IMG/VR virus record: IMGVR_UViG_3300045253_000023
Coordinates: 62,001 to 126,000 of that record
DNA length: 64,000 nt
Strand: one strand, 5' to 3'
Source: a virus
Made by a program: the position numbers and the translations under genes. The notes under the pieces were generated by a model. That model saw nothing but the letters and a program-made list of their open reading frames with translations. It did no database searches and was not told the origin of the DNA. This document shows, in pieces, positions 1 through 64,000 of this stretch (within the stretch, counting starts at the first letter, position 1; each line of letters begins with the position of its first letter).

Positions 1-954
1 TGGAACTGTCGCTGTCCATTGTGTGGTGACTCCGAGAAGAAGAAGTCCAAGATGCGTGGCTACTTCTACCCATCAAAGAATGGAGACTCAATCTCATTCA
101 AGTGTCACAATTGCGGTGAAAGCCACTCGTTGTCTTATATCATAAAACTGGCAGCCAAAGACTACTATCAACAATACTTATATGAGAGGCTTGTGGGAAG
201 GCAGGGCCAACGCAGAATGCGTGCACTAGACCCTGTTCCTCAAGAACGAAAGCCAAACAGAGCAGTTGCTGTTGACAACTTCAACAAGCTCATATATCGC
301 ATTGATATGCTGCCAAAAGATCACGACGCACCACAGTATCTAGCTTCTCGATCTATACCAGAAACAGCTTGGAAAACCATGATGTGGACGCCTACATTCA
401 TGGCATTTGTCAACAGTGTTGTCCCAGACAAATTCAACGAGCGATCCCTAAGTAACGATTATCCAGCATTGATTCTTCCCATGATCGACAAAGACAACGT
501 TGTCTTTGGCTTTCAAGGTCGATCTCTTGTTGATGATCCATACATTCCAAGATACATCAGCATCATGCTGGATGAGAACAAGGAACGTTTGTTTGGGCTC
601 AACAGAGTTGACATGAACAAGAAGTTCTATGTCGTTGAAGGACCACTGGATTCTCTCTTCCTTGATAACTCTATTGCCGTTTGTGGGTCAGACATGCAAC
701 GAGTCGAAGGCACCAACGCGGTGTTTGTGACTGATTGCGAACCACGAAACAAACAAATCGTCGGGAAGATACAGAAGCTCATCGAAGCAAACCGCAAAGT
801 CTGTCTGTTGCCGCCAGAAGTTTTCTCTGGTGAGGACATCAATGACATGATCGATGCTGGTTACACCCAAGAAGAAATACACGACCTGCTTGATATGCAC
901 ACATATCAAGGAGCAGTCGCATTCATTCAATTCCAGAAATGGCGCAGAGTTTAA
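1..954 (+). CDS. DNA primase, T4 gp61-like (5' truncated by window)
   Basis: Makes RNA primers for lagging-strand synthesis with the replicative helicase. The reading frame is open from base 1 and the true start lies upstream. The visible part begins inside a zinc-binding motif (CRCPLCGDS, then CHNCG about 40 residues on), as in the N-terminal zinc domain of T4 gp61. A TOPRIM core follows, with VVEGPLDSLF near residue 209 and an acidic VTDCEP further on. It ends shortly before the ribonucleotide reductase gene, whose ribosome site AGGAG overlaps its stop region, so the two are probably co-transcribed. Family assignment is from motif order and spacing. Confidence 0.85.
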   Translation, partial: WNCRCPLCGDSEKKKSKMRGYFYPSKNGDSISFKCHNCGESHSLSYIIKLAAKDYYQQYLYERLVGRQGQRRMRALDPVPQERKPNRAVAVDNFNKLIYRIDMLPKDHDAPQYLASRSIPETAWKTMMWTPTFMAFVNSVVPDKFNERSLSNDYPALILPMIDKDNVVFGFQGRSLVDDPYIPRYISIMLDENKERLFGLNRVDMNKKFYVVEGPLDSLFLDNSIAVCGSDMQRVEGTNAVFVTDCEPRNKQIVGKIQKLIEANRKVCLLPPEVFSGEDINDMIDAGYTQEEIHDLLDMHTYQGAVAFIQFQKWRRV

Positions 955-968
955 TACAGGAGCAACAC

Positions 969-2912
969 ATGTCTGATACGCAGGAACTCATTGACTATTC
1001 CACACCTGGAGTCATTCCACCTTGGTCCACCATTGGTTTGATCACAGCAAAACGAACATATTGCCGCAGACTGGATGAGAACAATGAGGATGGTCCAAAA
1101 GAGGAATGGGATGACGTTTGCAATCGCGTTGTAAACTCTGCAAGAACACAATTGAAGGTTCCATTTGAACCTGGTGAGGCTGAGTCCTTGTTTCATATTC
1201 TCCATGAGCTCAAGGGAAGTGTTGCTGGACGTTTCTTGTGGCAGCTTGGAACATCGACTGTTGACAAGTTGGGAATGGCTTCGCTTCAGAACTGCGCAGC
1301 TGTCGTTGTTGATGAGCCTGTGCGTCCATTCACTTGGGCCATGGACATGCTCATGCTTGGTTCTGGAATTGGTTACAATATCCAGCGCGAGTATGTGTAC
1401 AAGTTGCCGAAAGTGAAGGAAGATTACATCAAGCCTGTGCGACAGGACAATGCTTCTGCTGACTTCATCGTGCCTGATACTCGCGAAGGATGGGTCAAGT
1501 TGCTTGAATACACACTCAAGAGCGCATTTGAGGATGGTCACAAACCAGGCTTCAAGTATTCATCTCAGTTGATTCGTGGTAAGGGCACCCCAATCAAGGG
1601 ATTCGGTGGAGTTGCCTCTGGTCCAGAAGAACTTTGCCTTGGCATTGGTCAGATTGGTGAAGTGATTGAGAACCGTGCTGGCAAACAGCTGCGTCCGATC
1701 GACTGCCTTGACATCATGAACATCATTGGTCAGATTGTTGTTTCTGGTAATGTTCGTCGCAGTGCCCAGATTGCTATTGGCGATGCGGATGACTTCCAGT
1801 TTCTGCGTGCTAAGAATTGGGCATCGGGCAACATTCCCAACTGGCGCTCCAATTCAAACAACTCTGTGGTCTGCAACAACATTGATGATCTGCCAGATGA
1901 ATTCTGGAAGAACTACAATGGCAACAGCGAACCATATGGCTTGATCAATCTCAAGCTGGCGCGCTCGATGGGTCGCACTGGCGAAACCCAGTACAAAGAC
2001 AAAGAAGTGATTGGATTCAATCCATGCGCAGAACAATCACTGGCCAACAAAGAAACCTGCTGCTTGGCAGAAGTGTTTCTTCCAAACATCAAGTCAGAAG
2101 CAGAATTGTTCAAAGTGGTCAGGCTACTCTATAAGGTCTGCAAGCATTCACTTGCACTCAAATGTCACAACAAGGACACCCAGGGAATTGTTCACAAGAA
2201 CATGCGCATGGGTATCGGTGTCACTGGATATCTCCAGGCTACTGAGGAACAGCGTAGTTGGTTGGCAGAATGCTACAAGAAGCTGCGTGCCTTCGATGTC
2301 GAGTACTCCAAGGCCCAGGGATTCACCCCATCCATCAAGCTGACCACTGTGAAGCCATCTGGCACGCTCTCGTTGCTCCCAGGTGTGACTCCTGGTTGCC
2401 ATCCAGGATATGCTCAGCATATGATCCGTCGCATCCGTGTGGCATCCAATAGCCCACTGATTGAAGTCATCAAGAAACATGGCTATCATGTTGAATATCA
2501 ACGCAAATTTGATGGCAGCAATGATTACAACACAATGGTGGCTTCGTTTCCATATTCCTATCCAGCAGGCACCAAGCTGGCCAAGGACATGTCAGCAATT
2601 GATCAGCTGGAAACAGTTCGCACTCTTCAAACAGATTGGTCTGATAATTCAGTGTCTTGCACAGTGTATTATCGCAAGGAAGAATTGCCTGAGATCAAGG
2701 AATATCTGGCCAAGCATTACAACAAGAACTTCAAGACACTGTCATTCTTGTTGCATTCTGAGCATGGCTTTGATCAGGCTCCATTTGAAGAGATCACTGA
2801 AGAGGCTCACACCAAGATGGTGTCCAAGTCCAAGATTATCTTGACAATTGATGATGCTGGTGAACTTGATGTTGATGCTGAATGCGCAGGTGGTGTATGT
2901 CCAATACGATAG
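969..2912 (+). CDS. nrdJ: Class II (adenosylcobalamin-dependent) ribonucleotide reductase
   Basis: Reduces ribonucleotides to deoxyribonucleotides for phage DNA synthesis using B12 instead of a separate radical subunit. The 647-residue protein has the N-terminal active-site cysteine (QNCAAVV), the finger-loop NPCAEQS carrying the radical cysteine, a glycine-rich GSGIGYN, and a C-terminal CAGGVCP thiol pair that regenerates the enzyme. It is shorter than the roughly 740-residue monomeric lactobacillus enzyme. I chose the ATG at 969 because AGGAG lies 8 bases upstream; the earlier in-frame ATG at 939 has no such site. No nrdA/nrdB partners are visible, which fits class II. Confidence 0.92.
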   Translation: MSDTQELIDYSTPGVIPPWSTIGLITAKRTYCRRLDENNEDGPKEEWDDVCNRVVNSARTQLKVPFEPGEAESLFHILHELKGSVAGRFLWQLGTSTVDKLGMASLQNCAAVVVDEPVRPFTWAMDMLMLGSGIGYNIQREYVYKLPKVKEDYIKPVRQDNASADFIVPDTREGWVKLLEYTLKSAFEDGHKPGFKYSSQLIRGKGTPIKGFGGVASGPEELCLGIGQIGEVIENRAGKQLRPIDCLDIMNIIGQIVVSGNVRRSAQIAIGDADDFQFLRAKNWASGNIPNWRSNSNNSVVCNNIDDLPDEFWKNYNGNSEPYGLINLKLARSMGRTGETQYKDKEVIGFNPCAEQSLANKETCCLAEVFLPNIKSEAELFKVVRLLYKVCKHSLALKCHNKDTQGIVHKNMRMGIGVTGYLQATEEQRSWLAECYKKLRAFDVEYSKAQGFTPSIKLTTVKPSGTLSLLPGVTPGCHPGYAQHMIRRIRVASNSPLIEVIKKHGYHVEYQRKFDGSNDYNTMVASFPYSYPAGTKLAKDMSAIDQLETVRTLQTDWSDNSVSCTVYYRKEELPEIKEYLAKHYNKNFKTLSFLLHSEHGFDQAPFEEITEEAHTKMVSKSKIILTIDDAGELDVDAECAGGVCPIR

Positions 2913-3073
2913 AATGTCCTAATTGCTTTGCGAAACCAATGAGTCGAATTCGGATGGTCAAACATCATGAAACTTGTTGGCCAACGCATATAAGTACCAA
3001 GTCAGAACAGGAGTTACCATCCAATGGCAGCACTCGAAATTCCAAAGAAGAAAGAACTGCAAGAACAAGCTGA
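2897..3073 (+). CDS. Small zinc-finger-like protein (58 aa)
   Basis: Starts inside the end of the reductase gene and overlaps the next gene by about 50 bases. It has an N-terminal CPNC pair and a downstream HHETC that would complete a C2HC zinc site. Function is unknown. The long overlaps on both sides make it less certain than its neighbours, but the metal motif is intact. Confidence 0.5.
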   Translation: MSNTIECPNCFAKPMSRIRMVKHHETCWPTHISTKSEQELPSNGSTRNSKEERTARTS

Positions 3074-3248
3074 TGAGATTCTTGGTCTTATTGCTTTCCA
3101 GCCTTTGACTGAAGCAGTCGAAGTTGTGAAGGAATACAACAAGAATCATGAATCGCATTTCTCGCTCGTTTACAACAACCAAACCCGAACAGCAACAGTG
3201 ATGAACAAAGGTCGTCGATTCTTTGAGATCACTCCTGACGGAATGTAA
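3024..3248 (+). CDS. Hypothetical protein, 74 aa
   Basis: Preceded by AGGAG 11 bases upstream of the ATG. The protein is a short charged helix-rich chain with no motif I recognise. It sits in the nucleotide-metabolism operon between the reductase and the RyR-domain gene. Confidence 0.6.
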   Translation: MAALEIPKKKELQEQADEILGLIAFQPLTEAVEVVKEYNKNHESHFSLVYNNQTRTATVMNKGRRFFEITPDGM

Positions 3249-3264
3249 CAAAGGACATCATATC

Positions 3265-3636
3265 ATGATAAATTATGCAGCAATTGCGAAAGTGGCCCAT
3301 GAAATCAACAGAGCATACTGTCAGGCTCTCGGTGATTTTTCTCAGCAATCGTGGGAAGCAGCCCCAGATTGGCAAAAAGATTCTGCTGTCGCTGGAGTCA
3401 AATTCCATTGCGATAATCCATCAGCAACACCTGAACAGTCTCATGAGAAGTGGTTGGAAGTCAAGAAGGCTGAAGGCTGGACGTATGGTCCTGTCAAAGA
3501 TGCCGTCAAGAAAGAACATCCTTGCTTCATGCCATATGATGGCTTGCCTGTTGAGCAACGCGCCAAGGACTATCTGTTCCGCCAAACGGTACACAGCTTG
3601 AAGGACATTCTTGCCTTCCATACAAAGAACGCTTGA
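3265..3636 (+). CDS. RyR-domain protein
   Basis: A 123-residue protein resembling the RyR (ryanodine-receptor repeat) domain found in many phages: HEKWLEVKKAEGW, then YGPVKDAVKKEHPC, then MPYDGLP and QRAKDYLF in the order typical of that family. The domain is thought to bind nucleotide-like ligands; its phage role is unknown. The ATG at 3265 follows AAAGGA. It is the last gene before a promoter at 3633. Confidence 0.75.
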   Translation: MINYAAIAKVAHEINRAYCQALGDFSQQSWEAAPDWQKDSAVAGVKFHCDNPSATPEQSHEKWLEVKKAEGWTYGPVKDAVKKEHPCFMPYDGLPVEQRAKDYLFRQTVHSLKDILAFHTKNA

Positions 3637-3661
3637 CTTCTTTGTTCAACTCAGGTAGAAT
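3633..3661 (+). promoter_or_regulatory. Sigma70-like promoter
   Basis: TTGACT at 3633-3638 and TAGAAT at 3656-3661 are separated by 17 bases. It heads the metallophosphoesterase operon. Confidence 0.8.
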
Positions 3662-3687
3662 AGATTCCCTTGTGATAGGAGTATATC

Positions 3688-4623
3688 ATGCGCATTCGTT
3701 ACGTCTCAGATTTACATCTTGAAATCTCCCGCGACAACTTTCGCTTGGACAACAAGCAGAAGGATGACGTTCTTGTTTTGGCTGGAGACATCTGCTGCTT
3801 GATGGATGTGTATCATGCTCAGGACTTCATGGAGGACGCACTGTCCACTGTGATGAAGGATGTCTACATCAACTTCATCAATGATTGCTGCAAGAAATTC
3901 AAGCATGTCATTATGGTGCTCGGCAACCACGATTATTGGGGTTTGCAGATTCAGATGCAGCCTGACAATCCTCACTATTTCCTGAGCAACAATCCTCAGG
4001 CAGACAAGAGTCCAATCATCTATCAGCATCTGGCGCAAAAGAATGCCAACTTCCATTTGCTGAGTGGTAATTCTGTCTTTGTTGACAATGTGCTCTTCAT
4101 TGGCGCGACCCTTTGGACGGATATGAAGAATGGCGACCCAATGATCTCCATCCAGTCGAAGACACATATGAATGACTGGCGCAAGATTTATGTGCAATCC
4201 AAGTATAGTTGCACTGCGATCACACCTGCTGATTGGGTCAAACTAAATAAGATTGACACTCAGAAACTCGCTGGCCAGCTCAACGCAGCAATCAAGGCCA
4301 ATGTCGAGAAGATTGTTGTTGTCACTCACATGGCTCCATTCTCCGAGTCAGTTGGTGCAAAATTCGTTGGCAACCCAATGAATCACATGTTCCACAACAA
4401 CAATTTCGGCTCAGTCAAAACAGGTGCAGTTGCGCCATTTGATCGTGCCAACATTTGGATCCATGGTCACATGCATGATGTGGTGGACTACAATGTCTTG
4501 AATGACAACGATACCGCAACTCACGTTGTTGCCAATCCACGAGGATATGTCTTCAAAGACAATCATGGCAAGTGGGTGTCTGAACGTACTAACTTCAATC
4601 CCAACCTCTTTGTAGAGATTTGA
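3688..4623 (+). CDS. Calcineurin-like metallophosphoesterase
   Basis: The 311-residue protein carries the full set of metal-binding blocks: SDLHLE near residue 6, LAGDI near 30, LGNHDYW near 79, VTHMAP near 212 and IHGHMHD near 256. The family hydrolyses phosphomonoesters or phosphodiesters; the substrate cannot be told from sequence. It is the first gene after the promoter at 3633, with AGGAG 9 bases before the ATG, and is followed closely by the oxygenase-like gene. A second, unrelated phosphoesterase lies at 53787. Confidence 0.88.
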   Translation: MRIRYVSDLHLEISRDNFRLDNKQKDDVLVLAGDICCLMDVYHAQDFMEDALSTVMKDVYINFINDCCKKFKHVIMVLGNHDYWGLQIQMQPDNPHYFLSNNPQADKSPIIYQHLAQKNANFHLLSGNSVFVDNVLFIGATLWTDMKNGDPMISIQSKTHMNDWRKIYVQSKYSCTAITPADWVKLNKIDTQKLAGQLNAAIKANVEKIVVVTHMAPFSESVGAKFVGNPMNHMFHNNNFGSVKTGAVAPFDRANIWIHGHMHDVVDYNVLNDNDTATHVVANPRGYVFKDNHGKWVSERTNFNPNLFVEI

Positions 4624-4626
4624 CAT

Positions 4627-5277
4627 ATGACAGCACGCCTGCGTGATTACATCCGCATATACGATGATGCGATTCCAGCTGAGGCTATCGACAAGCTGCG
4701 TCAGTTCTACTATTTCATGGAGAAGAAAGGTGATGTGAAGTTGGTTGATGTTGAGAACTATGCCAGATACTATCATGTTCCCATCACATCGTCAATCAAG
4801 GAAAAGGAAGATGAGGCGCATCTATGCCATAAGTATTTGGCAAAGGTTCAACTGCATTATTTCCAGGAATATCAGAAGCAAATTGGTATCTCACATCAAC
4901 GATTGTTCTCTTCTGAATCTGATGGCGACACCACACGCGCATACAATGAATCATTCTTCATGCGCATGTATGCTCAGGATTGTTTCGTTGGCGAGCAGTA
5001 TGATGCGCGTTGCCACAACTCTGGTCGTCGTTTCTTGTCTTCAGTTTTGTTCTTGACCAATGATGAACAGAACTCATTCCACTTCGATACTCCAGTGGTT
5101 GCTGAACCAATCAAGGCAAAGGAAGGTCGTCTTGTGATCTTCCCATCCAGTTGGCAGTATGTCCACAAGGAACTTCCACCAATTGAAACTCATCCGCGCA
5201 TCAACATCTATGGTTTCTATAGCTGGTATGATGAACTCGCGGCCATGAAGAAGATTGAAGAGGCAAAGAAATCATGA
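4627..5277 (+). CDS. Putative 2OG-Fe(II) oxygenase
   Basis: The C-terminal two-thirds resembles phage prolyl-hydroxylase-like oxygenases: RRFLSSVLFLTND, GRLVIFPSSWQYVHKE with the distal histidine, and HPRINIYGFYSW with the 2-oxoglutarate arginine. The usual HxD pair is not clean; CHNSG occupies about that position, so the metal site may be altered or my alignment shifted. Such enzymes hydroxylate proteins or bases. It overlaps the dCMP deaminase start by four bases. Confidence 0.6.
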   Translation: MTARLRDYIRIYDDAIPAEAIDKLRQFYYFMEKKGDVKLVDVENYARYYHVPITSSIKEKEDEAHLCHKYLAKVQLHYFQEYQKQIGISHQRLFSSESDGDTTRAYNESFFMRMYAQDCFVGEQYDARCHNSGRRFLSSVLFLTNDEQNSFHFDTPVVAEPIKAKEGRLVIFPSSWQYVHKELPPIETHPRINIYGFYSWYDELAAMKKIEEAKKS

Positions 5278-5762
5278 GCGCAATCAACCACACACAATTC
5301 ATGAACATCGCCAAGGAAGTGGCCAAGAGTTCAAATTGTATCTCACTCCAAGTTGGTTCAATCATTGTTGTGGACAATCGTATTCGTTCCATGGGTTACA
5401 ATGGAACACCAAAAGGATTTGTGAACTGTTCTGATCTGTTTCGCGAACGCGGTCCAGAACACACTAAATGGTCCATGGATCATGAAGTACACGCGGAACT
5501 CAACGCTGTTCTCTATGCAGCAGCCGAGGGACTTCCGATCAAAGGCGGCACCATCTACACCACAGTTGAACCTTGTAAGAATTGCATGAAGCACATGATC
5601 GGCGCTCAGCTGAAATCATGTGTGTTCGATCAAGCATACTACAATGAACAATATGACGACAAGACCATCAAGCATGAGCTTGCCAAGGGATGTGGCTTCG
5701 GAGTTTATCAACTCATCAACGGGATTGCTGTCGATTGGACACTAGCACAAGATCAACCATAG
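5274..5762 (+). CDS. dCMP deaminase
   Basis: Converts dCMP to dUMP to feed thymidylate synthesis. The 162-residue protein has the zinc and proton-shuttle motif HAELNA near residue 66 and PCKNC near 102, plus the GSIIV and GYNGTPKGF blocks typical of phage dCMP deaminases. Its ATG overlaps the previous stop codon (ATGA), indicating coupled translation. It fits the adjacent nucleotide-synthesis genes. Confidence 0.9.
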   Translation: MSAINHTQFMNIAKEVAKSSNCISLQVGSIIVVDNRIRSMGYNGTPKGFVNCSDLFRERGPEHTKWSMDHEVHAELNAVLYAAAEGLPIKGGTIYTTVEPCKNCMKHMIGAQLKSCVFDQAYYNEQYDDKTIKHELAKGCGFGVYQLINGIAVDWTLAQDQP

Positions 5763-6367
5763 GAATTGACTTCTCAATGACTTCCCCTGCGCTGTGCCGC
5801 TTCATTGGCACTCCAGGGGAGTTTTCGTTTGAAGGATGTGAGTTCCTGTTTCTCACAGGAAAGAAATTCCAACAGAAAGAACACTTGAATGGCTCCATGA
5901 TTGGCCGCCCATTCAAGGCATATCGAACAGACACAGAACGTTTTCTACTGAACGCGCATGACATCAAACACTGGGTTAAACCGTCGTCGCTGGTGGACAT
6001 ATACATTGAAGGCTATTCATTCGGGTCAAGAGGCTCAAGACTTTTTCAGATCGGCGAGGCGGTGGGAATCCTCAAGACACTGTTAATGCATGACCAGGAT
6101 GGTAGAATGATCAATGAGGGAAGGAACATATGTCCACTGGCGCCGTCGGCCATCAAGAAGTTTGCGACTGGAAAAGGCAATGCAGACAAGCAAATGATGT
6201 ACAATGCGTTCTTCAAAGAGACAGGATGCAACCTGCTCAACACATTCAAACAACTCTCCGTGGCTTCTCCCATCAATGATATTGTCGATGCATATTACAT
6301 CTGCAAATTAGGAACGACTCTGAAGGGGAATACATATACAGGTACGACAACAAAACAACCAGGATAA
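5735..6367 (+). CDS. RuvC-like Holliday junction / RNase H-fold nuclease
   Basis: Probably resolves branched DNA before packaging or in recombination. The RNase H-fold order is visible: GIDFSMTSPAL (first acidic residue), VDIYIEGYSFGS (second), the SAIKKFATGKGNADKQ helix, and NDIVDAYYI with the terminal acidic residues. The catalytic GID precedes the first good ATG at 5777, so translation must begin upstream. I chose the TTG at 5735, which overlaps the deaminase 3' end; the start is uncertain. Confidence 0.75.
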   Translation: MDTSTRSTIGIDFSMTSPALCRFIGTPGEFSFEGCEFLFLTGKKFQQKEHLNGSMIGRPFKAYRTDTERFLLNAHDIKHWVKPSSLVDIYIEGYSFGSRGSRLFQIGEAVGILKTLLMHDQDGRMINEGRNICPLAPSAIKKFATGKGNADKQMMYNAFFKETGCNLLNTFKQLSVASPINDIVDAYYICKLGTTLKGNTYTGTTTKQPG

Positions 6368-6371
6368 TATC

Positions 6372-6701
6372 ATGGCAAAGGGTAGCAAGAAACAATTTGA
6401 CGATTTGAGTCCCAAAGCATTTCCTGTTGTGGGTCTCGATGCCCCAGCTGGAGAAGAGGAACAACTCATTCCATCTGAAAACACAATTGGCGATCCAAGA
6501 CCACAAACAGTTGATGGCTGGATCAAACTAAATGAACAATGGATTCGCACTGAGGCTCGTGGCCTCTATCAAGTGGTCCGTCGTTTCGTTTCCGACTTTG
6601 ATCTGCTTCCTATCATGGAATGTGATCTGCAACGATTTGAACCTTCGCTTCAAGTCCGCAGAATCCTTGAGAAGTTGCTGATCAATCACAGAAAGGCATA
6701 G
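6372..6701 (+). CDS. Hypothetical protein, 109 aa
   Basis: Follows the RuvC-like gene after 4 bases with AGGA upstream. It is acidic in its first half and basic and helical near the end. I do not recognise a family. The position suggests co-expression with the replication and head-core genes on either side. Confidence 0.7.
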   Translation: MAKGSKKQFDDLSPKAFPVVGLDAPAGEEEQLIPSENTIGDPRPQTVDGWIKLNEQWIRTEARGLYQVVRRFVSDFDLLPIMECDLQRFEPSLQVRRILEKLLINHRKA

Positions 6702-6711
6702 GAGAAAACTT

Positions 6712-7212
6712 ATGGCAGCTGGAAAACCAGGTCGCCCACGTAAGGCACCACCAAAGACACCTGCGACAGACGCAGCTTCAGCAGCAATTGCTGAACAGGC
6801 CAAGCAGGAAAAAGAAAATGCAGAACCAGTCACTGGCGAATTCAATGCCAACGATTTGGCTCCATCTTCCGACCAAGGCAACGTCGATGCTTCTGAGGAA
6901 GATGGCGACGATGATGAACAGGAAGAAGTGCAAGATGACGATGATGCTGTTGCTTCTGATGAGAAAGAAGAACCAGCATTCAACAGCGATGACATTGAAG
7001 ATGTCAAGATTGCTGCTCTTGAATTCCTGAGCACAGATGAATGCAAAGAACTTGTTCGTCGCGGAAACAGCGCGAAGAAGATTTTCCAGATTGCTCTGCA
7101 CAACGCAGGTATGAACACTCATACACATGCATTTGCTGAGCAGATGCGCAAGCACTTCACTGACCATGCTGATGTGTTGAAAGACACTTCGGAACTCATC
7201 AAGGCACTGTAA
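6712..7212 (+). CDS. Acidic low-complexity protein with basic N-terminus
   Basis: The 166-residue protein begins with a short AT-hook-like GKPGRPRKAPP patch. A long run rich in D and E spans about residues 55-90, and a compact helical C-terminal part follows. It could be a DNA-associated or head-core protein; function is unknown. AGGAG precedes the ATG. It ends 3 bases before the nucleotidyltransferase gene. Confidence 0.7.
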   Translation: MAAGKPGRPRKAPPKTPATDAASAAIAEQAKQEKENAEPVTGEFNANDLAPSSDQGNVDASEEDGDDDEQEEVQDDDDAVASDEKEEPAFNSDDIEDVKIAALEFLSTDECKELVRRGNSAKKIFQIALHNAGMNTHTHAFAEQMRKHFTDHADVLKDTSELIKAL

Positions 7213-7215
7213 TCA

Positions 7216-8052
7216 ATGGTTGCTTCCTTCAGGCAGTTCTCTGGAGAGCTGACCGAAAGTGGAATGTCTTTTTCAGGCATTCAAACTTCGCGCATTTCCA
7301 AAGAGAACATTGAACCTACTGTCAATTCTGTGCTGGCCAAACTGAAGAAGTATGGTTATCGCAGAAGTGACTTGTCATTGCTGGGTTCTACAGGCAAGAA
7401 GGAGAGCAGCGGTGATATTGATGTGGGCATCCACACCGAACCACTGCTCAATGCCACCAACATGTCTGAGATTGGGCCTGCTCTGAAGAAATTGCAGAGC
7501 TATCTGGCTGGTTTCTATGGCGATGTCAAATTCATCTTTGGCATGCAGCTATCCATGGGTGTGCCTGTGGTTGGATCTTCTGGAAGACCAACTGGTGAGT
7601 TTTGCCAGGTTGATTTGATGTTCACTCCATCATTGGAGACATCTTCCTTCTACTATCACTCTCCTGCCCAGAGTGAGTCTCAGTACAAGGGCGCATACCG
7701 CACCACCCTGTTGTTCGCGATTGCGATAGAGCACCAGCGCGTTGATCTAGGTGATGGTAGAGAGGAACGATACTGGTTTGACAAATGGTATGGTCTCCTG
7801 AAGGGAGTTGAAGCCAAAGTTGGCAACAAACGAGTTGCCTCTGACAAGGAAATGGTCACCAATGTTCCTGATGAGATTGTCCAGATTCTATTGGGACCAT
7901 CCTTCACAGTTGCTGATTGCAATTCATTTGAATCCATTTGGAAGGCAATCCACTCGTCAAAGTTTGTTGGTAAATCCACATTAAGTCGAGTTGTGTCCAC
8001 ATTCAAGGACATCTGTAACAAACAAAAGATGCCGTTGCCATCAGGAGTGTAA
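7216..8052 (+). CDS. Nucleotidyltransferase-fold protein with capsid-targeting-like N-terminus
   Basis: The motif LGSTGKKESSGDIDVGI near residues 56-72 (GS, then DxD), with QVDLMF further on, matches the polymerase-beta-type nucleotidyltransferase fold. The N-terminus FRQFSGELTE resembles the T4 internal-protein targeting peptide cleaved after a glutamate, so the protein may be packaged in the head. Substrate is unknown. It begins a run of genes through 12302 that look like head-core or internal proteins. Confidence 0.65.
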   Translation: MVASFRQFSGELTESGMSFSGIQTSRISKENIEPTVNSVLAKLKKYGYRRSDLSLLGSTGKKESSGDIDVGIHTEPLLNATNMSEIGPALKKLQSYLAGFYGDVKFIFGMQLSMGVPVVGSSGRPTGEFCQVDLMFTPSLETSSFYYHSPAQSESQYKGAYRTTLLFAIAIEHQRVDLGDGREERYWFDKWYGLLKGVEAKVGNKRVASDKEMVTNVPDEIVQILLGPSFTVADCNSFESIWKAIHSSKFVGKSTLSRVVSTFKDICNKQKMPLPSGV

Positions 8053-8055
8053 CAA

Positions 8056-9369
8056 ATGGCAACCAAGCTGTCTCCAGCCGATGTCCAGAAGTACGCAGCA
8101 TTCATCACTTCAACTTTGAAATACAAGGTGAAGAAGGTGGCTGGTAGCAAGATCACCTTGTTTGCCAAGTCATCTGATCGCATGTCTGAACTCAAAAGTC
8201 TTCAGAAGAGTTTCAAAAACAGCACCTGGGAAAACAAAGATTCATCAGTGGGTCGATTGTTTCTGAAAGACAATGGGGTGATGATCTATCTGAAAGATGA
8301 GACAGTCGGTTCTGAGTCATTGGGTATCAAAGCTGAAGCCATGGTCAAGATGGGCAAGAGCATTGTTCGTTCCAAGTGGATTGCTGGTGGCGGTGTTGAG
8401 TTTGATTCTGTTGTCCATACAGATGCGCGCACGTTGCGTGCCTCGGTTGTGGCTGCCTTCAAAGCCAATGCCAAGACAAAGAACCTGGCGCCATTCATTG
8501 ACCAACTGTTTGACAGGAAGAACTACAAGAAGATTCCATGGCCGCATGATGTGCCAGAAAATGAGCGCGCCCAGATTGCTAAGTACGTTGGTGAGGTGCT
8601 TGTGGGTTACATGGCACTTGATGGCAACTACAGCTGCATTCGCAATCTGAATCCAGGAAAGAAAGCAACTGCTGTTATCTTCCCAATGTCAGCAAACATG
8701 AAGGGAATTGATTCCATCATTGTTGTTGGCAGCAAACAGTACCCAGTTTCTTCCAAAAGCGGAACAGGTGCCTCGGCTTCCTGGTTTGCCAACATTGCGC
8801 CGTATGCTATCAAGCATCTGAATGACTTCAAGTCTTCTGAGCTCAAGACCATCGCCACATTCATCGCAAGGTCTGGTGTTGCTCCAGACAAGAGCGGAGA
8901 AGCCATTAAGTTGCTGTATCGTTATGGACTCTCTGTCATGAAGATCAAAGACATTGATCCGCTGCGCTTGTTGACCAAGGTGAAAGCACACAACAAACGT
9001 GATCCAGAAGTCATTCACATGATGTCAGAGATCAAGATGCGTGGTGAGAAGTTTCTGAATGATCCAAGAACATTACATGAAGTGATCAGCAAGTTTCCAG
9101 CATCAATCAGTGGTTTCTTCTCACGCATGATTGCGAAGAGGCTGAACTCTGATCCAGCATCCATCCAACAAATGAAAGACCTGATTGCTGCCAAAGGCTT
9201 TTGGCAAGTCAATTTGGACAAGAACAAATTCATCAAAGACAATGGCGAAATCATCTTTGATGCGAAGGTCTCCAAGGGAGGAATCAATTCTCTGAAGATC
9301 ATTGCATCCAAAGGACAGCTGACAGACCCTGGCCTCAATCGTGGTCTCCTCAATTACGAGCTCAAATAG
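8056..9369 (+). CDS. Hypothetical protein, 437 aa
   Basis: A long lysine-rich protein with no motif I can name. Regions near AGGGVEFDSVVHTDARTLR and SSKSGTGASASWF could be catalytic loops, but that is only impression. It lies between a nucleotidyltransferase-fold gene and a ligase-like gene with tiny intergenic gaps, so the three are likely one transcription unit and may act on the same substrate. Confidence 0.75.
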   Translation: MATKLSPADVQKYAAFITSTLKYKVKKVAGSKITLFAKSSDRMSELKSLQKSFKNSTWENKDSSVGRLFLKDNGVMIYLKDETVGSESLGIKAEAMVKMGKSIVRSKWIAGGGVEFDSVVHTDARTLRASVVAAFKANAKTKNLAPFIDQLFDRKNYKKIPWPHDVPENERAQIAKYVGEVLVGYMALDGNYSCIRNLNPGKKATAVIFPMSANMKGIDSIIVVGSKQYPVSSKSGTGASASWFANIAPYAIKHLNDFKSSELKTIATFIARSGVAPDKSGEAIKLLYRYGLSVMKIKDIDPLRLLTKVKAHNKRDPEVIHMMSEIKMRGEKFLNDPRTLHEVISKFPASISGFFSRMIAKRLNSDPASIQQMKDLIAAKGFWQVNLDKNKFIKDNGEIIFDAKVSKGGINSLKIIASKGQLTDPGLNRGLLNYELK

Positions 9370-9370
9370 C

Positions 9371-10531
9371 ATGTTGAAGGTCAAACCACTCAAGCAGTAT
9401 CTCACAGAACTCCTGCACTTGTCAGACGCATTTGACAAGAAGGGCGCTGACTTTGTTCAGCAGCTCATTTCACAACACGTGGTTGTTTCTGTGAAGGTCG
9501 ACAGCGCATCGCTTGTGGTCATGAATGACAATGGCACGCTGCGCTTCTATGGACGCAATGGTGCTCAAGAAATTGACCTGATCAAGCGCACTGGCTTTGA
9601 CTTCTATGAGAAGGCCATCAATCATTGCGAGAAGATGCAGTGGCGTCGACTTCCATCTGGTGTCCAGTTCTTCATGGAGATGTTTTCAGACATTCTCAAT
9701 CCAGTGATCAAGTATGCTACTCGCCCGCGCAATGACCTTATTCTATTGTTCGCAAAACGTGGTGGCAAGATTCTGCGTCCAGATGATCCAATGTTGTGGA
9801 AGGCTGCTGAGATTCTTCAGATTGGCGAACCACCATTGATCTTCTCTGGAAAATTGGATCAAGACCAGAAGGAACAAATCTTTGATTTCATCTCAGCTGA
9901 ACCATCTGAGCGCAAGCGCATTTTTGGCGGCGATGATTTCAAGTACATGATCTTGTCCATGTTTGCTGTTCCAAGAGTCACTGACTATCTGATCAAGAAT
10001 GGTCTTGAAGGTATTGTCTTGTACTTTGGCAATTCAGATGAACCAACTCCATTCAAGATTGTTGATCCAAAGTTCACAGAGAAGGTGCTTGACAAGATGG
10101 ATGATTCATCCACCTATCTTCAAGACTTGTATGATATGGCTTTCAACAATGCTGTTGGTTATGCCTCGCAGATTTTGAATCATGAATTCAAAATGTCCAA
10201 GACAAATGTTCAACAGGACTATGTTGAATTTGTGGGTCAACTCACCAAGAGGATCGTGGATTCCCAGGGCAAGCAGATACTAAGTACAGTTGGAAAGTAT
10301 CAGACATATGTTCAGAAGACGCGATACAGCGGTCTGAACATGAATCTCGCACCAACGTACATCTTGGCATATTCCAAGAAGTTCTTCTTTGTTGATGACT
10401 TGTTCAGGACGCTGCTGTTCTCTCTTCAGAAGAGTAATGTGCGCTCCAACCCTGCAAAGGGCATCACAGTCAAGGTCAAAGACGCACTGAACACAATTGC
10501 CACCATGCTCAAAGCAAAAGGACTTGTCTAA
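9371..10531 (+). CDS. Covalent nucleotidyltransferase (ligase-like) protein with capsid-targeting-like N-terminus
   Basis: The 386-residue protein shows ligase-superfamily motifs in order: SVKVDSASLVV (motif I, KxD with S in place of G), FYGRNG, QFFMEMF (motif III), GLEGIVLYF (motif IV) and FKIVDPKF (motif V). This suggests transfer of AMP to nucleic-acid ends. The start MLKVKPLKQYLTE resembles a head-targeting peptide. The ATG at 9371 is chosen because the earlier in-frame start lies in the previous gene. Activity and substrate are inferred only. Confidence 0.6.
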   Translation: MLKVKPLKQYLTELLHLSDAFDKKGADFVQQLISQHVVVSVKVDSASLVVMNDNGTLRFYGRNGAQEIDLIKRTGFDFYEKAINHCEKMQWRRLPSGVQFFMEMFSDILNPVIKYATRPRNDLILLFAKRGGKILRPDDPMLWKAAEILQIGEPPLIFSGKLDQDQKEQIFDFISAEPSERKRIFGGDDFKYMILSMFAVPRVTDYLIKNGLEGIVLYFGNSDEPTPFKIVDPKFTEKVLDKMDDSSTYLQDLYDMAFNNAVGYASQILNHEFKMSKTNVQQDYVEFVGQLTKRIVDSQGKQILSTVGKYQTYVQKTRYSGLNMNLAPTYILAYSKKFFFVDDLFRTLLFSLQKSNVRSNPAKGITVKVKDALNTIATMLKAKGLV

Positions 10532-10532
10532 C

Positions 10533-10982
10533 ATGACATCTGGACCAATCATCTCATTCAACCGATTCCTTGCTGAATCGGATTCCCTCACATACATGAA
10601 AGTGGCTGCCAATCAAATGGTTCAGTCTTTTCGCTTTGCGCGCTCCGAAGGAGTTGATGCAATGGGACGCTGGATTGTGTTTGTTGGTGAACAAGACCCA
10701 AAATTGCTTGACTCTTCACTGCGTGCCATGGGTTATGAGTTCTTCGAAATGACCGACGATGACGGCAATGCAGTCACAGGTTACATGAAGGATTATGTGG
10801 ACTTGCAGATCATGAAGGCTTCCCGCATTGTGGCTTCTGGCACCATTGTTGGATACGAGATTGCAATCTTCGCCGACACTGATGATGTTGAGGCTCTGGG
10901 CCTGACACCAATGGAAGGTGATTCTGGCGATGGCGATTCAGCAGACGATTCATTCACAGACAACATGCGCAATCAGTTTTAA
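10533..10982 (+). CDS. Probable internal head protein, unknown function
   Basis: The 149-residue protein has FNRFLAE|SD near residue 8, resembling the T4 capsid-targeting and cleavage signal, and an acidic C-terminal tail (DSGDGDSADD). There is no enzymatic motif. Its ATG lies 2 bases after the previous stop. An internal-protein or core role is an inference from the N-terminus and neighbours. Confidence 0.6.
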   Translation: MTSGPIISFNRFLAESDSLTYMKVAANQMVQSFRFARSEGVDAMGRWIVFVGEQDPKLLDSSLRAMGYEFFEMTDDDGNAVTGYMKDYVDLQIMKASRIVASGTIVGYEIAIFADTDDVEALGLTPMEGDSGDGDSADDSFTDNMRNQF

Positions 10983-11005
10983 TCATTTTCCATCCGAGGA
11001 TTGCT

Positions 11006-11584
11006 GTGAGATCATTCAAAGAATACCTGACGGAAGCACGCTCTACAACAGCGACATTTTGCTTCGGTAGGTTTCAGCCTCCGACGATTGGGCATGATAG
11101 GCTGTTGGGTGCTGTGAAAAATGAGGCGCGTGGTGGAGAATTCTTCATCTATGCGTCTCAGTCTGAAGATGGCAGGGATAATCCACTGCCATACAAGGCA
11201 AAGATTGCCATTATGAGGACAATGTTTCCTGGAGTGGCAAGCGAGATTCAGCTAGATACTAGCGTGGTGACGTTTTTTGACGCCGCCAAGAACCTAAGTA
11301 AGAAGGGATACAAGAACTTACGGATGGTTGCTGGTTCTGATCGCGTCGGAAAGTTCAAGGAATTGTTGGATAAGTACAACGGCGATCTGTACAACTTTTA
11401 CTCCATTGATGTTGTCTCGGCTGGTGAACGTGATCCAGACCAAGATGGTGTCGCAGGCATGTCAGCATCAAAGATGCGACAAGCTGTCAGAGATGACAAC
11501 TACTCAGCATTTGTTGCTGGGCTGCCAAAATCATACAAGGACAAGCAGGCTCTGTTTGACCTGCTGAAAACAAAACTCTCTTAA
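11006..11584 (+). CDS. HIGH-type nucleotidyltransferase (cytidylyltransferase-like) with capsid-targeting-like N-terminus
   Basis: Begins with GTG after GAGGA. Residues 1-10, MRSFKEYLTE, match the T4 pattern for head-directed proteins. Then CFGRFQPPTIGHDRLL gives the nucleotide-binding HxGH-type loop (TIGH), and GMSASKMRQ is the C-terminal phosphate-binding signature. Similar proteins occur near the prohead genes of T4-like cyanophages. Substrate is unknown; the motifs only show transfer of a nucleotidyl group. Confidence 0.75.
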   Translation: MRSFKEYLTEARSTTATFCFGRFQPPTIGHDRLLGAVKNEARGGEFFIYASQSEDGRDNPLPYKAKIAIMRTMFPGVASEIQLDTSVVTFFDAAKNLSKKGYKNLRMVAGSDRVGKFKELLDKYNGDLYNFYSIDVVSAGERDPDQDGVAGMSASKMRQAVRDDNYSAFVAGLPKSYKDKQALFDLLKTKLS

Positions 11585-11600
11585 GGAAAAGGACACAAAC

Positions 11601-12302
11601 ATGTCATTGACTATCAACTACACCAAACTCTTCCACCAGATTCTGAAAGAAATCAAGGAAGATGAGGACAACAAAGACAAAGTCCTCAACGGCGATGAGA
11701 AGGCCGAAGGTGATGAAACCCAAGTTGGCAAGGGTGAACTCCCAGTCAATGGTGATAAGGAAAAGATCACCAAGGGCGCGGTTGGAGAGGGTGAAGACGA
11801 CAAGAAAGATGATGACGAGATGGAAGAGGAAGAAGTCCAGAACGCTGGTGGCCCAGCTGCAAAGATTGGTTCAGGCACACTTCCTTCTGATGGCAACAAG
11901 GCTCGCATCAAGCAAGGTCAAGTTGGTGAGAATGGCCAGAAGCTGGTTGGTTCTCTCGGCGAAGATGAAAAAGATGATGACAAGAATTCCTTCATGAAAG
12001 AAGGTGAAGATGAGCTGGATGCTCTCAACGCTAAGAAAGATGAGAAGAAGGAAGGAATTGAAGACATCAACAAGGACAAGAAAGACGAAACCAAGGAAGG
12101 CGATGAAGGAAACCTCGACAACCTGAAGAAGGATGACGAAAAGAAGGAAGGCGAGGATGACGACAAGGACGCTGACGACAAGAAAGATGAGACCAAGGAA
12201 GGCGAGGATGACGACAAGGCTGACGACAAGAAGGCCGAGAAACAAGAGTCCATCCGCTTCAAGATGTTGAAGGACAGGGTTGCCCGCAAGAGCAAGAAGT
12301 AA
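11601..12302 (+). CDS. Highly charged K/E/D-repeat protein, prohead-core-like
   Basis: The 233-residue protein is mostly K, E and D in short repeats (DDKKDETKEGE units) and contains two diverged copies of a segment typified by GELPVNGDK and GTLPSDGNK. Composition and position after the nucleotidyltransferase resemble the acidic prohead-core proteins of T4 relatives (gp67/gp68). It ends in a basic tail. A strong terminator follows, closing the operon. Confidence 0.6.
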   Translation: MSLTINYTKLFHQILKEIKEDEDNKDKVLNGDEKAEGDETQVGKGELPVNGDKEKITKGAVGEGEDDKKDDDEMEEEEVQNAGGPAAKIGSGTLPSDGNKARIKQGQVGENGQKLVGSLGEDEKDDDKNSFMKEGEDELDALNAKKDEKKEGIEDINKDKKDETKEGDEGNLDNLKKDDEKKEGEDDDKDADDKKDETKEGEDDDKADDKKAEKQESIRFKMLKDRVARKSKK

Positions 12303-12334
12303 CAGTTTCACACACTGAGACTTTCAGTTACTTG

Positions 12335-12372
12335 AATGGCTGGCGACCCACAAGTTGCCAGCCATTTGTTTT
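12335..12372 (+). terminator. Intrinsic terminator
   Basis: A 13-bp hairpin, AATGGCTGGCGAC paired with GTTGCCAGCCATT around a 6-base loop, is followed by TGTTTT. It closes the head-core operon. Confidence 0.85.
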
Positions 12373-12409
12373 GCCTATCGATTTTGCGTTTTCCATTGAA
12401 AGAATTTAC

Positions 12410-12437
12410 TTGACTCTCTCGTAAAAGGGAGTAGAAT
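12410..12437 (+). promoter_or_regulatory. Sigma70-like promoter
   Basis: TTGACT at 12410 and TAGAAT at 12432 are 16 bases apart. The -10 box ends only 7 bases before the next ATG. Confidence 0.7.
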
Positions 12438-12444
12438 ACCCTCA

Positions 12445-12627
12445 ATGTCAACAAACAACTACACCAAACTGTCGTCTGTGATTGTGAAGCCTCGCACTGA
12501 GCGCGGCCCAGCATCCATGTCACATCTGGGTTGGGAACTTTGGATTGATCATGAGTTCAATGGTTACTTTGCATCCCAAGATGAAGCCAACAACATGGGT
12601 ATGGCATTGACTGGTCTCTTCGGTTGA
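12445..12627 (+). CDS. Small hypothetical protein, probably leaderless mRNA
   Basis: The 60-residue protein begins MSTNNYTKL, sharing NYTKL with the preceding acidic protein. Its ATG falls 8 bases after the -10 box, about where transcription should start, so the message would be leaderless. No ribosome site is present. Function is unknown. Confidence 0.6.
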   Translation: MSTNNYTKLSSVIVKPRTERGPASMSHLGWELWIDHEFNGYFASQDEANNMGMALTGLFG

Positions 12628-12663
12628 ATGTAAACGAATTGTAAACCATAGTTGAGCAACCAC

Positions 12664-12692
12664 TTGACTTTTGGGTTTGAAAGGCGTAATAT
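12664..12692 (+). promoter_or_regulatory. Sigma70-like promoter for first RNA array
   Basis: TTGACT at 12664 and TAATAT at 12687 are separated by 17 bases. The downstream transcript would contain the large structured RNA and the first tRNA genes. Confidence 0.75.
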
Positions 12693-12699
12693 AGCTTCT

Positions 12700-13375
12700 C
12701 TGGTTCGGTAAACACTTGATCTGCACTAGCAGCCCAAAATTCACCAACAGGAGAGTGTCATGTAACTGCTGTTGCTTTGTCTCACAACATAGCTAAGTAT
12801 TGATACATGAGATCGCGGGCGCTCAAACCAGCCCGCACTGAATTCGCGTAAGTCTGACTGATCACATAGCGAGAATGCAACTCTAGTGTAGATCGTATCA
12901 GCGTAGTGGCGCCCACGACAATGGCGCCGCCAAACATGAAAGGTTTGGGTCTGGCTGCATTATGCGCTGACCCTTTTGTATAGCAAGCCAGCCGCATGAC
13001 CGTTCCGGCAGGTGAAACCCAAAGGTCACAAATCATGGGTGCTTGCGTTTGTTTTGGTAGTTCGATCATGCCACCATAAGTCTGAGATAAGACGCGGCCT
13101 GACGACTTGTACAAAGTCCTGTAAAGTCAGGAGATGTCTAGGGAAGTTGGCACTTCCTGGATCGGTCTACCAATCTTTTGTTATGTCAACAGCGCAGGGT
13201 TGATGAGGCCTGCGTGTCCTATCCCAAGGATATCTGTCAAGAATCAAGGCAGAACGTTAAGCGTGGTTGGCTGAGCACAGCGGCCCACGGACGAGAAATT
13301 GGGAAGCCATCGTGAGAGTGCAAGGTTCCATTGTGAGAGTGGAATCCCCGCATTGAAGTTGCGGGTTGTTTGTTT
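12700..13375 (+). ncRNA. Large structured RNA candidate (ROOL/GOLLD-like setting)
   Basis: About 670 bases without a convincing gene lie between a promoter and the first tRNA. They contain many local hairpins: GCGGGC/GCCCGC at 12815, GCGCATTATGCGC-type pairing at 12957, CCTG-TAAAGT-CAGG at 13118, and TTCCA/TGGAA at 13326. The region ends in a terminator-like hairpin, CCCGCA/TGCGGG, followed by TTGTTTGTTT at 13347-13375. Large ornate RNAs of the ROOL and GOLLD classes occupy this position in phage tRNA arrays. I cannot confirm class membership by eye. Confidence 0.5.
13347..13375 (+). terminator. Terminator-like hairpin ending the large RNA
   Basis: CCCGCA-ttgaagt-TGCGGG is followed by TTGTTTGTTT. 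Confidence 0.6.
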
Positions 13376-13391
13376 CTCATAAAGATTACAT

Positions 13392-13484
13392 GGTCTGTGT
13401 AACTAAGAGCTAACTGGTGTGGCTGCCTGGCTGTAAACCAGGTCCCTAATGGGCATGAGGTTCGATTCCATCCATAGACCACCA
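13392..13484 (+). tRNA. tRNA-Tyr (GTA)
   Basis: Acceptor GGTCTGT/ATAGACC with encoded ACCA. Anticodon arm CCTGG-CTGTAAA-CCAGG, and a class II variable arm as expected for tyrosine. Confidence 0.9.
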
Positions 13485-13561
13485 TATTCACAGCGTTGAG
13501 GCTTTGTACTCAGATAGCTGGAATGGTTTGACGGCTTTTCCTAAAACCGTCATGAATTATT
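13485..13561 (+). other. Short spacer with one hairpin
   Basis: Holds a GACGG/CCGTC hairpin; nothing else recognised. Confidence 0.4.
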
Positions 13562-13636
13562 GGGCTGCTAGTGATAATGGGAGCACATCTGCCTTGCACG
13601 CAGAAAGTAAGAGTTCGATTCTCTTGCGGTCCACCA
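13562..13636 (+). tRNA. tRNA-Ala (TGC)
   Basis: Acceptor GGGCTGC/GCGGTCC with two G-U pairs and encoded ACCA. Anticodon arm TCTGC-CTTGCAC-GCAGA; T-arm GAGTTCGATTCTC. Confidence 0.88.
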
Positions 13637-13654
13637 GGTTGTGACGCTTCAATT

Positions 13655-13723
13655 GCTGTTCTAGTGTAATGGAAGCACGCCCGAATGAAAGTCGGGAAGA
13701 TGGGTTCGAGTCCCAAATACAGA
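13655..13723 (+). tRNA. Degenerate tRNA, anticodon GAA (Phe-like)
   Basis: D-arm GTG/CAC, anticodon arm CCCGA-ATGAAAG-TCGGG and a T-arm are present. The acceptor stem keeps only about four good pairs and no CCA is encoded, so it may be decaying or need unusual maturation. Confidence 0.5.
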
Positions 13724-13760
13724 TCGGACAATTGATATAAGCTAGATCACTGTCAAGTAC

Positions 13761-14060
13761 CCATTATCCGAATGGCGAAAGCAAAATGCACAGCCGTCTT
13801 AGAAACGGCAGGATCACTTGATCGGTGAACCTGGTTCATAGCCAGGCTGGTGTATAAGCTGAGTCACATTTATATTCGCTCCTGGCGCATTATGCGCTGA
13901 GCAACACGTGAATAGAGAGGCGCGGGTTCGAATCCCGCATTGAGTAAGGCGTCCACAACTAGCTTGTTTGTGCACAGACAAGCATATCTCGCCATGGGTG
14001 CACCTGGTGCTGGGACGTTTTGATTGGCGTAGTGGTAGCGCACTCTTGCTTATTTTGTTG
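13761..14060 (+). other. Block of tRNA-like pieces, possibly one permuted tRNA
   Basis: In order: an anticodon arm GCCGT-CTTAGAA-ACGGC at 13793 (Leu TAG); a second arm CCTGG-TTCATAG-CCAGG at 13830 (CAT); a hairpin containing GCATTATGCGCTGA at 13887; a T-arm with CCCGC then ATTGAGT at 13922-13945 lacking CCA; and a D-arm-bearing segment TTTTGATTGGCG at 14018. CGTCC at 13950 pairs with GGACG at 14013, and TTTTGAT pairs weakly with ATTGAGT, which would make the last two a permuted tRNA. Assignment is tentative. Confidence 0.35.
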
Positions 14061-14067
14061 TCCAAAT

Positions 14068-14143
14068 GGGTTGCAGGTGTTATTGGCTGCATGTCAGACT
14101 CTTAATCTGTTCGGTTCGAGTTCGAATCTCGAGCAACCCACCA
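14068..14143 (+). tRNA. tRNA-Lys (CTT)
   Basis: Acceptor GGGTTGC/GCAACCC with ACCA; anticodon loop CTCTTAA; regular D- and T-arms. Confidence 0.88.
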
Positions 14144-14155
14144 ATTTCAATACAT

Positions 14156-14232
14156 CGGAGTGTAGCTCAGTTTGGTAGAGCGCTTGCTTTGGGAGCAAGA
14201 TGTCGCGAGTTCAAATCCCGCCCCTCCGACCA
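14156..14232 (+). tRNA. tRNA-Pro (TGG)
   Basis: Anticodon arm CTTGC-TTTGGGA-GCAAG; acceptor CGGAGTG/CCCTCCG with one mismatch; ACCA encoded. Confidence 0.9.
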
Positions 14233-14304
14233 ATTTTATGTAACACAATGGCCTTGCCTATTCATCGGCTCGTCGAGCGTAACGACAGAGGCACGCCAAA
14301 TAAT

Positions 14305-14411
14305 GGGGCACTAGGTGTAGAGCGGGTTCGAATCCCGTATGGTCCAGAATATGGGCTTGCATGGCGCTAGGACGACGGTCCGCTATTGGGGTTCGATTCC
14401 CCTTTGCTCCA
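14305..14411 (+). tRNA. Oversized tRNA-like RNA with two T-arm-like hairpins
   Basis: GGGGCA at 14305 pairs with TGCTCC at 14405, framing about 107 bases that contain two complete T-arm-like hairpins (near 14331 and 14390). No clear anticodon arm and no CCA. It may be two overlapping tRNA fragments or a non-tRNA structured RNA. The 60 bases before it hold a separate long hairpin, TGGC..TGCCT/AGGCA..GCCA. Confidence 0.35.
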
Positions 14412-14422
14412 CTCATAATAAC

Positions 14423-14668
14423 ATGAATTATATGATCACAAAATGCCCTCGCTGTAGAGTTGATCTTGTGCTGGGAAAGGCAATTGACACTGGTTCAAGT
14501 CTATATGATAGAGCAATTTGTGCATTCAAGCGTGTCTTGAAATGGAGTGAACTACGAATTATTGATTGTCTGAAGTGTCCGAAATGTGGATTTTCAGATG
14601 ATGGCGGGTTTTCAGTTTATGAAGAACAACCTGCTCTCTTGGTGGAATTGGCAGACACGCATCCTTGA
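14423..14668 (+). CDS. Zinc-ribbon protein, 81 aa
   Basis: Two cysteine pairs, CPRC near residue 8 and CPKC near 54, form a likely zinc ribbon. It is inserted between tRNA genes, and its last 36 bases lie inside tRNA-Leu(GAG), so the protein's C-terminus is read from tRNA sequence. No strong ribosome site is visible. Function is unknown. Confidence 0.6.
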   Translation: MNYMITKCPRCRVDLVLGKAIDTGSSLYDRAICAFKRVLKWSELRIIDCLKCPKCGFSDDGGFSVYEEQPALLVELADTHP

Positions 14669-14719
14669 GGTGGATGTGCCTTTACGGGCGTGAGGGTTCG
14701 AGTCCCTTGGAGAGCACCA
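14633..14719 (+). tRNA. tRNA-Leu (GAG)
   Basis: Acceptor GCTCTCT/GGAGAGC, ACCA encoded, anticodon loop CTTGAGG, and a class II variable arm. Its 5' half overlaps the preceding coding sequence. Confidence 0.92.
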
Positions 14720-14849
14720 AGAAAACAGCATCACTCAGCGAGTAGCTTGTAAACAGAGTATCTGTATCAGAAGGATGCGCTTGAAAAGTGAAAGTGCTGC
14801 TCAGGCGGGACTGATACCCTAACCGAGTCAAGAGTGAATTATTTCAAAT
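14720..14849 (+). other. Structured spacer
   Basis: GTATCAG near 14763 pairs perfectly with CTGATAC near 14812, enclosing about 40 bases with further hairpins. It could be a small RNA; no gene seen. Confidence 0.35.
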
Positions 14850-14925
14850 GGTCCGGAAGCTATCCTGGGAAAGCGATAGGCTGTTAACCTATGAGAGACA
14901 GGTTCGATTCCTGTACGGATCGCCA
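14850..14925 (+). tRNA. tRNA-Asn (GTT)
   Basis: Anticodon arm ATAGG-CTGTTAA-CCTAT; discriminator G with encoded CCA; acceptor GGTCCGG/ACGGATC. Confidence 0.88.
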
Positions 14926-14985
14926 ACAACAGAACGAGGAGTACATGTATAATGACATATTAGGTTCCTACAATGGAGTTCTAAC

Positions 14986-15216
14986 ATGTCTCGTACTTTT
15001 CGAAAGACCAGACCACGTGTGTCCAGAATTGGACAGTGGTTGTCAGCAAAAGATTCAAAGGGCAACTCACTGCCGCTGAACAAGCGCAATGTTGCTCGTG
15101 ATGGCAAGAACAAAGTCGTTTGGGTGTGCAATTGCGACTATTGCCTTGACAACAAACTACACCATCTCAAACGTCATACGACAGTTGAATGGGAAATGAA
15201 GAACATGGGTTGCTAA
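14986..15216 (+). CDS. Small basic protein, 76 aa
   Basis: GGAG precedes the ATG. The N-terminal half is rich in R and K, and a CNCDYC motif lies near residue 49. Its last 10 bases overlap tRNA-Lys(TTT). No family recognised. Confidence 0.65.
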   Translation: MSRTFRKTRPRVSRIGQWLSAKDSKGNSLPLNKRNVARDGKNKVVWVCNCDYCLDNKLHHLKRHTTVEWEMKNMGC

Positions 15217-15282
15217 CTCAATTGCGCAGAGTCACGCCTTTTAAGCGGAAAGATGTGGGTTCGAGTCCCACGCAACCCACCA
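15207..15282 (+). tRNA. tRNA-Lys (TTT)
   Basis: Acceptor GGGTTGC/GCAACCC with ACCA; anticodon loop CTTTTAA; T-arm GTGGG/CCCAC. Confidence 0.88.
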
Positions 15283-15287
15283 AACAT

Positions 15288-15363
15288 GCGTCCTTAACAT
15301 TGAAGGTCAATGTGCCCTCCTGAAGAGTGGGATAACTCAGTTCGATCCTGAGAGGATGCACCA
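15288..15363 (+). tRNA. tRNA with anticodon-loop CTGAAGA (GAA)
   Basis: Acceptor GCGTCCT/AGGATGC with ACCA and a good T-arm. The D-arm is an unusual 6-bp stem (ACATTG/CAATGT) and the anticodon loop has G37, so the GAA assignment is less secure. Confidence 0.65.
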
Positions 15364-15372
15364 AATACCAAT

Positions 15373-15448
15373 GCACTTGTAGCTCAGTTGGTAGAGCAAA
15401 GGACTGAAAATCCTTGTGTCAGCGGTTCGATTCCGTTCAAGTGCACCA
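15373..15448 (+). tRNA. tRNA-Phe (GAA)
   Basis: Canonical cloverleaf: acceptor GCACTTG/CAAGTGC, anticodon loop CTGAAAA, ACCA encoded. Confidence 0.95.
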
Positions 15449-15455
15449 GAAACAA

Positions 15456-15510
15456 TGCCGTCGTGGCCAGACACTGTACAGGGTGTGTAATCCCTGGATG
15501 GCACCATTTT
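15456..15510 (+). other. Mini tRNA-like hairpin pair ending in ACCA
   Basis: GCCGTC pairs with GGATGGC followed by ACCA, enclosing only one strong hairpin (CAGGG/CCCTG). It looks like a tRNA remnant lacking at least one arm. A GAGAACG/CGTTCTC hairpin follows at 15522. Confidence 0.35.
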
Positions 15511-15590
15511 GAGGAAGAAGAGAGAACGCAACGTTCTCCATTTGTGATAAACAACTCAAAGAAACATGCCATCTATTAGGAGACTATCCA

Positions 15591-16610
15591 ATGAAAACCA
15601 GGCAGCCATCAACAGCACCAAAGACCAAGAAGTTGGTCAACAATGTGATCTTCGTCATTGATTCATCGTCCTCCATGGACCGTCACGCTCGTGCCGTCAA
15701 TCAAGTGATCAATGATCTCATCAAACCGCTTTCTGCAACAGGCTATGCCAATCAGCAGACGCGAGTATCCCTCTACACATTCAATGATCTGGTAACCAAG
15801 CACAAGTTCTTGGTTGATCCAGTCTATCTCCAGAATTTCTCCCTCATTCCTCAAGGTTACACTGCCTTGATCGATGCCACATACACTGCGATCGCAGAAC
15901 ACCAGATTCTGGAACGTTCTGACTATGAAGACAATACCTTCTTGCTCTATGTGATCACAGATGGTGAAGAGAATCGTTCGCGTCACAATGCTGCACAACT
16001 GCGCCAGTTGTTTGCTGGATTGAATGATTCATGGACACTGGCAACAATGGTTCCAAATCAGACTGCTGTGCATCACGCTAAGAACTTCGGTTTCCCTGCT
16101 GGCAACATTGAAGTTTGGGACATCTCTTCTGATCATGGTTTTGAGGAAGTCGGTCGCACTGTTTCGCGCTCGTATTCTGACTACACCAATCTGCGTTCAC
16201 AGGGAATTCGTTCCTCCTCCAATTTGTTTCATGTGAATGCCAACAACATTTCAACACAGGCTGCGAAAGCCAATCTGCAAGAAGACTACACAGCCAAGTT
16301 GTATCCTGTGAACTTCACAGGTCAGATTCGCGAAGTGGTTGAAAGTGTCACTGGACGCCCATACATCCTTGGCGATGCGTTCTATGAACTCATGAAAAAG
16401 GAAACAGTGCAGCCGCAGAAAGAGATTGCCATTGTTCACAAGCGCGATGGCAAGAAGTATTTCGGCCGCAATGCACGCATCATGCTGGGTCTCCCGCAGA
16501 CGCCTGTCAAGGTGATCCCTGGTGACTTCGGTGATTGGCGCCTGTTTGTTCAGTCAACATCTGTCAATCGCAAGGTCGTTCCTGGAACTGCGCTGCTGAT
16601 TCGATCATAA
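15591..16610 (+). CDS. von Willebrand factor A domain protein
   Basis: The first 190 residues form a vWA domain with a complete metal site: FVIDSSSSM near residue 22 (DxSxS), a threonine-containing loop, and VITDGEE near 120. The C-terminal 140 residues are unassigned. vWA proteins bind partner proteins through a metal ion; a second vWA protein, at 29070, is an RNA-binding type. AGGAG precedes the ATG. A terminator follows. Confidence 0.8.
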   Translation: MKTRQPSTAPKTKKLVNNVIFVIDSSSSMDRHARAVNQVINDLIKPLSATGYANQQTRVSLYTFNDLVTKHKFLVDPVYLQNFSLIPQGYTALIDATYTAIAEHQILERSDYEDNTFLLYVITDGEENRSRHNAAQLRQLFAGLNDSWTLATMVPNQTAVHHAKNFGFPAGNIEVWDISSDHGFEEVGRTVSRSYSDYTNLRSQGIRSSSNLFHVNANNISTQAAKANLQEDYTAKLYPVNFTGQIREVVESVTGRPYILGDAFYELMKKETVQPQKEIAIVHKRDGKKYFGRNARIMLGLPQTPVKVIPGDFGDWRLFVQSTSVNRKVVPGTALLIRS

Positions 16611-16623
16611 CGCAATTCATCGC

Positions 16624-16652
16624 TTTACTTTGAATCAAGGCTCAGGTAGAAT
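16624..16652 (+). promoter_or_regulatory. Promoter overlapping terminator
   Basis: TTTACT at 16624 and TAGAAT at 16647 are 17 bases apart, driving the gene at 16691. Confidence 0.7.
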
Positions 16653-16671
16653 AAGTCTCCTGAGCCTTTTT
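16639..16671 (+). terminator. Intrinsic terminator that embeds the next promoter's -10
   Basis: GGCTCAGG and CCTGAGCC form an 8-bp stem followed by TTTTT. The loop contains TAGAAT, the -10 box of the next promoter. Confidence 0.8.
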
Positions 16672-16690
16672 CGTCTATGAGGAGTTTGCT

Positions 16691-16966
16691 ATGTTCGGCT
16701 GGTTGTATCGAATCATTGATCGTTCCGACGCCAAAGAGATCGCTCGCATTGAAGCACTCAATGCGCGCCTTGTTGAGTCTGAGAAGGCTCGTGAGCTTAA
16801 CTTCAAAATCTCAGCATACGAGAAGCAGAAGTCCAGTGCTGAATTCCCGCCATTGGCTCTTTCCTATGCTGATGATGGTACTCCAAAGCTGAGAGAGGCT
16901 GTATGTGCAGGTGATTTTCGTGGTCTCTCGCCAACAGATACAGGCATTGAAGTAAGTATTTTGTAA
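16691..16966 (+). CDS. Hypothetical protein, 91 aa
   Basis: GAGGAG lies upstream of the ATG. The N-terminal 60 residues are likely a coiled coil rich in A, E and R. No family recognised. Confidence 0.65.
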   Translation: MFGWLYRIIDRSDAKEIARIEALNARLVESEKARELNFKISAYEKQKSSAEFPPLALSYADDGTPKLREAVCAGDFRGLSPTDTGIEVSIL

Positions 16967-17004
16967 GTTCTTGAACTTTTGGAAAATTTAGTTTAAGAAA
17001 TCGC

Positions 17005-17033
17005 TTGACTTTTGTTTCCAATGAGAGTAGAAT
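17005..17033 (+). promoter_or_regulatory. Boxed early-type promoter (long spacing)
   Basis: TTGACT and TAGAAT are 17 bases apart. GGAAAATTTAGT lies 12 bases upstream of the -35 at 16981. One of nine copies of this promoter family in the window. Confidence 0.88.
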
Positions 17034-17096
17034 AGCTTCTGTCAGTCAAGGTGATTGACAGTTTTCAACCCTTCCATTGATTATGAGGTCTTCATC

Positions 17097-17552
17097 ATGT
17101 TTCGTTCGAATCGTTTGGCTGCTGTTGTTTTGGGTGTGTTGATGGTTTCTTCGACCGCGTTCGCTGACAACTCGTTCAGTCGTTCGCCTGGTGGTGTTGT
17201 CAATCACAACCCTACGCCCAGCCCATTCAATCGTGTAATTCCGCGCTGGAAAATCAATATTCTGTCTGCCCAGAATGAGCTCACGAATTTCAGCAACTGT
17301 GTCATCGACACCGAATATGCGGGCAGCAACAATGCTGATCCTTCCGAAGTGTTGGTGGTCAACTGTACTGATGTTCGCTTCTGGGGTCCAGTTGGTCCGC
17401 CAGTTGGTCCTGGTCCGTATGTTGCTCCTCCTGGTTTGACGATCGCGACCGTTGTGATGAACGGTGCGAACTTCTACAACTGCACCGTGACTGGCTTGTT
17501 TCTGAACAGCAATGGTGAAACGCAGACCCAGTCGTTGACTTGTGAGTTTTGA
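17097..17552 (+). CDS. Exported protein with signal peptide
   Basis: The 151-residue protein has a basic start (MFRSNR), a hydrophobic core and an AFA cleavage site near residue 24. The mature part contains two cysteine pairs and a proline/glycine stretch. It is probably periplasmic or secreted; role unknown. GAGG precedes the ATG, and the boxed promoter at 17005 drives it. Confidence 0.7.
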   Translation: MFRSNRLAAVVLGVLMVSSTAFADNSFSRSPGGVVNHNPTPSPFNRVIPRWKINILSAQNELTNFSNCVIDTEYAGSNNADPSEVLVVNCTDVRFWGPVGPPVGPGPYVAPPGLTIATVVMNGANFYNCTVTGLFLNSNGETQTQSLTCEF

Positions 17553-17562
17553 TTGATTCTTT

Positions 17563-18105
17563 GTGTCAAAACACAGTCTTCATAGCAAGGTCCTAACAGA
17601 CCATCTGGCATCACGTGGCTTGTATGTTGACAACTATAAGCACGTGTTCCTGGACGAGCAACAGCTAGTTGTTTCCTTCCCGCTGTACACTCTCACAGGA
17701 AAGCTGGTTGGCTTTCAATACTACAGACCATTTGCTGATCCAAAGCAAAACAAGGCGCATCCTGAGCTCGGGAAGTATTTCCCTGATGTCAATGAGTTCG
17801 ATGTGCCTTTGTGGGGCACAGAGAAGTACGATCCACATCAACAGACCTGTTACCTGGTGGAAGGCATCTTTGATGCAGTTCGCTTTCACAATCTTGGACT
17901 CAACTGCCTCGCAGTGCTGTGCAACAATCCTAAGCACGCGAGAGCCCAACTGAAGGCACTTGGGTGCCGTCTTGTGGCAGTGTGTGACAACGATGTTCCT
18001 GGACGCAAACTCGCAGGGTTCGCTGACAACTTCATCATTTGCGATGGAGCTAAAGACCCTGGAGACATGACAGAGCAGGAACTGACCAAATTCCTTCAAT
18101 TGTGA
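17563..18105 (+). CDS. TOPRIM-domain protein (primase-like fragment)
   Basis: The 180-residue protein has the primase TOPRIM signatures YLVEGIFDAVR near residue 95, AVCDNDVPGRK near 143 and DPGDM near 166, but no zinc domain or helicase. It could bind nucleic acid or act in repair. GTG start, weakly placed. It is distinct from the gp61-like primase at the window start. Confidence 0.7.
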   Translation: MSKHSLHSKVLTDHLASRGLYVDNYKHVFLDEQQLVVSFPLYTLTGKLVGFQYYRPFADPKQNKAHPELGKYFPDVNEFDVPLWGTEKYDPHQQTCYLVEGIFDAVRFHNLGLNCLAVLCNNPKHARAQLKALGCRLVAVCDNDVPGRKLAGFADNFIICDGAKDPGDMTEQELTKFLQL

Positions 18106-18111
18106 GATACA

Positions 18112-18294
18112 ATGAAACTTTCGTCATTTGCTAATGCAAAATACACTGGACTTCGCGAGCAGGTGGTTAAAATGCGTGAAGACCTGGAACGTCTTGGCAG
18201 TCAAGGCAGCCATGATGACTTCTACAAGATGGGTCTTCGTCATGCAATTGAGCGCATTGACATGATCCTGAAGACCAATCCTGCCAGCCACTGA
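18112..18294 (+). CDS. Small helical protein, 60 aa
   Basis: A mostly helical protein starting 6 bases after the TOPRIM gene. A related small protein (MGCRHLAEL versus MGLRHAIER) appears at 19930. Function unknown. Confidence 0.6.
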   Translation: MKLSSFANAKYTGLREQVVKMREDLERLGSQGSHDDFYKMGLRHAIERIDMILKTNPASH

Positions 18295-18335
18295 GCAGGC
18301 TAAGTAAGTCCTGTACATTCACATGGATTGACAAA

Positions 18336-18617
18336 ATGAGACTCAAGGAACATGTGCTGACTGAGGGCAAGAAGACGTTGATGGAATCATCTTCGCCATA
18401 TGGCTACAGCATCAAATCAAGCACTGTTTTGACAGACAAAGAAGGAAATGTCTTCAGCAACTTTGAAGTCACTTTGTTGGTTGGAGCAAATGGAACTGTC
18501 ACTCCGTGGCTCAACTATGTAATTCGCATGGCCAAGAAGCCAGGTGAAGCGGAACACAACAGAATCAATGAACAAAACAGCGTGAATGATTTCCTCAAAA
18601 ACTATTTCCCACGCTAA
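18336..18617 (+). CDS. Small protein with capsid-targeting-like N-terminus
   Basis: Begins MRLKEHVLTE|G, like T4 head-targeted peptides cleaved after glutamate. The remaining 83 residues are unassigned. It may be an internal head protein; inferred from the N-terminus only. Confidence 0.6.
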   Translation: MRLKEHVLTEGKKTLMESSSPYGYSIKSSTVLTDKEGNVFSNFEVTLLVGANGTVTPWLNYVIRMAKKPGEAEHNRINEQNSVNDFLKNYFPR

Positions 18618-18625
18618 CTAACAAT

Positions 18626-18711
18626 CGCGAGTTCGATCTCCGGGAGATCACTGGGCTCATAACCCAGGAGCCATAGTGCTCAAGCCTGTTCGACTCAGAG
18701 ACTCGCTACCA
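18626..18711 (+). tRNA. tRNA-Met (CAT), initiator-like
   Basis: Acceptor CGCGAGT/ACTCGCT leaves a C-U mismatch at 1-72, and the anticodon stem CTGGG-CTCATAA-CCCAG has three G-C pairs, both initiator features. The variable region forms a GAGC/GCTC hairpin, which is unusual for methionine. Confidence 0.75.
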
Positions 18712-18724
18712 TTTAAGGAAGACC

Positions 18725-19156
18725 ATGGCTGTTGCAGGATATATCAAAAATTCAGACAATGCCAATACACCGATCAACCTGAATTTGGTTGTGTCATACG
18801 GCATCAGCACCAAAGATGGTGGTTTGAGTGTTTACTTCGAGACAGTCTACGGTCGCATTCTGTGGAAGTTCGCATCTGCACAAGCAGCAACGGATGCGAA
18901 GAACCTGGTTGACACATTCGTGGCTGCGACAGCACAGAACGTCACATACTTCACGTTGACGTATACCGCTGGCGCGAACGGAACTGTCACTGGTCCAAGT
19001 CCACAAACAGTTGCTTCTGGTGGTAGCGGTCAAGCTGTTACTGCTGTTCCAAACGCTGGAAAAGCATTCGTGAACTGGAGCGATGCTTCAGTACAAAACC
19101 CACGTACAGATACAAACGTCTCTGGCAACGTGACCGTCACAGCAAACTTTGCTTAA
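18725..19156 (+). CDS. Putative surface or virion protein with bacterial-repeat domain
   Basis: The 143-residue protein has two parts. Residues 1-75 resemble the whole of the next gene's product (NLVVSYG.., WKF, LVDTFVAA). The C-terminal 65 residues match a small beta-rich repeat found on surface proteins (YTAGANGTVTG, then FVNWSDA, then NVTVTANFA). AAGGAAG precedes the ATG. Likely virion-associated. Confidence 0.65.
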   Translation: MAVAGYIKNSDNANTPINLNLVVSYGISTKDGGLSVYFETVYGRILWKFASAQAATDAKNLVDTFVAATAQNVTYFTLTYTAGANGTVTGPSPQTVASGGSGQAVTAVPNAGKAFVNWSDASVQNPRTDTNVSGNVTVTANFA

Positions 19157-19184
19157 TCTTTAACTCTAAGGAAGGAATACAACA

Positions 19185-19430
19185 ATGACAGCTACTGTCT
19201 CTCTGATTTCAAACACTGACGTCTCAGTCAGCCCAAACATCGTGAATCCAAACATTCCTCTGGCAGCTGTTGTTTCATACGCTGCTGCAGCTGATGGTGT
19301 TCATTTGGTGTTTGAATTCGCAGGCGGCAACAGCATTGCATGGCGTTTCGCAAACAACACCAAGTTGCTTGCTGCGAAGGGTCACATTGATGCTCTTGTG
19401 ACAGCTGCACAAGCAATCGCAAACACTTAA
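19185..19430 (+). CDS. Paralogue of the preceding N-terminal domain, 81 aa
   Basis: Shares the pattern NIPLAAVVSY, then SIAWRF, then DALVTAAQ with the first half of the preceding protein, indicating duplication. AAGGAAGG precedes the ATG. Function unknown. Confidence 0.65.
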   Translation: MTATVSLISNTDVSVSPNIVNPNIPLAAVVSYAAAADGVHLVFEFAGGNSIAWRFANNTKLLAAKGHIDALVTAAQAIANT

Positions 19431-19459
19431 CGGATTGTAAACGGCATTTCATCGCCCAC

Positions 19460-19488
19460 TTGACTTTCCGGATTCATCAGGCTATACT
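19460..19488 (+). promoter_or_regulatory. Sigma70-like promoter for second tRNA array
   Basis: TTGACT and TATACT are 17 bases apart, just upstream of tRNA-Ile(GAT). Confidence 0.8.
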
Positions 19489-19518
19489 ATCTGTCTGTTG
19501 AATCAAACCAAGAACAAT

Positions 19519-19592
19519 TCTCGGGGAGCCTGTCGGATGGGCGGTCGGCTGATAACCGTTGAAACTGAGTTCGACTCTCAGCCCGAGAACCA
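19519..19592 (+). tRNA. tRNA-Ile (GAT)
   Basis: Acceptor TCTCGGG/CCCGAGA with ACCA; anticodon loop CTGATAA; T-arm CTGAG/CTCAG. Confidence 0.9.
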
Positions 19593-19601
19593 ACAATCAA
19601 T

Positions 19602-19684
19602 GCGCCAATAGTCGAGGGTGCCTTCTAAGCATTCATCCGTAACTGGAACTGAAAATGCGGGTTCGAATCCTGCTTGGTGCTCCA
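19602..19684 (+). tRNA. tRNA-Arg (TCT), no normal D-arm, long arm after anticodon
   Basis: Acceptor GCGCCAA/TTGGTGC with TCCA. The anticodon arm GGTGC-CTTCTAA-GCATT follows only 8 bases after the acceptor. A hairpin with a D-loop-like GTAACTGGA lies between anticodon arm and T-arm. Confidence 0.6.
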
Positions 19685-19772
19685 AAAGATACAATGTGTC
19701 ATTGCCAATGAGCTCTCTTGTTGCTGGGACAAGGGATGACGACAATGCCACAAAGGCCCAGCAAGAATTTAT
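19685..19772 (+). other. Structured spacer
   Basis: TGTG-CATTG near 19694 pairs with CAATG-CACA near 19743, enclosing a CTTGT/ACAAG hairpin. A small folded RNA of unknown role. Confidence 0.35.
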
Positions 19773-19847
19773 GGGTTAGTCGTCTAACGGCAAGATAGCA
19801 GCTTCCAACACTGCCTGATGAGGGTTCGAATCCTTCCTAGCCCGCCA
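19773..19847 (+). tRNA. tRNA-Trp (CCA)
   Basis: Acceptor GGGTTAG/CTAGCCC, discriminator G plus CCA, anticodon loop TTCCAAC. Confidence 0.85.
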
Positions 19848-19852
19848 ATTTA

Positions 19853-19922
19853 TGTCTCATTGCGAAAGCTGAATTCTGGTGAATCGATGCCAGGAGATTC
19901 CCTTCAATGGGGAGATGGGACA
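19853..19922 (+). tRNA. tRNA-like RNA without a normal anticodon loop
   Basis: An 8-bp end helix TGTCTCAT/ATGGGACA and a proper T-arm TTCCC-TTCAATG-GGGAG are present. The D position holds a GCGAAAGC mini-hairpin and the middle arm CTGG/CCAG has a 10-base loop. No CCA. Confidence 0.45.
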
Positions 19923-19929
19923 CGCCTAT

Positions 19930-20106
19930 ATGACAAACGAAGAAGCAATCGCAGCCAAGAGCGCGGAAGTTGAACATTACATTGGTGTCCTCAGCCGATA
20001 TGGAAGAGGGAGATGGTATGACATGGGTTGTCGTCATCTTGCTGAACTCCGTGAAGAGTTGAAGGCGCTACAAGATCAATGGCTAGGTGACAGAAAGGTT
20101 ATGTGA
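19930..20106 (+). CDS. Small helical protein, 58 aa
   Basis: Starts just after the tRNA-like RNA and ends 26 bases inside tRNA-Cys. It is helical and charged, with GRGRWYDMGCRHLAEL resembling the protein at 18112. The ATG at 19930 was chosen over earlier starts that lie inside the RNA. Function unknown. Confidence 0.6.
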   Translation: MTNEEAIAAKSAEVEHYIGVLSRYGRGRWYDMGCRHLAELREELKALQDQWLGDRKVM

Positions 20107-20155
20107 CGGCCTGCAAAACCGATACATGCTGGTTCGAATCCAGTCCTAGCTTCCA
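20081..20155 (+). tRNA. tRNA-Cys (GCA)
   Basis: Acceptor GGCTAGG/CCTAGCT, discriminator T with CCA, anticodon loop CTGCAAA. Overlaps the preceding gene. Confidence 0.88.
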
Positions 20156-20179
20156 AATTCGACTATGTACCAACACAAT

Positions 20180-20257
20180 GCACCTATCTTCTAACTGGTC
20201 TAGGAACTCTGACTTTCAATCAGAACAATGTGGGTTCGAATCCCATTAGGTGTACCA
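20180..20257 (+). tRNA. tRNA-Glu (TTC)
   Basis: Anticodon arm TCTGA-CTTTCAA-TCAGA; acceptor GCACCTA/TAGGTGT; ACCA encoded. Confidence 0.9.
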
Positions 20258-20266
20258 AATTCAAAT

Positions 20267-20340
20267 GCGTCCGTAACTTAATGTAGAGGATCACCCTGTC
20301 ACGGTGGAAGGTGCGAGTTCAAGTCTCGTCGGGCGCGCCA
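20267..20340 (+). tRNA. tRNA-Asp (GTC)
   Basis: Acceptor GCGTCCG/CGGGCGC, discriminator G plus CCA, anticodon arm CACC-CTGTCAC-GGTG. Confidence 0.9.
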
Positions 20341-20348
20341 AGTTTTAT

Positions 20349-20423
20349 GGAGCCGTAAGCATCTGGTGAGGCTGCCGAGCTGTCTACTCGGTGAGGTGGG
20401 TTCGACTCCCATCGGTTCCGCCA
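20349..20423 (+). tRNA. tRNA, anticodon GTC (second Asp-like)
   Basis: Acceptor GGAGCCG/CGGTTCC, GCCA end, anticodon arm CCGAG-CTGTCTA-CTCGG. U at position 37 is unusual, so identity is less certain than for the first Asp gene. Confidence 0.75.
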
Positions 20424-20624
20424 AATTGAAATTGGGTTACAATGGTGAGATAGGTCGCGCCTATTTCTGTTGTATCCTGTATTTCCGCGCAGTGCCCATC
20501 CTCGCGTTATAAGATCGACGGCACGAATATCGCTGGAGCGTAAATGTTGTCGTCGTTGGCAATCTACACTCAAGCAGGTTCCCGATTCAAAGGGATTAAA
20601 GCCAGGTTGGCGCCAATTTTACAT
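20424..20624 (+). other. Structured non-coding spacer with a motif-like helix
   Basis: GGG-TTACAA at 20434 pairs with TTGTA-TCC at 20470, enclosing an ATAGG/CCTAT hairpin, and is followed by TGTATTTC as in other copies of the array motif. The remaining 140 bases hold hairpins but no recognisable tRNA. Confidence 0.4.
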
Positions 20625-20696
20625 GGGGTGTCCGCAGGGGCGGAGACTGCACTTGCAATGCGATCGCGATGGGTTCGAGTCCCATACATTCCACCA
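20625..20696 (+). tRNA. tRNA-Ala (TGC), second copy
   Basis: Acceptor GGGGTGT/ACATTCC with ACCA; anticodon loop CTTGCAA; T-arm ATGGG/CCCAT. Confidence 0.8.
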
Positions 20697-20704
20697 ATTC
20701 AAAT

Positions 20705-20785
20705 GCCGTAGTAACCCGCGTGTCTACGAAACACGACTCAGGTAACTGGAGGAAGATGCAGGTTCGAATCCTGTCTGCGGCTCCA
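20705..20785 (+). tRNA. tRNA-Arg (ACG), no normal D-arm, long arm after anticodon
   Basis: Acceptor GCCGTAG/CTGCGGC with TCCA. The anticodon arm CGTGT-CTACGAA-ACACG comes 7 bases after the acceptor. A CTC..GAG hairpin with D-loop-like AGGTAACTGG sits between it and the T-arm. Confidence 0.65.
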
Positions 20786-20794
20786 AAGTTTCAT

Positions 20795-20871
20795 CGGTGT
20801 GTAGGCTAGGTTGGAGAGTCACTCGGTTTGGGGTCGAGTCCACGCAGGTTCGAATCCTGTCACACCGACCA
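20795..20871 (+). tRNA. tRNA-Pro (TGG), second copy
   Basis: Acceptor CGGTGTG/CACACCG with ACCA; anticodon arm CTCGG-TTTGGGG-TCGAG. Confidence 0.9.
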
Positions 20872-20880
20872 ATTTCACAA

Positions 20881-20993
20881 GGGTAGTTTCTGCATCCATA
20901 AAATCTTGTTGGTTCGACTCCAACATCTCCCGCCACTATGGGAGATGCGCCGCTTGGGCGGCACATTTGAGGTGGTGACACCTCATACTATCC
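20881..20993 (+). tRNA. Circularly permuted tRNA (3' half upstream of 5' half)
   Basis: T-arm GTTGG-TTCGACT-CCAAC at 20908, then acceptor 3' strand ATCTCCC and GCCA (20925-20935), then only 4 bases, then acceptor 5' strand GGGAGAT (20940-20946) and a D-arm GCCGC-TTGG-GCGGC. The acceptor strands are a perfect 7-bp match in reversed order. Outer sequences GGGTAGT (20881) and ACTATCC (20987) also pair 7 bp. A GAGGTG-GTGA-CACCTC hairpin lies in the joining region. ATTT at 20965 can pair with AAAT near 20901 as an anticodon stem; the anticodon itself is not resolved. Confidence 0.8.
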
Positions 20994-21021
20994 TGTTTTA
21001 TTGTTCCACAAGGAGTACGAT

Positions 21022-21180
21022 ATGATCGCAGGTTCAGCAGCTGGTATTCTGATTCTCATCGCATTTGTCTTGACTATTGTTGACATTGTGCGCGGCGCTT
21101 TTTCTCTGCTTCATGCTTCTGTTCTTCTTGTTGAAATTGCATTGTTGATCGGTTTCTCTGGTCCAATCTTTTTCAAATAA
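21022..21180 (+). CDS. Small membrane protein, 52 aa
   Basis: AAGGAG lies 8 bases upstream of the ATG. Two hydrophobic segments span almost the entire length. Probable inner-membrane peptide, possibly lysis-related; unproven. Confidence 0.6.
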   Translation: MIAGSAAGILILIAFVLTIVDIVRGAFSLLHASVLLVEIALLIGFSGPIFFK

Positions 21181-21189
21181 CACAACAAC

Positions 21190-21264
21190 GCGCGATTGGG
21201 TCATTGGTTGATCACCACCTTGCCAAGGTGGATTAAATGGGTTCGATTCCCATATCTCGCTCCA
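21190..21264 (+). tRNA. tRNA-Gly (GCC)
   Basis: Anticodon arm CCACC-TTGCCAA-GGTGG; acceptor GCGCGAT/ATCTCGC with one mismatch; TCCA. Confidence 0.88.
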
Positions 21265-21272
21265 AATTATAT

Positions 21273-21347
21273 GTGTCCGTAGTATAGAGGCAATTATTCC
21301 TTCCTTCCAAGTAGGAGATGTGGGTTCGATTCCCACCGGATGCTCCA
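21273..21347 (+). tRNA. tRNA-Gly (TCC)
   Basis: Acceptor GTGTCCG/CGGATGC with TCCA; anticodon loop CTTCCAA. Confidence 0.88.
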
Positions 21348-21353
21348 AAATGA

Positions 21354-21428
21354 CGCGGAATAGAGAAGTGGCATCTCGCTTGGCTCATAACCAAGAAATC
21401 GTGGGTTCGAGTCCCTCTTCCGCTACCA
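21354..21428 (+). tRNA. tRNA-Met (CAT), C1-U72 mismatch
   Basis: Acceptor CGCGGAA/TTCCGCT with an initiator-like mismatch at the end pair. The anticodon stem CTTGG-CTCATAA-CCAAG lacks the three G-C pairs, so elongator and initiator identity are both open. Confidence 0.8.
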
Positions 21429-21444
21429 TTCACAAAGAGGCAAA

Positions 21445-21948
21445 ATGTCCACATTGGGTTCGGCAAACAAAACAGAACCAGTGACATTGAAGGAATTCAT
21501 CCTCACCGAATCCTTTGAACCAGTGTCCATTCCATATGGCTTTGACTTCAAAATGAGAAACGGCAGATGGGATCATCTGGGTGGGTTTGATTACACTTTC
21601 TTCACTCTTGATGGTCTGTACTACATGGTGACATTGAAGAAGCCAAGTGGAATTGTTTCCTTTGGTACTTCAGATGAAAACACCACAGACCCAGGCTTGT
21701 ATGATCAAACACCATATCAAGCCAAAGATGCGCTACATGTTTTCAATAGCGTGATCTATGTTGCACTCCAAGGCGCCAAGAATCTCGGTTACACAAGACT
21801 CAGATTTGACGCAGCGAGCCGCGCCTTGGGTCGAGTATATGACGCAATGGTTCGCAACAAATTCTTGATCGACAAACTTGCTGGATATGGTTGGAAGTAT
21901 CTTGGCAAAGATGATGACAACAATCATATGTTTGGTCGATCCAAATAG
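21445..21948 (+). CDS. Hypothetical protein with capsid-targeting-like segment
   Basis: The 167-residue protein has LKEFILTE|S near residue 15, matching the T4 head-targeting and cleavage consensus. The rest is a compact domain of unknown fold. It lies between tRNA-Met and tRNA-Leu(CAA). Confidence 0.65.
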   Translation: MSTLGSANKTEPVTLKEFILTESFEPVSIPYGFDFKMRNGRWDHLGGFDYTFFTLDGLYYMVTLKKPSGIVSFGTSDENTTDPGLYDQTPYQAKDALHVFNSVIYVALQGAKNLGYTRLRFDAASRALGRVYDAMVRNKFLIDKLAGYGWKYLGKDDDNNHMFGRSK

Positions 21949-21954
21949 TTCAAT

Positions 21955-22030
21955 GCCCCTGTGACGGAACGGCATACGTGTCAGTCTCAAAAGCTGAATT
22001 TTGTGGGTTCGACTCCCACTTGGGGTACCA
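21955..22030 (+). tRNA. tRNA-Leu (CAA)
   Basis: Anticodon loop CTCAAAA, T-arm GTGGG/CCCAC, ACCA encoded. The variable loop is short, which is atypical for leucine. Confidence 0.75.
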
Positions 22031-22039
22031 AGTTTTTTT

Positions 22040-22101
22040 AGAATGCATACAGCCACCAAACCAAAGTCAAACCTGTTAAGTCTGACGACTAAATGCATTC
22101 T
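22040..22101 (+). ncRNA. Array motif copy (small helix-closed RNA)
   Basis: AGAATGCAT/ATGCATTCT close a 62-base element with conserved TACAGCCACCAA after the first strand, preceded by TTTTTTTA. An inner AGTC/GACT stem. Not a tRNA. Confidence 0.5.
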
Positions 22102-22110
22102 GTGAGTTTT

Positions 22111-22223
22111 AGGTTGCCTACAGCAAACATTTCTATTGGTTCGACTCCAATACCTGCCGCCAAAACTGGCAAGTTCGCTCAATGGTAGAGCAATGGGCTA
22201 ATACCCCATCTAATGTGCAGCCT
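22111..22223 (+). tRNA. Circularly permuted tRNA in array-motif frame
   Basis: Outer helix AGGTTGC (22111) with GCAGCCT (22217). Inside, the T-arm ATTGG-TTCGACT-CCAAT, acceptor 3' strand ACCTGCC and GCCA (22159-22162) come first. After 5 bases the 5' half follows: GGCAAGT (22168), D-arm GCTC-AATGGTA-GAGC, then ATGGG-CTAATAC-CCCAT. The acceptor strands pair 6 of 7 in permuted order. The last hairpin looks like an anticodon arm with AAT, which would place the break in the variable region; anticodon identity is uncertain. Confidence 0.75.
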
Positions 22224-22259
22224 GTATTTCGTTGTCTATACATCATGAGGATATCTGAT

Positions 22260-22481
22260 ATGGTCCGTCATCTTCGTAAGGGTCGATTCGCTCTTCAGCT
22301 GCGCCGTGAAACGGCATTGAGGAATCTCAACAAGAGGATTCCACTGATTGAGCAAGAGATCGACAGATTGACCAAGGTCGGAAAGTTGACAGACATGTCA
22401 ATCCTCTTGAAGCAAGTTGATGGCAAGCACACACGTGCACTCGGTGAGAGACAATCACTGCTTCAACATGGCATCGCATAA
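22260..22481 (+). CDS. Small helical basic protein, 73 aa
   Basis: GAGGATAT precedes the ATG at 22260. The protein is a long basic helix with alternating charges, probably coiled-coil. Its stop overlaps the next start (TAATG). Function unknown. Confidence 0.6.
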   Translation: MVRHLRKGRFALQLRRETALRNLNKRIPLIEQEIDRLTKVGKLTDMSILLKQVDGKHTRALGERQSLLQHGIA

Positions 22482-22696
22482 TGAGTGACTGTCCGTGGGT
22501 CGGAACTTCCAAAGAGAAGGACTGTCCTGTTGCCAAGAATGCTCCAGCCAATTGTCCATATATGAAGTCTTGTTTGTCGTTGCTTCCTCGCTTCGAACAG
22601 CAAGCCTTCCTCAACAAGAACAAACAGTCTGAGAAGTCAATCTCATCTCAGGAACTACTTGACAATCTATTGAAGTCAGGGAAACATTTATCATGA
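22481..22696 (+). CDS. Cysteine-containing small protein, 71 aa
   Basis: Four cysteines in the first 31 residues (CPWVG, CPVAK, CPYMKSC) could form a metal or disulfide site. It overlaps both neighbours by 1 and 4 bases, indicating coupled translation. Unknown function. Confidence 0.65.
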   Translation: MSDCPWVGTSKEKDCPVAKNAPANCPYMKSCLSLLPRFEQQAFLNKNKQSEKSISSQELLDNLLKSGKHLS

Positions 22697-22983
22697 TGCC
22701 ACAAGTCGCTGACTTTGCCAATGGATCATTTGAGATCATTGGCGCCATCTGCAATTGGTTGAATGTTGCCACCTATTTGAAAGATCGTGTGGTGCGTGGT
22801 GTGTACTGGCCAACTTCATTCTTCTACATCGGTTGGGGTTTGTGGAATCTGTTGTATTATCCTTCGCTTGATCAGTGGTTTTCATTTGTCGGTGGTTGCT
22901 TCTTGACCGCAGGTAACATCACTTGGATCGCGTTGGTGGTCTATGACAAGGCTTTACTTTCACGCAGGACTCAGGTACAATAG
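22693..22983 (+). CDS. Membrane protein, 96 aa
   Basis: Three hydrophobic segments with many aromatic residues (YWPTSFFYIGWGLWNLLYY, then FVGGCFLTAGNITWIALVV) suggest an integral inner-membrane protein. The last bases overlap the promoter at 22953. Role unknown. Confidence 0.7.
   Translation: MMPQVADFANGSFEIIGAICNWLNVATYLKDRVVRGVYWPTSFFYIGWGLWNLLYYPSLDQWFSFVGGCFLTAGNITWIALVVYDKALLSRRTQVQ
22953..22981 (+). promoter_or_regulatory. Promoter for tRNA-Leu(CAG) group
   Basis: TTTACT and TACAAT are 17 bases apart. Confidence 0.7.
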
Positions 22984-23008
22984 GGTCTTGTGATACAAAC
23001 AAATCAAT

Positions 23009-23085
23009 GCACCTGTGATGTAACTGGTAAACGTGTTGGACTCAGAATCCAAATTGTGTGAGTTCGAATCTCACCAGGTGCACCA
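23009..23085 (+). tRNA. tRNA-Leu (CAG)
   Basis: Anticodon arm TTGGA-CTCAGAA-TCCAA; acceptor GCACCTG/CAGGTGC; ACCA. Short variable loop. Confidence 0.85.
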
Positions 23086-23094
23086 AAGTTCAAT

Positions 23095-23175
23095 GCGTGC
23101 GATTGTGGGTTGGTAACTGTCTGATCAACAGTATGGTAGACCCTGAGAGTGATGAGCACTCCTCGCGCGCTCCAA
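23095..23175 (+). tRNA. tRNA-like RNA with altered arms (CTGATCA loop)
   Basis: Acceptor GCGTGCG/CGCGCGC and a TCCA end are intact. Inside are one long arm, GGGT..ACCC enclosing ACTGT-CTGATCA-ACAGT, and a T-position hairpin GAGTG-ATGAG-CACTC that lacks the TTCGA loop. Confidence 0.5.
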
Positions 23176-23180
23176 ATATG

Positions 23181-23264
23181 GGTTGTTGGCAGAGTGGTTA
23201 TGCACCAGACTCTTAATCTGTGACGGAAACGTCAATCTGGGTTCGATTCCCAGGCGACCCACCA
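23181..23264 (+). tRNA. tRNA with anticodon CTT and class II variable arm
   Basis: Acceptor GGGTTGT/GCGACCC, ACCA, anticodon loop CTCTTAA, and a GACG-GAAA-CGTC variable hairpin. Lysine anticodon with a long arm is unusual. Confidence 0.7.
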
Positions 23265-23286
23265 CTATTCGTTATGAGAGGGACAA

Positions 23287-24075
23287 GTGAAGATCATCAG
23301 CAAGTTCAGAGACTTCTATGATGGAGTACAACGCACATCATTTGATGAGCATGTTCTTTACATCAGAGAAACCAAGAACATTGAATTGCAGTCTCACAAG
23401 TTTCTTCCTGTTGACCAAGACCGCTACAATGTTCTTGGAAACAGAAGTCGTTCGACATTGTTCTGCGCAGTACTCACCACGCGCAACTATGTCGCAAAGC
23501 TGGAAGGCAACCTGCTGTGTTTCTGCGGCAAGACCTACACACTGTTTCGTGTCAAGATTTACAAGAATGAATATCGATACTATGAGATGAACGACCCGAT
23601 TTGGGTTGACACTTTCCCAACATGGAAGGATGCGATGGTTTGGATTCAAACTCAAACCAATGAAGAGTTCATCATCCCAAAGTATCGAAACAAGGCAGGG
23701 CATCTTCTTGGCTATAATGAAGAAGATGCCCTGAAGGCACTTGAGACTAAGGCAAATGAGCCTTGTGATCAAGTTCATCTGGAATTCAAGAGTCCTGTCG
23801 TGTTGTTTCGTTTCAACAAGACTCGACAAATCAAAGCAAACTATTTGACACCAACGTTTGAAATTGTTGTCAACCCATGTTTGAAGGATTATCACTTCCA
23901 GCGCATCATGGATGCATATGGAACGTTTCAGGAAATCTTCATGTACCAAAGTGGAGTGCTGGCTGGTCCAGAACGTCCCATGGTGCAACTGAGCGACAAG
24001 ACCCTTATAAGTAAACATGGATTCGATGTGAAAACTTCCTTCAGGAAAGCGAAGGAAACACATCACAAAGGTTAA
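23287..24075 (+). CDS. Hypothetical protein, 262 aa
   Basis: GTG start after GAGAGGG. The longest unassigned gene within the tRNA region. I see no catalytic motif; NFVAKLEGNLLCFCGKTY-like stretches suggest a compact globular protein. Function unknown. Confidence 0.7.
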   Translation: MKIISKFRDFYDGVQRTSFDEHVLYIRETKNIELQSHKFLPVDQDRYNVLGNRSRSTLFCAVLTTRNYVAKLEGNLLCFCGKTYTLFRVKIYKNEYRYYEMNDPIWVDTFPTWKDAMVWIQTQTNEEFIIPKYRNKAGHLLGYNEEDALKALETKANEPCDQVHLEFKSPVVLFRFNKTRQIKANYLTPTFEIVVNPCLKDYHFQRIMDAYGTFQEIFMYQSGVLAGPERPMVQLSDKTLISKHGFDVKTSFRKAKETHHKG

Positions 24076-24077
24076 CA

Positions 24078-24396
24078 AGTGGGATGGGTACAGCACCAAA
24101 TCTAACAGAAGGCTTCGGCCATGATGTTAAACTCGGAGGCTAATTTGTGGAAGGTCCAGAAGACCTGTCTACGATGCAAGAGAACAAGAGTTGGGTTCTC
24201 CCAAGGCCATATAACAACAATGGTGTTGAAAGAGCACTATGATCTTGTCAGAGTCACAGTGGCGTGAGTGGAAGTCTGTAATCCTTCGGGTCATCAATTC
24301 TTAGTAGTTGATGTTGGATGGAAGCACATAGCACTTGAAAGAACTGAATAGGGTCCGTCACCGAAAAGACGCCTGTAAAGCCAGGAAACCATCCCG
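24078..24396 (+). ncRNA. Second large structured RNA candidate
   Basis: About 320 bases closed by GGGATGG near 24081 and CCATCCC near 24390, with many internal hairpins and no gene, followed by CTTTTTTC. Near its 3' end it carries the hairpin CCTG-TAAAGC-CAGG (24372), nearly identical to one at the same relative place in the first large RNA. Confidence 0.5.
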
Positions 24397-24411
24397 AATA
24401 CTTTTTTCAAT

Positions 24412-24488
24412 GGTGACCTAGTTGTATCTGGTGTGCATAGCTGCCTGTGAAGCAGCTGGAGAGAGTTCGATCCTCTCAGGTCACCCCA
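24412..24488 (+). tRNA. tRNA-His (GTG)
   Basis: Extra 5' G opposite discriminator C, acceptor GTGACCT/AGGTCAC, CCA encoded, anticodon loop CTGTGAA. Confidence 0.9.
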
Positions 24489-24513
24489 AATTTTCAATGA
24501 CAAGGAGTGTCAA

Positions 24514-24633
24514 ATGCTTACCCTCGTTCTCTGCGCTGCATCGTTTGTTGCTGGTCACGTTCTTGCTTGGCCAACCTGGCTGCAGAATGCTTGGGCCGCA
24601 ATTGTTGCAAAGTTCAGCTCAAAAGTCGAATAA
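24514..24633 (+). CDS. Tiny membrane protein, 39 aa
   Basis: AAGGAG lies 9 bases upstream of the ATG. One hydrophobic segment followed by a basic tail. Function unknown. Confidence 0.5.
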   Translation: MLTLVLCAASFVAGHVLAWPTWLQNAWAAIVAKFSSKVE

Positions 24634-24649
24634 GAAACACAGTTTTAAT

Positions 24650-24738
24650 GGAAGGTAAACCAGCCAGGGCGCTGGGCTTGTTTGCTAAACAAAGCGTTCG
24701 GGCAACTGAATGGTTTTCGATTAACCTGCCTTCCTCCA
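24650..24738 (+). tRNA. tRNA-Ser (GCT)
   Basis: Class II, acceptor GGAAGGT/GCCTTCC, TCCA, anticodon loop TTGCTAA. It shares the GTTCGGGCAACTGAA variable arm with tRNA-Ser(GGA) at 34157. Confidence 0.9.
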
Positions 24739-24745
24739 CAGTTTT

Positions 24746-24818
24746 AGGATCAATTCAGCAACCAAATCGCGGCCCACGTGGCTGCACCATGGACTGGTAG
24801 CCTCGCTACTCTGATCCT
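24746..24818 (+). ncRNA. Array motif copy
   Basis: ACAGTTTT precedes AGGATCA, which pairs with TGATCCT at 24812. Conserved CAGCAACCAA follows the first strand. Two inner hairpins (GCGGCC/GGCTGC and GTAGC/GCTAC) make a three-way junction. Confidence 0.55.
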
Positions 24819-24827
24819 GTATTTTAT

Positions 24828-24903
24828 GTTCCCTTCGTCTAGTGGTCTAGGATACCAGCCTCTCAAGTTGGGCACACGGGTTCAAATCCCGTAGGGAACA
24901 CCA
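24828..24903 (+). tRNA. tRNA-Glu (CTC)
   Basis: Acceptor GTTCCCT/AGGGAAC with ACCA; anticodon arm CCAGC-CTCTCAA-GTTGG. Confidence 0.9.
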
Positions 24904-24925
24904 ATTCATAGAAAGTGAGATTCAC

Positions 24926-25006
24926 ATGTCGTTACAACATTTGTTGATCGCAGAACAAGATGGCTATACTATCCAGTCTCTGCTTGAATTTGTCATCTTC
25001 TCCTGA
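24926..25006 (+). CDS. Possible 26-aa peptide
   Basis: A short open frame after a weak GTGAGA site, ending 15 bases before the next gene. Could be an upstream leader; weak support. Confidence 0.25.
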   Translation: MSLQHLLIAEQDGYTIQSLLEFVIFS

Positions 25007-25020
25007 AGGAATTCCATATC

Positions 25021-25224
25021 ATGAGCAATGCAACTCTTCCATCCAAGTACCAACTGTTCGCTCAAGTCGCATACAAGTATGACAACAGCGATCCAGAAAC
25101 TCGTATTGGTCAGGTTGTTTCCGTCAAGTTCACTCCATCAGATGTGATTTACAATCTGGTGAATTTCAAGACAGGTGAGCTCAACGTTGATGTTCCTGAA
25201 GAGTTTGTTTCGACAATCAACTAA
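25021..25224 (+). CDS. Small beta-barrel-like protein, 67 aa
   Basis: GAAGGAA precedes the ATG. The pattern GQVVSVKFTPSDVIYNLV is repeated in its relative at 25436 (GVVVAVRFTKGKVFYDIL), so the two are paralogues, probably SH3/KOW-like folds. Function unknown. Confidence 0.65.
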   Translation: MSNATLPSKYQLFAQVAYKYDNSDPETRIGQVVSVKFTPSDVIYNLVNFKTGELNVDVPEEFVSTIN

Positions 25225-25238
25225 GTACACAACACCAC

Positions 25239-25313
25239 GCTCCAAAAGCATTAGTGGCGATGCAGTTGCCTTGTAAGCATCAGAAGAGGGTTCGATTCCT
25301 TCTTGGAGCACCA
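25239..25313 (+). tRNA. tRNA-Thr (TGT)
   Basis: Acceptor GCTCCAA/TTGGAGC, ACCA, anticodon loop CTTGTAA. Confidence 0.88.
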
Positions 25314-25325
25314 AATTGAAACCCT

Positions 25326-25411
25326 CGCTCGGCGGATCGCCTTAGATCAAGATGGCAACACTTTCTTGAAGCCTAGGACTCCGTGATCAGGTAACCAATC
25401 CTTTCCGAGCG
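25326..25411 (+). other. Helix-closed structured RNA
   Basis: CGCTCGG pairs with CCGAGCG across 86 bases with inner hairpins. It resembles a tRNA in size but has no T-loop or CCA. Confidence 0.35.
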
Positions 25412-25435
25412 ACATCTTATTATGGAGATACACAT

Positions 25436-25633
25436 ATGTCTGGATCATTCACGTCAAACTTTGCAATCGGCGACACAGTTGTAGCATCTGTCGGTCTTAC
25501 CGAAGTTCAACATGGTGTTGTCGTTGCAGTTCGATTCACAAAGGGCAAGGTGTTCTATGACATTCTTGCTGACTATGATGCCAGGGTGTATCTCGAAATT
25601 CCATCGGATGATGTGAAAGCCTACACACCATAG
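25436..25633 (+). CDS. Small beta-barrel-like protein, 65 aa
   Basis: GGAG precedes the ATG. Paralogue of the protein at 25021. Unknown function. Confidence 0.65.
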   Translation: MSGSFTSNFAIGDTVVASVGLTEVQHGVVVAVRFTKGKVFYDILADYDARVYLEIPSDDVKAYTP

Positions 25634-25756
25634 GCAACCAGTTGTGCGCATAGGCGAGTCATCGACCTGTAATTCGATGTCCTACCAGCAAACGTTATGC
25701 TGTGACCGTATGGAACAGACATGCCGCCAGGGACCGTAAGTCCCCATGAATTCAAA
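25634..25756 (+). other. Structured spacer
   Basis: A CATCGA/TCGATG hairpin with loop CCTGTAAT inside an AGG/CCT stem resembles an anticodon arm, but no acceptor or T-arm was found. Confidence 0.3.
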
Positions 25757-25833
25757 CGTGATCTGCCAGTCTGGGTGAATGGCGCAGTCTCATAAGCTGT
25801 CGAAGGTGAGTTCGAATCTCACGATCACGACCA
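25757..25833 (+). tRNA. tRNA-Met or Ile2 (CAT)
   Basis: Acceptor CGTGATC/GATCACG with ACCA; anticodon loop CTCATAA; anticodon stem with G-U pairs. The CAT anticodon could be lysidine-modified to read AUA; not decidable. Confidence 0.82.
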
Positions 25834-25854
25834 CATTTATCTGGAGTTTACATT

Positions 25855-26070
25855 ATGTCATCCGTGCCTCTCTCCAAGATTCAAGATGATGCTCCACTTG
25901 CGGCTGCCTCAGCCTCAATCTTCACAAAGCCTGTAGAAGACAAGTATGTTGGCGCTCGCCACAGCATCAAGCAAATCAAGTTGTTCCTGTCTCGTGCTAC
26001 TTCCAAGGCTGAGCGAAAGGCCATCGTGTCTCTCGCAGGTGTTGGCAAGAGGACTCATCGAAAGCACTAA
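25855..26070 (+). CDS. Small basic protein, 71 aa
   Basis: GGAG upstream of the ATG. Basic C-terminus (ERKAIVSLAGVGKRTHRKH). Possibly nucleic-acid binding; no family recognised. Confidence 0.6.
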   Translation: MSSVPLSKIQDDAPLAAASASIFTKPVEDKYVGARHSIKQIKLFLSRATSKAERKAIVSLAGVGKRTHRKH

Positions 26071-26073
26071 ATA
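26067..26073 (+). promoter_or_regulatory. Possible T4-type late promoter (CTAAATA)
   Basis: CTAAATA lies 36 bases before the peptidase-like gene. The same heptamer precedes genes at 55494 and 62130. Confidence 0.35.
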
Positions 26074-26109
26074 TCCTTGATAATTGACCTTGTTGAGGAT
26101 GATGACCAC

Positions 26110-26586
26110 ATGACAACTGCGGCCTGGGATGGAATTACACTTGCAGCTGATACGCTTGCAGCTGGAGAATCTGGATCATGTGAAGTAACAAAAATTCATA
26201 AGGTCAAAACCACAGGATTTGATGACCAAGAGGAAACAGTCCTATTTGTCGCGGATGGTGGACTTGAGTATGGGCCCATCATAGCACACTGGATTGCCGA
26301 GGGCATGCTAGAGGACCAAAGGCCACCCATCAAAGCCAAGTCAGACTTCCATGCGATTATCATCCGCCAGAATGGTGATGTGTATTACATGGAAGATGCG
26401 CTGGTCCCCATCAAGATTCACAACAAATTCTTCTCCATTGGTTCTGGCAACAATTATGCCATGGGAGCAATGGAAGCTGGTGCTGATGCTGAGGAATCAG
26501 TCAAAATCGCCAGCAAGTATGATCCACACACAAATGGACACATCGAAACATTGAGTTTTGAAGATTGTCCAGCTTTGTTTGTGTAA
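26110..26586 (+). CDS. HslV/proteasome-like Ntn peptidase
   Basis: The 158-residue protein begins MTTAAWDGITLAADT. Removal of Met leaves an N-terminal threonine, and the following strand with A-D resembles HslV and proteasome beta subunits; VLFVADGG matches the next conserved block. It would be a self-contained Ntn hydrolase acting on proteins. GAGGA precedes the ATG. No ATPase partner is seen nearby. Confidence 0.65.
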   Translation: MTTAAWDGITLAADTLAAGESGSCEVTKIHKVKTTGFDDQEETVLFVADGGLEYGPIIAHWIAEGMLEDQRPPIKAKSDFHAIIIRQNGDVYYMEDALVPIKIHNKFFSIGSGNNYAMGAMEAGADAEESVKIASKYDPHTNGHIETLSFEDCPALFV

Positions 26587-26593
26587 AAACAAT

Positions 26594-26670
26594 GCGTCTG
26601 TAGCTTAACTGGACAGAGACTCTGGCTTCGAACCAGAGGGGTGTGGGTTCGACTCCTGCCAGGCGCGCCA
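26594..26670 (+). tRNA. tRNA-Arg (TCG)
   Basis: Acceptor GCGTCTG/CAGGCGC, GCCA, anticodon arm TCTGG-CTTCGAA-CCAGA. Confidence 0.9.
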
Positions 26671-26679
26671 AGAGTTTAT

Positions 26680-26859
26680 GCGGAAGCAGCTGGTAAGAAC
26701 AGCACGTTCAAGACCGCCATCCTGGACGTGTATGCTAAAGGGTAAGTGAGGATGGCTCACGAAAGACTAACCGCGCGTTGGTTTCCCTAAAGGTTGGCTC
26801 CCTGGGGAGTTGCTACAATTGGTGACATGGGCCGCAAGCCTGAAGAATCCAACTTCCGC
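26680..26859 (+). ncRNA. 180-base RNA with tRNA-like ends and a pseudoknot
   Basis: GCGGAAG pairs with CTTCCGC at the ends. A D-arm-like GCTG-GTAAGAA-CAGC follows the first strand. CCATCCT (26717) can pair with AGGATGG (26749), giving a pseudoknot with the hairpin CACGTTC/GGACGTG. No CCA, no anticodon. Possibly a Y-RNA-type partner for the DUF2828/TROVE protein, but this is speculation. Confidence 0.45.
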
Positions 26860-26932
26860 CCTCTACACAACGAAACTTCTTTGACAGTCTTCAACTCAAA
26901 CATGTTTGTGCAACAAAAAGAGGAGAAGCATT

Positions 26933-27292
26933 ATGCGATCTATAATTCTATCCACAATACTTGCATTTGTCATTTCACTGGCATCTGTTTCCACACCAGC
27001 AAATGCTGGAGTTCGATTCGATGTACAAGTGCCTGTTGGTCCAGTCGTTATCTATGATGACGTTGACCTAGTTGACTCCGATGCCTGGGTTGAACCAGAA
27101 CCAGGTGTGATTATTGACTTCGGAGATTGCTGGCACTGCTATTGGAATGGTGGTTTCTGGATTGATACCCACGGACATCGTTACTTCCCACATCATGAAC
27201 GCCGAGAAGGCTTTGACCGCCATGAACATGAATGGCGCCACCATGGTGAACGACATGAGCATCGAGAATATCGAGATCATGACCGTCACTAA
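26933..27292 (+). CDS. Exported histidine-rich protein
   Basis: The 119-residue protein has a signal peptide (MRSIILSTILAF, cleavage near ANA|G), two cysteines near CWHC, and a C-terminal third rich in H, E and R (repeated HE/HH). Likely periplasmic metal binding. GGAG precedes the ATG. Confidence 0.7.
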   Translation: MRSIILSTILAFVISLASVSTPANAGVRFDVQVPVGPVVIYDDVDLVDSDAWVEPEPGVIIDFGDCWHCYWNGGFWIDTHGHRYFPHHERREGFDRHEHEWRHHGERHEHREYRDHDRH

Positions 27293-27321
27293 GTAATTGA
27301 TTTGGTGAAGTTTAATTTCGC

Positions 27322-27350
27322 TTTACTTTCTCCATTGACAGGCGTATAAT
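27322..27350 (+). promoter_or_regulatory. Promoter
   Basis: TTTACT and TATAAT are 17 bases apart, ahead of the HD hydrolase. Confidence 0.8.
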
Positions 27351-27374
27351 AAGGCCATCAATGGAGAAAGTTAT

Positions 27375-27821
27375 ATGAAAGATCAAGCACTGTTGCTCGG
27401 AGAGATGATTGCTCTTGCGGCAATGGGTCACAAAGATCAGCTGGATCGTGGTGGTGCCGCATACTTCCTGCATCCGCTGCGTATTCTGTTTCGCCTGCGC
27501 ACTCGTGACAATGAGTTGATGCAAATGGCAGCAGGACATGATCTAGTGGAAGATTCAAACATCACTCTGGATCACTTGCGCGCCCTTGGATTTTCTGAGC
27601 GTGTGATTGCTGGTCTGGACTGTCTGACGCACCGTGAAGGTGAGTCATATGACGCCTACATAGATCGCATTGCAACCAATCCGGACGCAGTGCGTATCAA
27701 ACTTGAAGACCTGCGAGATAATTCTGACATCACTCGAATGAAAGGTGTCCGAGACAAAGATGTTGAACGTCTCAAGAAGTATTTCCTGGCGTTCCAGAAA
27801 TTATCTGCTCTTGTAGTGTAA
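27375..27821 (+). CDS. HD-domain (p)ppGpp hydrolase, SpoT/Mesh1-like
   Basis: The 148-residue protein has the HD pattern of small alarmone hydrolases: early histidine in GHKDQLDRGGAAYFLHPLRI, then AAGHDLVEDS (HD..ED) near residue 53, and a C-terminal RIKLEDLRDNSD. It would remove the 3' pyrophosphate of (p)ppGpp or a related NADPH/nucleotide substrate, keeping the host out of stringent response. The last 15 bases overlap the next tRNA. Confidence 0.8.
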   Translation: MKDQALLLGEMIALAAMGHKDQLDRGGAAYFLHPLRILFRLRTRDNELMQMAAGHDLVEDSNITLDHLRALGFSERVIAGLDCLTHREGESYDAYIDRIATNPDAVRIKLEDLRDNSDITRMKGVRDKDVERLKKYFLAFQKLSALVV

Positions 27822-27901
27822 CTGGATAGCACCGACGGCCTTATACACCGTGCGCAGCCGATTACTGCCGAGCCTGAGTTCGATTCTCAGCAAGAGCACC
27901 A
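27807..27901 (+). tRNA. tRNA with anticodon TAT and class II variable arm
   Basis: Acceptor GCTCTTG/CAAGAGC with ACCA; loop CTTATAC reads TAT (Ile). A GCAG/CTGC variable arm is unusual for isoleucine, so the identity is uncertain. Confidence 0.7.
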
Positions 27902-27916
27902 CCACATGGAGTTATC

Positions 27917-28417
27917 ATGGCAACAGTGACATTGAAAGACGGAACTGTACTTGAGATATATCGCAACTACAATGACGTCAACTTTGTGATGCTGGATGAA
28001 GCAATCAAGAAAGTCAACATCCTTCGACACAAGAAAACATTCATTCAGTGGTTGTTGCGCCGTCCCGCCAAACAAATGGCATGGACACTCTTCTTCATCA
28101 AGCTGCAGGATTGGATTCAGGAACAGAATCTTGGATATTACTGCTTCAGTGAAGATCAACATCCGAACTTCGATGAAGTGTTGAAATATGGAACCTTCCT
28201 GCTTGGCGGTGTGGTTGCTGAAGCGATTGCCAAAGAACAACCATGTGTGATTGTTGACTTTCAACCAAAGGTCAACAAGGAACAAGAAATCAAGCATATC
28301 AAACCAAGAGTTGAAGACACCAAGCCTGATTTCAGACCAATGGTGGACAATGGCAAGTTCAAGATTTCAGAACTTCAACCAACAAAAGATGCGCCAAGAA
28401 TTATCTTGGCTAAGTAA
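27917..28417 (+). CDS. Hypothetical protein, 166 aa
   Basis: GGAG precedes the ATG. Mixed helical protein with no recognised motif and a proline/lysine-rich C-terminal third. Sits between tRNA genes. Confidence 0.65.
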   Translation: MATVTLKDGTVLEIYRNYNDVNFVMLDEAIKKVNILRHKKTFIQWLLRRPAKQMAWTLFFIKLQDWIQEQNLGYYCFSEDQHPNFDEVLKYGTFLLGGVVAEAIAKEQPCVIVDFQPKVNKEQEIKHIKPRVEDTKPDFRPMVDNGKFKISELQPTKDAPRIILAK

Positions 28418-28427
28418 CAAATACAAT

Positions 28428-28503
28428 GCCTGTCTCGGCGTCTGGTGATTCCATCCTCCTTACAAGTGGACACAGGTGAGTTCGATTCTCACGGCAGGTA
28501 CCA
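28428..28503 (+). tRNA. tRNA-Val (TAC)
   Basis: Acceptor GCCTGTC/GGCAGGT with ACCA; anticodon loop CTTACAA. Confidence 0.85.
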
Positions 28504-28511
28504 AATTCCAT

Positions 28512-28586
28512 AGTTCCTCAGCTCATCGGTAGAGCATTTGGTCGACATCCAAAAGGCGGTCAGTTCGATTCTGACAGGAACTACCA
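28512..28586 (+). tRNA. tRNA-Val (GAC)
   Basis: Acceptor AGTTCCT/AGGAACT with ACCA; anticodon arm TTTGG-TCGACAT-CCAAA. Confidence 0.92.
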
Positions 28587-28635
28587 TTTTACAATGTACG
28601 AGAAGAACATCTTCCTCGACATGATCAACAGTTTT

Positions 28636-28700
28636 AGGCTGTCTACAGCAACCAAGCGCCTTCGGGCACTTTCCTATCCAGGGAATCATAAGCACAGCCT
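28636..28700 (+). ncRNA. Array motif copy
   Basis: Preceded by ACAGTTTT; helix AGGCTGT/ACAGCCT. CTACAGCAACCAA follows the first strand, then a GCGCC-TTC-GGGC hairpin and a second small hairpin. It abuts the next copy. Confidence 0.55.
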
Positions 28701-28709
28701 GCTAGTTTT

Positions 28710-28801
28710 AGGATACCTACAGCCAACAATTACTGCGATTGGTTCGCAATTTGCCTTAAAAGCAAACCTAGATGGTTCAATTCCATCGTACCGCGTATCC
28801 T
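28710..28801 (+). ncRNA. Array motif copy enclosing tRNA-Leu(TAA)-like arms
   Basis: Helix AGGATAC/GTATCCT after TTTT, with CTACAGCC. Inside are an arm TTTGC-CTTAAAA-GCAAA (anticodon TAA) and a T-arm GATGG-TTCAATT-CCATC followed by GTACCGC, but no matching acceptor 5' strand or CCA. Possibly a tRNA remodelled by the motif. Confidence 0.45.
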
Positions 28802-28825
28802 GATTTCTCTTATTTCAACAGTTTT

Positions 28826-29003
28826 GGAATGCCTACAGCCTATATCCGCATTTGAAGCCGAAGGTCGTGTGGTTCGATTCCCACCTGCTCCACAAGAGTG
28901 ATTTGCTCCAGTGTCATTGTCTTTCTCCAATAGTTAGCAAAATCACAGCAGATCACTCTTTTGGGGCAGTAGCTCAGTGGTAGAGCAGCGTAATGCGCAT
29001 TCC
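28826..29003 (+). tRNA. Circularly permuted tRNA, probable anticodon TTG, in array-motif frame
   Basis: Outer helix GGAATGC (28826) with GCATTCC (28997). First comes an anticodon-like arm TCCGC-ATTTGAA-GCCGA, a T-arm (loop TTCGATT) and acceptor 3' strand CTGCTCC plus A (28885-28892). After a 70-base insert comes the 5' half: GGGGCAG (28963) and D-arm GCTC-AGTGGTA-GAGC. The acceptor strands pair 7 of 7 with one G-U. The insert ends AAGAGTGAT (28894) and ATCACTCTT (28952) pair perfectly, prolonging the acceptor stem. No CCA encoded. Confidence 0.8.
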
Positions 29004-29069
29004 GTTTCTATAATGTAACCATAAGGCCACAATCCCGTGTGCCTGTTTTGATGAAAGAGGAGCATCACC

Positions 29070-30476
29070 ATGAACGCACTTTTGAATGCAATGAACCAGA
29101 CTGGTCGTACTGCGAATGGCGCAGCAACCAACTTGTCTTCGCAGTCGGCTGTTGTCGATTTGTTCTTCCTTGCTGGCGCATCACGCGGCAAAGATATCAC
29201 CAAGGCATTTGAACGTGCACTTGGCGAGAATGAAGACCTGGCAATCCGTATTCTCTTGTGGCTTCGTGATGCTCGCGAGGGTGCAGGTGAGCGTGATCAG
29301 TTCCGCAACCTGTTGAAGTATCTTGTGTCCACTGGACGCAAGGAACTCGCAGAGCGTGTGCTTGCACGTACTCCATTCCTCGGTCGTTGGGACGACGTCG
29401 TTGAGTTCCTCAATGGTGAGCTGTACCCAACTGCTGTTCGCTTGATTGAAGGCGCACTCGAGAAGCAGGACGGATTGTGCGCAAAGTGGATGCCACGTAA
29501 GGGTCTGCTTGCTGTTACATTGCGTCAGGCATTGAATCTTTCGCCAAAGCGATACCGCAAGACATTGGTCAACCTGTCCAACACTGTTGAGCAGGCAATG
29601 TGTTCTGGTGATTGGAACGACATCAACTTCTCGCATGTTCCATCGGTTGCTGCTGCGCGTTACCAGAAGGCGTTCACTCGTCATGATGGTGAGCGTTACA
29701 GTGCATATCGTGAAGAGTTGAAGAAGGCACCAGCTGATCGTGACCCAAAGGTCAAGATCAACGCAAAGGCAATCTTCCCATATGACATCGTCAAGTCTGT
29801 TCGCAGCGGCGATCGTGATGTGGCTTCAGCCCAGTGGTTGGCACTGCCAAACTTCTTGGAAGGTAGCGATGAGCGTCTGATTGTTGTCGCAGACGTTTCT
29901 GGTTCGATGAGTTCACCTGTCTCGCAGGGAACAACTGCAATGGATGTTTGTATCTCCCTGGCAATGTATCTCGCAGAGAGACTCGAAGGTCCATTCAAGG
30001 ACACATTCATCACGTTCTCGCAGCGTCCAGTGTTGCAGCGTCTGAAGGGACCATTGTACTCGCGTATTGAGCAGTTGAACAAGGCTCAGTGGGACATGGA
30101 CACCAATTTCGAGGCAGTGTTCAATCTGATTCTGAAGGCAGCGGTCGACAATGACGTTCCTCAGAGTGAGATGCCAACAAAGATTCTGGCGATCTCCGAC
30201 ATGGAGTTCAACGCATGCGGTGGATCACGCGTCAACTCGACACTGTATGACGCAATCAGCAAGAAGTACGCTTTGGCTGGTTACGAAATGCCAGGAATTG
30301 TGTTCTGGACTGTCAATGCTCGTGAGGGCAATAACCCAGTTACAATCCGTGACGCTAACACAGCGTTGGTGTCTGGTTTCTCGCCAGCGATCGTCAAGAG
30401 CGTTCTTGGTGGTAAGGACATGTCCCCAATCTCAGTGGTCCTCAAGACAGTGGGTGTGGATCGTTACAACTACTAA
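29070..30476 (+). CDS. DUF2828/TROVE-type RNA-binding protein with vWA domain
   Basis: The 468-residue protein combines an N-terminal helical-repeat region (LFFLAGASRGKD, RILLWLRDAREGAGERDQF, KWMPRKG) with a C-terminal vWA domain carrying DVSGSMSS near residue 279. This is the architecture of DUF2828 proteins, relatives of Ro60, which bind structured RNAs and take part in RNA quality control. GAGGAG precedes the ATG. It directly follows a permuted tRNA, and a terminator closes the unit. Confidence 0.8.
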   Translation: MNALLNAMNQTGRTANGAATNLSSQSAVVDLFFLAGASRGKDITKAFERALGENEDLAIRILLWLRDAREGAGERDQFRNLLKYLVSTGRKELAERVLARTPFLGRWDDVVEFLNGELYPTAVRLIEGALEKQDGLCAKWMPRKGLLAVTLRQALNLSPKRYRKTLVNLSNTVEQAMCSGDWNDINFSHVPSVAAARYQKAFTRHDGERYSAYREELKKAPADRDPKVKINAKAIFPYDIVKSVRSGDRDVASAQWLALPNFLEGSDERLIVVADVSGSMSSPVSQGTTAMDVCISLAMYLAERLEGPFKDTFITFSQRPVLQRLKGPLYSRIEQLNKAQWDMDTNFEAVFNLILKAAVDNDVPQSEMPTKILAISDMEFNACGGSRVNSTLYDAISKKYALAGYEMPGIVFWTVNAREGNNPVTIRDANTALVSGFSPAIVKSVLGGKDMSPISVVLKTVGVDRYNY

Positions 30477-30491
30477 GAAGATGTAACATTC

Positions 30492-30524
30492 GTGTGGGAG
30501 CAGATCATCGCTCCCACACCTTTT
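30492..30524 (+). terminator. Intrinsic terminator
   Basis: 10-bp stem GTGTGGGAGC/GCTCCCACAC followed by CTTTT. Confidence 0.9.
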
Positions 30525-30543
30525 CATATAGGAGTTTGAACAT

Positions 30544-30897
30544 ATGTGTATGGTTTCAGCAGTTGGCGATTCTTGGCGTCCAATCACTCCTGGCATATGG
30601 CCATTACCAACTGGTCCGTATCCTGGTCCAGTTACTCCAAGACCAACCGTAGAACAGATTGATTCAATCTTTGATCGCATCAGCCGCGCTGAATTCGAGG
30701 CGCTGAAACGTGAGATTGAAGAACTCAAACAGCTGTTGACAGCAGCAAAGAAATTCGATGAAGCCACAGGCCAGAAAGACTGTGAGATGGAAGACAAGGT
30801 GCGCTTCCTGAAACAAATGGCAAAGCATCTGGGAGTTGATCTCAGTGATGTGTTTGATGCTAGAACCTTTGATGAAGAACCACTGATTCGCAACTGA
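30544..30897 (+). CDS. Hypothetical protein, 117 aa
   Basis: AGGAG precedes the ATG. The proline-rich start (WPLPTGPYPGPVTPRP) is followed by a probable coiled coil (ALKREIEELKQLL). Function unknown. Confidence 0.65.
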   Translation: MCMVSAVGDSWRPITPGIWPLPTGPYPGPVTPRPTVEQIDSIFDRISRAEFEALKREIEELKQLLTAAKKFDEATGQKDCEMEDKVRFLKQMAKHLGVDLSDVFDARTFDEEPLIRN

Positions 30898-30906
30898 AAA
30901 TTTCGC

Positions 30907-30935
30907 TTGACTTCTATATTGAATCAAGATAGAAT
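30907..30935 (+). promoter_or_regulatory. Promoter
   Basis: TTGACT and TAGAAT are 17 bases apart. Confidence 0.8.
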
Positions 30936-30960
30936 ATAGGTTCATTGATAGGAATCTGTT

Positions 30961-31470
30961 ATGAACACTTCTGAATTGGCAGCTACATCCAAACGTGATG
31001 GATATGCTACTGAAAGTTTATGTAAAGCAGTAGCATATTATGCTGGATATGATGTCGAACATACTGATCCGCATCAGAAACATGATGCTCGTTTCATTGA
31101 TCCTATTTCTCGTCAAGAATGGAAAGTTCAGATCAAGAAAGGTAGACTCAGTAAAGGTAACAAAGGATCGTTTGCTACTGTCGCAAACAAAGCTAGATAT
31201 GATCCAACTTCTGGTAGGAAAGTTCACGAAAAGATTCACTACACATCAACTCAGATTGATGCTTTCTTGACTTGGATTCCTGAGACTGGAACCTTTCATC
31301 TGATTCCATTTCATATTGCTGACAATCATTCCAAGGGAAGATTCTATTTTTCCATTGATGATTTCTTGTTTGGCAATATAACTTGTAAAGTCAAAGAATC
31401 AAACAAGAAACGAGTGTTTGCTGAACAAGAGTCAAGAAAAACCCCGAACATCTTTGATTTGGCTGACTAA
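30961..31470 (+). CDS. PD-(D/E)XK-like endonuclease, AT-rich, probably acquired
   Basis: The 169-residue protein has a likely nuclease core: acidic residue in DARFIDP near residue 41, then WKVQIKKG near 53, as in PD-(D/E)XK nucleases including intron-type homing enzymes. The gene is visibly more A/T-rich and uses more A/T-ending codons than its neighbours, suggesting recent transfer. It has its own promoter. It could be a free-standing homing endonuclease for the tRNA region; unproven. Confidence 0.6.
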   Translation: MNTSELAATSKRDGYATESLCKAVAYYAGYDVEHTDPHQKHDARFIDPISRQEWKVQIKKGRLSKGNKGSFATVANKARYDPTSGRKVHEKIHYTSTQIDAFLTWIPETGTFHLIPFHIADNHSKGRFYFSIDDFLFGNITCKVKESNKKRVFAEQESRKTPNIFDLAD

Positions 31471-31479
31471 GGATTCGCT

Positions 31480-31779
31480 ATGGCGCTTGATATTGTTGTG
31501 GATGATCCACCTGTTGATTTGGTTGGTGTTGAGATCAGAGTTGGAGACACCATTGCTTTTGCCAAACGCGAAGGCAACTGTGCCACCTTGTGTCTTCGCA
31601 AGGTGCTTGAGGTTCGTTGCAAACAGGATCGATATTACAGCCACACTCATAAACAATGGGTTAGCGGCAACATTTACACCTTGTCCATATGCCCATTGAA
31701 TTCCAAATCAAAAGGCACGACACCAACTCTCAACAATGTGCTTGTTCTCAGCCGCGCAGATGGAACGAAATTGATATGA
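31480..31779 (+). CDS. Small beta-rich protein, 99 aa
   Basis: Begins 9 bases after the nuclease stop. GVEIRVGDTIAF suggests an SH3/KOW-like barrel. Its stop overlaps the next ATG. Unknown function. Confidence 0.65.
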   Translation: MALDIVVDDPPVDLVGVEIRVGDTIAFAKREGNCATLCLRKVLEVRCKQDRYYSHTHKQWVSGNIYTLSICPLNSKSKGTTPTLNNVLVLSRADGTKLI

Positions 31780-32102
31780 ACAAAGAATTCGAAAAGACAT
31801 TCCTGACCAATACCGATGAGACAGGCCGATTCGTTGTTTCGTCTGTCAGAACTGGGCGTAAGTATTTTGTGGAAGCCATTGGTGATCCACATCGCAAATG
31901 GGGCTCAATCATCCCTGGCGATCCTTCTCACTTGGCAACCAAGAAAGGCGCAGGCAAGTATCGCGGTTCCATTGATGCTGAGAACAGCCTGATCTCTGAA
32001 GAAACTGGTTTCGTGAAGGTTCACGATCTTGAGCCTGGTATGAGTCCAATGGCCTACATTGACCATCTGGATGAACAGTATCCTGACAAACCACAAGCAT
32101 GA
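31776..32102 (+). CDS. Hypothetical protein, 108 aa
   Basis: Translation-coupled by ATGA overlaps at both ends. The sequence VVSSVRTGRKYFVEAIGDPHRKWGS is compact and basic; no family recognised. Confidence 0.65.
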   Translation: MNKEFEKTFLTNTDETGRFVVSSVRTGRKYFVEAIGDPHRKWGSIIPGDPSHLATKKGAGKYRGSIDAENSLISEETGFVKVHDLEPGMSPMAYIDHLDEQYPDKPQA

Positions 32103-32248
32103 ATCCTTTTGTTTTCAACGAAAGGCTGACTGCCAAGTTGAATGAGATCAAGAGTCAGACATTGACTCCAGAACAAAAGAAACAAGCAGTGCATGAAGCA
32201 ATTGCATTGATGAAAGAAATTCAACAACAATTGCGCCCTTGCCAATAG
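32099..32248 (+). CDS. Small helical protein, 49 aa
   Basis: Starts on an ATGA overlap and ends 14 bases inside tRNA-Arg(CCT). Helical and glutamine-rich. Unknown function. Confidence 0.5.
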   Translation: MNPFVFNERLTAKLNEIKSQTLTPEQKKQAVHEAIALMKEIQQQLRPCQ

Positions 32249-32307
32249 GAATGGTGGTTGCCTCCTAAGCAACCGAGATGTGAGTTCGAGTCTCACCAAG
32301 GGCACCA
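32235..32307 (+). tRNA. tRNA-Arg (CCT)
   Basis: Acceptor GCCCTTG/CAAGGGC with ACCA; anticodon arm GTTGC-CTCCTAA-GCAAC. Confidence 0.92.
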
Positions 32308-32314
32308 ACAAATT

Positions 32315-32524
32315 CAAGTTCCGAGCTATCGCGGGCAGTAACTCCTGTCTGAGGAAGTTCAGGACTGGCGCAAGGGACGTGTGGAAGATGGTACGGAACA
32401 TCGTTAACACCACCGTGATGATAGCCAGCAAGCCAAACAGAACTAGGGAATCTCTTGCCTATTGGTTCGGGTGGGTGCATAGTCGAATGATAGCATAAAA
32501 CAGAATCCTGGCTACGGGAACTTG
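32315..32524 (+). ncRNA. rnpB: Compact RNase P RNA
   Basis: Processes tRNA 5' ends. P1 is CAAGTTCC (32315) with GGAACTTG (32517). P4 is AGTTCAGGA (32356) with TCCTGGCT (32506), including the expected bulged U. GAGGAAGTTCAGGACT matches the universal 5' core (GAGGAAAGTCCGGGCT in E. coli), AGCAAGCCAAACAG matches the P10/11 region, and ACAGAATCCTGGCTACGGG matches the 3' core. At about 210 bases it is roughly half the usual bacterial length. It lies 7 bases after tRNA-Arg(CCT). Confidence 0.85.
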
Positions 32525-32547
32525 AATCTCTCTTGAGGTATCCAATC

Positions 32548-32706
32548 ATGATTGCGCGTTTGTATTTGTGGCTGTTTCCTTGGAGTTATTCTGAGAATGG
32601 ATTCAAGCGTTGGCATAAACTCTCAGGAGAATGTGAGGTTTCTTATTCCCAATGTCTCTATCCATACAAACCAATTTGGGAGAGATTTTCATGGGGCGAC
32701 AAGTAA
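32548..32706 (+). CDS. Small hypothetical protein, 52 aa
   Basis: GAGG precedes the ATG. Rich in aromatic residues (YLWLFPWSY). It starts right after the RNase P RNA and overlaps the next gene. Confidence 0.55.
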   Translation: MIARLYLWLFPWSYSENGFKRWHKLSGECEVSYSQCLYPYKPIWERFSWGDK

Positions 32707-32885
32707 CATTGTATGATTTTCGTTGTGTTCAGATTCAGATTGGGGACGAGGTTGTTTTTGTTGATCAAAATGACTTCCGTGAAGCTGTTGTACATGACAT
32801 AACCGAGCGCGGGATTGTTGTCCTCACAAAGGATTCCCAAATGCTCACACTTGATCCTCTCAAGATTGTTGTTGTCGAGAGTTAA
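32691..32885 (+). CDS. Small beta-barrel-like protein, 64 aa
   Basis: GGGAG upstream. VQIQIGDEVVFVDQND resembles other small SH3/KOW-like proteins of this phage. Unknown function. Confidence 0.6.
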   Translation: MGRQVTLYDFRCVQIQIGDEVVFVDQNDFREAVVHDITERGIVVLTKDSQMLTLDPLKIVVVES

Positions 32886-32912
32886 TCAAGTCCAACACAG
32901 GAGATGTAAGAT

Positions 32913-33650
32913 ATGAATCGATTGTCAAAAATCTGTTTGTTTTTCGTTCTCGCGCTGAGCTCAGTGTTTGCTTTTGCTCAGTCCTGCCCAACCATCGCTT
33001 CAGCTGATGGCACTGTGGCGAACTTCACACAGCTGACAGGGCAGTCAAGCGTCAACTACTTCGGTGCTGGCACTGCTGTTCGTGATGTCACTTCATTCAA
33101 GTCTGTGTTCAATCTTCCAGCTGGTACAGCTGCTGAATGGCCAGGTGGCTATGGTACATTTGCCTCATTGAGTGTTCCTGGCAACAAGTATGTTTCGCTG
33201 GCGTTCAAGGTTGGCCCAAATGTGTTGCCAACAGCAGATTCACTTGCAACATCCATCTATGGTCGATACACAGTTGGTGAGAGTAGCTTTACAGCACCTG
33301 TCTCAATGACCATCAGCACTTCATGCGGTGACTTCAGCAATCCAAATGCTGCTGGTTCAACTGTTTTGAAGGGTTGTATTCTGAATCGAACCACAGCCAA
33401 CAATGGTCTTGCATGGCGCAATATTGCGAGCCAATATGGATGTCAGATTGAGAATGGCAAGTCGTATTACCTGAATCTGATCAATGCTGATATCACTGGT
33501 GTTCAACCAGGCGGCAAGGGTTCAGCAGCTTCATATTCAAACTTGACGTTTGCCAACAAGCAGAAGAATCCGCGTTGCCCAAATGGCACATGCACGATTC
33601 CAGTGTTGAATGGCTATGGCTCCTGGCCAGGCAATGTAAACCTTCCATAA
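32913..33650 (+). CDS. Exported protein, 245 aa
   Basis: Signal peptide MNRLSKICLFFVLALSSVFAFA, cleavage near residue 22. The mature part is beta-rich with six cysteines and an asparagine/glycine-rich character. Probably periplasmic or surface-acting in the infected cell; role unknown. GGAG precedes the ATG. A terminator follows. Confidence 0.75.
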   Translation: MNRLSKICLFFVLALSSVFAFAQSCPTIASADGTVANFTQLTGQSSVNYFGAGTAVRDVTSFKSVFNLPAGTAAEWPGGYGTFASLSVPGNKYVSLAFKVGPNVLPTADSLATSIYGRYTVGESSFTAPVSMTISTSCGDFSNPNAAGSTVLKGCILNRTTANNGLAWRNIASQYGCQIENGKSYYLNLINADITGVQPGGKGSAASYSNLTFANKQKNPRCPNGTCTIPVLNGYGSWPGNVNLP

Positions 33651-33677
33651 ACGCGGAAAGTCTACAGAACCAAATTG

Positions 33678-33706
33678 ACAGGGAGCTCAGGCTCCCTGTT
33701 TTCTTG
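33678..33706 (+). terminator. Intrinsic terminator
   Basis: 9-bp stem ACAGGGAGC-tcag-GCTCCCTGT followed by TTTCTT. Confidence 0.9.
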
Positions 33707-33712
33707 TTGGGC

Positions 33713-33741
33713 TTTACTTTCACTCGAAACTCAGGTATGAT
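33713..33741 (+). promoter_or_regulatory. Promoter for Gln-Asn-Ser tRNA group
   Basis: TTTACT and TATGAT are 17 bases apart. Confidence 0.7.
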
Positions 33742-33774
33742 AGTTGAAATACAAAGGCTAAGTAGAACATCAAT

Positions 33775-33849
33775 TGGTCGCAAATCGATTGCAGCAGATA
33801 TGAGGCTTTGACCCTCAGTGACTAGGTTGGATTCCTAGGCGGCCAGCCA
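33775..33849 (+). tRNA. tRNA-Gln (TTG)
   Basis: Acceptor TGGTCGC/GCGGCCA with GCCA; anticodon arm TGAGG-CTTTGAC-CCTCA. T-loop TTGGATT is atypical. Confidence 0.75.
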
Positions 33850-33859
33850 AATTCCATAT

Positions 33860-33988
33860 ATGAACAAGTTCAAACAATTCCTCTTCGATGATCGATATGG
33901 GCTTGCTGCCTTAGCAGCACTTGTTGGACTTGTCATCGCACTTTCGGCAATCGCTCACTATGTTGAGCATTTGCTGGGTATCAGATAA
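33860..33988 (+). CDS. Tiny membrane protein, 42 aa
   Basis: Begins MNKFKQFL and contains one strong hydrophobic segment (GLAALAALVGLVIALSAIA). No strong ribosome site. Ends 1 base before tRNA-Gln(CTG). Confidence 0.5.
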   Translation: MNKFKQFLFDDRYGLAALAALVGLVIALSAIAHYVEHLLGIR

Positions 33989-33989
33989 T

Positions 33990-34064
33990 TGGGGTGAGCA
34001 CAGGCGTAGGCAGAACTGCCTCTGAAGCAGTTTCTCGAAGTTTCGAATACTTCCACCCCAGCCA
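33990..34064 (+). tRNA. tRNA-Gln (CTG)
   Basis: Acceptor TGGGGTG/CACCCCA with GCCA; anticodon arm ACTGC-CTCTGAA-GCAGT. Confidence 0.9.
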
Positions 34065-34071
34065 ATACAAT

Positions 34072-34147
34072 TGGAGAAGAGTCGTCCAGGTGACGACAAC
34101 GGACTGTTAATCCGTGGAGGCTGGTTCGAGTCCAGCTTCTCCAGCCA
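34072..34147 (+). tRNA. tRNA-Asn (GTT), second copy
   Basis: Acceptor TGGAGAA/TTCTCCA with GCCA; anticodon arm ACGGA-CTGTTAA-TCCGT. Confidence 0.9.
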
Positions 34148-34156
34148 CAATTTAAT

Positions 34157-34245
34157 GGAGCGTGAACCAGCCAGGGCGCTGGAGCCGCTTGGAAAGCGTC
34201 CTGTTCGGGCAACTGAATGGTCTTCGATTGATCCGCGCTCCGCCA
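34157..34245 (+). tRNA. tRNA-Ser (GGA)
   Basis: Class II; acceptor GGAGCGT/GCGCTCC, GCCA, loop TTGGAAA. Its arms are near-identical to tRNA-Ser(GCT) at 24650. Confidence 0.88.
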
Positions 34246-34253
34246 CAATTTAT

Positions 34254-34341
34254 GGAAGTGTAACTGTTCCGGGAACAGTCCTGCCTCGAAAACAGAGAGA
34301 ACCTGAAAGGGTTTGGGATTCGACTTCTCACATTTCCGCCA
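34254..34341 (+). tRNA. tRNA-Ser (CGA)
   Basis: Class II; acceptor GGAAGTG/CATTTCC, GCCA, anticodon loop CTCGAAA. Confidence 0.88.
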
Positions 34342-34349
34342 AGTTTTAT

Positions 34350-34438
34350 GGAAGATGATCTGCTCTGGGAGCAGCCTTGTCTTGAAAACAAGTGGAACCA
34401 GCAATGGTTTGCAGTTCGATTCTAGCCTTCTTCCTCCA
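34350..34438 (+). tRNA. tRNA-Ser (TGA)
   Basis: Class II; anticodon arm CTTGT-CTTGAAA-ACAAG; acceptor GGAAGAT/TTCTTCC, TCCA. Confidence 0.88.
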
Positions 34439-34447
34439 AATTATATA

Positions 34448-34529
34448 AGGATTGGTGCAGCCACCAACCAAAAGTATGCTCAAAACAACGAGCCTGTTTC
34501 ACCCCAGTAAATCCTGGGAATCCAATCCT
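34448..34529 (+). ncRNA. Array motif copy
   Basis: Helix AGGATTGG/CCAATCCT with GCAGCCACCAA after the first strand, then GCTC/GAGC and CCCAG/CTGGG hairpins: a three-way junction like the copies at 24746 and 28636. Confidence 0.5.
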
Positions 34530-34555
34530 GAATCAACCACACAGGAAATTCTGTC

Positions 34556-35158
34556 ATGAGCACCGTGAAAAAGCCTCTGCCCAAACGCATCCTGTTTTTG
34601 GATGTTGATGGAGTTCTCAACTCCATGTGGTCCTTCCGCAACATCGGCCGCTCCTGGCCTCATTCCGATTCAAAGAAAACAGAAGCCACATACAAAACCA
34701 ACTGGATTCCTCGCGCAGTCGAGATCATCCAGAAGTTGGTCAATCATGATGAGTTCTACATTGTGATGTCATCCACATGGCGCAAGTTTGAAGACAATGC
34801 GTTCTTTGCCAAGCATCTTGGATTGCCATTGGATCGTTTCCTTGGCAACACACCTGAAGGCATTCCTGCCAATGGCAGGCTCGGAGTTGAGTACGTCATC
34901 CGTGGTCTTGAGATTGAGCACTGGTTCAAGGAAGCTATCAAGAACAAGAAGATTGATCCAAATGCCAATTACATCATCCTGGATGATGACAGCGACATGA
35001 CATTTGAGCAGAAGAAGAATCAGTTTGTCAAGACCCAGTTTGCCACCTACACTGGCAAGGATGATGAGAGCCATGGCTTGAATTGGGATCACTATGAGAT
35101 TGTGAAGACGTACATGTCTCAGTGGCCAGAGAACTCAGGTTCCCAGGCGAATAAGTAG
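34556..35158 (+). CDS. HAD-family phosphatase of the RNA-repair-associated type
   Basis: The 200-residue protein has HAD motifs: LFLDVDGVLNS near residue 14, VMSSTWR near 66, and NYIILDDDSDM near 139. This pattern matches the HAD domain associated with Swiss-army-knife RNA repair proteins. It may dephosphorylate nucleic-acid ends, complementing the RNA ligase at 49648. Substrate not proven. Confidence 0.7.
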   Translation: MSTVKKPLPKRILFLDVDGVLNSMWSFRNIGRSWPHSDSKKTEATYKTNWIPRAVEIIQKLVNHDEFYIVMSSTWRKFEDNAFFAKHLGLPLDRFLGNTPEGIPANGRLGVEYVIRGLEIEHWFKEAIKNKKIDPNANYIILDDDSDMTFEQKKNQFVKTQFATYTGKDDESHGLNWDHYEIVKTYMSQWPENSGSQANK

Positions 35159-35162
35159 AGGC

Positions 35163-35387
35163 ATGATCAAATCAATAGTTCTCTCAGCCATCCTGCTGGG
35201 CTCGATGGCTGGTTCCTCTCCACTACCATCAGTCCCAGTGTCATATCCATACAAGATGATCCTGACATTTCCGGATCGCAGCTTGGTGATATGTCCTGTG
35301 TCTGATTTTACACTTGATTATCTCACACTCACAGTGAATGCAGAAACCTGCGTCTCTGACAACATTTTCAAGAATGGGTTTGACTAG
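35163..35387 (+). CDS. Small exported protein, 74 aa
   Basis: Signal-peptide-like start (MIKSIVLSAILLGSMAGSS) and two cysteines in the mature part. AGAGG upstream. Unknown function. Confidence 0.6.
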   Translation: MIKSIVLSAILLGSMAGSSPLPSVPVSYPYKMILTFPDRSLVICPVSDFTLDYLTLTVNAETCVSDNIFKNGFD

Positions 35388-35398
35388 GGAAAGTCACC

Positions 35399-35575
35399 AT
35401 GAAATTCAAGGACCATTATCTCACTGAGCATCTCCGCAAAGTCGGAGGCAAGTGGGCCATCGTATCGAAGTCAACTGGCAAACCTTTGCGATATTACAAA
35501 GGCGAAGGGAAACCATCCGCTGAATGGGTGGCACAACAAGAACGCTCGATCGAATACTTCAAACATCAAGGATAA
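35399..35575 (+). CDS. Small protein with capsid-targeting-like N-terminus, 58 aa
   Basis: MKFKDHYLTE|H matches the head-targeting pattern. The remainder is basic. Probably a small internal head peptide, by analogy only. Confidence 0.55.
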   Translation: MKFKDHYLTEHLRKVGGKWAIVSKSTGKPLRYYKGEGKPSAEWVAQQERSIEYFKHQG

Positions 35576-35582
35576 CACAACC

Positions 35583-35705
35583 ATGAACGTACTCGTCCCA
35601 ATTCTGTTTTTCGGCGCACTGATTGCTTTCTTCGGATACAAGTATTACAAGAAGCATCACCCAACTGTTGCCCCACCAGCAGCAACTGACGCAACAAAAA
35701 AATAA
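35583..35705 (+). CDS. Tiny membrane peptide, 40 aa
   Basis: One N-terminal hydrophobic segment then a basic, alanine/proline tail. Unknown function. Confidence 0.5.
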   Translation: MNVLVPILFFGALIAFFGYKYYKKHHPTVAPPAATDATKK

Positions 35706-35717
35706 CAAGATTCATAT

Positions 35718-35792
35718 GCTCCTGTGGCGCAATGGCAGCGCATTTGTTTGGTAAACAAAAGGTCCTGAGTTCGATTCTCAGTTGGAGCACCA
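35718..35792 (+). tRNA. tRNA-Thr (GGT)
   Basis: Acceptor GCTCCTG/TTGGAGC with ACCA; anticodon arm TTTGT-TTGGTAA-ACAAA. Confidence 0.9.
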
Positions 35793-35796
35793 CTAT

Positions 35797-36237
35797 ATGA
35801 TAGAGACAATTGATATCAAGGATGTTGATCCCAAGTTGTTTGTTCAACTTGGCAGAATGACATTCCGTGATGGATCATTGATGCGCCAAGCATTGTATGA
35901 TCTTCGATCTGATCTCTATGGAAAGATGGGTGAGAACACGATGTATCCTCACAAGGGTGTCGTGTTCTTGCTTAAGATCAACAATGAGTTGGTAGGTTGG
36001 GCATTGACCCACCGTCAACTCTGCAAGATCACTCGCAAGTACGAGACACTTGGTATGTTGTGGGTCAAGACAAAGCATCGTCGCAAGGGTTATGGAACAG
36101 AGCTATACAATGCCATGTTCTATCATCACACCACAATGAGCAAATTCCAAGTCATCCCACATGATTACACCGCGAAGATGTTCTTCAGGAACTTTGGAAT
36201 CACATTCAAGGGAGTTGTTCCCATTGAACGCAAATAA
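35797..36237 (+). CDS. GNAT-family acetyltransferase
   Basis: The 146-residue protein shows the GNAT core: LKINNELVGWALTH, LGMLWVKTKHRRKGYGTEL (acetyl-CoA loop R-x-x-G-x-G near residue 95), and a C-terminal FRNFGITF. Substrate unknown. It starts 4 bases after tRNA-Thr with no clear ribosome site. Confidence 0.78.
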   Translation: MIETIDIKDVDPKLFVQLGRMTFRDGSLMRQALYDLRSDLYGKMGENTMYPHKGVVFLLKINNELVGWALTHRQLCKITRKYETLGMLWVKTKHRRKGYGTELYNAMFYHHTTMSKFQVIPHDYTAKMFFRNFGITFKGVVPIERK

Positions 36238-36249
36238 CAAGAGGACTGC

Positions 36250-36579
36250 ATGCCAATCTTTGAATATGACTGTGCTGAGTGTCATCAGGCGTCTGATATC
36301 CTTGTTAGACATGATTCTGACATTCCCCATTGCACTAAGTGTGGTTCTGTTAGGCTACATAGAAAGGTGTCTGCTCCCGCTTTTCATTTGAAAGGCAATG
36401 GCTGGTACAAGACGGACTTTGGTGGCAAGAAGAACCATCACACAGAACGTATTGATCATGAACCAGTCACCAAGATGGATAGTTACTTGGAAGATCGTTA
36501 TCGTGCCAATGACAAGGATGCTCATGGCGCCTTGAAGGCTGATGGTGAAAAGAATCTCAAGGATGGAGGAGTGCGATGA
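36250..36579 (+). CDS. FmdB-type zinc-ribbon protein
   Basis: MPIFEYDCAECHQ and HCTKCGS form the characteristic N-terminal zinc ribbon, followed by APAFHLKGNGWYKTDF typical of FmdB relatives. Proposed regulators; phage role unknown. AAGAGGA precedes the ATG. Confidence 0.8.
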   Translation: MPIFEYDCAECHQASDILVRHDSDIPHCTKCGSVRLHRKVSAPAFHLKGNGWYKTDFGGKKNHHTERIDHEPVTKMDSYLEDRYRANDKDAHGALKADGEKNLKDGGVR

Positions 36580-36662
36580 ACAACGGACAGGGCGATTGCA
36601 TCGATAAAGGCACTACAGATATCAAAGACCCAACAAGTTGCGATGATTATGAAGGTTTCTGA
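36576..36662 (+). CDS. Acidic 28-aa peptide
   Basis: Strong GGAGGA site and an ATGA overlap with the FmdB gene. Contains two cysteines and many D. Unknown. Confidence 0.45.
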   Translation: MNNGQGDCIDKGTTDIKDPTSCDDYEGF

Positions 36663-36685
36663 CGACTTCGAAGGCTTCTAAAACA

Positions 36686-36763
36686 ATGTTCGATGATGAT
36701 TATGAACCAGAGGAAGACATTGATCTCTGGGGCGACTTTCTGCTCTCAAAGCATAACTGGTGA
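36686..36763 (+). CDS. Possible acidic 25-aa peptide
   Basis: Short D/E-rich frame ending 22 bases inside tRNA-Thr(CGT). Weak support. Confidence 0.25.
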   Translation: MFDDDYEPEEDIDLWGDFLLSKHNW

Positions 36764-36816
36764 TGCAATCGCCTCGTAAGCGATAGAACTGGGTTCGATT
36801 CCTAGTGAGAGCACCA
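36742..36816 (+). tRNA. tRNA-Thr (CGT)
   Basis: Acceptor GCTCTCA/TGAGAGC with ACCA; anticodon arm ATCGC-CTCGTAA-GCGAT. Confidence 0.92.
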
Positions 36817-36829
36817 AATTGAGGTTGAC

Positions 36830-37147
36830 ATGATAGATGAGATCACAGTTGAAATCCAAGCAGAACTGAAAGCAGAATGGCCAGACAAGACCATTGTGTT
36901 TGATTCTGAGTACATCAGCAGAAATACTCCAGTTGGATTCTCTACTCGAAAACTCAATCATCATGTTGTTGGACCAGTAGAAACACTTATGATCAAACGA
37001 TTTGGACCAAATGGTCTTTTCGAAGAAGTGAAATATACTGGACCAATGGTCACAGCTTATAAGATTCGATACAAAGAAGAACAGCACAAGGTGATCATTG
37101 CATTGCTTGAAAAGATGCGCGGCCTTCCGGAAGAAACCATAATTTAG
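36830..37147 (+). CDS. Hypothetical protein, 105 aa
   Basis: GAGG precedes the ATG. Globular, no recognised motif. Flanked by tRNA-Thr(CGT) and tRNA-Leu(TAG). Confidence 0.6.
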   Translation: MIDEITVEIQAELKAEWPDKTIVFDSEYISRNTPVGFSTRKLNHHVVGPVETLMIKRFGPNGLFEEVKYTGPMVTAYKIRYKEEQHKVIIALLEKMRGLPEETII

Positions 37148-37153
37148 AACAAT

Positions 37154-37231
37154 GCGCCAGTAGTCCAATTGGTAGGAGACAACAGGCTTAGACCCTGAAC
37201 AGTGTCGGTTCGAATCCGACTTGGCGTACCA
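37154..37231 (+). tRNA. tRNA-Leu (TAG)
   Basis: Anticodon loop CTTAGAC, acceptor GCGCCAG/TTGGCGT, ACCA. Short variable loop, atypical for leucine. Confidence 0.8.
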
Positions 37232-37250
37232 AACAACATGGGAATTCACA

Positions 37251-37487
37251 ATGCAACTTGACAATGAAGGTTTGACCCCAGAAACCAAGGCGCGAATTGA
37301 TGCACACCAGATCACTCTCAATGAGATGAAAGTCAAAGACCTTCATTTCTGCTGGGGTCCGGAAGCGCACAAGAAAACCAAAGAAGAACGTGCAATTGAA
37401 GTCTGCAAGGCTTTGGATGCAATCTTTGCTGGTGAATTCACTCCAGCGCCACCAATTGGCGATTCGAATCATATGGAGACAGCATGA
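37251..37487 (+). CDS. Hypothetical protein, 78 aa
   Basis: Weak GGGA site. Helical, charged. Its end overlaps the HAD gene by 4 bases. Unknown function. Confidence 0.6.
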   Translation: MQLDNEGLTPETKARIDAHQITLNEMKVKDLHFCWGPEAHKKTKEERAIEVCKALDAIFAGEFTPAPPIGDSNHMETA

Positions 37488-37909
37488 GTAGCAATGGTTG
37501 GATTGGGGTTGACTTTGATGGAACATTGGCGTTCTATGAGCGCAAGAAGTATCGCAGCGGTGAGGTTGGTCCACCAATTCCAAAAATGCTTGCTCGCGTC
37601 AAACAGATGCTTGAAGCAGGCAAGACAGTCAAGATTTTCACTGCTCGTGCGTATCCATTCACTGATGTGGATGCTGATGCTGACTACATGGCACTGCAGA
37701 TTTCAGCCAGAGCACTGCGCGGCGAACAAGCAGACAGAGCCAATGATGCGTTGCTGAACATTGCTGCCATCAGAACATTTTGTATGGATCATCTTGGACG
37801 AGTGCTCACAATCACTTGTGTCAAGGACTTCTACATGGATGAGTTGTGGGATGACCGCGCGATCCAGGTAGTTCATAACACTGGAGATCGTGCAGATGGC
37901 ACTCCGTAA
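37484..37909 (+). CDS. HAD-like hydrolase
   Basis: The 141-residue protein has IGVDFDGTLAF near residue 7 and KIFTARAYP near 49, the first two HAD motifs, as in small phage hydrolases resembling 5'-nucleotidases. The C-terminal acidic motif is less clear (WDDRAIQV). Nucleotide dephosphorylation is possible. Confidence 0.75.
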   Translation: MSSNGWIGVDFDGTLAFYERKKYRSGEVGPPIPKMLARVKQMLEAGKTVKIFTARAYPFTDVDADADYMALQISARALRGEQADRANDALLNIAAIRTFCMDHLGRVLTITCVKDFYMDELWDDRAIQVVHNTGDRADGTP

Positions 37910-37928
37910 GAACGTCATTCAGGAATCA

Positions 37929-38126
37929 ATGCGATTCTTGAAGAAGAGCATTTTGACAGAACAGGTTTCCCAGAAAGGCAATGATTTGTACATCAGTGTG
38001 TACAATGATCATATGGGTGTCTCCAAGGTTGAAAACTCAGCTGGAATGTTTCGATTCAGAATCAATGGTGAATTCATCAGACTGGATCAAAACCAGATGA
38101 ATGCACTCAGGAAGTTCATTTCATAA
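37929..38126 (+). CDS. Small protein with capsid-targeting-like N-terminus, 65 aa
   Basis: Starting at the ATG at 37929 (AGGA just upstream) gives MRFLKKSILTE|Q, a head-targeting-like peptide. An earlier in-frame ATG at 37896 is possible. Remainder unknown. Confidence 0.55.
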   Translation: MRFLKKSILTEQVSQKGNDLYISVYNDHMGVSKVENSAGMFRFRINGEFIRLDQNQMNALRKFIS

Positions 38127-38138
38127 GGAAGTGGCAAT

Positions 38139-38321
38139 ATGACAACCAAGGTTGTAGTGATGCATGATCAACCCGAGTACGACAAGAAATTGCTTGTGCG
38201 TACAGTTCAACACGGTTCTGATTCCAATTGCCCTCATTATCAAGAGCAAACAGTTCAACCTGGTGCTCATCTGACATTCTGGGTGCATGCAAATCAGCAC
38301 TTGGTGATCAAGGAAATATAG
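38139..38321 (+). CDS. Hypothetical protein, 60 aa
   Basis: AAGGAAG upstream. Beta-rich, no motif recognised. Confidence 0.6.
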   Translation: MTTKVVVMHDQPEYDKKLLVRTVQHGSDSNCPHYQEQTVQPGAHLTFWVHANQHLVIKEI

Positions 38322-38325
38322 GCAA

Positions 38326-38739
38326 ATGAAGTTCAAAGAATTCATTGACTTTTCGCCCGATTCAGACTATACTAAGATGAGGCACAGCAAGCCTCAAATC
38401 GACGATTACCCTGCCTTTGCGGATGACCTACATGCAAACAACATCGACTCCAGCGTCAGATTCGAATCAGCTGAAGACCTCATCCCTACGCAGAAGAATT
38501 TCAACGTGGCAAAGGTCAAGAAGTTTTACGATAATGATGAGGCTCGCACAGCTTTCCCTGTCACTATCTCTGAAGATAATTTCGTTGTCGACGGTCATCA
38601 TCGCTGGGCCGCATCGCTTCAGCATCGGGAAACAGTGAAATGCCATTGCATTGCGATGACACTCCAAGAATGTAACAAGTTCCTCAAGAACAAGCCTTAT
38701 ACAAGCAAGAGGGGTGTCAATGAAGATTTACAGCATTGA
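38326..38739 (+). CDS. ParB/sulfiredoxin-fold protein with capsid-targeting-like start
   Basis: VDGHHRWAAS near residue 88 is the signature of the ParB-type nuclease/CTPase fold, with FPVTISEDNF before it. The N-terminus MKFKEFI resembles the head-targeting motif but lacks the cleavage glutamate. Such phage proteins may bind or nick DNA. GGCAAATG context, weak ribosome site. Confidence 0.7.
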   Translation: MKFKEFIDFSPDSDYTKMRHSKPQIDDYPAFADDLHANNIDSSVRFESAEDLIPTQKNFNVAKVKKFYDNDEARTAFPVTISEDNFVVDGHHRWAASLQHRETVKCHCIAMTLQECNKFLKNKPYTSKRGVNEDLQH

Positions 38740-38833
38740 GAACCTTGCAAATGGCAGGAAAGATTCTCCAGAAACAACTCAACGCAGAATAGCAGCACAA
38801 CGTAACAGAAGAAACCGTGAACAAATTCAATAA
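38720..38833 (+). CDS. Tiny basic protein, 37 aa
   Basis: AGAGGGG precedes the ATG. Strongly basic (RRIAAQRNRRNREQ). Overlaps the previous gene by 20 bases. Unknown. Confidence 0.5.
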   Translation: MKIYSIENLANGRKDSPETTQRRIAAQRNRRNREQIQ

Positions 38834-38834
38834 T

Positions 38835-38923
38835 GCCCTCTTGGTGTAATCAGGCAAACACGGACGTCTTAAACACGTCTTAAGCCATAAGGCTTGTCGG
38901 TTCGATCCCGACAGAGGGCACCA
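38835..38923 (+). tRNA. tRNA-Leu (TAA)
   Basis: Class II; acceptor GCCCTCT/AGAGGGC with ACCA; anticodon arm GACGT-CTTAAAC-ACGTC. Confidence 0.92.
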
Positions 38924-38956
38924 TCTCTTTTCGTCATATTCAGAAGGGTATTCATG

Positions 38957-39634
38957 ATGTGCGGAATAATTGGCATCGTTGCCACCAAGTCTTCGTTTCC
39001 GCTTGACAAATTCAAAGCACTTCTCCAAGAAGCCAAAATCCGTGGGCTGCATGCCACGGGATTGGCTTTTGTCGATTCTGGGAAGCTGGTTTGCGAACGT
39101 CAGGCCACCAGCGCAGAAACATTCAAGTTTCCCGAGGCAGTCGCCAAGAAGTCGACGCGGGTTGCCATTGCGCACACTCGCTACAGCACTTCGGACTTGA
39201 AGTTCAATCAGCCTATCTTTTCACCCACCAAAGCAGTTATACTAAACGGAGTGATCTCTCAAGCCGATCCTTCGGAGTGGAAGAAGCTATTTGGTGTTGA
39301 GTGCGAAGGTCGCAATGATGCAGAGATTGTGTTACGCCTGCTTGAGAAGCAAGAACATCCACTCAGTGTAGTGGACTCTTCACAGGCATGCATCTATGTT
39401 GACACTGAACTCAATGAGTTGAAGTTCTGGCGCAATGAACAGCGTCCACTGTATTGGCTGGAGACAGAAGATTGCTTGATTGTTGCTTCCACCAAGGACA
39501 TCTTCAAACGTGCTGGATTCAAACAAGCACCAAGCAATTGCACACCATGCGTGGAGTATGGCATCAATCTTCAATCTTTCAAACGCACCAGCCAAATCAT
39601 CCGCAAGGCAAATGAGGATTTACAGAATGTTTGA
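38957..39634 (+). CDS. Class II glutamine amidotransferase-like protein
   Basis: Starting at the ATG at 38957 gives MCGIIGIVA, leaving the nucleophilic cysteine at the N-terminus after Met removal. RGLHATGLAFVD, AIAHTRYST and AVILNGVIS follow as in the Gn-AT type II fold. It would release ammonia from glutamine for the neighbouring amidoligase. An ATG 3 bases upstream would mask the cysteine and is disfavoured. First gene of a four-gene cassette. Confidence 0.8.
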   Translation: MCGIIGIVATKSSFPLDKFKALLQEAKIRGLHATGLAFVDSGKLVCERQATSAETFKFPEAVAKKSTRVAIAHTRYSTSDLKFNQPIFSPTKAVILNGVISQADPSEWKKLFGVECEGRNDAEIVLRLLEKQEHPLSVVDSSQACIYVDTELNELKFWRNEQRPLYWLETEDCLIVASTKDIFKRAGFKQAPSNCTPCVEYGINLQSFKRTSQIIRKANEDLQNV

Positions 39635-40514
39635 CCCCAAGACATTCACCTATGGCTTCGAAATGGAAGTGGGTGATGTGCCTCGTGCACTGATGATTCC
39701 TTCACATTTGGGAGAGTGGGAACATTCTGAGCGTGACATTGTCAATGAGCGCGAGCCATATCGAGGCATGTGTTCTGATCCAGATGGCATCAATCCACCA
39801 GTCGGCGGCGAGATCAACACCAAACCAACATTGGGATGGCCAGCTCAGGTCAAGCGCATTCTGGACATCAAAGAGTTCTGCGTGCTCTCTGGGCACATGC
39901 CCACTTCACCATTCACAACCCACAATCATCTTCATGTGCATGTCCCTGGGTTGATCGAGGACATTGGAGCACTGCGTCAATTGATGGCATACATCGGCGA
40001 CAACCAACAAACAATGGTTGACAGAGCATACCAGTTCTATGATCTGCCAACTATGAAGTTGGTTCCAAAGATCAAGACCTATTTGCAACATGATGGCGGC
40101 CGAATGTTCCATCCATGGCAGATCAAGAACATCATGTCTGCCACCAACTTCTATGACTTCATTCGCGAACACAGACGCAATCAGCGTGGCACTGTGCTTG
40201 ACCGAGTCTTGCGCAATGCAATCAACACATACTGCTTGAAGTTTGTCAAGACGGTGGAGTTCCGTTGCTTCCGCGCATCATTTGAAGAATCTAAGCTGGA
40301 ATCATGTTTCAAGGTTGTTGAAGCCTTCATGGACAATGCGCTGAATCATCCAGAGCGCAGCATGAATGAGTTCTTCAATGAGACTGAACTTGATTTGCCC
40401 ATGATGACCTTTGATTTGGAACTGGCCCGAGGCTGGGCAGCAACCAAGGTGCCTGATCTGAATGACAACATGGGCACCAGAAAGAATCGCACATATTATG
40501 AGGTGGAACAATGA
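39627..40514 (+). CDS. Putative amidoligase (glutamine-synthetase-like fold)
   Basis: Joins an amino group to a carboxylate using ATP. FTYGFEMEVGD near residue 6 is the typical amidoligase opening, followed by HNHLHVHV near 106 and VEFRCFRASFE near 215. GAGGA precedes the chosen ATG. It overlaps the amidotransferase by 8 bases and the acetyltransferase by 4, an arrangement described for phage peptide- or base-modification cassettes. Product unknown. Confidence 0.7.
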   Translation: MFDPKTFTYGFEMEVGDVPRALMIPSHLGEWEHSERDIVNEREPYRGMCSDPDGINPPVGGEINTKPTLGWPAQVKRILDIKEFCVLSGHMPTSPFTTHNHLHVHVPGLIEDIGALRQLMAYIGDNQQTMVDRAYQFYDLPTMKLVPKIKTYLQHDGGRMFHPWQIKNIMSATNFYDFIREHRRNQRGTVLDRVLRNAINTYCLKFVKTVEFRCFRASFEESKLESCFKVVEAFMDNALNHPERSMNEFFNETELDLPMMTFDLELARGWAATKVPDLNDNMGTRKNRTYYEVEQ

Positions 40515-41095
40515 AACTTGGTCCAACAACTCGTGAAGCATTTGTCAAGGCTCTTGAGCTCACACATGATCCAAGAGACAAATTTGCCAAGACATTTCTC
40601 CGCAAGGGAGATATGGTTGGTGGTTGGGGAGAATGGACTCTTGGAGCATTCTCTGAAAGTGGTCATCTGATGGGCGCATGCATGTTGTCTGTATCCAAGC
40701 GCGAGCCACATGTGATCAATCTGCAGTTGCTTCATACCTTCGCAATGTATCGTGGTTTTGGTATTGCTTCCAAGCTCATGGCATGGGCAGTGATGTATGG
40801 TTGCGCTGTTGCCAAATACTTCCGTGTGTCATCTGAACCAGAATCCATTGAGTTCTACAAGAAGATTGGATTCTATTTCTGGGGCGAACAGAAGAGTGGT
40901 TGTGCATTGTCGATGTTTCGCTATGAAGCAGATGCCAAGTGCGCATATGATCCACATGACCCAATTATCAGTGCCGCATTGAGCTCCAAGCGTCGCGGTG
41001 GTGTTCATCAGATGTATCCAACAGAGTTTGTGACTCTCTCATACGAGCCATACAATCGCTTCCAGGATGTACCATGTCTGTCGATTACCGTCTGA
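40511..41095 (+). CDS. GNAT-family acetyltransferase of the modification cassette
   Basis: The 194-residue protein has LQLLHTFAMYRGFGIASKL (acetyl-CoA loop near residue 82) and VSSEPESIEFYKKIGFYFWG, characteristic of GNAT enzymes. Overlaps both neighbours by 4 and 22 bases, so it is co-translated with the amidoligase and the next gene. It may acylate a modified base or an intermediate. Confidence 0.75.
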   Translation: MKLGPTTREAFVKALELTHDPRDKFAKTFLRKGDMVGGWGEWTLGAFSESGHLMGACMLSVSKREPHVINLQLLHTFAMYRGFGIASKLMAWAVMYGCAVAKYFRVSSEPESIEFYKKIGFYFWGEQKSGCALSMFRYEADAKCAYDPHDPIISAALSSKRRGGVHQMYPTEFVTLSYEPYNRFQDVPCLSITV

Positions 41096-42129
41096 AAGAA
41101 AATCGCAAGCAAGCATTTGTGAAGTGGATGGTGTGGTCAATGCTCTATGAGGATTGCGACCCATCTTTGTTCATGACCAACTACCTGTTTGATCGCTTTG
41201 AAGTCAACTCAGAGCAACGACTCTGGTTGTGCTGGCTGTATGGCACCACGTACTATCTGCCAACAGCCTGGGTTATCTTCAATGAGTTCCCTGACTTTGA
41301 ACTGGTGGATCAGAAGCGTCTTGAAGATTGGAACAATGCCAACTACAAGAGGCTCCGCTATCAGACTGACACCAAGTACAACAAGGGTCATTTGCCTGCT
41401 CAGTTTGCTTCCTATCGCGCATGGATTCATTCCACTGCCAAAACACAGCGCGAGAAGTTCAAACAGTTGACCACAAACAAATGCCCAGAGAAGAACTATC
41501 AACTGGTGTTTGATGAGATCACAGGCAATCTGCACAAGTTCGGCCGATACACTGCATGGTTCTATATCCAGACCCTCAAGCACTGCGCCAAGATCAATGT
41601 TGATGCGCCCAATCTCATCCTTGAGGACTTCTCTGGCAGCAAGAGTCATCGCAATGGTCTCTGCTATGCAACTGGTCATGATGAATGGGTCAACCAGAAG
41701 CTGACCAAGGAACAAACAAACGTTCTCAATGTTGAAGCTGCCAAGATGCTCAAGGAAGTCAATCTGTACATGATGCAGCTGGACTTCACGGAGCAGGCTG
41801 ACTACTTCGCCATGGAGACCTGTTTGTGTTCCTTCAAGAAGCTGTTCCGCAAATCTCGAGGCAGGTATCTTGGATACTACCTTGACAGACAGGCTGAAGA
41901 GATCGCGAAGGTCGAGCAAGATGGTTGGAGCGGCATTTGCTGGAAACCATTATGGGATGCCCGCAATGAAACCATCAAGCGTCCTGAATTGTTGGGCGGT
42001 AATGTGGTGCCAGAGCGAATGGTCCACTTCCTAGACAATGGCTCGCTCGAAAGATTGGACTATCTGTGGCCTGAGGACAAGACCAGCACTGAGACACTCT
42101 CGTTTGATCTAACTAAATTCTCTGTATAA
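41074..42129 (+). CDS. Putative alpha-glutamyl/putrescinyl-thymine pyrophosphorylase-like protein
   Basis: The 351-residue protein has RLWLCWLYGTTYYLPTAWV near residue 49 and a helix-hairpin-helix-glycosylase-like FGRYTAWFYIQTLKHC near 157, then SHRNGLCYATGHDEW. These and the cassette (amidotransferase, amidoligase, GNAT) suggest the family that links a side chain to an activated thymine in phage DNA. The assignment rests on context plus remembered motif shape and needs a profile search. Confidence 0.5.
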   Translation: MSVDYRLKENRKQAFVKWMVWSMLYEDCDPSLFMTNYLFDRFEVNSEQRLWLCWLYGTTYYLPTAWVIFNEFPDFELVDQKRLEDWNNANYKRLRYQTDTKYNKGHLPAQFASYRAWIHSTAKTQREKFKQLTTNKCPEKNYQLVFDEITGNLHKFGRYTAWFYIQTLKHCAKINVDAPNLILEDFSGSKSHRNGLCYATGHDEWVNQKLTKEQTNVLNVEAAKMLKEVNLYMMQLDFTEQADYFAMETCLCSFKKLFRKSRGRYLGYYLDRQAEEIAKVEQDGWSGICWKPLWDARNETIKRPELLGGNVVPERMVHFLDNGSLERLDYLWPEDKTSTETLSFDLTKFSV

Positions 42130-42174
42130 TCAATCACTTATTGTAAGTGTTTGAATGTTTGGAAAATTTAGTGC

Positions 42175-42203
42175 TTGACTTTTGAGAATGACAGGAGTAG
42201 AAT
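42175..42203 (+). promoter_or_regulatory. Boxed early-type promoter (short spacing)
   Basis: GGAAAATTTAGT ends 2 bases before TTGACT; TAGAAT follows after 17 bases. Confidence 0.88.
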
Positions 42204-42233
42204 AGCTTCTGTCAATTGAGAGGAATGTATATC

Positions 42234-42662
42234 ATGTCAGACCGCAAATTGCTCACCATTCGTGAATTTCTCCGTGCCGAATCACAAGGTGCCTTCAAGG
42301 CTAGTGATGTGAGCACGCAATGTGCCGCAGGCTGGTATGACTGGTTCTGCCGCGATCATCTCCTGGTCGACAAGACCGCCAAGCTCACTGGCTTGCTGCG
42401 CTCAATCTGCTTGAGCAAGAAAATCAATCTTGATTCGAGCTATGTGTTTTTCAAGAACAACTGCCCCATGGTCGGCAAGTTGTATGATCAGTTCTCCATC
42501 TGCGATATCGAAACTGGTGATGTGTTGTTCTGTGTGATTCCTTCATGTGGACATACTCGCACCAGCGGCGAAGCCCAGGTCTATGCGCGCTCGAATGGAT
42601 TTGAAGAGCCTGTTGCCAAGGGCAACTGGAATGATGTAGTCGCATACTTCAACGAGGTCTAA
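42234..42662 (+). CDS. Hypothetical protein with capsid-targeting-like start, 142 aa
   Basis: LTIREFLRAE|S near residue 6 resembles the head-targeting motif. Seven cysteines are scattered through it. GAGAGGAA precedes the ATG. Unknown function. Confidence 0.65.
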   Translation: MSDRKLLTIREFLRAESQGAFKASDVSTQCAAGWYDWFCRDHLLVDKTAKLTGLLRSICLSKKINLDSSYVFFKNNCPMVGKLYDQFSICDIETGDVLFCVIPSCGHTRTSGEAQVYARSNGFEEPVAKGNWNDVVAYFNEV

Positions 42663-42667
42663 TAGAC

Positions 42668-42847
42668 ATGGCCGTTGTCATCCGTCATTGGAAAACACGC
42701 ACACGCCTTCAGCATCGTTCTTTCATCTTGCAGGGTGCGCCATGGGTTTCCTTGTACAACAAGGATGGCAACGTGATGTTCTACGGCACCAAGGCACTGT
42801 TTGATGCATGTGTGCAACGTGGTTTCTTTGAGTTCGAGGAAGTTTGA
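42668..42847 (+). CDS. Small basic protein, 59 aa
   Basis: Begins 5 bases after the previous stop; basic N-terminal half and aromatic C-terminal half. No recognised family. Confidence 0.55.
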   Translation: MAVVIRHWKTRTRLQHRSFILQGAPWVSLYNKDGNVMFYGTKALFDACVQRGFFEFEEV

Positions 42848-42850
42848 AAT

Positions 42851-43171
42851 ATGAAACATCATTCGACCAATGTGATTTGCAACGTCATTCACTCAAGCGA
42901 CATATTCACTGTGTTTGAAGAAGATGCAGTGATGTTGGCTGACAGGTCGGACCTTGGTCCGCGTTCTGAATCTCAAATCTACGCCGACGCCTGTGATGTT
43001 GGGTTTGGCATTGCGTCAACCAGAACAGGTGAATATGCCTTCTTCTATCGCGATGACACCATTCGCGATTCTGAAGGCGAAGAGATATATTCTGACTATC
43101 TTCCCATCACACAATCAGTGCGTCTATTTCCACGTCTTGCTGCTTGGAAGGTTCGGGTGTTCAATGACTAA
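42851..43171 (+). CDS. Hypothetical protein, 106 aa
   Basis: Acidic globular protein, start 3 bases after the previous stop, end overlapping the next ATG. Unknown function. Confidence 0.65.
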   Translation: MKHHSTNVICNVIHSSDIFTVFEEDAVMLADRSDLGPRSESQIYADACDVGFGIASTRTGEYAFFYRDDTIRDSEGEEIYSDYLPITQSVRLFPRLAAWKVRVFND

Positions 43172-43544
43172 CTCACATGATGCACTGGTTGGTTTCTCCA
43201 TCATTGCCAAATTGTTCGGGACTGATGAAGACAAAATTGAAACAGCACCTGCTGTTGCATTAGGTCACTATGATACGCAACTCAGAGCCGCATTCGCGTT
43301 CACGCTGTTTCCACGCAATGATTCTGCTCTGGTTGAGTTTCACCTGGAACGACTCAAGAACGAAATTCGCTTGGGGCTGTCCATAGCAATCAAAACCCTT
43401 CGCAACATGGGTATAGACAATGCGCAGTCTCGTTTCCTCAACATGAACAAGCCTCGGCCTGAAGGCACTACTGCGGAACTGGCCCAGAAGCTGGGCATCT
43501 CCAAGAGTGAGGTTCGACGCCGCAAGGCTGCTGGAACACTTTGA
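43164..43544 (+). CDS. Putative helix-turn-helix protein, 126 aa
   Basis: The C-terminal TTAELAQKLGISKSEVRRRK reads as a helix-turn-helix, so it may bind DNA and regulate phage genes. The N-terminal 90 residues are unassigned. Ends just before another boxed promoter. Confidence 0.6.
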   Translation: MTNSHDALVGFSIIAKLFGTDEDKIETAPAVALGHYDTQLRAAFAFTLFPRNDSALVEFHLERLKNEIRLGLSIAIKTLRNMGIDNAQSRFLNMNKPRPEGTTAELAQKLGISKSEVRRRKAAGTL

Positions 43545-43564
43545 TTTGTTGGAAAATTTAGTGC

Positions 43565-43593
43565 TTGACTTTTGCTCTCAATGAGAGTAGAAT
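43565..43593 (+). promoter_or_regulatory. Boxed early-type promoter (short spacing)
   Basis: GGAAAATTTAGT, 2 bases, TTGACT, 17 bases, TAGAAT. Confidence 0.88.
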
Positions 43594-43621
43594 AGGCTTG
43601 TCAATCAAAGGAATCATGCTC

Positions 43622-43846
43622 ATGTTTCGTGCCATCCGCAAGTTCTTCTCCAAAACCACATCATATCGCTTTCATTTGATCAGCGGCGCATCAATTGATG
43701 TGCATGATGTTCTGAAGCTGAAGATCGAATGGAACAAAGAAACTCAGCATCTCAATTCATATCATGTGACTCATTCCAATCCGTCGAGCGCGAAATTGTT
43801 TTATCTTCAGGTTGATTCAATCATTGCCATTGAGGAAATCAAGTGA
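43622..43846 (+). CDS. Hypothetical protein, 74 aa
   Basis: AAAGGAA lies 9 bases upstream of this ATG; an ATG two codons earlier is possible. Basic start, beta-rich remainder. Unknown. Confidence 0.6.
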   Translation: MFRAIRKFFSKTTSYRFHLISGASIDVHDVLKLKIEWNKETQHLNSYHVTHSNPSSAKLFYLQVDSIIAIEEIK

Positions 43847-44100
43847 AACCTTCCATTCCTCAGCTCAAAATTTTGGCACATCTGAATCGTTCCACTCAAT
43901 TCGCAGGTCGGGAACCAAATGCAATAGCACTGCGCGCCTGTTTTGAACGTGGTTGGATACGACATTTGATCCCTAAGGGAAGTGCTGATTCTGTACCACA
44001 TATGTATGGAGTTTTCCAGCTGACCAAGAAAGGATTGAATGTTGTGTTTGAACATCGAATGACTCCAGACATCTATTTTTGGTACGAGAAACAAACATGA
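43843..44100 (+). CDS. Hypothetical protein, possible winged helix, 85 aa
   Basis: GTG start overlapping the previous stop. Pattern of three helices followed by GVFQLTKKGLNVV, reminiscent of a winged-helix wing. Unproven. Confidence 0.55.
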   Translation: MKPSIPQLKILAHLNRSTQFAGREPNAIALRACFERGWIRHLIPKGSADSVPHMYGVFQLTKKGLNVVFEHRMTPDIYFWYEKQT

Positions 44101-44543
44101 GCAAGAAAATCACCATGCGCAACTTCGACCCCAACAAGGCGAAGTGGATTGTTCTGTGCGTCAACAACATGTACATGAATGGCATTCACAATGGCATTCA
44201 GGCCGCACATGCGGCAATCAAGTTGGTGTACGTCAACGCAATTCATGATCCACGTCTTGGAGCCTGGTGCTGCAATGGTTCTGAAACACTGTGGGTCAAG
44301 CGCGGTGGAATGCAGAAAGCCATGCGTGAGTTTCGTGACCTGTTCATGAAGGCATGTCAGAAACACAAGATTCCGTTGCTGCCAAGCGCATGCTTCTATG
44401 AAGAGGCTGATGCACTGAATGGCACTCTGACTTCAATCGCATTCCTGATCCCTGATCCCGATGATCTGGCAAACTTCCCGAGCGCATACAAGCGTTTCTG
44501 GACTGAACTGGAAACCATCATGCCCAGAGGCTGGGCTTCTTAA
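44097..44543 (+). CDS. Putative PTH2-like peptidyl-tRNA hydrolase
   Basis: The 148-residue protein has KWIVLCVNNMYMNGIHNGIQAAHAA near residue 15, resembling the strand and helix of PTH2 enzymes (an N-x-x-x-G-x-x-A-A-x-x-H-A pattern), which free tRNAs from stalled peptides. That role would suit a phage with tmRNA and many tRNAs. The second half does not match clearly, so confidence is modest. Confidence 0.4.
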   Translation: MSKKITMRNFDPNKAKWIVLCVNNMYMNGIHNGIQAAHAAIKLVYVNAIHDPRLGAWCCNGSETLWVKRGGMQKAMREFRDLFMKACQKHKIPLLPSACFYEEADALNGTLTSIAFLIPDPDDLANFPSAYKRFWTELETIMPRGWAS

Positions 44544-44573
44544 AAGAAACACACAACCACTGGAGTTTTGATC

Positions 44574-45077
44574 ATGTCGCAAAACAAGATTGACGTTGAG
44601 GAAATACGCCAGTTCATGGCGACTCAACCTGACACGACCAAGGTGTATCTCGGCTGTGACTCGGAGCGATTCAAGTCCAAGGGCAAGTGGTTTGCTGACT
44701 ACATTCTCGCCGTTGTGATCCACATCAATGGTTCCAAGGGCTGCAAGATTTTCGGCGAGATTCAGCGTGAGGCTGATCATGACCAGCGCGTCGACCGTCC
44801 ATTCACTCGAATGATGATGGAAGCGCAAAAGGTTGCTGAGCTGTATCTCTTGCTCCAGGAAGTGTTCTATGATTTTGAAGTTGAAGTCCATCTGGACATC
44901 AACCCAAATCAAAACCATGGTTCCAACTGCGCATTCCAGGCTGCTGTGGGTTACATCAAGGGCATCTGCAATGTGACTCCAATCGCAAAGCCTCATGCAT
45001 TTGCTGCATCTTATGCAGCTGACCGACTGCGTGAACTGGGTCATGTTCAGTACATCGACCAGGTGAAGGTGGCTTAA
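44574..45077 (+). CDS. RNase H-fold protein, DUF458-like
   Basis: The 167-residue protein has VYLGCDSER near residue 25 (first acidic residue of the fold), FGEIQREADHDQR, and VEVHLDINPNQNHGSN near 107, matching the DUF458 RNase H-like family. A nuclease role is possible but untested. TGGAG precedes the ATG. Confidence 0.7.
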   Translation: MSQNKIDVEEIRQFMATQPDTTKVYLGCDSERFKSKGKWFADYILAVVIHINGSKGCKIFGEIQREADHDQRVDRPFTRMMMEAQKVAELYLLLQEVFYDFEVEVHLDINPNQNHGSNCAFQAAVGYIKGICNVTPIAKPHAFAASYAADRLRELGHVQYIDQVKVA

Positions 45078-45104
45078 TTTCTCTTTCTCAACAGGAGTGT
45101 TGTT

Positions 45105-45371
45105 ATGAAGCGTTATTTTGTGTTGCAGATCGCTTTGCTTTCTGCTCTCGTTGCCGTCACCTTCACTGGTTGCACCAGCAACAATGATGCTCGAAAGGCA
45201 CTCGATGATCTCGGGTTCAAGGATATCCAGACAGGCGGATATTCAGTGTTTGGTTGTGGCAAGGAATACAGCTTCCATACCAAGTTCACTGCCACGAATC
45301 AGAACGGAAAGATCGTCACTGGCGTTGTTTGCAGTGGCTGGTTGATCGGCACTTCTGTGAAGTTCGATTGA
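45105..45371 (+). CDS. Small lipoprotein
   Basis: Signal peptide with lipobox FTGC near residue 20-23, so the cysteine would be lipidated and the protein anchored in the host envelope. The mature part has two further cysteines. Small phage lipoproteins often act in superinfection exclusion or lysis; not determinable here. AGGAG upstream. Confidence 0.75.
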   Translation: MKRYFVLQIALLSALVAVTFTGCTSNNDARKALDDLGFKDIQTGGYSVFGCGKEYSFHTKFTATNQNGKIVTGVVCSGWLIGTSVKFD

Positions 45372-45556
45372 TGAACGATTTTCACAATCCAGACTTTGTT
45401 CGTGATTTCGTTGTATGGCACGAACAAAGAATGGTTGAACTTGGATATCCTCCCAAAATCTGCGATGAACTTCGCAGATACAGGCACAAGTTCGTTCCTC
45501 CTGCAACTCGAGAAATATCATTGGGATACAACCATGTCATTCACATATCACCCTGA
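45371..45556 (+). CDS. Hypothetical protein, 61 aa
   Basis: ATG overlaps the lipoprotein stop (TGATGA). Charged, aromatic. Overlaps the next gene by 23 bases. Unknown. Confidence 0.5.
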   Translation: MNDFHNPDFVRDFVVWHEQRMVELGYPPKICDELRRYRHKFVPPATREISLGYNHVIHISP

Positions 45557-45713
45557 CTTCACAGAAGCGATGCGGGATGCCTTCTGCAATGGTGACAAGT
45601 GTCCGCAATGCCTGGGCTCCAATGTCAAGTGCGTTGGAGCCGCTCCTGATGGCATCCGCATGAATCACTTCTTCGACTGCGAGGAATGCGGTGCGCAGTG
45701 GGAAGGCGATTGA
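45534..45713 (+). CDS. Zinc-ribbon protein, 59 aa
   Basis: CPQC near residue 23 and CEEC near 51 form a zinc ribbon. Unknown function. Confidence 0.6.
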   Translation: MSFTYHPDFTEAMRDAFCNGDKCPQCLGSNVKCVGAAPDGIRMNHFFDCEECGAQWEGD

Positions 45714-45715
45714 CA

Positions 45716-45898
45716 ATGCGTGTCCACTTCCATAGGCTCACAAGCAACGTTCTTGTACCCTGTTACCACAGTTGCAAGAACGTCATCTTTTCTGGATCAT
45801 TTTGGATTGGGGTGACTTGTTCATTTCCACTGGAACATTTCTTGTGGGAGAAGGTATGGCCATTCAAACTGCTGACGGCAATCCTCCTGACTCCATAG
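45716..45898 (+). CDS. Doubtful 60-aa frame
   Basis: GGGAAGG lies 11 bases upstream, but the composition is not convincing and it overlaps the next gene by 43 bases. Retained as a possibility because it fills the gap before 45856. Confidence 0.3.
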   Translation: MRVHFHRLTSNVLVPCYHSCKNVIFSGSFWIGVTCSFPLEHFLWEKVWPFKLLTAILLTP

Positions 45899-46092
45899 TT
45901 GTGATGTTGTGTTACAAGTGTCGTGAGCCACTCAAGTCTTTTGTCATGGGCAGCTATGAGGCATGTCCATGCGGTGTTCTTGGATACCTGTCCAATGTGA
46001 TGCCACTGCCTAAAGATCGTTGGTGGCCAATCACTTGGGCTCAGGGATTGGTCGTCTACAAACCAATCAGGGAAACGATTGTCATGAACTAA
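45856..46092 (+). CDS. Zinc-ribbon protein, 78 aa
   Basis: GGGAGAAGG precedes the ATG. CYKC near residue 17 and CPCG near 34. Unknown function. Confidence 0.6.
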   Translation: MAIQTADGNPPDSIVVMLCYKCREPLKSFVMGSYEACPCGVLGYLSNVMPLPKDRWWPITWAQGLVVYKPIRETIVMN

Positions 46093-46150
46093 ATTTTCCA
46101 ACGAGTCAATGGCTTAGTGTAAGTCACTGATGATTTGGAAAATTTAGTTC

Positions 46151-46179
46151 TTGACTTTCTCGGTCAGTGGGAGTAGAAT
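46151..46179 (+). promoter_or_regulatory. Boxed early-type promoter (short spacing)
   Basis: GGAAAATTTAGT, 2 bases, TTGACT, 17 bases, TAGAAT. Confidence 0.88.
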
Positions 46180-46219
46180 AGGCTCTGTTGTAAAGCTAAA
46201 CCACTTCCGAGGAACACCC

Positions 46220-47674
46220 ATGACCAATTGGTCGCCGCTTCAAGCCAACATCTTCCAGTTTGTGGAAGACCCGAAGGCTGGCAATGCCATCATCAACGCT
46301 GTTGCTGGTTCAGGTAAAACAACCACAATCGTTGAAGCACTCAAGCGCGTCAAGGGTACAAGCATCTTCCTTGCTTTCAACAAAAGCATTGCTGAAGAGC
46401 TCAAGAGTCGCGGTGTGAATGCCCGCACGTTCCATTCCCTCACCTACATGCCTGTGACCAAGTCAAAAGGCACCCACAACGTCGACGTTGACAAGCTCAA
46501 GAAGCTGGTCAAGACGTTGTTCTCGTATGATGAATCGCGCGTCTATGGTCTTTTCTGCCAGAAGTTGGTGGGCCTTGCTCGCCAAGCTGGCTTCGGCTGT
46601 TTGGTCACAGAATCCAAGGCAGCCTGGGAAGACATCATCGACCATTACAATCTCGACCTGGACAATGAAGGCGCGGACATGGACAAGGCCATTGAAATGG
46701 CGTCCTACCTGCTCCAAATGTCCAACAAGTCGTCGCTGGTTGACTTTGATGATCTGCTGTACATTGCAGTCAAAGACAACGTCAGCCTGCCGAAGTATGA
46801 CTTCATCTTTGTTGATGAAGCGCAGGACACCAACGCCATTCAGCGCGCCATCCTGCACAAGATCATGAAGCCGAATTCCCGCATCATTGCGGTCGGTGAT
46901 CCAGCCCAGGCCATCTATGGTTTCCGTGGTGCTGACTCCAACAGCTTGGACCTCATCAAGAGCGAATTCAAGGCTGTTGAACTGCCGCTGAGCATTTCTT
47001 ACCGTTGCCCGAAGTCTGTTGTCAAGTATGCCCAGGAATGGGTCAACCACATCCAGGCGTCAGAGACTGCGCATGAGGGTGAAGTCAAGCACATGAATCA
47101 GTCCTGGACCAACCAGCAGTTTGCCATTGGCGACCTGGTGGTTTGTCGTCGCACTGCGCCACTGATCAAGTTGGCATATAGCTTGCTGCGTGACCGCATT
47201 GGTGTCCAGGTGCTGGGTCGTGACATCGGTGAAGGTCTTAAGTCGCTGGTGCGCATGATGTCAACCAACACCATTGATCGCCTGATCGACAAACTGGACA
47301 AGTATGAAAAGCGCGAAGTCTCCAAGTTCATGCGCAAGGAACAGGAAGCCAAGGCTGAAGCAATCAAGGATCGCGTTTCTGCCATCATGATCCTGATTGA
47401 ATGTCTGGGCGAGAACAATCGCTCGGTTGATGCGCTGATCCGCATCATTGATGAGCTGTTTGCTGACAAGAAGGCTTGCGTCACGCTGTCAACCATCCAC
47501 AAGGCCAAGGGTCTGGAAGCCGACCGCGTGTTCTGGTTGGACTATGATTGGACTGCTACGTGGCCGATGGCAGTGTGGCAGAGACAGCAAGAAAGCAATC
47601 TGTGCTATGTGGCCGTCACACGCGCCAAGCAGGTCTTGCACACTCTGCAAGTCAAAGACACCAAAGCCAAATAA
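46220..47674 (+). CDS. UvrD/Rep-family superfamily 1 DNA helicase
   Basis: Unwinds DNA with ATP, probably in replication or recombination (T4 Dda-like role). All core motifs are present: NAVAGSGKTTT near residue 25 (I), FVDEAQDT near 197 (II), GDPAQAIYGFRGAD near 228 (III), SYRCPKSV near 255 (IV), TIHKAKGLEADRVF near 425 (V) and CYVAVTRAKQ near 464 (VI). At 484 residues it is shorter than UvrD, lacking much of the accessory subdomains. GAGGAA precedes the ATG. Confidence 0.92.
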   Translation: MTNWSPLQANIFQFVEDPKAGNAIINAVAGSGKTTTIVEALKRVKGTSIFLAFNKSIAEELKSRGVNARTFHSLTYMPVTKSKGTHNVDVDKLKKLVKTLFSYDESRVYGLFCQKLVGLARQAGFGCLVTESKAAWEDIIDHYNLDLDNEGADMDKAIEMASYLLQMSNKSSLVDFDDLLYIAVKDNVSLPKYDFIFVDEAQDTNAIQRAILHKIMKPNSRIIAVGDPAQAIYGFRGADSNSLDLIKSEFKAVELPLSISYRCPKSVVKYAQEWVNHIQASETAHEGEVKHMNQSWTNQQFAIGDLVVCRRTAPLIKLAYSLLRDRIGVQVLGRDIGEGLKSLVRMMSTNTIDRLIDKLDKYEKREVSKFMRKEQEAKAEAIKDRVSAIMILIECLGENNRSVDALIRIIDELFADKKACVTLSTIHKAKGLEADRVFWLDYDWTATWPMAVWQRQQESNLCYVAVTRAKQVLHTLQVKDTKAK

Positions 47675-47691
47675 TCAAGAGGAATCGTATC

Positions 47692-47865
47692 ATGAGTCGC
47701 TATGTGTATGTTGTGTTCAGAGATTGGAATTACGAGGGATATGAATCTCCTGAAGATGTGTTTGGAACCAAGAAGGCTATGGAAAAGGTCTATCCTGGTA
47801 TTCAAGACGATTCCCATTGTGTTGATGACGGCACTGCTGTTTATTCCAGAATGAAGGTAAAATGA
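47692..47865 (+). CDS. Hypothetical protein, 57 aa
   Basis: AGAGGAAT precedes the ATG. Acidic; unknown. Overlaps the HNH-like gene by 4 bases. Confidence 0.6.
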   Translation: MSRYVYVVFRDWNYEGYESPEDVFGTKKAMEKVYPGIQDDSHCVDDGTAVYSRMKVK

Positions 47866-48149
47866 GCTACATTCTCCCAATCGACTATCGAAAGCTGACG
47901 CAGAATGAGCGTCGGCTGGTTCGACTCCAGTACATTGAGCAGCAAGGTGGCAAATGTCACTACTGCAAAGGCTCGCTTGAATTCCAGCCGCCTGAAGAGA
48001 TTCGGATGAAGCCGATTGACTGGTCTTTGTTCCCTGAACTGTTCTTGAAGTATCCTGTTCATCTTCATCACAGCCATGTGACTGGGCTCACCATTGGTGC
48101 CGTCCATGCATATTGCAATGCGGTTCTATGGGTTTATCATGATGAGTAA
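47862..48149 (+). CDS. HNH-type endonuclease-like protein
   Basis: The 95-residue protein has GGKCHYCKG near residue 29 (zinc knuckle) and VHLHHSHVTGLTIGAVHAYCNAVLW near 66, with the HH of the HNH motif and a later cysteine. Typical of small phage HNH proteins that nick DNA. Substrate unknown. Confidence 0.75.
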   Translation: MSYILPIDYRKLTQNERRLVRLQYIEQQGGKCHYCKGSLEFQPPEEIRMKPIDWSLFPELFLKYPVHLHHSHVTGLTIGAVHAYCNAVLWVYHDE

Positions 48150-48187
48150 GTGATTGAACTTTTGGAAAATTTAGTTTAAGAAATCGC

Positions 48188-48216
48188 TTGACTTTTGCTT
48201 CCAATGGGAGTAGAAT
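48188..48216 (+). promoter_or_regulatory. Boxed early-type promoter (long spacing)
   Basis: GGAAAATTTAGT, 12 bases, TTGACT, 17 bases, TAGAAT; nearly identical to the copies at 17005 and 63734. Confidence 0.9.
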
Positions 48217-48247
48217 AGTTTCTGTCACTTGAGGAAACACCTACATT

Positions 48248-48505
48248 ATGAGCAACCACATTCAAACCTTCCTTCATCATGCTACCAACTGTGGCAATGA
48301 AGAAGTCGCATTGCACATCACTGCGCTTGAGGGTGATCGCTATCGCGCCGCCATTGTTTCTGCATCCAATCATGAAGACGTGGTCACCATGGAATCTGAT
48401 TGGACCATCAACATGGAAGCAACGCATGCGACCATCGTTGGCGCATTGGCGTGCCTTGATGTTTTGTGTTTTGAAGACCTGTCTTATTCTGGAGCACTCG
48501 AATGA
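48248..48505 (+). CDS. Hypothetical protein, 85 aa
   Basis: First gene after a boxed promoter. Histidine-rich start, otherwise globular and acidic. Overlaps the next start. Unknown. Confidence 0.65.
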   Translation: MSNHIQTFLHHATNCGNEEVALHITALEGDRYRAAIVSASNHEDVVTMESDWTINMEATHATIVGALACLDVLCFEDLSYSGALE

Positions 48506-48813
48506 GTTATCCTGGTCCCGTCACTCCTGTTGTTGGTATGGGCGCAACATTGCGCCTTGGTTCTGACGCCTATCCATACACGATCGTCTACGTGTCACCG
48601 AATGGCAAAACCATCCATGTGGTGGCCGATGAGCATGGGCCCAACAAGAAGACATGGCCTGATCAGGACTTCGACTACACTCCTGGCAATGGTCCGCCTG
48701 AGAAGTACAGCTTGCGCAAGAATGGTCGCTATCATGCTGTTGGTTCGGAAATGGCCACCTGGAGCGCGATCCACATCGGCAGCCGTCGCTACTATCAAGA
48801 CCCATCTTTCTGA
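48502..48813 (+). CDS. Hypothetical protein, 103 aa
   Basis: Beta-rich with ATLRLGSDAYPYTIVYVSPNGKTI, an SH3-like impression, and an aromatic C-terminus. Translation-coupled to the previous gene. Unknown function. Confidence 0.65.
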   Translation: MSYPGPVTPVVGMGATLRLGSDAYPYTIVYVSPNGKTIHVVADEHGPNKKTWPDQDFDYTPGNGPPEKYSLRKNGRYHAVGSEMATWSAIHIGSRRYYQDPSF

Positions 48814-48822
48814 GGATTTGAC

Positions 48823-49020
48823 ATGATTCGCGTCGGAGACACAGTTAAACTTCGCGCACGGGTTCCGCGCAACACAAACATACCTGAAGGTCGACAAGAC
48901 TTCCGCACCGCCAAAGTCATTGCATTCTTGGATACACCATACATTGGTGGCGTCCGCGTTGATCGTGATCTGAATGGTATGGTGTTTTGGAACGTTCAAG
49001 ATTTGGAGAAGGCTAAGTGA
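48823..49020 (+). CDS. Small KOW/SH3-like protein, 65 aa
   Basis: MIRVGDTVKLRARVP opening and RTAKVIAFLD suggest a small barrel. GAGGA precedes the ATG. Unknown. Confidence 0.6.
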   Translation: MIRVGDTVKLRARVPRNTNIPEGRQDFRTAKVIAFLDTPYIGGVRVDRDLNGMVFWNVQDLEKAK

Positions 49021-49145
49021 CACCACGTAGAAAACTCGCTGATCGTATCAAGTTTCTTGATGAGCATAAAGACACCATCGCTCTTGTCATCGGCTTCATT
49101 GCCGCCACTGTTGTTTGGTTTGCCAAAATCATGGGAACAATATGA
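49017..49145 (+). CDS. Single-span membrane peptide, 42 aa
   Basis: GTG start overlapping the previous stop, with GGAGAAGG upstream. Basic N-terminus and a hydrophobic segment IALVIGFIAATVVWFA. Unknown. Confidence 0.55.
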   Translation: MTPRRKLADRIKFLDEHKDTIALVIGFIAATVVWFAKIMGTI

Positions 49146-49387
49146 GCACTCAATCTCTTCGTCCAGTTTCTGTCATCGCTTCTGAAATCTATCAATGCTG
49201 GAAGCCTCGCGTCAACCCAACTGCCGCACCCTATTTGGATGCGATGCTTGATTTGGAAAGCATCAACGACAAATACTTCCTGGACAGTGGCCGCAGTGTT
49301 GTTTCGTACTTCCTGGCCAATGCTTCCTCATTCAAAGGCGAAGATGCTCGACGCATCAAGGCTGAACTCAACCAAATGTTGAAGTAG
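49142..49387 (+). CDS. Hypothetical protein, 81 aa
   Basis: ATGA overlap with the previous gene. Helical, globular. Unknown. Confidence 0.65.
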   Translation: MSTQSLRPVSVIASEIYQCWKPRVNPTAAPYLDAMLDLESINDKYFLDSGRSVVSYFLANASSFKGEDARRIKAELNQMLK

Positions 49388-49393
49388 ACAATC

Positions 49394-49651
49394 ATGATCC
49401 GCGAACAGAAATATGTGATCATGGAGCATGAAGGTGTTGAGAAGGTCTTGACCTTCCCTCGACATCAAGAACATGCTGCTACTGCTCATCAACATCCAGG
49501 CACGCCAGTTGCCGCAGGTTTCTTCACATTGGAACTGATGTCAGATAGTTCCATTGAATGCGATGCCTATGGTGAGAGCTATTCACTCAATGGACTCAAG
49601 TCACGCGAAGGTGATGGTGAGTTGATCCTCAAACATATGGGAATGGTATGA
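49394..49651 (+). CDS. Hypothetical protein, 85 aa
   Basis: Histidine-rich central part (HQEHAATAHQHPG). Overlaps the RNA ligase start by 4 bases and is presumably co-expressed with it. Unknown. Confidence 0.6.
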   Translation: MIREQKYVIMEHEGVEKVLTFPRHQEHAATAHQHPGTPVAAGFFTLELMSDSSIECDAYGESYSLNGLKSREGDGELILKHMGMV

Positions 49652-50571
49652 CAACTGAACTCATGCGCAATCTGGATGACTTAGTGGTTCGCCGCTACGT
49701 CAATCTGCGCGTGAATCCAGAAGGACTGCGCATATACAAGTACAACAAGAATGTGTTCTTCAAGGATGTTTGGAAACAGAATCCATTGTTGCTTGAGGCG
49801 CGCGGCATTGTTCTCGACAAAGAGGGCAACATCGTTTCCTATCCATTCTCCAAGGTTTTCAATGATGGTGAGTGGAACCATACATTTGATCGTGGTGACC
49901 TAGTCTATGCCTCAACCAAGATTGATGGCTTCATGGCTGTGGTCACTTGGCACAATGGCAATTTGTTGGTCACATCCAGCGGCACCTTTGATTCCGACTA
50001 TGTCAGATATGCAAAGGAATGGTTGCAAGGTGAACGCGTGCGCAAGATGTGCGAACATCATCCTTCTACCACATTCATCTTTGAGATCGTGGACTCACGT
50101 ACATCAAAGGTGATTGATGAACATCTTGGAGCCTATCTCGTTGGTGCTCGTGAGAAGGTGCTTGGTTCAGAGCTATATTCTGAACAAAACTTGGATGACA
50201 TCTTTGTTGGTTACATGAAGCACACGTTTCAGTTCTTTCGTCCGAGTTGGAAGCAAGTTCCGTTTGCTTCAATTGTAGATGCTTGCGATCATGTCGATGG
50301 TGAGCATATTGAGGGGTATGTTTGCTACAACAACATTGGTGAATGCGTCAAGATCAAGACCCAATACTATCTTGTCCAGAAGTTCCTGTCGCGTACCAAT
50401 CGCAACATGGATGTCATCTGGACTGATCAAGCCAAGGCAATGAAATCATTGCCATATCATTTTGAGCGCATCATCAAAGAACTGCCTGAATGGCACTCTG
50501 CTGAAGAATGGCGCGCGCTTGATGAGAATGGCAAGTTGGCAACTCTTCGTGACATCCTTTCTGAGGTATAA
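49648..50571 (+). CDS. RNA ligase, T4 Rnl1 family
   Basis: Seals broken RNA ends through a lysine-AMP intermediate. The 307-residue protein has EARGIVLDKEGNIVSYPFSKVFNDGE typical of Rnl1 N-termini, motif I STKIDGFMAVV near residue 91, FIFEIVD (III) near 146, HIEGYVCY (IV) near 219 and VKIKTQYYL (V) near 234. In T4 it repairs tRNAs cut by host anticodon nucleases; here it could also join permuted tRNA halves. No polynucleotide kinase is visible in the window. Confidence 0.85.
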   Translation: MTTELMRNLDDLVVRRYVNLRVNPEGLRIYKYNKNVFFKDVWKQNPLLLEARGIVLDKEGNIVSYPFSKVFNDGEWNHTFDRGDLVYASTKIDGFMAVVTWHNGNLLVTSSGTFDSDYVRYAKEWLQGERVRKMCEHHPSTTFIFEIVDSRTSKVIDEHLGAYLVGAREKVLGSELYSEQNLDDIFVGYMKHTFQFFRPSWKQVPFASIVDACDHVDGEHIEGYVCYNNIGECVKIKTQYYLVQKFLSRTNRNMDVIWTDQAKAMKSLPYHFERIIKELPEWHSAEEWRALDENGKLATLRDILSEV

Positions 50572-50575
50572 ACAC

Positions 50576-50956
50576 ATGTGCTTGTTCTTCCACAACTGGT
50601 ATCGCGGCAAGAATGGTTTTGACACTTGTGCCAATTATGGTATCACTGGACCGCTGCCTGGTGAATTTGCATTTCATCGAACTGATAATGGTGTTTGTGT
50701 GTATCGTCGCGAACGCCATTGTCTTGATTGCGATCGTGTGGATTATGCGGTCTTGTTGCCATATGAACAACACAGCACTCGTGATTTCACTTGGGTCAAC
50801 ATCAACCACTTGTTGACAGATACAACCATTCGTCGTGCTGCGCTCAAGGTTCAGCAAATCAACGACAAGATCAAATATCTACAGGAAATCTTGCCTTTGT
50901 TTGAGAAAATACACAAAGAACGATTGAGTCGCCACATCATTCCGGATATGGAGTAA
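50576..50956 (+). CDS. Hypothetical protein, 126 aa
   Basis: GAGG precedes the ATG at 50576. CLDCD near residue 50 and a C-terminal helix (QQINDKIKYLQEILPLFEKI). Unknown function. Confidence 0.6.
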   Translation: MCLFFHNWYRGKNGFDTCANYGITGPLPGEFAFHRTDNGVCVYRRERHCLDCDRVDYAVLLPYEQHSTRDFTWVNINHLLTDTTIRRAALKVQQINDKIKYLQEILPLFEKIHKERLSRHIIPDME

Positions 50957-50959
50957 CAC

Positions 50960-51343
50960 ATGTCACTTCTCGCAACCGCAACAATCCATGCTGATGGTCT
51001 TGCAGATATCAACACGCTGACTCCAAAGTCAGCATGGGACAAGAAGGTTCCTGTTGCTGTCAAACTCACAGAAGAAATGGCTGAACTTAGTCAACAACTT
51101 CTCAAGGTCTTCTACTTCGGCAAGTTCGACAACGTCCAGCACATGTATGAAGAGACTGCTGATCTTATTCTCTTGTTGGACCAGCATCTGCGCATGATCG
51201 ACCAGAACCAGGTTGACAAGTGGGTTGTGTTCAAGATCAATCGATACAAGCAACGTGAAATCAAGCGCGAAGCACTGGTTACCAACAGGGAAATCAGCTT
51301 CATTGATGATGGTGTTGGCGCGGGCGCGAGTCACACGACATGA
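50960..51343 (+). CDS. MazG-like NTP pyrophosphohydrolase
   Basis: KLTEEMAELSQQLLKV near residue 35 and YEETADLILLLDQ near 63 give the paired E-x-x-E and E-E-x-x-D helices of all-alpha NTP pyrophosphatases. It may hydrolyse dNTPs or modified nucleotides, or alarmone-related molecules. GGAG precedes the ATG. It overlaps the glycosyltransferase start. Confidence 0.7.
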   Translation: MSLLATATIHADGLADINTLTPKSAWDKKVPVAVKLTEEMAELSQQLLKVFYFGKFDNVQHMYEETADLILLLDQHLRMIDQNQVDKWVVFKINRYKQREIKREALVTNREISFIDDGVGAGASHTT

Positions 51344-52572
51344 TAAGAAGCACTGGACGACCAACCATCTGTGTGATTGGAGTCACCGTTGATCCATCTC
51401 CATTCTTCAAAACTGTTGGAGAGGACTGGGAAGAAAAGGACTTTGATGTGTATTCATGTGCCTCAGATTCCAATCTCAATCTGATCCTTGAGCAGTATGC
51501 TCCACAGGTGATTGTCACCATTGGCAACATCGATGACTTCAAGGAATTGATGAGTGCCACATTTGAAGTGCGCCGCCATTGGCTTCACTTTGAATCGCTT
51601 GAGACGGTCAACCCTGACGCAGTGTATTGGTGCTATGTGTTGTCATCCATTCCAATCGCTGAACCTGATGCTCCGCCGCTGGTTTCGGTGTTCACTCCTG
51701 TATACAACACAGGCACCCAGAAGTTGTTGCGCGCCTATGAATCACTGAAGAGCCAAACCTGGACCAATTGGGAATGGGTCATTGTAAATGACTATTCTGA
51801 GGACAGTGACACTCAGGAAACCATTCAAGAAATCATCACGGATTATCGCGTGCGCTATGTCAACATGAATGATCCATGCGGTCGAATTGGTGAGCTCAAG
51901 GCGCATGCGTGTCGCAATTCAAATGGGTCGATTTTGGTTGAGCTTGACCATGATGACATGCTGACACCAAACTGCTTGTTCGACATCGTCAATGCCTTCA
52001 GAGAATTCCCAGAGGCAGGCTTTGCTTACACTGACTGGGCTGAACGTTATGAGAGCCACGATGGTTGTCATTCCTATGGCGATCACTATGGCTTTGGGTT
52101 CGGCTCAGCGGTTCTTCAAGAACATCCTGACTATGAGAATCCTGAAATCACCCAGAAGCGCGAGTATCTGGTCCAGATTGCTGCTCCAATCAACCCAAAG
52201 ACCATCCGACACATTGTTGGCATGCCCAATCATGTTCGCGCATTCCGCAAGAGTGTGTATCAACAGATCGGAGGCTACTCCAAATTGAATGTGGCTGATG
52301 ACTATGAACTCATGGTCAGAATGTTCCTGGCAACGCGCATGGTCCATATCCCGCGTCTGGGATACATCCAGTTCTACAATGACAATTCCATTGGCAATTC
52401 ACAGAAGACTCGCAATGCTGAAATCCAGCGCGCGGTGAAGTACATTGCTGTCAACTATGAAGATGCAATCCATGCGCGCCTGACTGAGTTGGGCATTGAG
52501 GACTATGCTTGCAGCAACGTCAAACCAGCTTCTGAAGAACAAGCCAATCTCACATCCACTCTTTCTGATTGA
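51340..52572 (+). CDS. Family 2 glycosyltransferase
   Basis: The 410-residue protein has a GT-A core: VSVFTPVYNTG near residue 126, VIVNDYSEDSD near 154, and VELDHDDML near 198 (DxD-type metal site), plus VADDYELMVR later. The N-terminal 115 residues are extra and unassigned. It could glucosylate phage DNA or host surface sugars; with a base-modification cassette elsewhere, DNA is worth testing. Confidence 0.85.
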   Translation: MIRSTGRPTICVIGVTVDPSPFFKTVGEDWEEKDFDVYSCASDSNLNLILEQYAPQVIVTIGNIDDFKELMSATFEVRRHWLHFESLETVNPDAVYWCYVLSSIPIAEPDAPPLVSVFTPVYNTGTQKLLRAYESLKSQTWTNWEWVIVNDYSEDSDTQETIQEIITDYRVRYVNMNDPCGRIGELKAHACRNSNGSILVELDHDDMLTPNCLFDIVNAFREFPEAGFAYTDWAERYESHDGCHSYGDHYGFGFGSAVLQEHPDYENPEITQKREYLVQIAAPINPKTIRHIVGMPNHVRAFRKSVYQQIGGYSKLNVADDYELMVRMFLATRMVHIPRLGYIQFYNDNSIGNSQKTRNAEIQRAVKYIAVNYEDAIHARLTELGIEDYACSNVKPASEEQANLTSTLSD

Positions 52573-52585
52573 GGACATACACATC

Positions 52586-53164
52586 ATGGCCACACGTCTG
52601 ACATCCACTCACAAGCAACAGATCGTTTTTGCTGTATTGAATCATGCCTTTGGTTATCGCGAAGGCACAATTCGCACGCGCGAAACGCAGCTGGCACATG
52701 AGGTCTATGCCAAGCTGTACACACCAGAGCAACTCAAGCAAATGAATGATCTCGGCTCAGAATTCTTTCAACATCGAACTGACATCAACATCAGAATGCC
52801 CAAGAAAGATGGGTACAATGTTTGGTTGGAACTGAGGCTCGGTGGTTCCAAACCATTTGGACACCAAACACTCCAGAGAAATCTGGATTATGCTGATTTC
52901 GGAACTGGACTCCAAGATTCATTGGGCCAGCGCATAGTGGACTTCTACCATGTAACAGAAACCATTGGAAAGGAAAAAGAAGATCGTCGTCGCGAGCTCA
53001 ACAATGCTCTGGATGGTTTTGGCACACTGCGTCAGTTGCGCGAAGCATGGCCTGAGTTGGTGCCTGTGCTTGACAAGCTGGGTCTTGAGAACAAAACTCG
53101 CCAGCTGCCTGTGGTTGTCAATCGTAGCACTCTGAATGCTGCTCTCGGCCTGCCGCCCAAATGA
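52586..53164 (+). CDS. Nmad5-like nucleotide-modification-associated protein
   Basis: The 192-residue protein begins MATRLTSTHKQQIVFAVLN, then HAFGYREGTIRTRETQLAHEVYAKLY, a layout I associate with the Nmad5 family of phage nucleotide-modification-associated proteins. The C-terminus has FGTLRQLREAWPE. Function of the family is not established. Follows the glycosyltransferase closely. Confidence 0.55.
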   Translation: MATRLTSTHKQQIVFAVLNHAFGYREGTIRTRETQLAHEVYAKLYTPEQLKQMNDLGSEFFQHRTDINIRMPKKDGYNVWLELRLGGSKPFGHQTLQRNLDYADFGTGLQDSLGQRIVDFYHVTETIGKEKEDRRRELNNALDGFGTLRQLREAWPELVPVLDKLGLENKTRQLPVVVNRSTLNAALGLPPK

Positions 53165-53388
53165 AGGTTGTAGGTTCTACACACCGCAAGAGTTGGCCAG
53201 GAGTCGTCAAGGCTCTTGGCCAAATTAAGCGATTGATTAAGCAGCAGAAACTGCCGCAAAGTTCTGTTGTTGTGACTCCAGGTTGTAACTATTGGAAGAT
53301 CGTCTGGAGTTATCAAACGCCTGAACCCAAGGACGAAACTATTTTACAAGTGGATGATTCTCCAAGAAATTTAGTGCTTGACTTTTGA
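53161..53388 (+). CDS. Hypothetical protein, 75 aa
   Basis: Overlaps the previous stop by 4 bases. Basic with a KRLIKQQK patch. Its last 11 bases overlap the -35 of the next promoter. Unknown. Confidence 0.6.
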   Translation: MKVVGSTHRKSWPGVVKALGQIKRLIKQQKLPQSSVVVTPGCNYWKIVWSYQTPEPKDETILQVDDSPRNLVLDF

Positions 53389-53406
53389 GTTGAATGGGAG
53401 TAGAAT
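53378..53406 (+). promoter_or_regulatory. Boxed early-type promoter (short spacing)
   Basis: AGAAATTTAGT, 2 bases, TTGACT, 17 bases, TAGAAT. The -35 lies inside the end of the preceding gene. Confidence 0.85.
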
Positions 53407-53456
53407 AGTTCCGTTGTTTCGACATTCACATCACTTACTTGAGAGGAACTTTGATC

Positions 53457-53771
53457 ATGGGTATGCGCGTCTCAACCATTCAACAGAACATCGTCAGTGC
53501 CAATCTCAGCGAAAATGACCTGCGTGCGCTCAATGCCACAGTGGTTGGTTTGCTCCGTGCTCAACATGCCAACACAATTGTGAAGGCTGCTGTGCAGTTC
53601 CGTTTTGGTCAGTTGGTTCAATTCCGCAGCAAATATGGTCAACTTGTCAAGGGCAAGGTGCTCAAGATCAATCCAAAGACCATCGTGGTTGGTGTCACTG
53701 CTCCTGGCGCGGTCACTCCGTTCACCCAGAAGTGGACTGTCACACCGACCTTGCTCCAGGCCGCTGTTTAA
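53457..53771 (+). CDS. Small KOW-like protein, 104 aa
   Basis: The C-terminal half, VQFRSKYGQLVKGKVLKINPKTIVVGV, is a KOW-like barrel; the N-terminal half is helical. Related small proteins are common in phages. GAGAGGAA precedes the ATG. Confidence 0.65.
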   Translation: MGMRVSTIQQNIVSANLSENDLRALNATVVGLLRAQHANTIVKAAVQFRFGQLVQFRSKYGQLVKGKVLKINPKTIVVGVTAPGAVTPFTQKWTVTPTLLQAAV

Positions 53772-53786
53772 TTTCCCAGGAAATTC

Positions 53787-54455
53787 ATGGAATCCCAAGC
53801 ACACAACACCTGGTTCACTTCTGACACTCACTTTGATCACTTCAACCTGACAAAGTATTGCCCGCGCACGCGTGGTCACTACAACAAGGAAGGAATGACA
53901 AAGACTGCGGTGTCAGAAGCCATGACCAATGATATGGTTGCTGTGTGGAACAGCCGCGTTGGTGAGAATGACGTCGTGTATCACACTGGTGACTTTGCCT
54001 TCATCTATGGCAACGCCAAGGACAAGCTGCGTCATCTGATCTCGCGCCTGAATGGTCGCATCTTCCTGACGCTGGGCAACCATGATGAGGACATCATCAA
54101 CAATCGTGCGGCTCTGACTGGTCATCCAGATCAACCATCACACATTGGACGTTTTGCCGACATTCGCGACTATCGTGAGATCAACATCGCTGGTCAGAAG
54201 ATTTGCATCTTCCATTTCCCAATGGCCATCTGGCACAAGAACCACAAGGGTGCTTGGCACCTGTATGGCCATTGCCATGGATCGTATCCTGGTCATGGAC
54301 GTGGCAAGACCATGGACATCGGTTGGGATACCAATGATCTGGGAACAGATTGGGTGCCTGGTCCGATCTCCTTTGCCGCAATCAAGCAGGTGATGGACAA
54401 GCGTGCAATTGTTGCACTGGATCATCATGACCCTGGTGCTGATCATGACATGTGA
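53787..54455 (+). CDS. Metallophosphoesterase
   Basis: The 222-residue protein has WFTSDTHFDHFN near residue 9, YHTGDFAF near 64, LTLGNHDED near 92, and LYGHCHGS near 155, the calcineurin-like metal blocks. The compact layout resembles phage phosphoesterases acting on nucleotides or cyclic nucleotides. Substrate unknown. AGGAAA upstream. Confidence 0.85.
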   Translation: MESQAHNTWFTSDTHFDHFNLTKYCPRTRGHYNKEGMTKTAVSEAMTNDMVAVWNSRVGENDVVYHTGDFAFIYGNAKDKLRHLISRLNGRIFLTLGNHDEDIINNRAALTGHPDQPSHIGRFADIRDYREINIAGQKICIFHFPMAIWHKNHKGAWHLYGHCHGSYPGHGRGKTMDIGWDTNDLGTDWVPGPISFAAIKQVMDKRAIVALDHHDPGADHDM

Positions 54456-54663
54456 AGAACATCCAGTCCTTCATGCATGGTGCGACAAGTGCAAAGTGTT
54501 TCATGCCACTCATTATTGCGAACGCTGTCGCAAGTATCATGAGTTTCATCCAACATGGAAGGAAACTGAAGAGATGGTGATTCAGCAAATGGCGAATGAA
54601 ATCACCAAGGAAATTGATGAAAAGGTGGTGCAATACATCATTGAAAAGGCACTCAACTCATGA
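54445..54663 (+). CDS. Zinc-binding small protein, 72 aa
   Basis: CDKC near residue 13 and CERC near 24 with intervening histidines form a zinc site; the C-terminal part is an acidic helix. Overlaps both neighbours. Unknown. Confidence 0.6.
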   Translation: MTCEEHPVLHAWCDKCKVFHATHYCERCRKYHEFHPTWKETEEMVIQQMANEITKEIDEKVVQYIIEKALNS

Positions 54664-54887
54664 AACGTCCAGACAACACACGATACTATGGAGGCGACGG
54701 AACCATCCATCGCACTGGTGAACTTGATGTTGAAGTTCATGAAGGCAAGGTGGTTGCTGTTTGGTTTCGTTGCGCGATGCTTCCATTTCGTCAATGCGAT
54801 TGTGATGCTGATCGCGCTGCATCCATGAATGCTGCGTACTCCGACAATGAGAAACTGTCAATTGTCGGCATCGATTTTGCCAAATAA
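54660..54887 (+). CDS. Hypothetical protein, 75 aa
   Basis: ATGA overlap with the previous gene. Contains CAMLPFRQCDCDADRAA; possible metal or disulfide site. Unknown. Confidence 0.6.
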   Translation: MKRPDNTRYYGGDGTIHRTGELDVEVHEGKVVAVWFRCAMLPFRQCDCDADRAASMNAAYSDNEKLSIVGIDFAK

Positions 54888-54903
54888 CCTGTGAGGATTC
54901 ATC

Positions 54904-55440
54904 ATGTTACTTAATGTCAATGCTTGGTACTCTCGTTCACTGATCGGTTGGAACAAACACAGCAGAAGTGATCTGATTGAAGGATATCGAGCACCCAAAT
55001 CGCTATGTCAATTGGTGCGTTCTTTGGTGTTCCTGTATTTTGGTGTCTTCACTGGATTGTTCTTGGTTGGTTTCTGGGTCGTGATGCCAACCATATTCAC
55101 CATTGTTTGTTTCATAACTGATCCTGCCACCTGGTGGACTATCAATCTTCAAGAACACACCAAGCTGTTTTCTAGCGAAGGATTTGTTTCTCTTGGCGCA
55201 ATTGATATTGGTGCTTCAATTGGTTTGGGAATCATCTTTGGTTTGTTTTGGTTGAGAGAACAGTATCGCGAATGGGCTTATCAACGCAGAATTGTCGCGC
55301 GTAAGCGTCGTTGGGCTGAGCTTGAAGCACATTATGAAGGACGCGATCCTTTGCCAAAAGAACCCAATATCATTGCTGAATGGTTGCGTTCAATCCACAA
55401 CAAGGTTTGCCCATCCATTGATTTTGTTGAGAAAGATTGA
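54904..55440 (+). CDS. Membrane protein, 178 aa
   Basis: Two or three hydrophobic spans (FLYFGVFTGLFLVGFWVVM and IDIGASIGLGIIFGLFW) with a long basic C-terminal cytoplasmic tail. GAGGA precedes the ATG. Possibly an inner-membrane protein affecting lysis or exclusion; unknown. Confidence 0.7.
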   Translation: MLLNVNAWYSRSLIGWNKHSRSDLIEGYRAPKSLCQLVRSLVFLYFGVFTGLFLVGFWVVMPTIFTIVCFITDPATWWTINLQEHTKLFSSEGFVSLGAIDIGASIGLGIIFGLFWLREQYREWAYQRRIVARKRRWAELEAHYEGRDPLPKEPNIIAEWLRSIHNKVCPSIDFVEKD

Positions 55441-55458
55441 TTTTGTTGTGTTTCGCGC

Positions 55459-55465
55459 CTAAATA
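55459..55465 (+). promoter_or_regulatory. Possible T4-type late promoter (CTAAATA)
   Basis: CTAAATA, 28 bases before the ATG at 55494. Confidence 0.4.
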
Positions 55466-55493
55466 GTATGTTCAATACACGGAGCATGCTGTT

Positions 55494-55817
55494 ATGAGTG
55501 ATGATGTAACTGTTGACACAACTGTCCAAGTCAGTCCAACAAAGCGAAAGGATGGACACATCTCAGCTGGCCTGAGCGCGGATCAAACATTGTTTGAGCG
55601 CGTTCAGTCAACCAAGTTGTTGTTGGCATTCTTCATTTTCTCAGTTTCGGCCGTCTTCTGTTGGTTTGGTAAGATTGACGCCAAGGCGTATTCTGACATT
55701 GCTGCATGGGTCATCATGGCATATGTTGCAGGTGATGTTGGTACGAGTGCTGTTGATGCATTCAAAAGTAAATTCTCCAACAATTTCAACCACGATCATG
55801 ATAGTGATGGTAAGTAA
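55494..55817 (+). CDS. Membrane protein, 107 aa
   Basis: Two hydrophobic segments (LLLAFFIFSVSAVFCWFG and IAAWVIMAYVAGDVGTSAV), resembling small holin-like or T4 family membrane proteins. A late-promoter-like CTAAATA upstream would suit a lysis or virion role. Unproven. Confidence 0.65.
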   Translation: MSDDVTVDTTVQVSPTKRKDGHISAGLSADQTLFERVQSTKLLLAFFIFSVSAVFCWFGKIDAKAYSDIAAWVIMAYVAGDVGTSAVDAFKSKFSNNFNHDHDSDGK

Positions 55818-55851
55818 TTGATGTTTTGGAAAATTTAGTTTACGATTTCGC

Positions 55852-55880
55852 TTGACTTTTGATTCCAAACAGCGTAGAAT
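55852..55880 (+). promoter_or_regulatory. Boxed early-type promoter (long spacing)
   Basis: GGAAAATTTAGT, 12 bases, TTGACT, 17 bases, TAGAAT. Confidence 0.88.
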
Positions 55881-55907
55881 AGGCTCCTCAGTTGAAGGAA
55901 TGTCTTT

Positions 55908-56144
55908 ATGGAATTTCAGGTGTGGTATGAACAAAATTGTCCTGCCGTGAATTATTCAAGCTGTCGTGGAATATACAATCAATTGAAGAAAATTGCTGAG
56001 CAGGCTTGGATAGAAGCACGCCAACAAGGTATTGAACTTGGCTACAAGAATGGTCACTCTGAAGGCTATTCTGAAGGTCGAGAAGAAGGATATGATGCTG
56101 GTTGGAATGAAGCTGCTACTCATTTCGATGGCGATCAACCGTAA
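55908..56144 (+). CDS. Hypothetical protein, 78 aa
   Basis: Repeated glycine/glutamate units (GHSEGYSEGREEGYDAGWNE), typical of a helical repeat. N-terminal FQVWYEQN resembles FNTWVRQT in the next protein, suggesting a shared short domain. Unknown. Confidence 0.6.
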   Translation: MEFQVWYEQNCPAVNYSSCRGIYNQLKKIAEQAWIEARQQGIELGYKNGHSEGYSEGREEGYDAGWNEAATHFDGDQP

Positions 56145-56154
56145 GGATTACATC

Positions 56155-56343
56155 ATGTTCACACAAGATTTTAATACATGGGTGCGGCAAACATATCCAG
56201 GTGGTTTAGCCAGGACCGAAGAGGCTTTGGCACGCTCAGCCTGGGATGCAGGTCGTAAATCTGGATTGGATTGGGGTGCGCACATGGAACGTCATTCCGC
56301 AGCAATGCAGTTTGATGCCACTGGCAATCCACATCGCTCATGA
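56155..56343 (+). CDS. Hypothetical protein, 62 aa
   Basis: AAGGAT precedes the ATG. Related at both ends to the preceding protein (WDAGRKSGLDWG). Unknown. Confidence 0.6.
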   Translation: MFTQDFNTWVRQTYPGGLARTEEALARSAWDAGRKSGLDWGAHMERHSAAMQFDATGNPHRS

Positions 56344-56705
56344 CACTCATTATTCACGTTTCTGATTCCTACCGTCCTCGTCGTAAGTCTCGACGTTCGA
56401 AGGGCAAGGTCTGTAGCAAATACAGACCTGAGTTTCGGCCTCTGAAACTCCATGCGGATAGTCCCTTCCGTCGCCCCGTATCTGATGCGGGCATCCCATC
56501 GGGCAGCGCAATGCTGACCGCAACATTCCCCGCCACTCCCCTTCTTCCTTCCTATGAAGGGGAGCTGGCAGCGCGGGAACAAGCTGCTCAAAAGGAATCA
56601 CAGAGGCGCAAGAAGATGGTTGCTCCAATGTTCAACAAGGGCGCATATGGCTACATTGGTGATGCACCCAAAGAAATCATCCAAGGTCTTGGGAGAAAGC
56701 TGTGA
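56340..56705 (+). CDS. Basic hypothetical protein, 121 aa
   Basis: Highly basic N-terminus (YRPRRKSRRSKGK), proline-rich middle, helical end. Locally more G/C-rich (56,450-56,580) than neighbours. Unknown function. Confidence 0.6.
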   Translation: MTLIIHVSDSYRPRRKSRRSKGKVCSKYRPEFRPLKLHADSPFRRPVSDAGIPSGSAMLTATFPATPLLPSYEGELAAREQAAQKESQRRKKMVAPMFNKGAYGYIGDAPKEIIQGLGRKL

Positions 56706-56989
56706 TTGACTACATTGCTCTGGTTGAACGCCTGAACACGCTATGGATCAAGTCAGTCACCATCGACTTTGACAATCCAGGTGTTGTTGCGATCGAACTG
56801 CGCAAGCACATGGGTGAACCTGAATCTGTCATTCTGCACGTGTATCATGCGCTGCGTGGCAACCAAATCAGTCGCAACTCAGTTGAGTATGTTTCTCATG
56901 AGGGTCTGGTGTATCGAATCCGCATCCCCATGAGGAAATATCCAAAGCCTGCTGATCCGTTTCCTGAGATCAAGAAAGGCATTGAATAA
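56702..56989 (+). CDS. Hypothetical protein, 95 aa
   Basis: GTG start overlapping the previous stop. Beta-rich; unknown. Confidence 0.65.
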   Translation: MIDYIALVERLNTLWIKSVTIDFDNPGVVAIELRKHMGEPESVILHVYHALRGNQISRNSVEYVSHEGLVYRIRIPMRKYPKPADPFPEIKKGIE

Positions 56990-56990
56990 A

Positions 56991-57206
56991 ATGATCTGTC
57001 ATTGCGGCCCATACGTCACCAAGGAAATGATTGCGAAAGCAATTGACGCTGGACCGCGCCGATCCGTATCTGATATTCGCTACTTGATAGGTGCTGATGA
57101 ACTTTGCGCCACCTGTCAGGCAACAATTGACACTCTCATTGAAAAGCAACTTCTGGAGATATATCATGGCAGTCCGAAACAAGAAAGTCAAGATCACCTT
57201 GACTAA
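56991..57206 (+). CDS. BFD-like [2Fe-2S] ferredoxin domain protein
   Basis: The 71-residue protein has MICHCGPYVTKEMI and CATCQATID, the CxC..CxxC ligand set of bacterioferritin-associated ferredoxin domains. It could be a redox or iron-sensing protein. Overlaps the next gene by 41 bases. Confidence 0.65.
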   Translation: MICHCGPYVTKEMIAKAIDAGPRRSVSDIRYLIGADELCATCQATIDTLIEKQLLEIYHGSPKQESQDHLD

Positions 57207-57561
57207 CCGCAAGCGTCTCATTCTCGCCGCAGTTGAAGAACTGGCTTCCAAGCTGGTCTACACTGACCGCAAGAATGATCCTGATCTGTCTGTCAATGAT
57301 TTTGAATCGGCAATGGTGCTGGGTGAAGTACGCATTGGTGAGATCATCGATGTATTCAAAACCCGTCTTAAAGACGGACTCTCCCACCTGAACATTCCAA
57401 AGGAAATCAAACATGGCACTGCACAAACTCGCATTGAACGCCCAGATAAAGAGGATCGCGACGAAGTATCTTTCGATGGCGAAGTGCTTGACCTTGCAGC
57501 ACAATTTGCGCGAACTGGTGAGGGAAACAGCGATCGCCATGTTCATGATCCCGAATATTGA
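57166..57561 (+). CDS. Hypothetical protein, 131 aa
   Basis: TGGAG precedes the ATG. Helical with a basic start. The last 149 bases overlap the next gene in another frame, so either both are real or the true end is earlier through a sequence error. Unknown function. Confidence 0.55.
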   Translation: MAVRNKKVKITLTNRKRLILAAVEELASKLVYTDRKNDPDLSVNDFESAMVLGEVRIGEIIDVFKTRLKDGLSHLNIPKEIKHGTAQTRIERPDKEDRDEVSFDGEVLDLAAQFARTGEGNSDRHVHDPEY

Positions 57562-57700
57562 TGAGACCACAGAAGCTCATCGTGATGCAAGGATCATTAG
57601 GTTGGCATTGGATCACCTAGCAACTCGCGGCGTCATTGAAAATGATGTTTTCTTCATGGAGGGTCAACCAAATGAATCCATTCGTCTATCTCTGGAATAA
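57413..57700 (+). CDS. Hypothetical protein, 95 aa
   Basis: AAGGAA lies 7 bases before the ATG, a better site than most here. Helical. The long overlap with the preceding gene is unusual for this genome. Confidence 0.55.
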   Translation: MALHKLALNAQIKRIATKYLSMAKCLTLQHNLRELVRETAIAMFMIPNIDETTEAHRDARIIRLALDHLATRGVIENDVFFMEGQPNESIRLSLE

Positions 57701-58070
57701 GCTGTTTGTTGAGCTCCATCCAGATTCACCACTCAATCCAGATCATACTGTTGCGGCCATTGAACGATATCACACGTTCTTGAATGACCAGCAGTTTGAT
57801 TCTGTTGTGAATGCGTTTGATGCAGCATTGATTGAGGCTGTGGCTCGACGCCAGCAGTTCAACCCAATCATTGAAGTGGATGGCATCCTTAGCCCTGAAG
57901 TCCAGCTTGATCTGATCCATCATTACCAAGAATTAGGCTGGAAGAGCCTGAGCTTCAATTTCATTCCACCACATTATCTGAACAAAGATCACATGTCTGG
58001 CAGAACCACCATCGCCTTCAACAAGGTCGATCCTGCCACTGTTGAGCTCACACCACCTGGGCCTGAGTGA
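57672..58070 (+). CDS. Hypothetical protein, 132 aa
   Basis: GGAGGG lies 9 bases before the ATG. Acidic helical protein without recognised motif. Confidence 0.65.
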   Translation: MNPFVYLWNKLFVELHPDSPLNPDHTVAAIERYHTFLNDQQFDSVVNAFDAALIEAVARRQQFNPIIEVDGILSPEVQLDLIHHYQELGWKSLSFNFIPPHYLNKDHMSGRTTIAFNKVDPATVELTPPGPE

Positions 58071-58109
58071 CATCGCCTAAGTATAGCACAACAGAACCAG
58101 GAACTTCAC

Positions 58110-58409
58110 ATGAAATTCAAAGCACATCTTGCGGAAGGATTCGCCAATTATCTCGGATACTCAGGTTCCGGAATGAAGTTGCCTCGTGATCGCCAGAAAG
58201 CTGGTGAAATGAATCAAGATGACGTCAAGTACATGAGCGTCGGCAAAGAAACAGACGTGTATGAGATTGGCACTGGCGACAAGAAATATGCCAAAGTGGT
58301 GTCCATTTTCTCCACGACTGGTGGCGGACATGCTGTCACTGTTCAACTTGCTGATGCCGATGGATACTTCAAAGGCAAGAAACTCACATACAAGATCGTC
58401 AAAGGATAA
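58110..58409 (+). CDS. Small protein with capsid-targeting-like N-terminus, 99 aa
   Basis: MKFKAHLAE|G matches the head-targeting pattern; the rest is a small beta-rich domain. Likely internal head protein by analogy. Confidence 0.6.
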   Translation: MKFKAHLAEGFANYLGYSGSGMKLPRDRQKAGEMNQDDVKYMSVGKETDVYEIGTGDKKYAKVVSIFSTTGGGHAVTVQLADADGYFKGKKLTYKIVKG

Positions 58410-58415
58410 TATCGC

Positions 58416-58444
58416 TTTACTTCTTCCTGAACTTCAGGTAGAAT
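58416..58444 (+). promoter_or_regulatory. Promoter
   Basis: TTTACT and TAGAAT are 17 bases apart, ahead of the NMNAT/Nudix gene. Confidence 0.8.
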
Positions 58445-58491
58445 ATACATCACAATTGAATTCACGTCATCACGATAGGGAGTCTATCAAC

Positions 58492-59568
58492 ATGAACAAC
58501 AAGCCATATGATTTGGCCGTCTACATCGGCCGTTTTCAACCCTTCCACAATGGGCATCTTCATGCCCTACTCGAAGCCCATAAGTTGGCCTCGAAAGTCC
58601 TGGTGCTCATCGGCACCAGTGAATCTCCTCGCACACCCAAGAATCCATGGACATTCCAAGAACGCGCATCCATGATCATGAATGCTGTGGAAATCAGCAA
58701 TGCGCTGGTTGGCACTGGTGATCTTATTCCAATTCCACGACGCCTGAATGACTTCATGTATGATGACACCAAATGGGTGACTCGTGTTCAACAGGAAGTT
58801 GATGATTTTATTGAACAAAATGGTGATTTGCGAACAGGCAGAGCGCCAAGGATCGTCATTGTGGGTCACGAAAAGGACGCATCCTCATACTACCTGCGCA
58901 TGTTCCCGCAATGGGAATTTGTTGACACTGGCGCAGCCCAAGAGAAACCAGTCTTGGAAGCAACCAAGATTCGACAGCTGATTTTTGAAGACAACCTGAT
59001 GTATGTTCAGTCTGTTGTCCCGCCAAATGTATACACATTCCTGAGTGCCTGGTCATCCACCACGACCTATGATGGCGTGCGTGCTGAGTATGATCACTAC
59101 AAAGAATACAAGGCCAAGTTTGCTTCCGCTCCATTTCCACCCACCTTCCTCACCGCAGATGCCTGCGTGATTCAATCTGGACACGTATTGCTGGTGCGTC
59201 GCAAGAGAGAACCAGGAAAGGGATTGTATGCGCTCCCTGGTGGTTTCGTGAATCAACATGAGACCATGGAGGATGCGGCACTGCGTGAACTCATCGAAGA
59301 AACCAACATCAAGCTGCAACCTGATGTTCTCAAGCGTTGCATTCGCTATAGTAAGGTGTTTGATGCTCCGCATCGATCATTGCGCGGTCGAACTGTCACT
59401 CAGGCATTCCTGATTCGCCTCGATGATTCCAAGCCACTGGCCAAGGTCAAGGCAGGAGACGACGCTGAGGAGGCAATGTGGGTTCCATTCAATAACGTCA
59501 TGTCAATGCGTCCAGAGATGTTCGAGGACCATTATGACATGGTGTTCCATATGATCTCAAAGGCATGA
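58492..59568 (+). CDS. Bifunctional NMN adenylyltransferase / Nudix hydrolase
   Basis: Makes NAD+ from NMN and ATP. The 358-residue protein has the N-terminal nucleotidyltransferase signature YIGRFQPFHNGHLHAL near residue 11, TSESPRTPKNPW near 45, and a C-terminal Nudix box within ALPGGFVNQHETMEDAALRE and LIEETNIKL near residue 245-273. The same fusion is known in KVP40-type phages. AGGGAG precedes the ATG. It pairs with the NAMPT gene at 60668 to form a two-step NAD+ salvage route. Confidence 0.92.
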   Translation: MNNKPYDLAVYIGRFQPFHNGHLHALLEAHKLASKVLVLIGTSESPRTPKNPWTFQERASMIMNAVEISNALVGTGDLIPIPRRLNDFMYDDTKWVTRVQQEVDDFIEQNGDLRTGRAPRIVIVGHEKDASSYYLRMFPQWEFVDTGAAQEKPVLEATKIRQLIFEDNLMYVQSVVPPNVYTFLSAWSSTTTYDGVRAEYDHYKEYKAKFASAPFPPTFLTADACVIQSGHVLLVRRKREPGKGLYALPGGFVNQHETMEDAALRELIEETNIKLQPDVLKRCIRYSKVFDAPHRSLRGRTVTQAFLIRLDDSKPLAKVKAGDDAEEAMWVPFNNVMSMRPEMFEDHYDMVFHMISKA

Positions 59569-59574
59569 TATATG

Positions 59575-59811
59575 ATGTATCTAATCGTTGAAGATGTGAT
59601 TGTTTACATTCCTGGTGATGAACGTTCTCGTGAATGTCCTGGCCATGGATATTCTGCGCACACTGAGACATATAAGAATGTCATCATTTGTCACGACAAA
59701 GAAGGTTTGCTTGCACAGATAAAACATCGAGACAGATATCCAGGTGGCAAGCCATACAAGATTTACGAATGCAATCGCGAACTCAAGATTGTGAAAACAG
59801 TGGATTTTTGA
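59575..59811 (+). CDS. Hypothetical protein, 78 aa
   Basis: Begins at ATGATG just after the NMNAT/Nudix gene; either Met is possible. Globular; unknown. Confidence 0.6.
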   Translation: MYLIVEDVIVYIPGDERSRECPGHGYSAHTETYKNVIICHDKEGLLAQIKHRDRYPGGKPYKIYECNRELKIVKTVDF

Positions 59812-59861
59812 TGTCGCATGAATTATTTTCTAAGTGCTTGATGATTTGGAAAATTTAGTGC

Positions 59862-59890
59862 TTGACTTTTCAGTTCAATGGGAGTAGAAT
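59862..59890 (+). promoter_or_regulatory. Boxed early-type promoter (short spacing)
   Basis: GGAAAATTTAGT, 2 bases, TTGACT, 17 bases, TAGAAT. Confidence 0.88.
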
Positions 59891-59921
59891 AGTTCCTGTC
59901 ATTGAGAGGAACCTTCGCAAT

Positions 59922-60128
59922 ATGAGCACCAAGTCTGAAATCAAAGCCTTCATCCAGGAAGCTGTTGAGTATCTCGCTGACAACTATGGTGATGCGCCTT
60001 TCTGCGAAGCTGCCATCGCCATGGCGCGCGAAGACGGTCGAGATCACTATCTGGCTGAGTCATGCTCGGCTGAAGAATTTGCTGAACTTTGTGCTGAATT
60101 CGCTGAACTTGAGGCTGGCACCATATGA
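59922..60128 (+). CDS. Acidic hypothetical protein, 68 aa
   Basis: GAGAGGAA upstream. Alanine/glutamate-rich helix. Overlaps the next ATG. Confidence 0.6.
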   Translation: MSTKSEIKAFIQEAVEYLADNYGDAPFCEAAIAMAREDGRDHYLAESCSAEEFAELCAEFAELEAGTI

Positions 60129-60454
60129 AAATGACTTTCTTCAAGGCTGTGGCTGAGTTTCCAATGCGGGACAAGAAACCTGGCACTGAATTGTTTTATG
60201 TTGGCACTGGTTCTTGGCCGCTGACCAAGAACTTCCTCAATTCCAAGGTCTATCCCACTGTCAAGGCAGCTGACAAAGCATTGGCATCGTTGTCCAAGAA
60301 CTATGAAGGTTGCATTCGCACGTATGTGCTTCCATTTGAATTGGAGTATGACACGCTGAATGACACCGATCAAATGCGCGAGTTCGTTGCTGAATCCATG
60401 CGATATCCGCATTCTTCTTCAAACAACAAAACTGAATTCACAGTTACACCGTAA
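60125..60454 (+). CDS. Hypothetical protein, 109 aa
   Basis: Mixed alpha/beta, no motif recognised; translation-coupled to the previous gene. Confidence 0.6.
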   Translation: MKMTFFKAVAEFPMRDKKPGTELFYVGTGSWPLTKNFLNSKVYPTVKAADKALASLSKNYEGCIRTYVLPFELEYDTLNDTDQMREFVAESMRYPHSSSNNKTEFTVTP

Positions 60455-60455
60455 C

Positions 60456-60671
60456 ATGGGTGTTCATGCACATAATGGCACAATGCCTGGAGCAGTGACG
60501 CCGATCTGTAACAACTGCATGATTGCTCTTTGTTTTGACATTGGTGAACAAGAATACAAGGAAGACAAAGAGTTTTGGGACAATTGGGTCTGTCGCGACT
60601 GTAATGGCGGCGAACCCTTATCGCGCCATGTATGGCGTCAACAACACATACAAGAAGGAGTTTCTGTATGA
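60456..60671 (+). CDS. Zinc-ribbon protein, 71 aa
   Basis: CNNC near residue 18 and CRDC near 46 make a zinc ribbon. Overlaps the NAMPT start by 4 bases. Confidence 0.6.
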   Translation: MGVHAHNGTMPGAVTPICNNCMIALCFDIGEQEYKEDKEFWDNWVCRDCNGGEPLSRHVWRQQHIQEGVSV

Positions 60672-62104
60672 CAAATCGCAATCCAATTCTATCCACCGAC
60701 AGCTACAAGTTTTCACATGACAAACAATATCCGGAAGGCACTGAAGACATCTATGCCTATCTGAGCGCACGCGGGAGCCGCGTTGCAGGCTGCAATGAAG
60801 TCGTGATGTTTGGGCTTCAACCCTGGATTCATGATCGCATGTGCACTCCAGTGACGCGCAAGCATGTTGATGATGCGCGCATGTTTTGTATTGCTCATGG
60901 CGTCCCATTCAACTATGAAGGCTGGAAGTACATTGTTGAGAAGCACAATGGTTTCCTGCCTGTTGAGATTCGCGCTGTGCCTGAAGGCACCGTTGTGCCA
61001 GTTGGTATGCCAATGGTCACTGTTCATGCCACTGATCCAAAATGCGCATGGTTGACCTGCTACCTGGAAACTGACATCATGCGCGCGGTCTGGTATGGTT
61101 CGACCGTTGCCACCATTTCGCGTCATTGCAAGAAGATCATCAAGAGATATCTGGACATCACTGCTGACAATCCGGAGCAGGAAATCAGCTTCAAGCTGCA
61201 TGACTTCGGCTTCCGTGGTGTCTCGTCAACGGAATCAGCGGAGATTGGCGGCGCGGCGCACCTGATCAACTTCATGGGCACTGACACCGTTGGTGGTATA
61301 ACGCACGCAATGGAATACTATGCTGCGGATGTTTGTGGGTTCTCCATTCCCGCATCTGAACACTCCACAATGACTTCCTGGGGTCGTGACAACGAAATCA
61401 AGGCATACTGGAACATGTTGGAGCAGTATGCTGGTCAAGGCAAAACATTTGCCATGGTCATTGATTCCTACAACTGGCGCGAAGCAGTCGAGAAGCTGTA
61501 CAACAGCGGATTCTTCGATGAGGTCAAGGCGCGTGGTGCCACCGTTGTGCTCCGTCCCGACTCTGGTGATCCAACCAAGGTGCCTGTTGAACTGATTGGG
61601 CAGCTGATGTTGCTGCTTGGATATGACCGAAATGGCAAGGGATACAAGGTTCTCCCTTCTCATGTTCGAGTCATCCAGGGAGATGGCATCACCTTTGAAT
61701 CGCTGGAACAGATTCTGATCAAGATGGTGCATCATGGATTCAGCACATCGAACATTGCATTTGGTATGGGTGCTGGTCTGTTGCAGAAGTGTGATCGTGA
61801 CACATTCAAGTTTGCCATGAAGTGCTCGGCAATTCAACACTTCAATGGTTTCTGGAGTGATGTGTTCAAAGACCCAATTGATGCTCCTGACAAGAAAAGC
61901 CTGCGCGGTCGAGTGACCACAATCAAGCATGTGGATGGCACCATGAGTGTCACCACACTGGACAAGCTGCGCGAAGAGCATCGCATCCAGATGACTGAAG
62001 AAGGCGACATGAACATGCTGAACGTGGTCTATGTGTTGGATCACAATGGAATGCGTGTCAAGTTCACCAACTTTGAGGCTATTCGTGCTCGCGCTGCCGT
62101 CTGA
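60668..62104 (+). CDS. nadV: Nicotinamide phosphoribosyltransferase
   Basis: Converts nicotinamide and PRPP to NMN. The 478-residue protein has the NAMPT opening NPILSTDSYKFSHDKQYP, the substrate-binding HDFGFRGVSS near residue 178, VIDSYNWREAV near 260, VLRPDSGDP near 290 and FGMGAGLLQK near 370. AAGGAG precedes the ATG. With the NMNAT/Nudix enzyme it rebuilds NAD+ from nicotinamide, a route known to protect phages against NAD-depleting defences. Confidence 0.93.
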   Translation: MTNRNPILSTDSYKFSHDKQYPEGTEDIYAYLSARGSRVAGCNEVVMFGLQPWIHDRMCTPVTRKHVDDARMFCIAHGVPFNYEGWKYIVEKHNGFLPVEIRAVPEGTVVPVGMPMVTVHATDPKCAWLTCYLETDIMRAVWYGSTVATISRHCKKIIKRYLDITADNPEQEISFKLHDFGFRGVSSTESAEIGGAAHLINFMGTDTVGGITHAMEYYAADVCGFSIPASEHSTMTSWGRDNEIKAYWNMLEQYAGQGKTFAMVIDSYNWREAVEKLYNSGFFDEVKARGATVVLRPDSGDPTKVPVELIGQLMLLLGYDRNGKGYKVLPSHVRVIQGDGITFESLEQILIKMVHHGFSTSNIAFGMGAGLLQKCDRDTFKFAMKCSAIQHFNGFWSDVFKDPIDAPDKKSLRGRVTTIKHVDGTMSVTTLDKLREEHRIQMTEEGDMNMLNVVYVLDHNGMRVKFTNFEAIRARAAV

Positions 62105-62110
62105 GCGCAC

Positions 62111-62117
62111 CTAAATA
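62111..62117 (+). promoter_or_regulatory. Possible T4-type late promoter (CTAAATA)
   Basis: CTAAATA, 12 bases before the ATG at 62130. Confidence 0.4.
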
Positions 62118-62129
62118 GAAAGAGGATAC

Positions 62130-62372
62130 ATGAGAAGAGTTCTGTTGCTGGTTTTGTTATTGGTGCTGCAAAGCATCTACGCTGCTGATGCTGGTCTGGT
62201 GATCAGTATTCCACCAGAGATGGTCGATTCCATTCTCAAGTGGCGTGTGGCAAACGGGCTGGACGTTCCATTAAAACAAGCACCAGCGCAGAACGTTCTC
62301 ATGAACAACGAAATTCACACCAAGATGGTTGATCAAACAGGAAGAGTTGTTTTCATCACCACCTCAGTGTAA
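62130..62372 (+). CDS. Small exported protein, 80 aa
   Basis: Signal peptide MRRVLLLVLLLVLQSIYA, cleavage near residue 18. AGAGGA upstream. Directly precedes the tmRNA gene. Unknown function, possibly lysis-related. Confidence 0.65.
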   Translation: MRRVLLLVLLLVLQSIYAADAGLVISIPPEMVDSILKWRVANGLDVPLKQAPAQNVLMNNEIHTKMVDQTGRVVFITTSV

Positions 62373-62388
62373 ACCCTATTGACGTCTG

Positions 62389-62500
62389 CCCATGCTATGG
62401 GTAATTGTTGGTGTCCCAACAGGCCGTCATTGCAAGATGAGTGTATGAAGCGAGCCGAAAGGTTCTTTGGACGCGGGTTCGATTCCCGCCATCTCCACCA
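62389..62500 (+). ncRNA. ssrA: tmRNA acceptor piece (permuted gene, upstream half)
   Basis: Ends with GGACGCGGGTTCGATTCCCG and then CCATCTCCACCA, the canonical tmRNA T-arm, acceptor 3' strand and CCA. Preceding hairpins CCCATgctATGGG and TGTTGG/CCAACA may belong to the acceptor-piece pseudoknot. CATCTCC (62490) pairs with GGGGATG of the downstream piece, so the gene is circularly permuted. The 5' limit is approximate. Confidence 0.85.
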
Positions 62501-62501
62501 A

Positions 62502-62611
62502 AATGTATTGTGGCGACCATGGGTTCAATTCCCTTAACTCTTAGGCCGAGTGGAAGCGAATGAGGAAAAGAGCTTAGCGGCTCGACAGGTTCAAATCCTG
62601 CTCAGTACATT
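62502..62611 (+). other. Folded tRNA-like insert between tmRNA pieces
   Basis: AATGTATTG (62502) pairs with CAGTACATT (62603). Inside are two T-arm-like hairpins (ATGGG-TTCAATT-CCC and CAGG-TTCAAAT-CCTG) and GGCCGAGTGG, which resembles a class II tRNA D-arm. It is removed if the tmRNA matures as two pieces. Confidence 0.5.
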
Positions 62612-62616
62612 TTGAT

Positions 62617-62780
62617 GGGGATGCCCAGGTTTCGACAGGGGACATGACTAGGCAAGTGGACACTCCGCCGATGTTACTGGCGATTAAAGTGAAACAAAAC
62701 TCCAAATGCAGCTAACGATGCTGTTTTCGACCAGTCTTCGAACGTTCTTCAGTTCCGCAAGGCTGCTTGATATCAACTGT
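62617..62780 (+). ncRNA. ssrA: tmRNA coding piece (permuted gene, downstream half)
   Basis: Starts GGGGATG then GGTTTCGACAGGGG, the conserved tmRNA 5' end. The tag frame starts at the GCA at 62708, with the expected A at -4, and reads AANDAVFDQSSNVLQFRKAA to a TGA at 62768-62770. It begins AND-like and ends in AA as proteolysis tags do, though RKAA replaces the usual LAA. Together with the acceptor piece it forms a trans-translation RNA that rescues stalled ribosomes. Confidence 0.85.
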
Positions 62781-62840
62781 GATCCCGAGTGGATTCCTCA
62801 ACGGGATATGGAAGGGCAGGGCAACCTGCCCTTTCTTTGT
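62781..62840 (+). terminator. Hairpins and terminator after tmRNA
   Basis: ATCCCG/CGGGAT near 62782 is followed by GGGCAGG-gcaa-CCTGCCC and TTTCTTT (62814-62838), a typical intrinsic terminator. Confidence 0.85.
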
Positions 62841-62908
62841 ATGTTGATCATGCTATTACAATGAATGTCTTGGTTGAGCGTTTGTCGCCGACAATTCAAA
62901 GGAAACTC

Positions 62909-63511
62909 ATGAAGACCAAAGGTCAGATTTTGTATACAGTGATGGACTTCACACTCCGCACCTTGTTATCGGCGCTAATGGCGCTCTTGTTCATTCTACT
63001 CGCAGTCAAAGCAGCAGAATCTCGTCATCCAGAAACATTTGTCAGCGTGGAGCTATCTGTTCCAGCATACAAGGGAGTGCAACACTCCTTTGCTGACATT
63101 GAGGATATGGCGCGCAACATTTACTATGAGAGCAGAGGCCAACCTGACTTGGGGCAAGTGGCCGTCGCACATGTTGTACTAAATAGATTGCGAGCAGGAG
63201 TGTTTGCGAACACTGTTCATGGCGTGATCTATCAGCGCCTGCCTGTTTGTCAATTCTCATGGGTGTGCCAACCACGCTATCCAATCCACGACCAAGTGGC
63301 ATGGACCAAAGCAATGGTGATTGCACAGAACGTGCTTGAAGGCAACATTGCAGACCCAACTTCTGGGTCCTTGTACTTCCACGTCACAACCCTTGGGCTC
63401 TCTTCACAAGACGACAAGATCATTTGCATCAAGGATCATGTCTTCTACAACAAGAAGCCAATTGTATATGCAAAAGACAACAACAGAACAACTCCTACAC
63501 GACGCATTTGA
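62909..63511 (+). CDS. SleB-type cell-wall hydrolase (probable endolysin with signal anchor)
   Basis: Degrades peptidoglycan for lysis. IEDMARNIYYESRGQPDLGQ near residue 66 carries the catalytic glutamate of the SleB/hydrolase-2 family, followed by VAHVVLNRLRAG and CQFSWVC. An N-terminal hydrophobic segment (LLSALMALLFILLAVKAA) suggests a signal-anchor endolysin. AAAGGAAA supports the ATG at 62909; an earlier ATG at 62861 is possible. Confidence 0.82.
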   Translation: MKTKGQILYTVMDFTLRTLLSALMALLFILLAVKAAESRHPETFVSVELSVPAYKGVQHSFADIEDMARNIYYESRGQPDLGQVAVAHVVLNRLRAGVFANTVHGVIYQRLPVCQFSWVCQPRYPIHDQVAWTKAMVIAQNVLEGNIADPTSGSLYFHVTTLGLSSQDDKIICIKDHVFYNKKPIVYAKDNNRTTPTRRI

Positions 63512-63695
63512 GTTCAAGCGCAAAGCTGATGCCCTTCGGGTAGTTGCGGGCGAGCTCAAGGATGCGAATGACTTCAACACCAAGACCATTGCAGCCTGCT
63601 CACTCAGGCTGGATTCTCTTGCAATATCAACCAAGTACATGCTGGATCGCTGCTGGAAGGCAATGGAAATGACACAACAGCAGACTCCCTGTTAA
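63468..63695 (+). CDS. Hypothetical helical protein, 75 aa
   Basis: Overlaps the hydrolase by 44 bases. Mostly alpha-helical with two cysteines. Its position after an endolysin could suit a spanin, but no membrane segment is present. Unknown. Confidence 0.5.
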   Translation: MQKTTTEQLLHDAFEFKRKADALRVVAGELKDANDFNTKTIAACSLRLDSLAISTKYMLDRCWKAMEMTQQQTPC

Positions 63696-63733
63696 CCTGT
63701 TGATTGTTTGGAAAATTTAGTTTAAGAAATCGC

Positions 63734-63762
63734 TTGACTTTTGCTTCTGATGGGAGTAGAAT
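63734..63762 (+). promoter_or_regulatory. Boxed early-type promoter (long spacing)
   Basis: GGAAAATTTAGT, 12 bases, TTGACT, 17 bases, TAGAAT. Confidence 0.9.
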
Positions 63763-63787
63763 AGGCTCCTGAGATAGGAGATTTGTG

Positions 63788-64000
63788 ATGGTTACTGCTG
63801 AAATGCGTCGTGAGAAGTTTGCCTTTGAATTGGGTCATGAAGATCGTGCGGATTTCAACCCGCGTGCTCCTTTCGCCAATCGTCCCGCGTTTGAACGCGA
63901 CTATCATTCAACCCATCGATCCATGAATGGTCGTGCTTCGGTTCCATTTGGAGCCAAGGCCGAATTCAGAATGGTCTTGGGTCTTGGCAACACGCGTTGG
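63788..64000 (+). CDS. Hypothetical protein, 3' truncated by window
   Basis: ATAGGAG precedes the ATG. The visible 71 residues are basic and aromatic with no motif recognised. First gene after a boxed promoter. Confidence 0.6.
   Translation, partial: MVTAEMRREKFAFELGHEDRADFNPRAPFANRPAFERDYHSTHRSMNGRASVPFGAKAEFRMVLGLGNTRW

What the first reader, a model, noticed from the sequence alone, without database searches (positions are those of the whole stretch)
62389..62838. Phage-encoded circularly permuted (two-piece) tmRNA
The acceptor piece (T-arm, CATCTCC, ACCA, ending 62500) lies upstream of the coding piece (GGGGATG at 62617, tag frame 62708-62770). The two acceptor strands pair 7 of 7 with one G-U, and both ends match tmRNA hallmarks. 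Permuted tmRNA is known in alphaproteobacteria and some other bacterial lineages; a phage copy with its own 20-codon tag ending RKAA would retag stalled proteins in the infected cell with a phage-specific signal.
Basis: partly seen in the sequence, partly recalled or inferred. Interest (0 to 1): 0.92.

Follow-up and report, generated by a model that had tools for sequence, protein, structure and literature searches.

The report
Phage two-piece (permuted) tmRNA gene
This bacterial virus carries a complete gene for a two-piece, rearranged ribosome-rescue RNA (tmRNA), a kind already known in other phages; its removable middle segment forms a conserved hairpin that in this phage also holds tRNA-like scraps.

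Summary
ARAGORN calls a permuted tmRNA at 62408-62861. Rfam tmRNA_permuted (RF04321) matches end to end at 102 bits against a cut-off of 47. The structured beta_tmRNA model also aligns end to end, but at 68 bits against a cut-off of 84. The acceptor stem has the G3-U70 alanine mark, CCA is encoded, the tag is AANDAVFDQSSNVLQFRKAA, and a terminator follows. The window lies in a 161.6-kb virus record.

It is a new member of a known kind: two-piece tmRNAs are published in phages (PMC9004378). ARAGORN also calls them permuted in Stenotrophomonas and Xanthomonas phages and in many IMG/VR contigs.

It also holds two tRNA T-loop motifs (0 of 5000 shuffles), probably tRNA remnants. The tag ending KAA is unique among 132 phage tags. 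No SmpB gene was found. Expression and function are untested.

The parts
62397..62500 (+). acceptor piece (3' tRNA-like part): upstream extension, P2 3' strand, T-arm, acceptor 3' strand CATCTCC, encoded ACCA; 5' end approximate
   Evidence: RF01850 and RF04321 alignments; ARAGORN 3' tRNA domain
62471..62500 (+). T-arm (GCGGG TTCGATT CCCGC), acceptor 3' strand 62490-62496, A73 62497, CCA 62498-62500
   Evidence: sequence; near-identical in other phage permuted tmRNAs
62501..62616 (+). intervening segment (116 nt), removed from the mature RNA by inference
   Evidence: lies between the encoded CCA and G1; IVS definition from PMC11915505
62499..62614 (+). IVS closing helix: 62499-62510 pairs with 62603-62614 (12 contiguous bp, one G-U), stacked on the acceptor stem through A73-U(-1) and a C74 x A(-2) mismatch
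   Evidence: fold; covariation in other phages and bacteria
62522..62537 (+). first tRNA T-arm-like remnant in the IVS loop (GGGTTCAATTCCC)
   Evidence: T-loop motif test, 2 motifs in 0 of 5000 shuffles; resembles the T-arm of this phage's tRNA-Gly at 21237-21258
62584..62600 (+). second tRNA T-arm-like remnant (CAGGTTCAAATCCTG)
   Evidence: weak tRNA-Sec model match 62504-62609, 18 bits, below gathering 47
62617..62840 (+). coding piece: acceptor 5' strand GGGGATG 62617-62623, GGTTTCGAC D-loop-like segment, P2 5' strand, PK1 region, tag frame, 3' part up to the terminator; 3' end approximate
62708..62770 (+). tag reading frame AANDAVFDQSSNVLQFRKAA + TGA, resume codon GCA at 62708
62810..62837 (+). 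intrinsic terminator-like hairpin with T-rich tail
   Evidence: 11 bp, 7 G-C; corresponds to the 3' hairpin of the beta_tmRNA model

Best explanation
This is a complete, probably working permuted (two-piece) tmRNA gene of betaproteobacterial type in a tailed phage. Shown from sequence: the gene order, the alanine-type acceptor stem with encoded CCA, the tag frame, the terminator, and an intervening helix supported by covariation in relatives. Inferred: one transcript ending at 62837-62840 folds so that the intervening segment forms a long hairpin on the acceptor stem. Host enzymes (an endonuclease cutting the helix or loop, then RNase P at G1 and 3' trimming to CCA) remove that segment and leave two RNAs held together by the acceptor stem and P2. 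Host AlaRS charges it and host SmpB/EF-Tu deliver it. During infection it adds to or replaces host tmRNA, frees ribosomes stalled on cut or truncated mRNAs, and adds the phage's 20-residue tag. It would belong to the same translation-takeover kit as the 37 tRNA genes that ARAGORN calls in this window.
For: RF04321 102 bits end to end and ARAGORN. beta_tmRNA model aligned over its whole length 62397-62836 at 68 bits, E 1.5e-20 in a 601-base search, although below its gathering score of 84. G3-U70 and ACCA. Tag AAND...AA. Terminator. IVS helix in register: 0.82 paired over columns +1..+10 in 69 non-redundant phage sequences against 0.40-0.51 in shifted registers and 0.48 (sd 0.017) with partners swapped; also 0.87 (betaproteobacterial/Stenotrophomonas genes) and 0.72 (alpha-type genes) over +1..+5 in bacterial chromosomes. 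Closest tmRNA pieces are in phages: L012 and Stenotrophomonas phage DLP_6. Own SmpB, SspB and ClpP not found in the record, so host partners are assumed.
Against: No RNA evidence of transcription or cutting. beta_tmRNA stays under its curated cut-off (68 vs 84). The tag ends KAA instead of LAA/IAA/MAA, so proteolysis may be weakened. No close relative of this allele was found (hits reach 59-67 nt at 88-93% in the acceptor piece), so selection on the tag cannot be measured.
Confidence: 0.85

Rival explanations
1. Decoy or inhibitor: the RNA is charged and binds SmpB but its main effect is to compete with host tmRNA, as reported for a tRNA-like-domain-only molecule like that of mycobacteriophage DS6A.
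For: A phage tmRNA-like RNA of that kind strongly inhibits tmRNA (PMC4131195; PMC11915505). The tag's KAA end is unique among 132 phage tags.
Against: DS6A lacks the tag region; here the resume region (AAAUGCAGCUAACGAU), tag frame and stop are intact, which a decoy would not need.
Confidence: 0.08
2. Decaying copy picked up from a host or another phage, not functional; the tRNA scraps in the intervening segment are part of the decay.
For: tRNA debris in the IVS, odd tag end, beta_tmRNA under its gathering score.
Against: The functional landmarks checked are intact and the IVS closing helix is perfect over 12 bp. In relatives the helix is kept by compensating changes although the sequence turns over, so turnover inside the loop is normal for this gene.
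Confidence: 0.06
3. Chance resemblance or only a tRNA-like fragment.
For: None beyond the general T-arm false positives of tRNA searches.
Against: E 9.5e-19, two independent programs, both pieces and tag present.
Confidence: 0.01

Closest known systems
Permuted tmRNA, Rfam RF04321 / beta_tmRNA RF01850 (betaproteobacterial two-piece tmRNA)
   Same: gene order acceptor piece - intervening segment - coding piece, G3-U70 acceptor stem, T-arm, P2, PK1 region, tag frame, terminal hairpin
   Different: carried by a phage; intervening segment 116 nt (medians 33 and 31 in the bacterial sets); tag 20 residues ending KAA; scores below the RF01850 gathering score
tmRNA of Stenotrophomonas phages DLP_6, Mendera, Moby, Marzo, IME-SM1 and Xanthomonas phage X1
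   Same: phage-borne; acceptor piece about 88-90% identical over 58-67 nt; ARAGORN calls those read here permuted, tags VAANDDSYTVRIAA, ANDDSFAPMAIAA, VAANDADYSVARYA; IVS closes as the same kind of helix
   Different: IVS length 31-126 nt with unrelated sequence; tags end IAA or RYA, not KAA
Two-piece ssrA of Methylophilales phage Melnitz (PMC9004378)
   Same: phage-encoded two-piece tmRNA
   Different: alphaproteobacterial type by the authors' tree and linked to a glutamine riboswitch; no riboswitch family reached its gathering score in this window
Permuted tmRNA GCA-2688965 sp002688965.2 with an intact tRNA-Ala inside the intervening sequence (PMC11915505)
   Same: tRNA material inside the intervening segment
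   Different: there an intact high-scoring tRNA, described as a unique feature; here only remnants (18 bits), in a phage

Membership tests
permuted two-piece tmRNA | acceptor piece upstream of coding piece, matching a permuted covariance model above its curated score | tested here: met
   RF04321 102 bits vs 47
permuted two-piece tmRNA | 7-bp acceptor stem with G3-U70 (alanine identity) and CCA position | tested here: met
   GGGGATG 62617-62623 / CATCTCC 62490-62496, ACCA 62497-62500
permuted two-piece tmRNA | tag frame with resume codon and stop | tested here: met
   GCA at 62708 ... TGA 62768-62770
permuted two-piece tmRNA | transcript is cut into two RNAs that stay paired | not testable with these tools
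   needs Northern blot, primer extension or RNA-seq from infected cells
permuted two-piece tmRNA | works with SmpB in trans-translation | not testable with these tools
   no SmpB gene found in the 161,561-base record; host SmpB would have to serve
betaproteobacterial subtype RF01850 | match above the family's curated score | tested here: not met
   full-length alignment but 68.3 vs 84 bits; so beta-like in architecture, not filed as a member of that Rfam family
tRNA gene inside the intervening segment | tRNA model score above cut-off | tested here: not met
   best 18 bits (tRNA-Sec, cut-off 47); ARAGORN at default settings finds none, and its relaxed (-ps50) hits occur about 200 times in 1000 shuffles

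The most novel reading that the evidence does not exclude
The intervening segment of permuted pre-tmRNA is an evolved processing cassette: a covarying helix stacked on the acceptor stem with a near-invariant UGAU leader facing ACCA (C74 x A(-2) mismatch). It keeps the two halves together and hides CCA and the RNase P site until a double-strand cut opens the hairpin, and tRNA-like pieces lodged in the loop, as in this phage, recruit tRNA-processing enzymes.
Probability: 0.12. Interest if true: 0.6.

Novelty: new member of a known kind. Interest (0 to 1): 0.35.

Why it matters
It adds a clear, well-scoring example of a phage-borne two-piece tmRNA. The comparison shows that such genes are widespread in phages and share a conserved intervening hairpin that the curated RF04321 model shows without base pairs. 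That gives a concrete, testable idea about how the two pieces are cut apart, which a review in the held library still states only as probable (RNase P and tRNase Z, PMC3985003). The KAA-ending tag is a natural test of how much the last residues of the tag matter to the host proteases.

Tried and rejected
A complete tRNA in the intervening segment: rejected (best 18 bits; relaxed ARAGORN gives about 200 hits in 1000 shuffles). A phage SmpB, SspB, ClpP or RNase III: none found in the record. Linkage of tmRNA with the upstream NAMPT gene as a conserved pair: of 24 viral NAMPT relatives with flanks only one has a tmRNA, and that one is of the standard form; DLP_6 has NAMPT about 2 kb upstream. A sigma-70 promoter directly upstream: none convincing. 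Primary papers on two-piece tmRNA (Keiler 2000, Williams 2002, Gaudin 2002, Sharkady and Williams 2004) are not in the library, so I could not check whether the intervening helix was already described there; text searches in the library turned up no such description. Three pattern scans failed for syntax.

Full report
What is there. The region holds a complete permuted tmRNA gene on the + strand. ARAGORN reports tmRNA* at 62408-62861. Rfam 15 RF04321 matches model positions 1-213 of 213 at 62439-62770 with 102 bits, gathering score 47, E 9.5e-19. The structured model RF01850 (beta_tmRNA) aligns end to end at 62397-62836 with 68.3 bits, E 1.5e-20 for a 601-base search, but under its gathering score of 84. 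The one G-U in the acceptor stem is G3-U70, the established alanine identity pair (general knowledge). The window is bases 62001-126000 of a 161,561-base virus record.

Surroundings. Upstream is a nicotinamide phosphoribosyltransferase gene (60632-62104; phrog_448, PF04095/PF18127) and a short 80-codon ORF. Downstream is a cell wall hydrolase (PF07486, phage 'endolysin' profiles) inside ORF 62789-63511; that open frame begins within the 3' end of the tmRNA gene, so its true start is probably later. The gene lies about 23 kb from the tRNA cluster of this phage (37 tRNAs by ARAGORN at 13.5-39 kb). An 11-bp hairpin with a T-rich tail at 62810-62837 would end the transcript. I found no SmpB, SspB, ClpP or RNase III in the record (the record may be incomplete).

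The intervening segment. The 116 nt between CCA and G1 fold back on the acceptor stem (z -2.5): A73 pairs with U(-1), C74 faces A(-2), then 12 contiguous pairs run from C75-G(-3) to 62510/62603, one of them G-U. I collected IVS sequences from IMG/VR and bacterial genomes and located the pieces with ARAGORN. In 69 phage IVSs less than 75% identical in the two arms, columns +1 to +10 are paired in 82% of cells in this register, 40-51% in registers shifted by 1-4, and 48% (sd 1.7, maximum 53% in 1000 trials) when leaders are swapped among sequences. Columns change through AU, UA, GC and CG, so the pairing and not the sequence is kept. The leader UGAU facing ACCA is nearly invariant in phages, with the C74 x A(-2) mismatch in 171 of 194. 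The helix is also there in betaproteobacterial genes (0.87 against 0.32-0.52 in shifted registers) and alpha-type genes (0.72 against 0.31-0.53). IVS length: median 31 in alpha-type genes, 33 in the beta set (selected for 25-55) and 73 in phages found without a length limit (11 sequences that passed the filter). The RF04321 consensus carries no pair inside this segment (alignment), and its authors state that it contains only tRNA-domain pairs (PMC11915505).

tRNA-like scraps. The loop of this IVS holds two T-loop motifs (GTTCRANTC), never reached in 5000 dinucleotide shuffles. All 194 phage IVSs hold 6 such motifs in 5 sequences against 0.28 expected; some of these sequences are related to each other. 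No intact tRNA is present: best Rfam match 18 bits, and relaxed ARAGORN hits are not informative because about 200 appear in 1000 shuffles. One permuted tmRNA with an intact tRNA-Ala in its IVS is published (PMC11915505). The simplest reading is that a loop free of constraint collects pieces of neighbouring tRNA genes. Recruitment of tRNA enzymes is possible but unsupported.

The tag. AANDAVFDQSSNVLQFRKAA starts like the E. coli tag (AAND) and ends AA, but with K at the third-last position. Of 132 unique tags called by ARAGORN in the phage set, 79 end LAA, 14 IAA, 13 MAA and only this one KAA. In E. coli the last residues LAA bind ClpX (general knowledge), so degradation may be altered; this is inference.

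How it most likely works. A host-like permuted tmRNA: transcription up to the terminator, folding, cutting-out of the IVS hairpin, RNase P and 3' trimming, two RNAs held by the acceptor stem and P2, charging with alanine, rescue of stalled ribosomes with host SmpB, tagging with the phage tag. Steps after folding are inferred. RNase P and tRNase Z are the enzymes proposed in a review (PMC3985003). The helix makes a first double-strand cut attractive, because leader pairing would hide CCA, but nothing here shows which enzyme does it.

Known or new. Phage two-piece tmRNAs are published: Melnitz and 53 of 133 unique phage tmRNA structures (PMC9004378). Stenotrophomonas phages have annotated tmRNA genes that ARAGORN calls permuted. 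So this is a new member of a known kind. The covarying intervening helix may be undescribed, but the primary two-piece papers were not available to me, so I make no claim of priority.

Noticed in passing
58261-59568 and 60632-62104: A cytidylyltransferase-NUDIX protein (NMNAT-like, phrog_395) lies just upstream of nicotinamide phosphoribosyltransferase: a two-gene NAD+ salvage set such as phages use against NAD-depleting defences (the NARP2 name is from memory; not tested).
   Followed up: partly
L359 1480-1740 (Stenotrophomonas rhizophila) and L358 (Stenotrophomonas sp. VV52): Two Stenotrophomonas chromosomes carry a strong permuted tmRNA (128-138 bits) plus a second weak RF04321 match that may be the standard ssrA; the S. 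rhizophila permuted copy has tag ANADYYDQDEEVILRVA.
   Followed up: partly
L419 (genome G203): An alpha-type permuted tmRNA whose 77-nt IVS also looks tRNA-like (GGAAGGTCGAATCCCAAGG); the same genome has a second permuted tmRNA (L428).
   Followed up: no
L147, L209, L222, L180, L352: Other phage IVSs with a T-loop motif; L352 has a perfect 5-bp T-stem (GAAGG TTCGAAC CCTTC).
   Followed up: partly
13562-38923: 37 tRNA genes by ARAGORN plus further matches by Rfam at 19602, 20705 and 32235; none called as tRNA-Ser or tRNA-Tyr by ARAGORN.
   Followed up: no
49648-50571: T4 RnlA-like RNA ligase (PF09511), possibly for tRNA repair.
   Followed up: no
41074-42129: Amino acid:DNA transferase (PF18724 ADDT), which suggests hypermodified phage DNA.
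   Followed up: no
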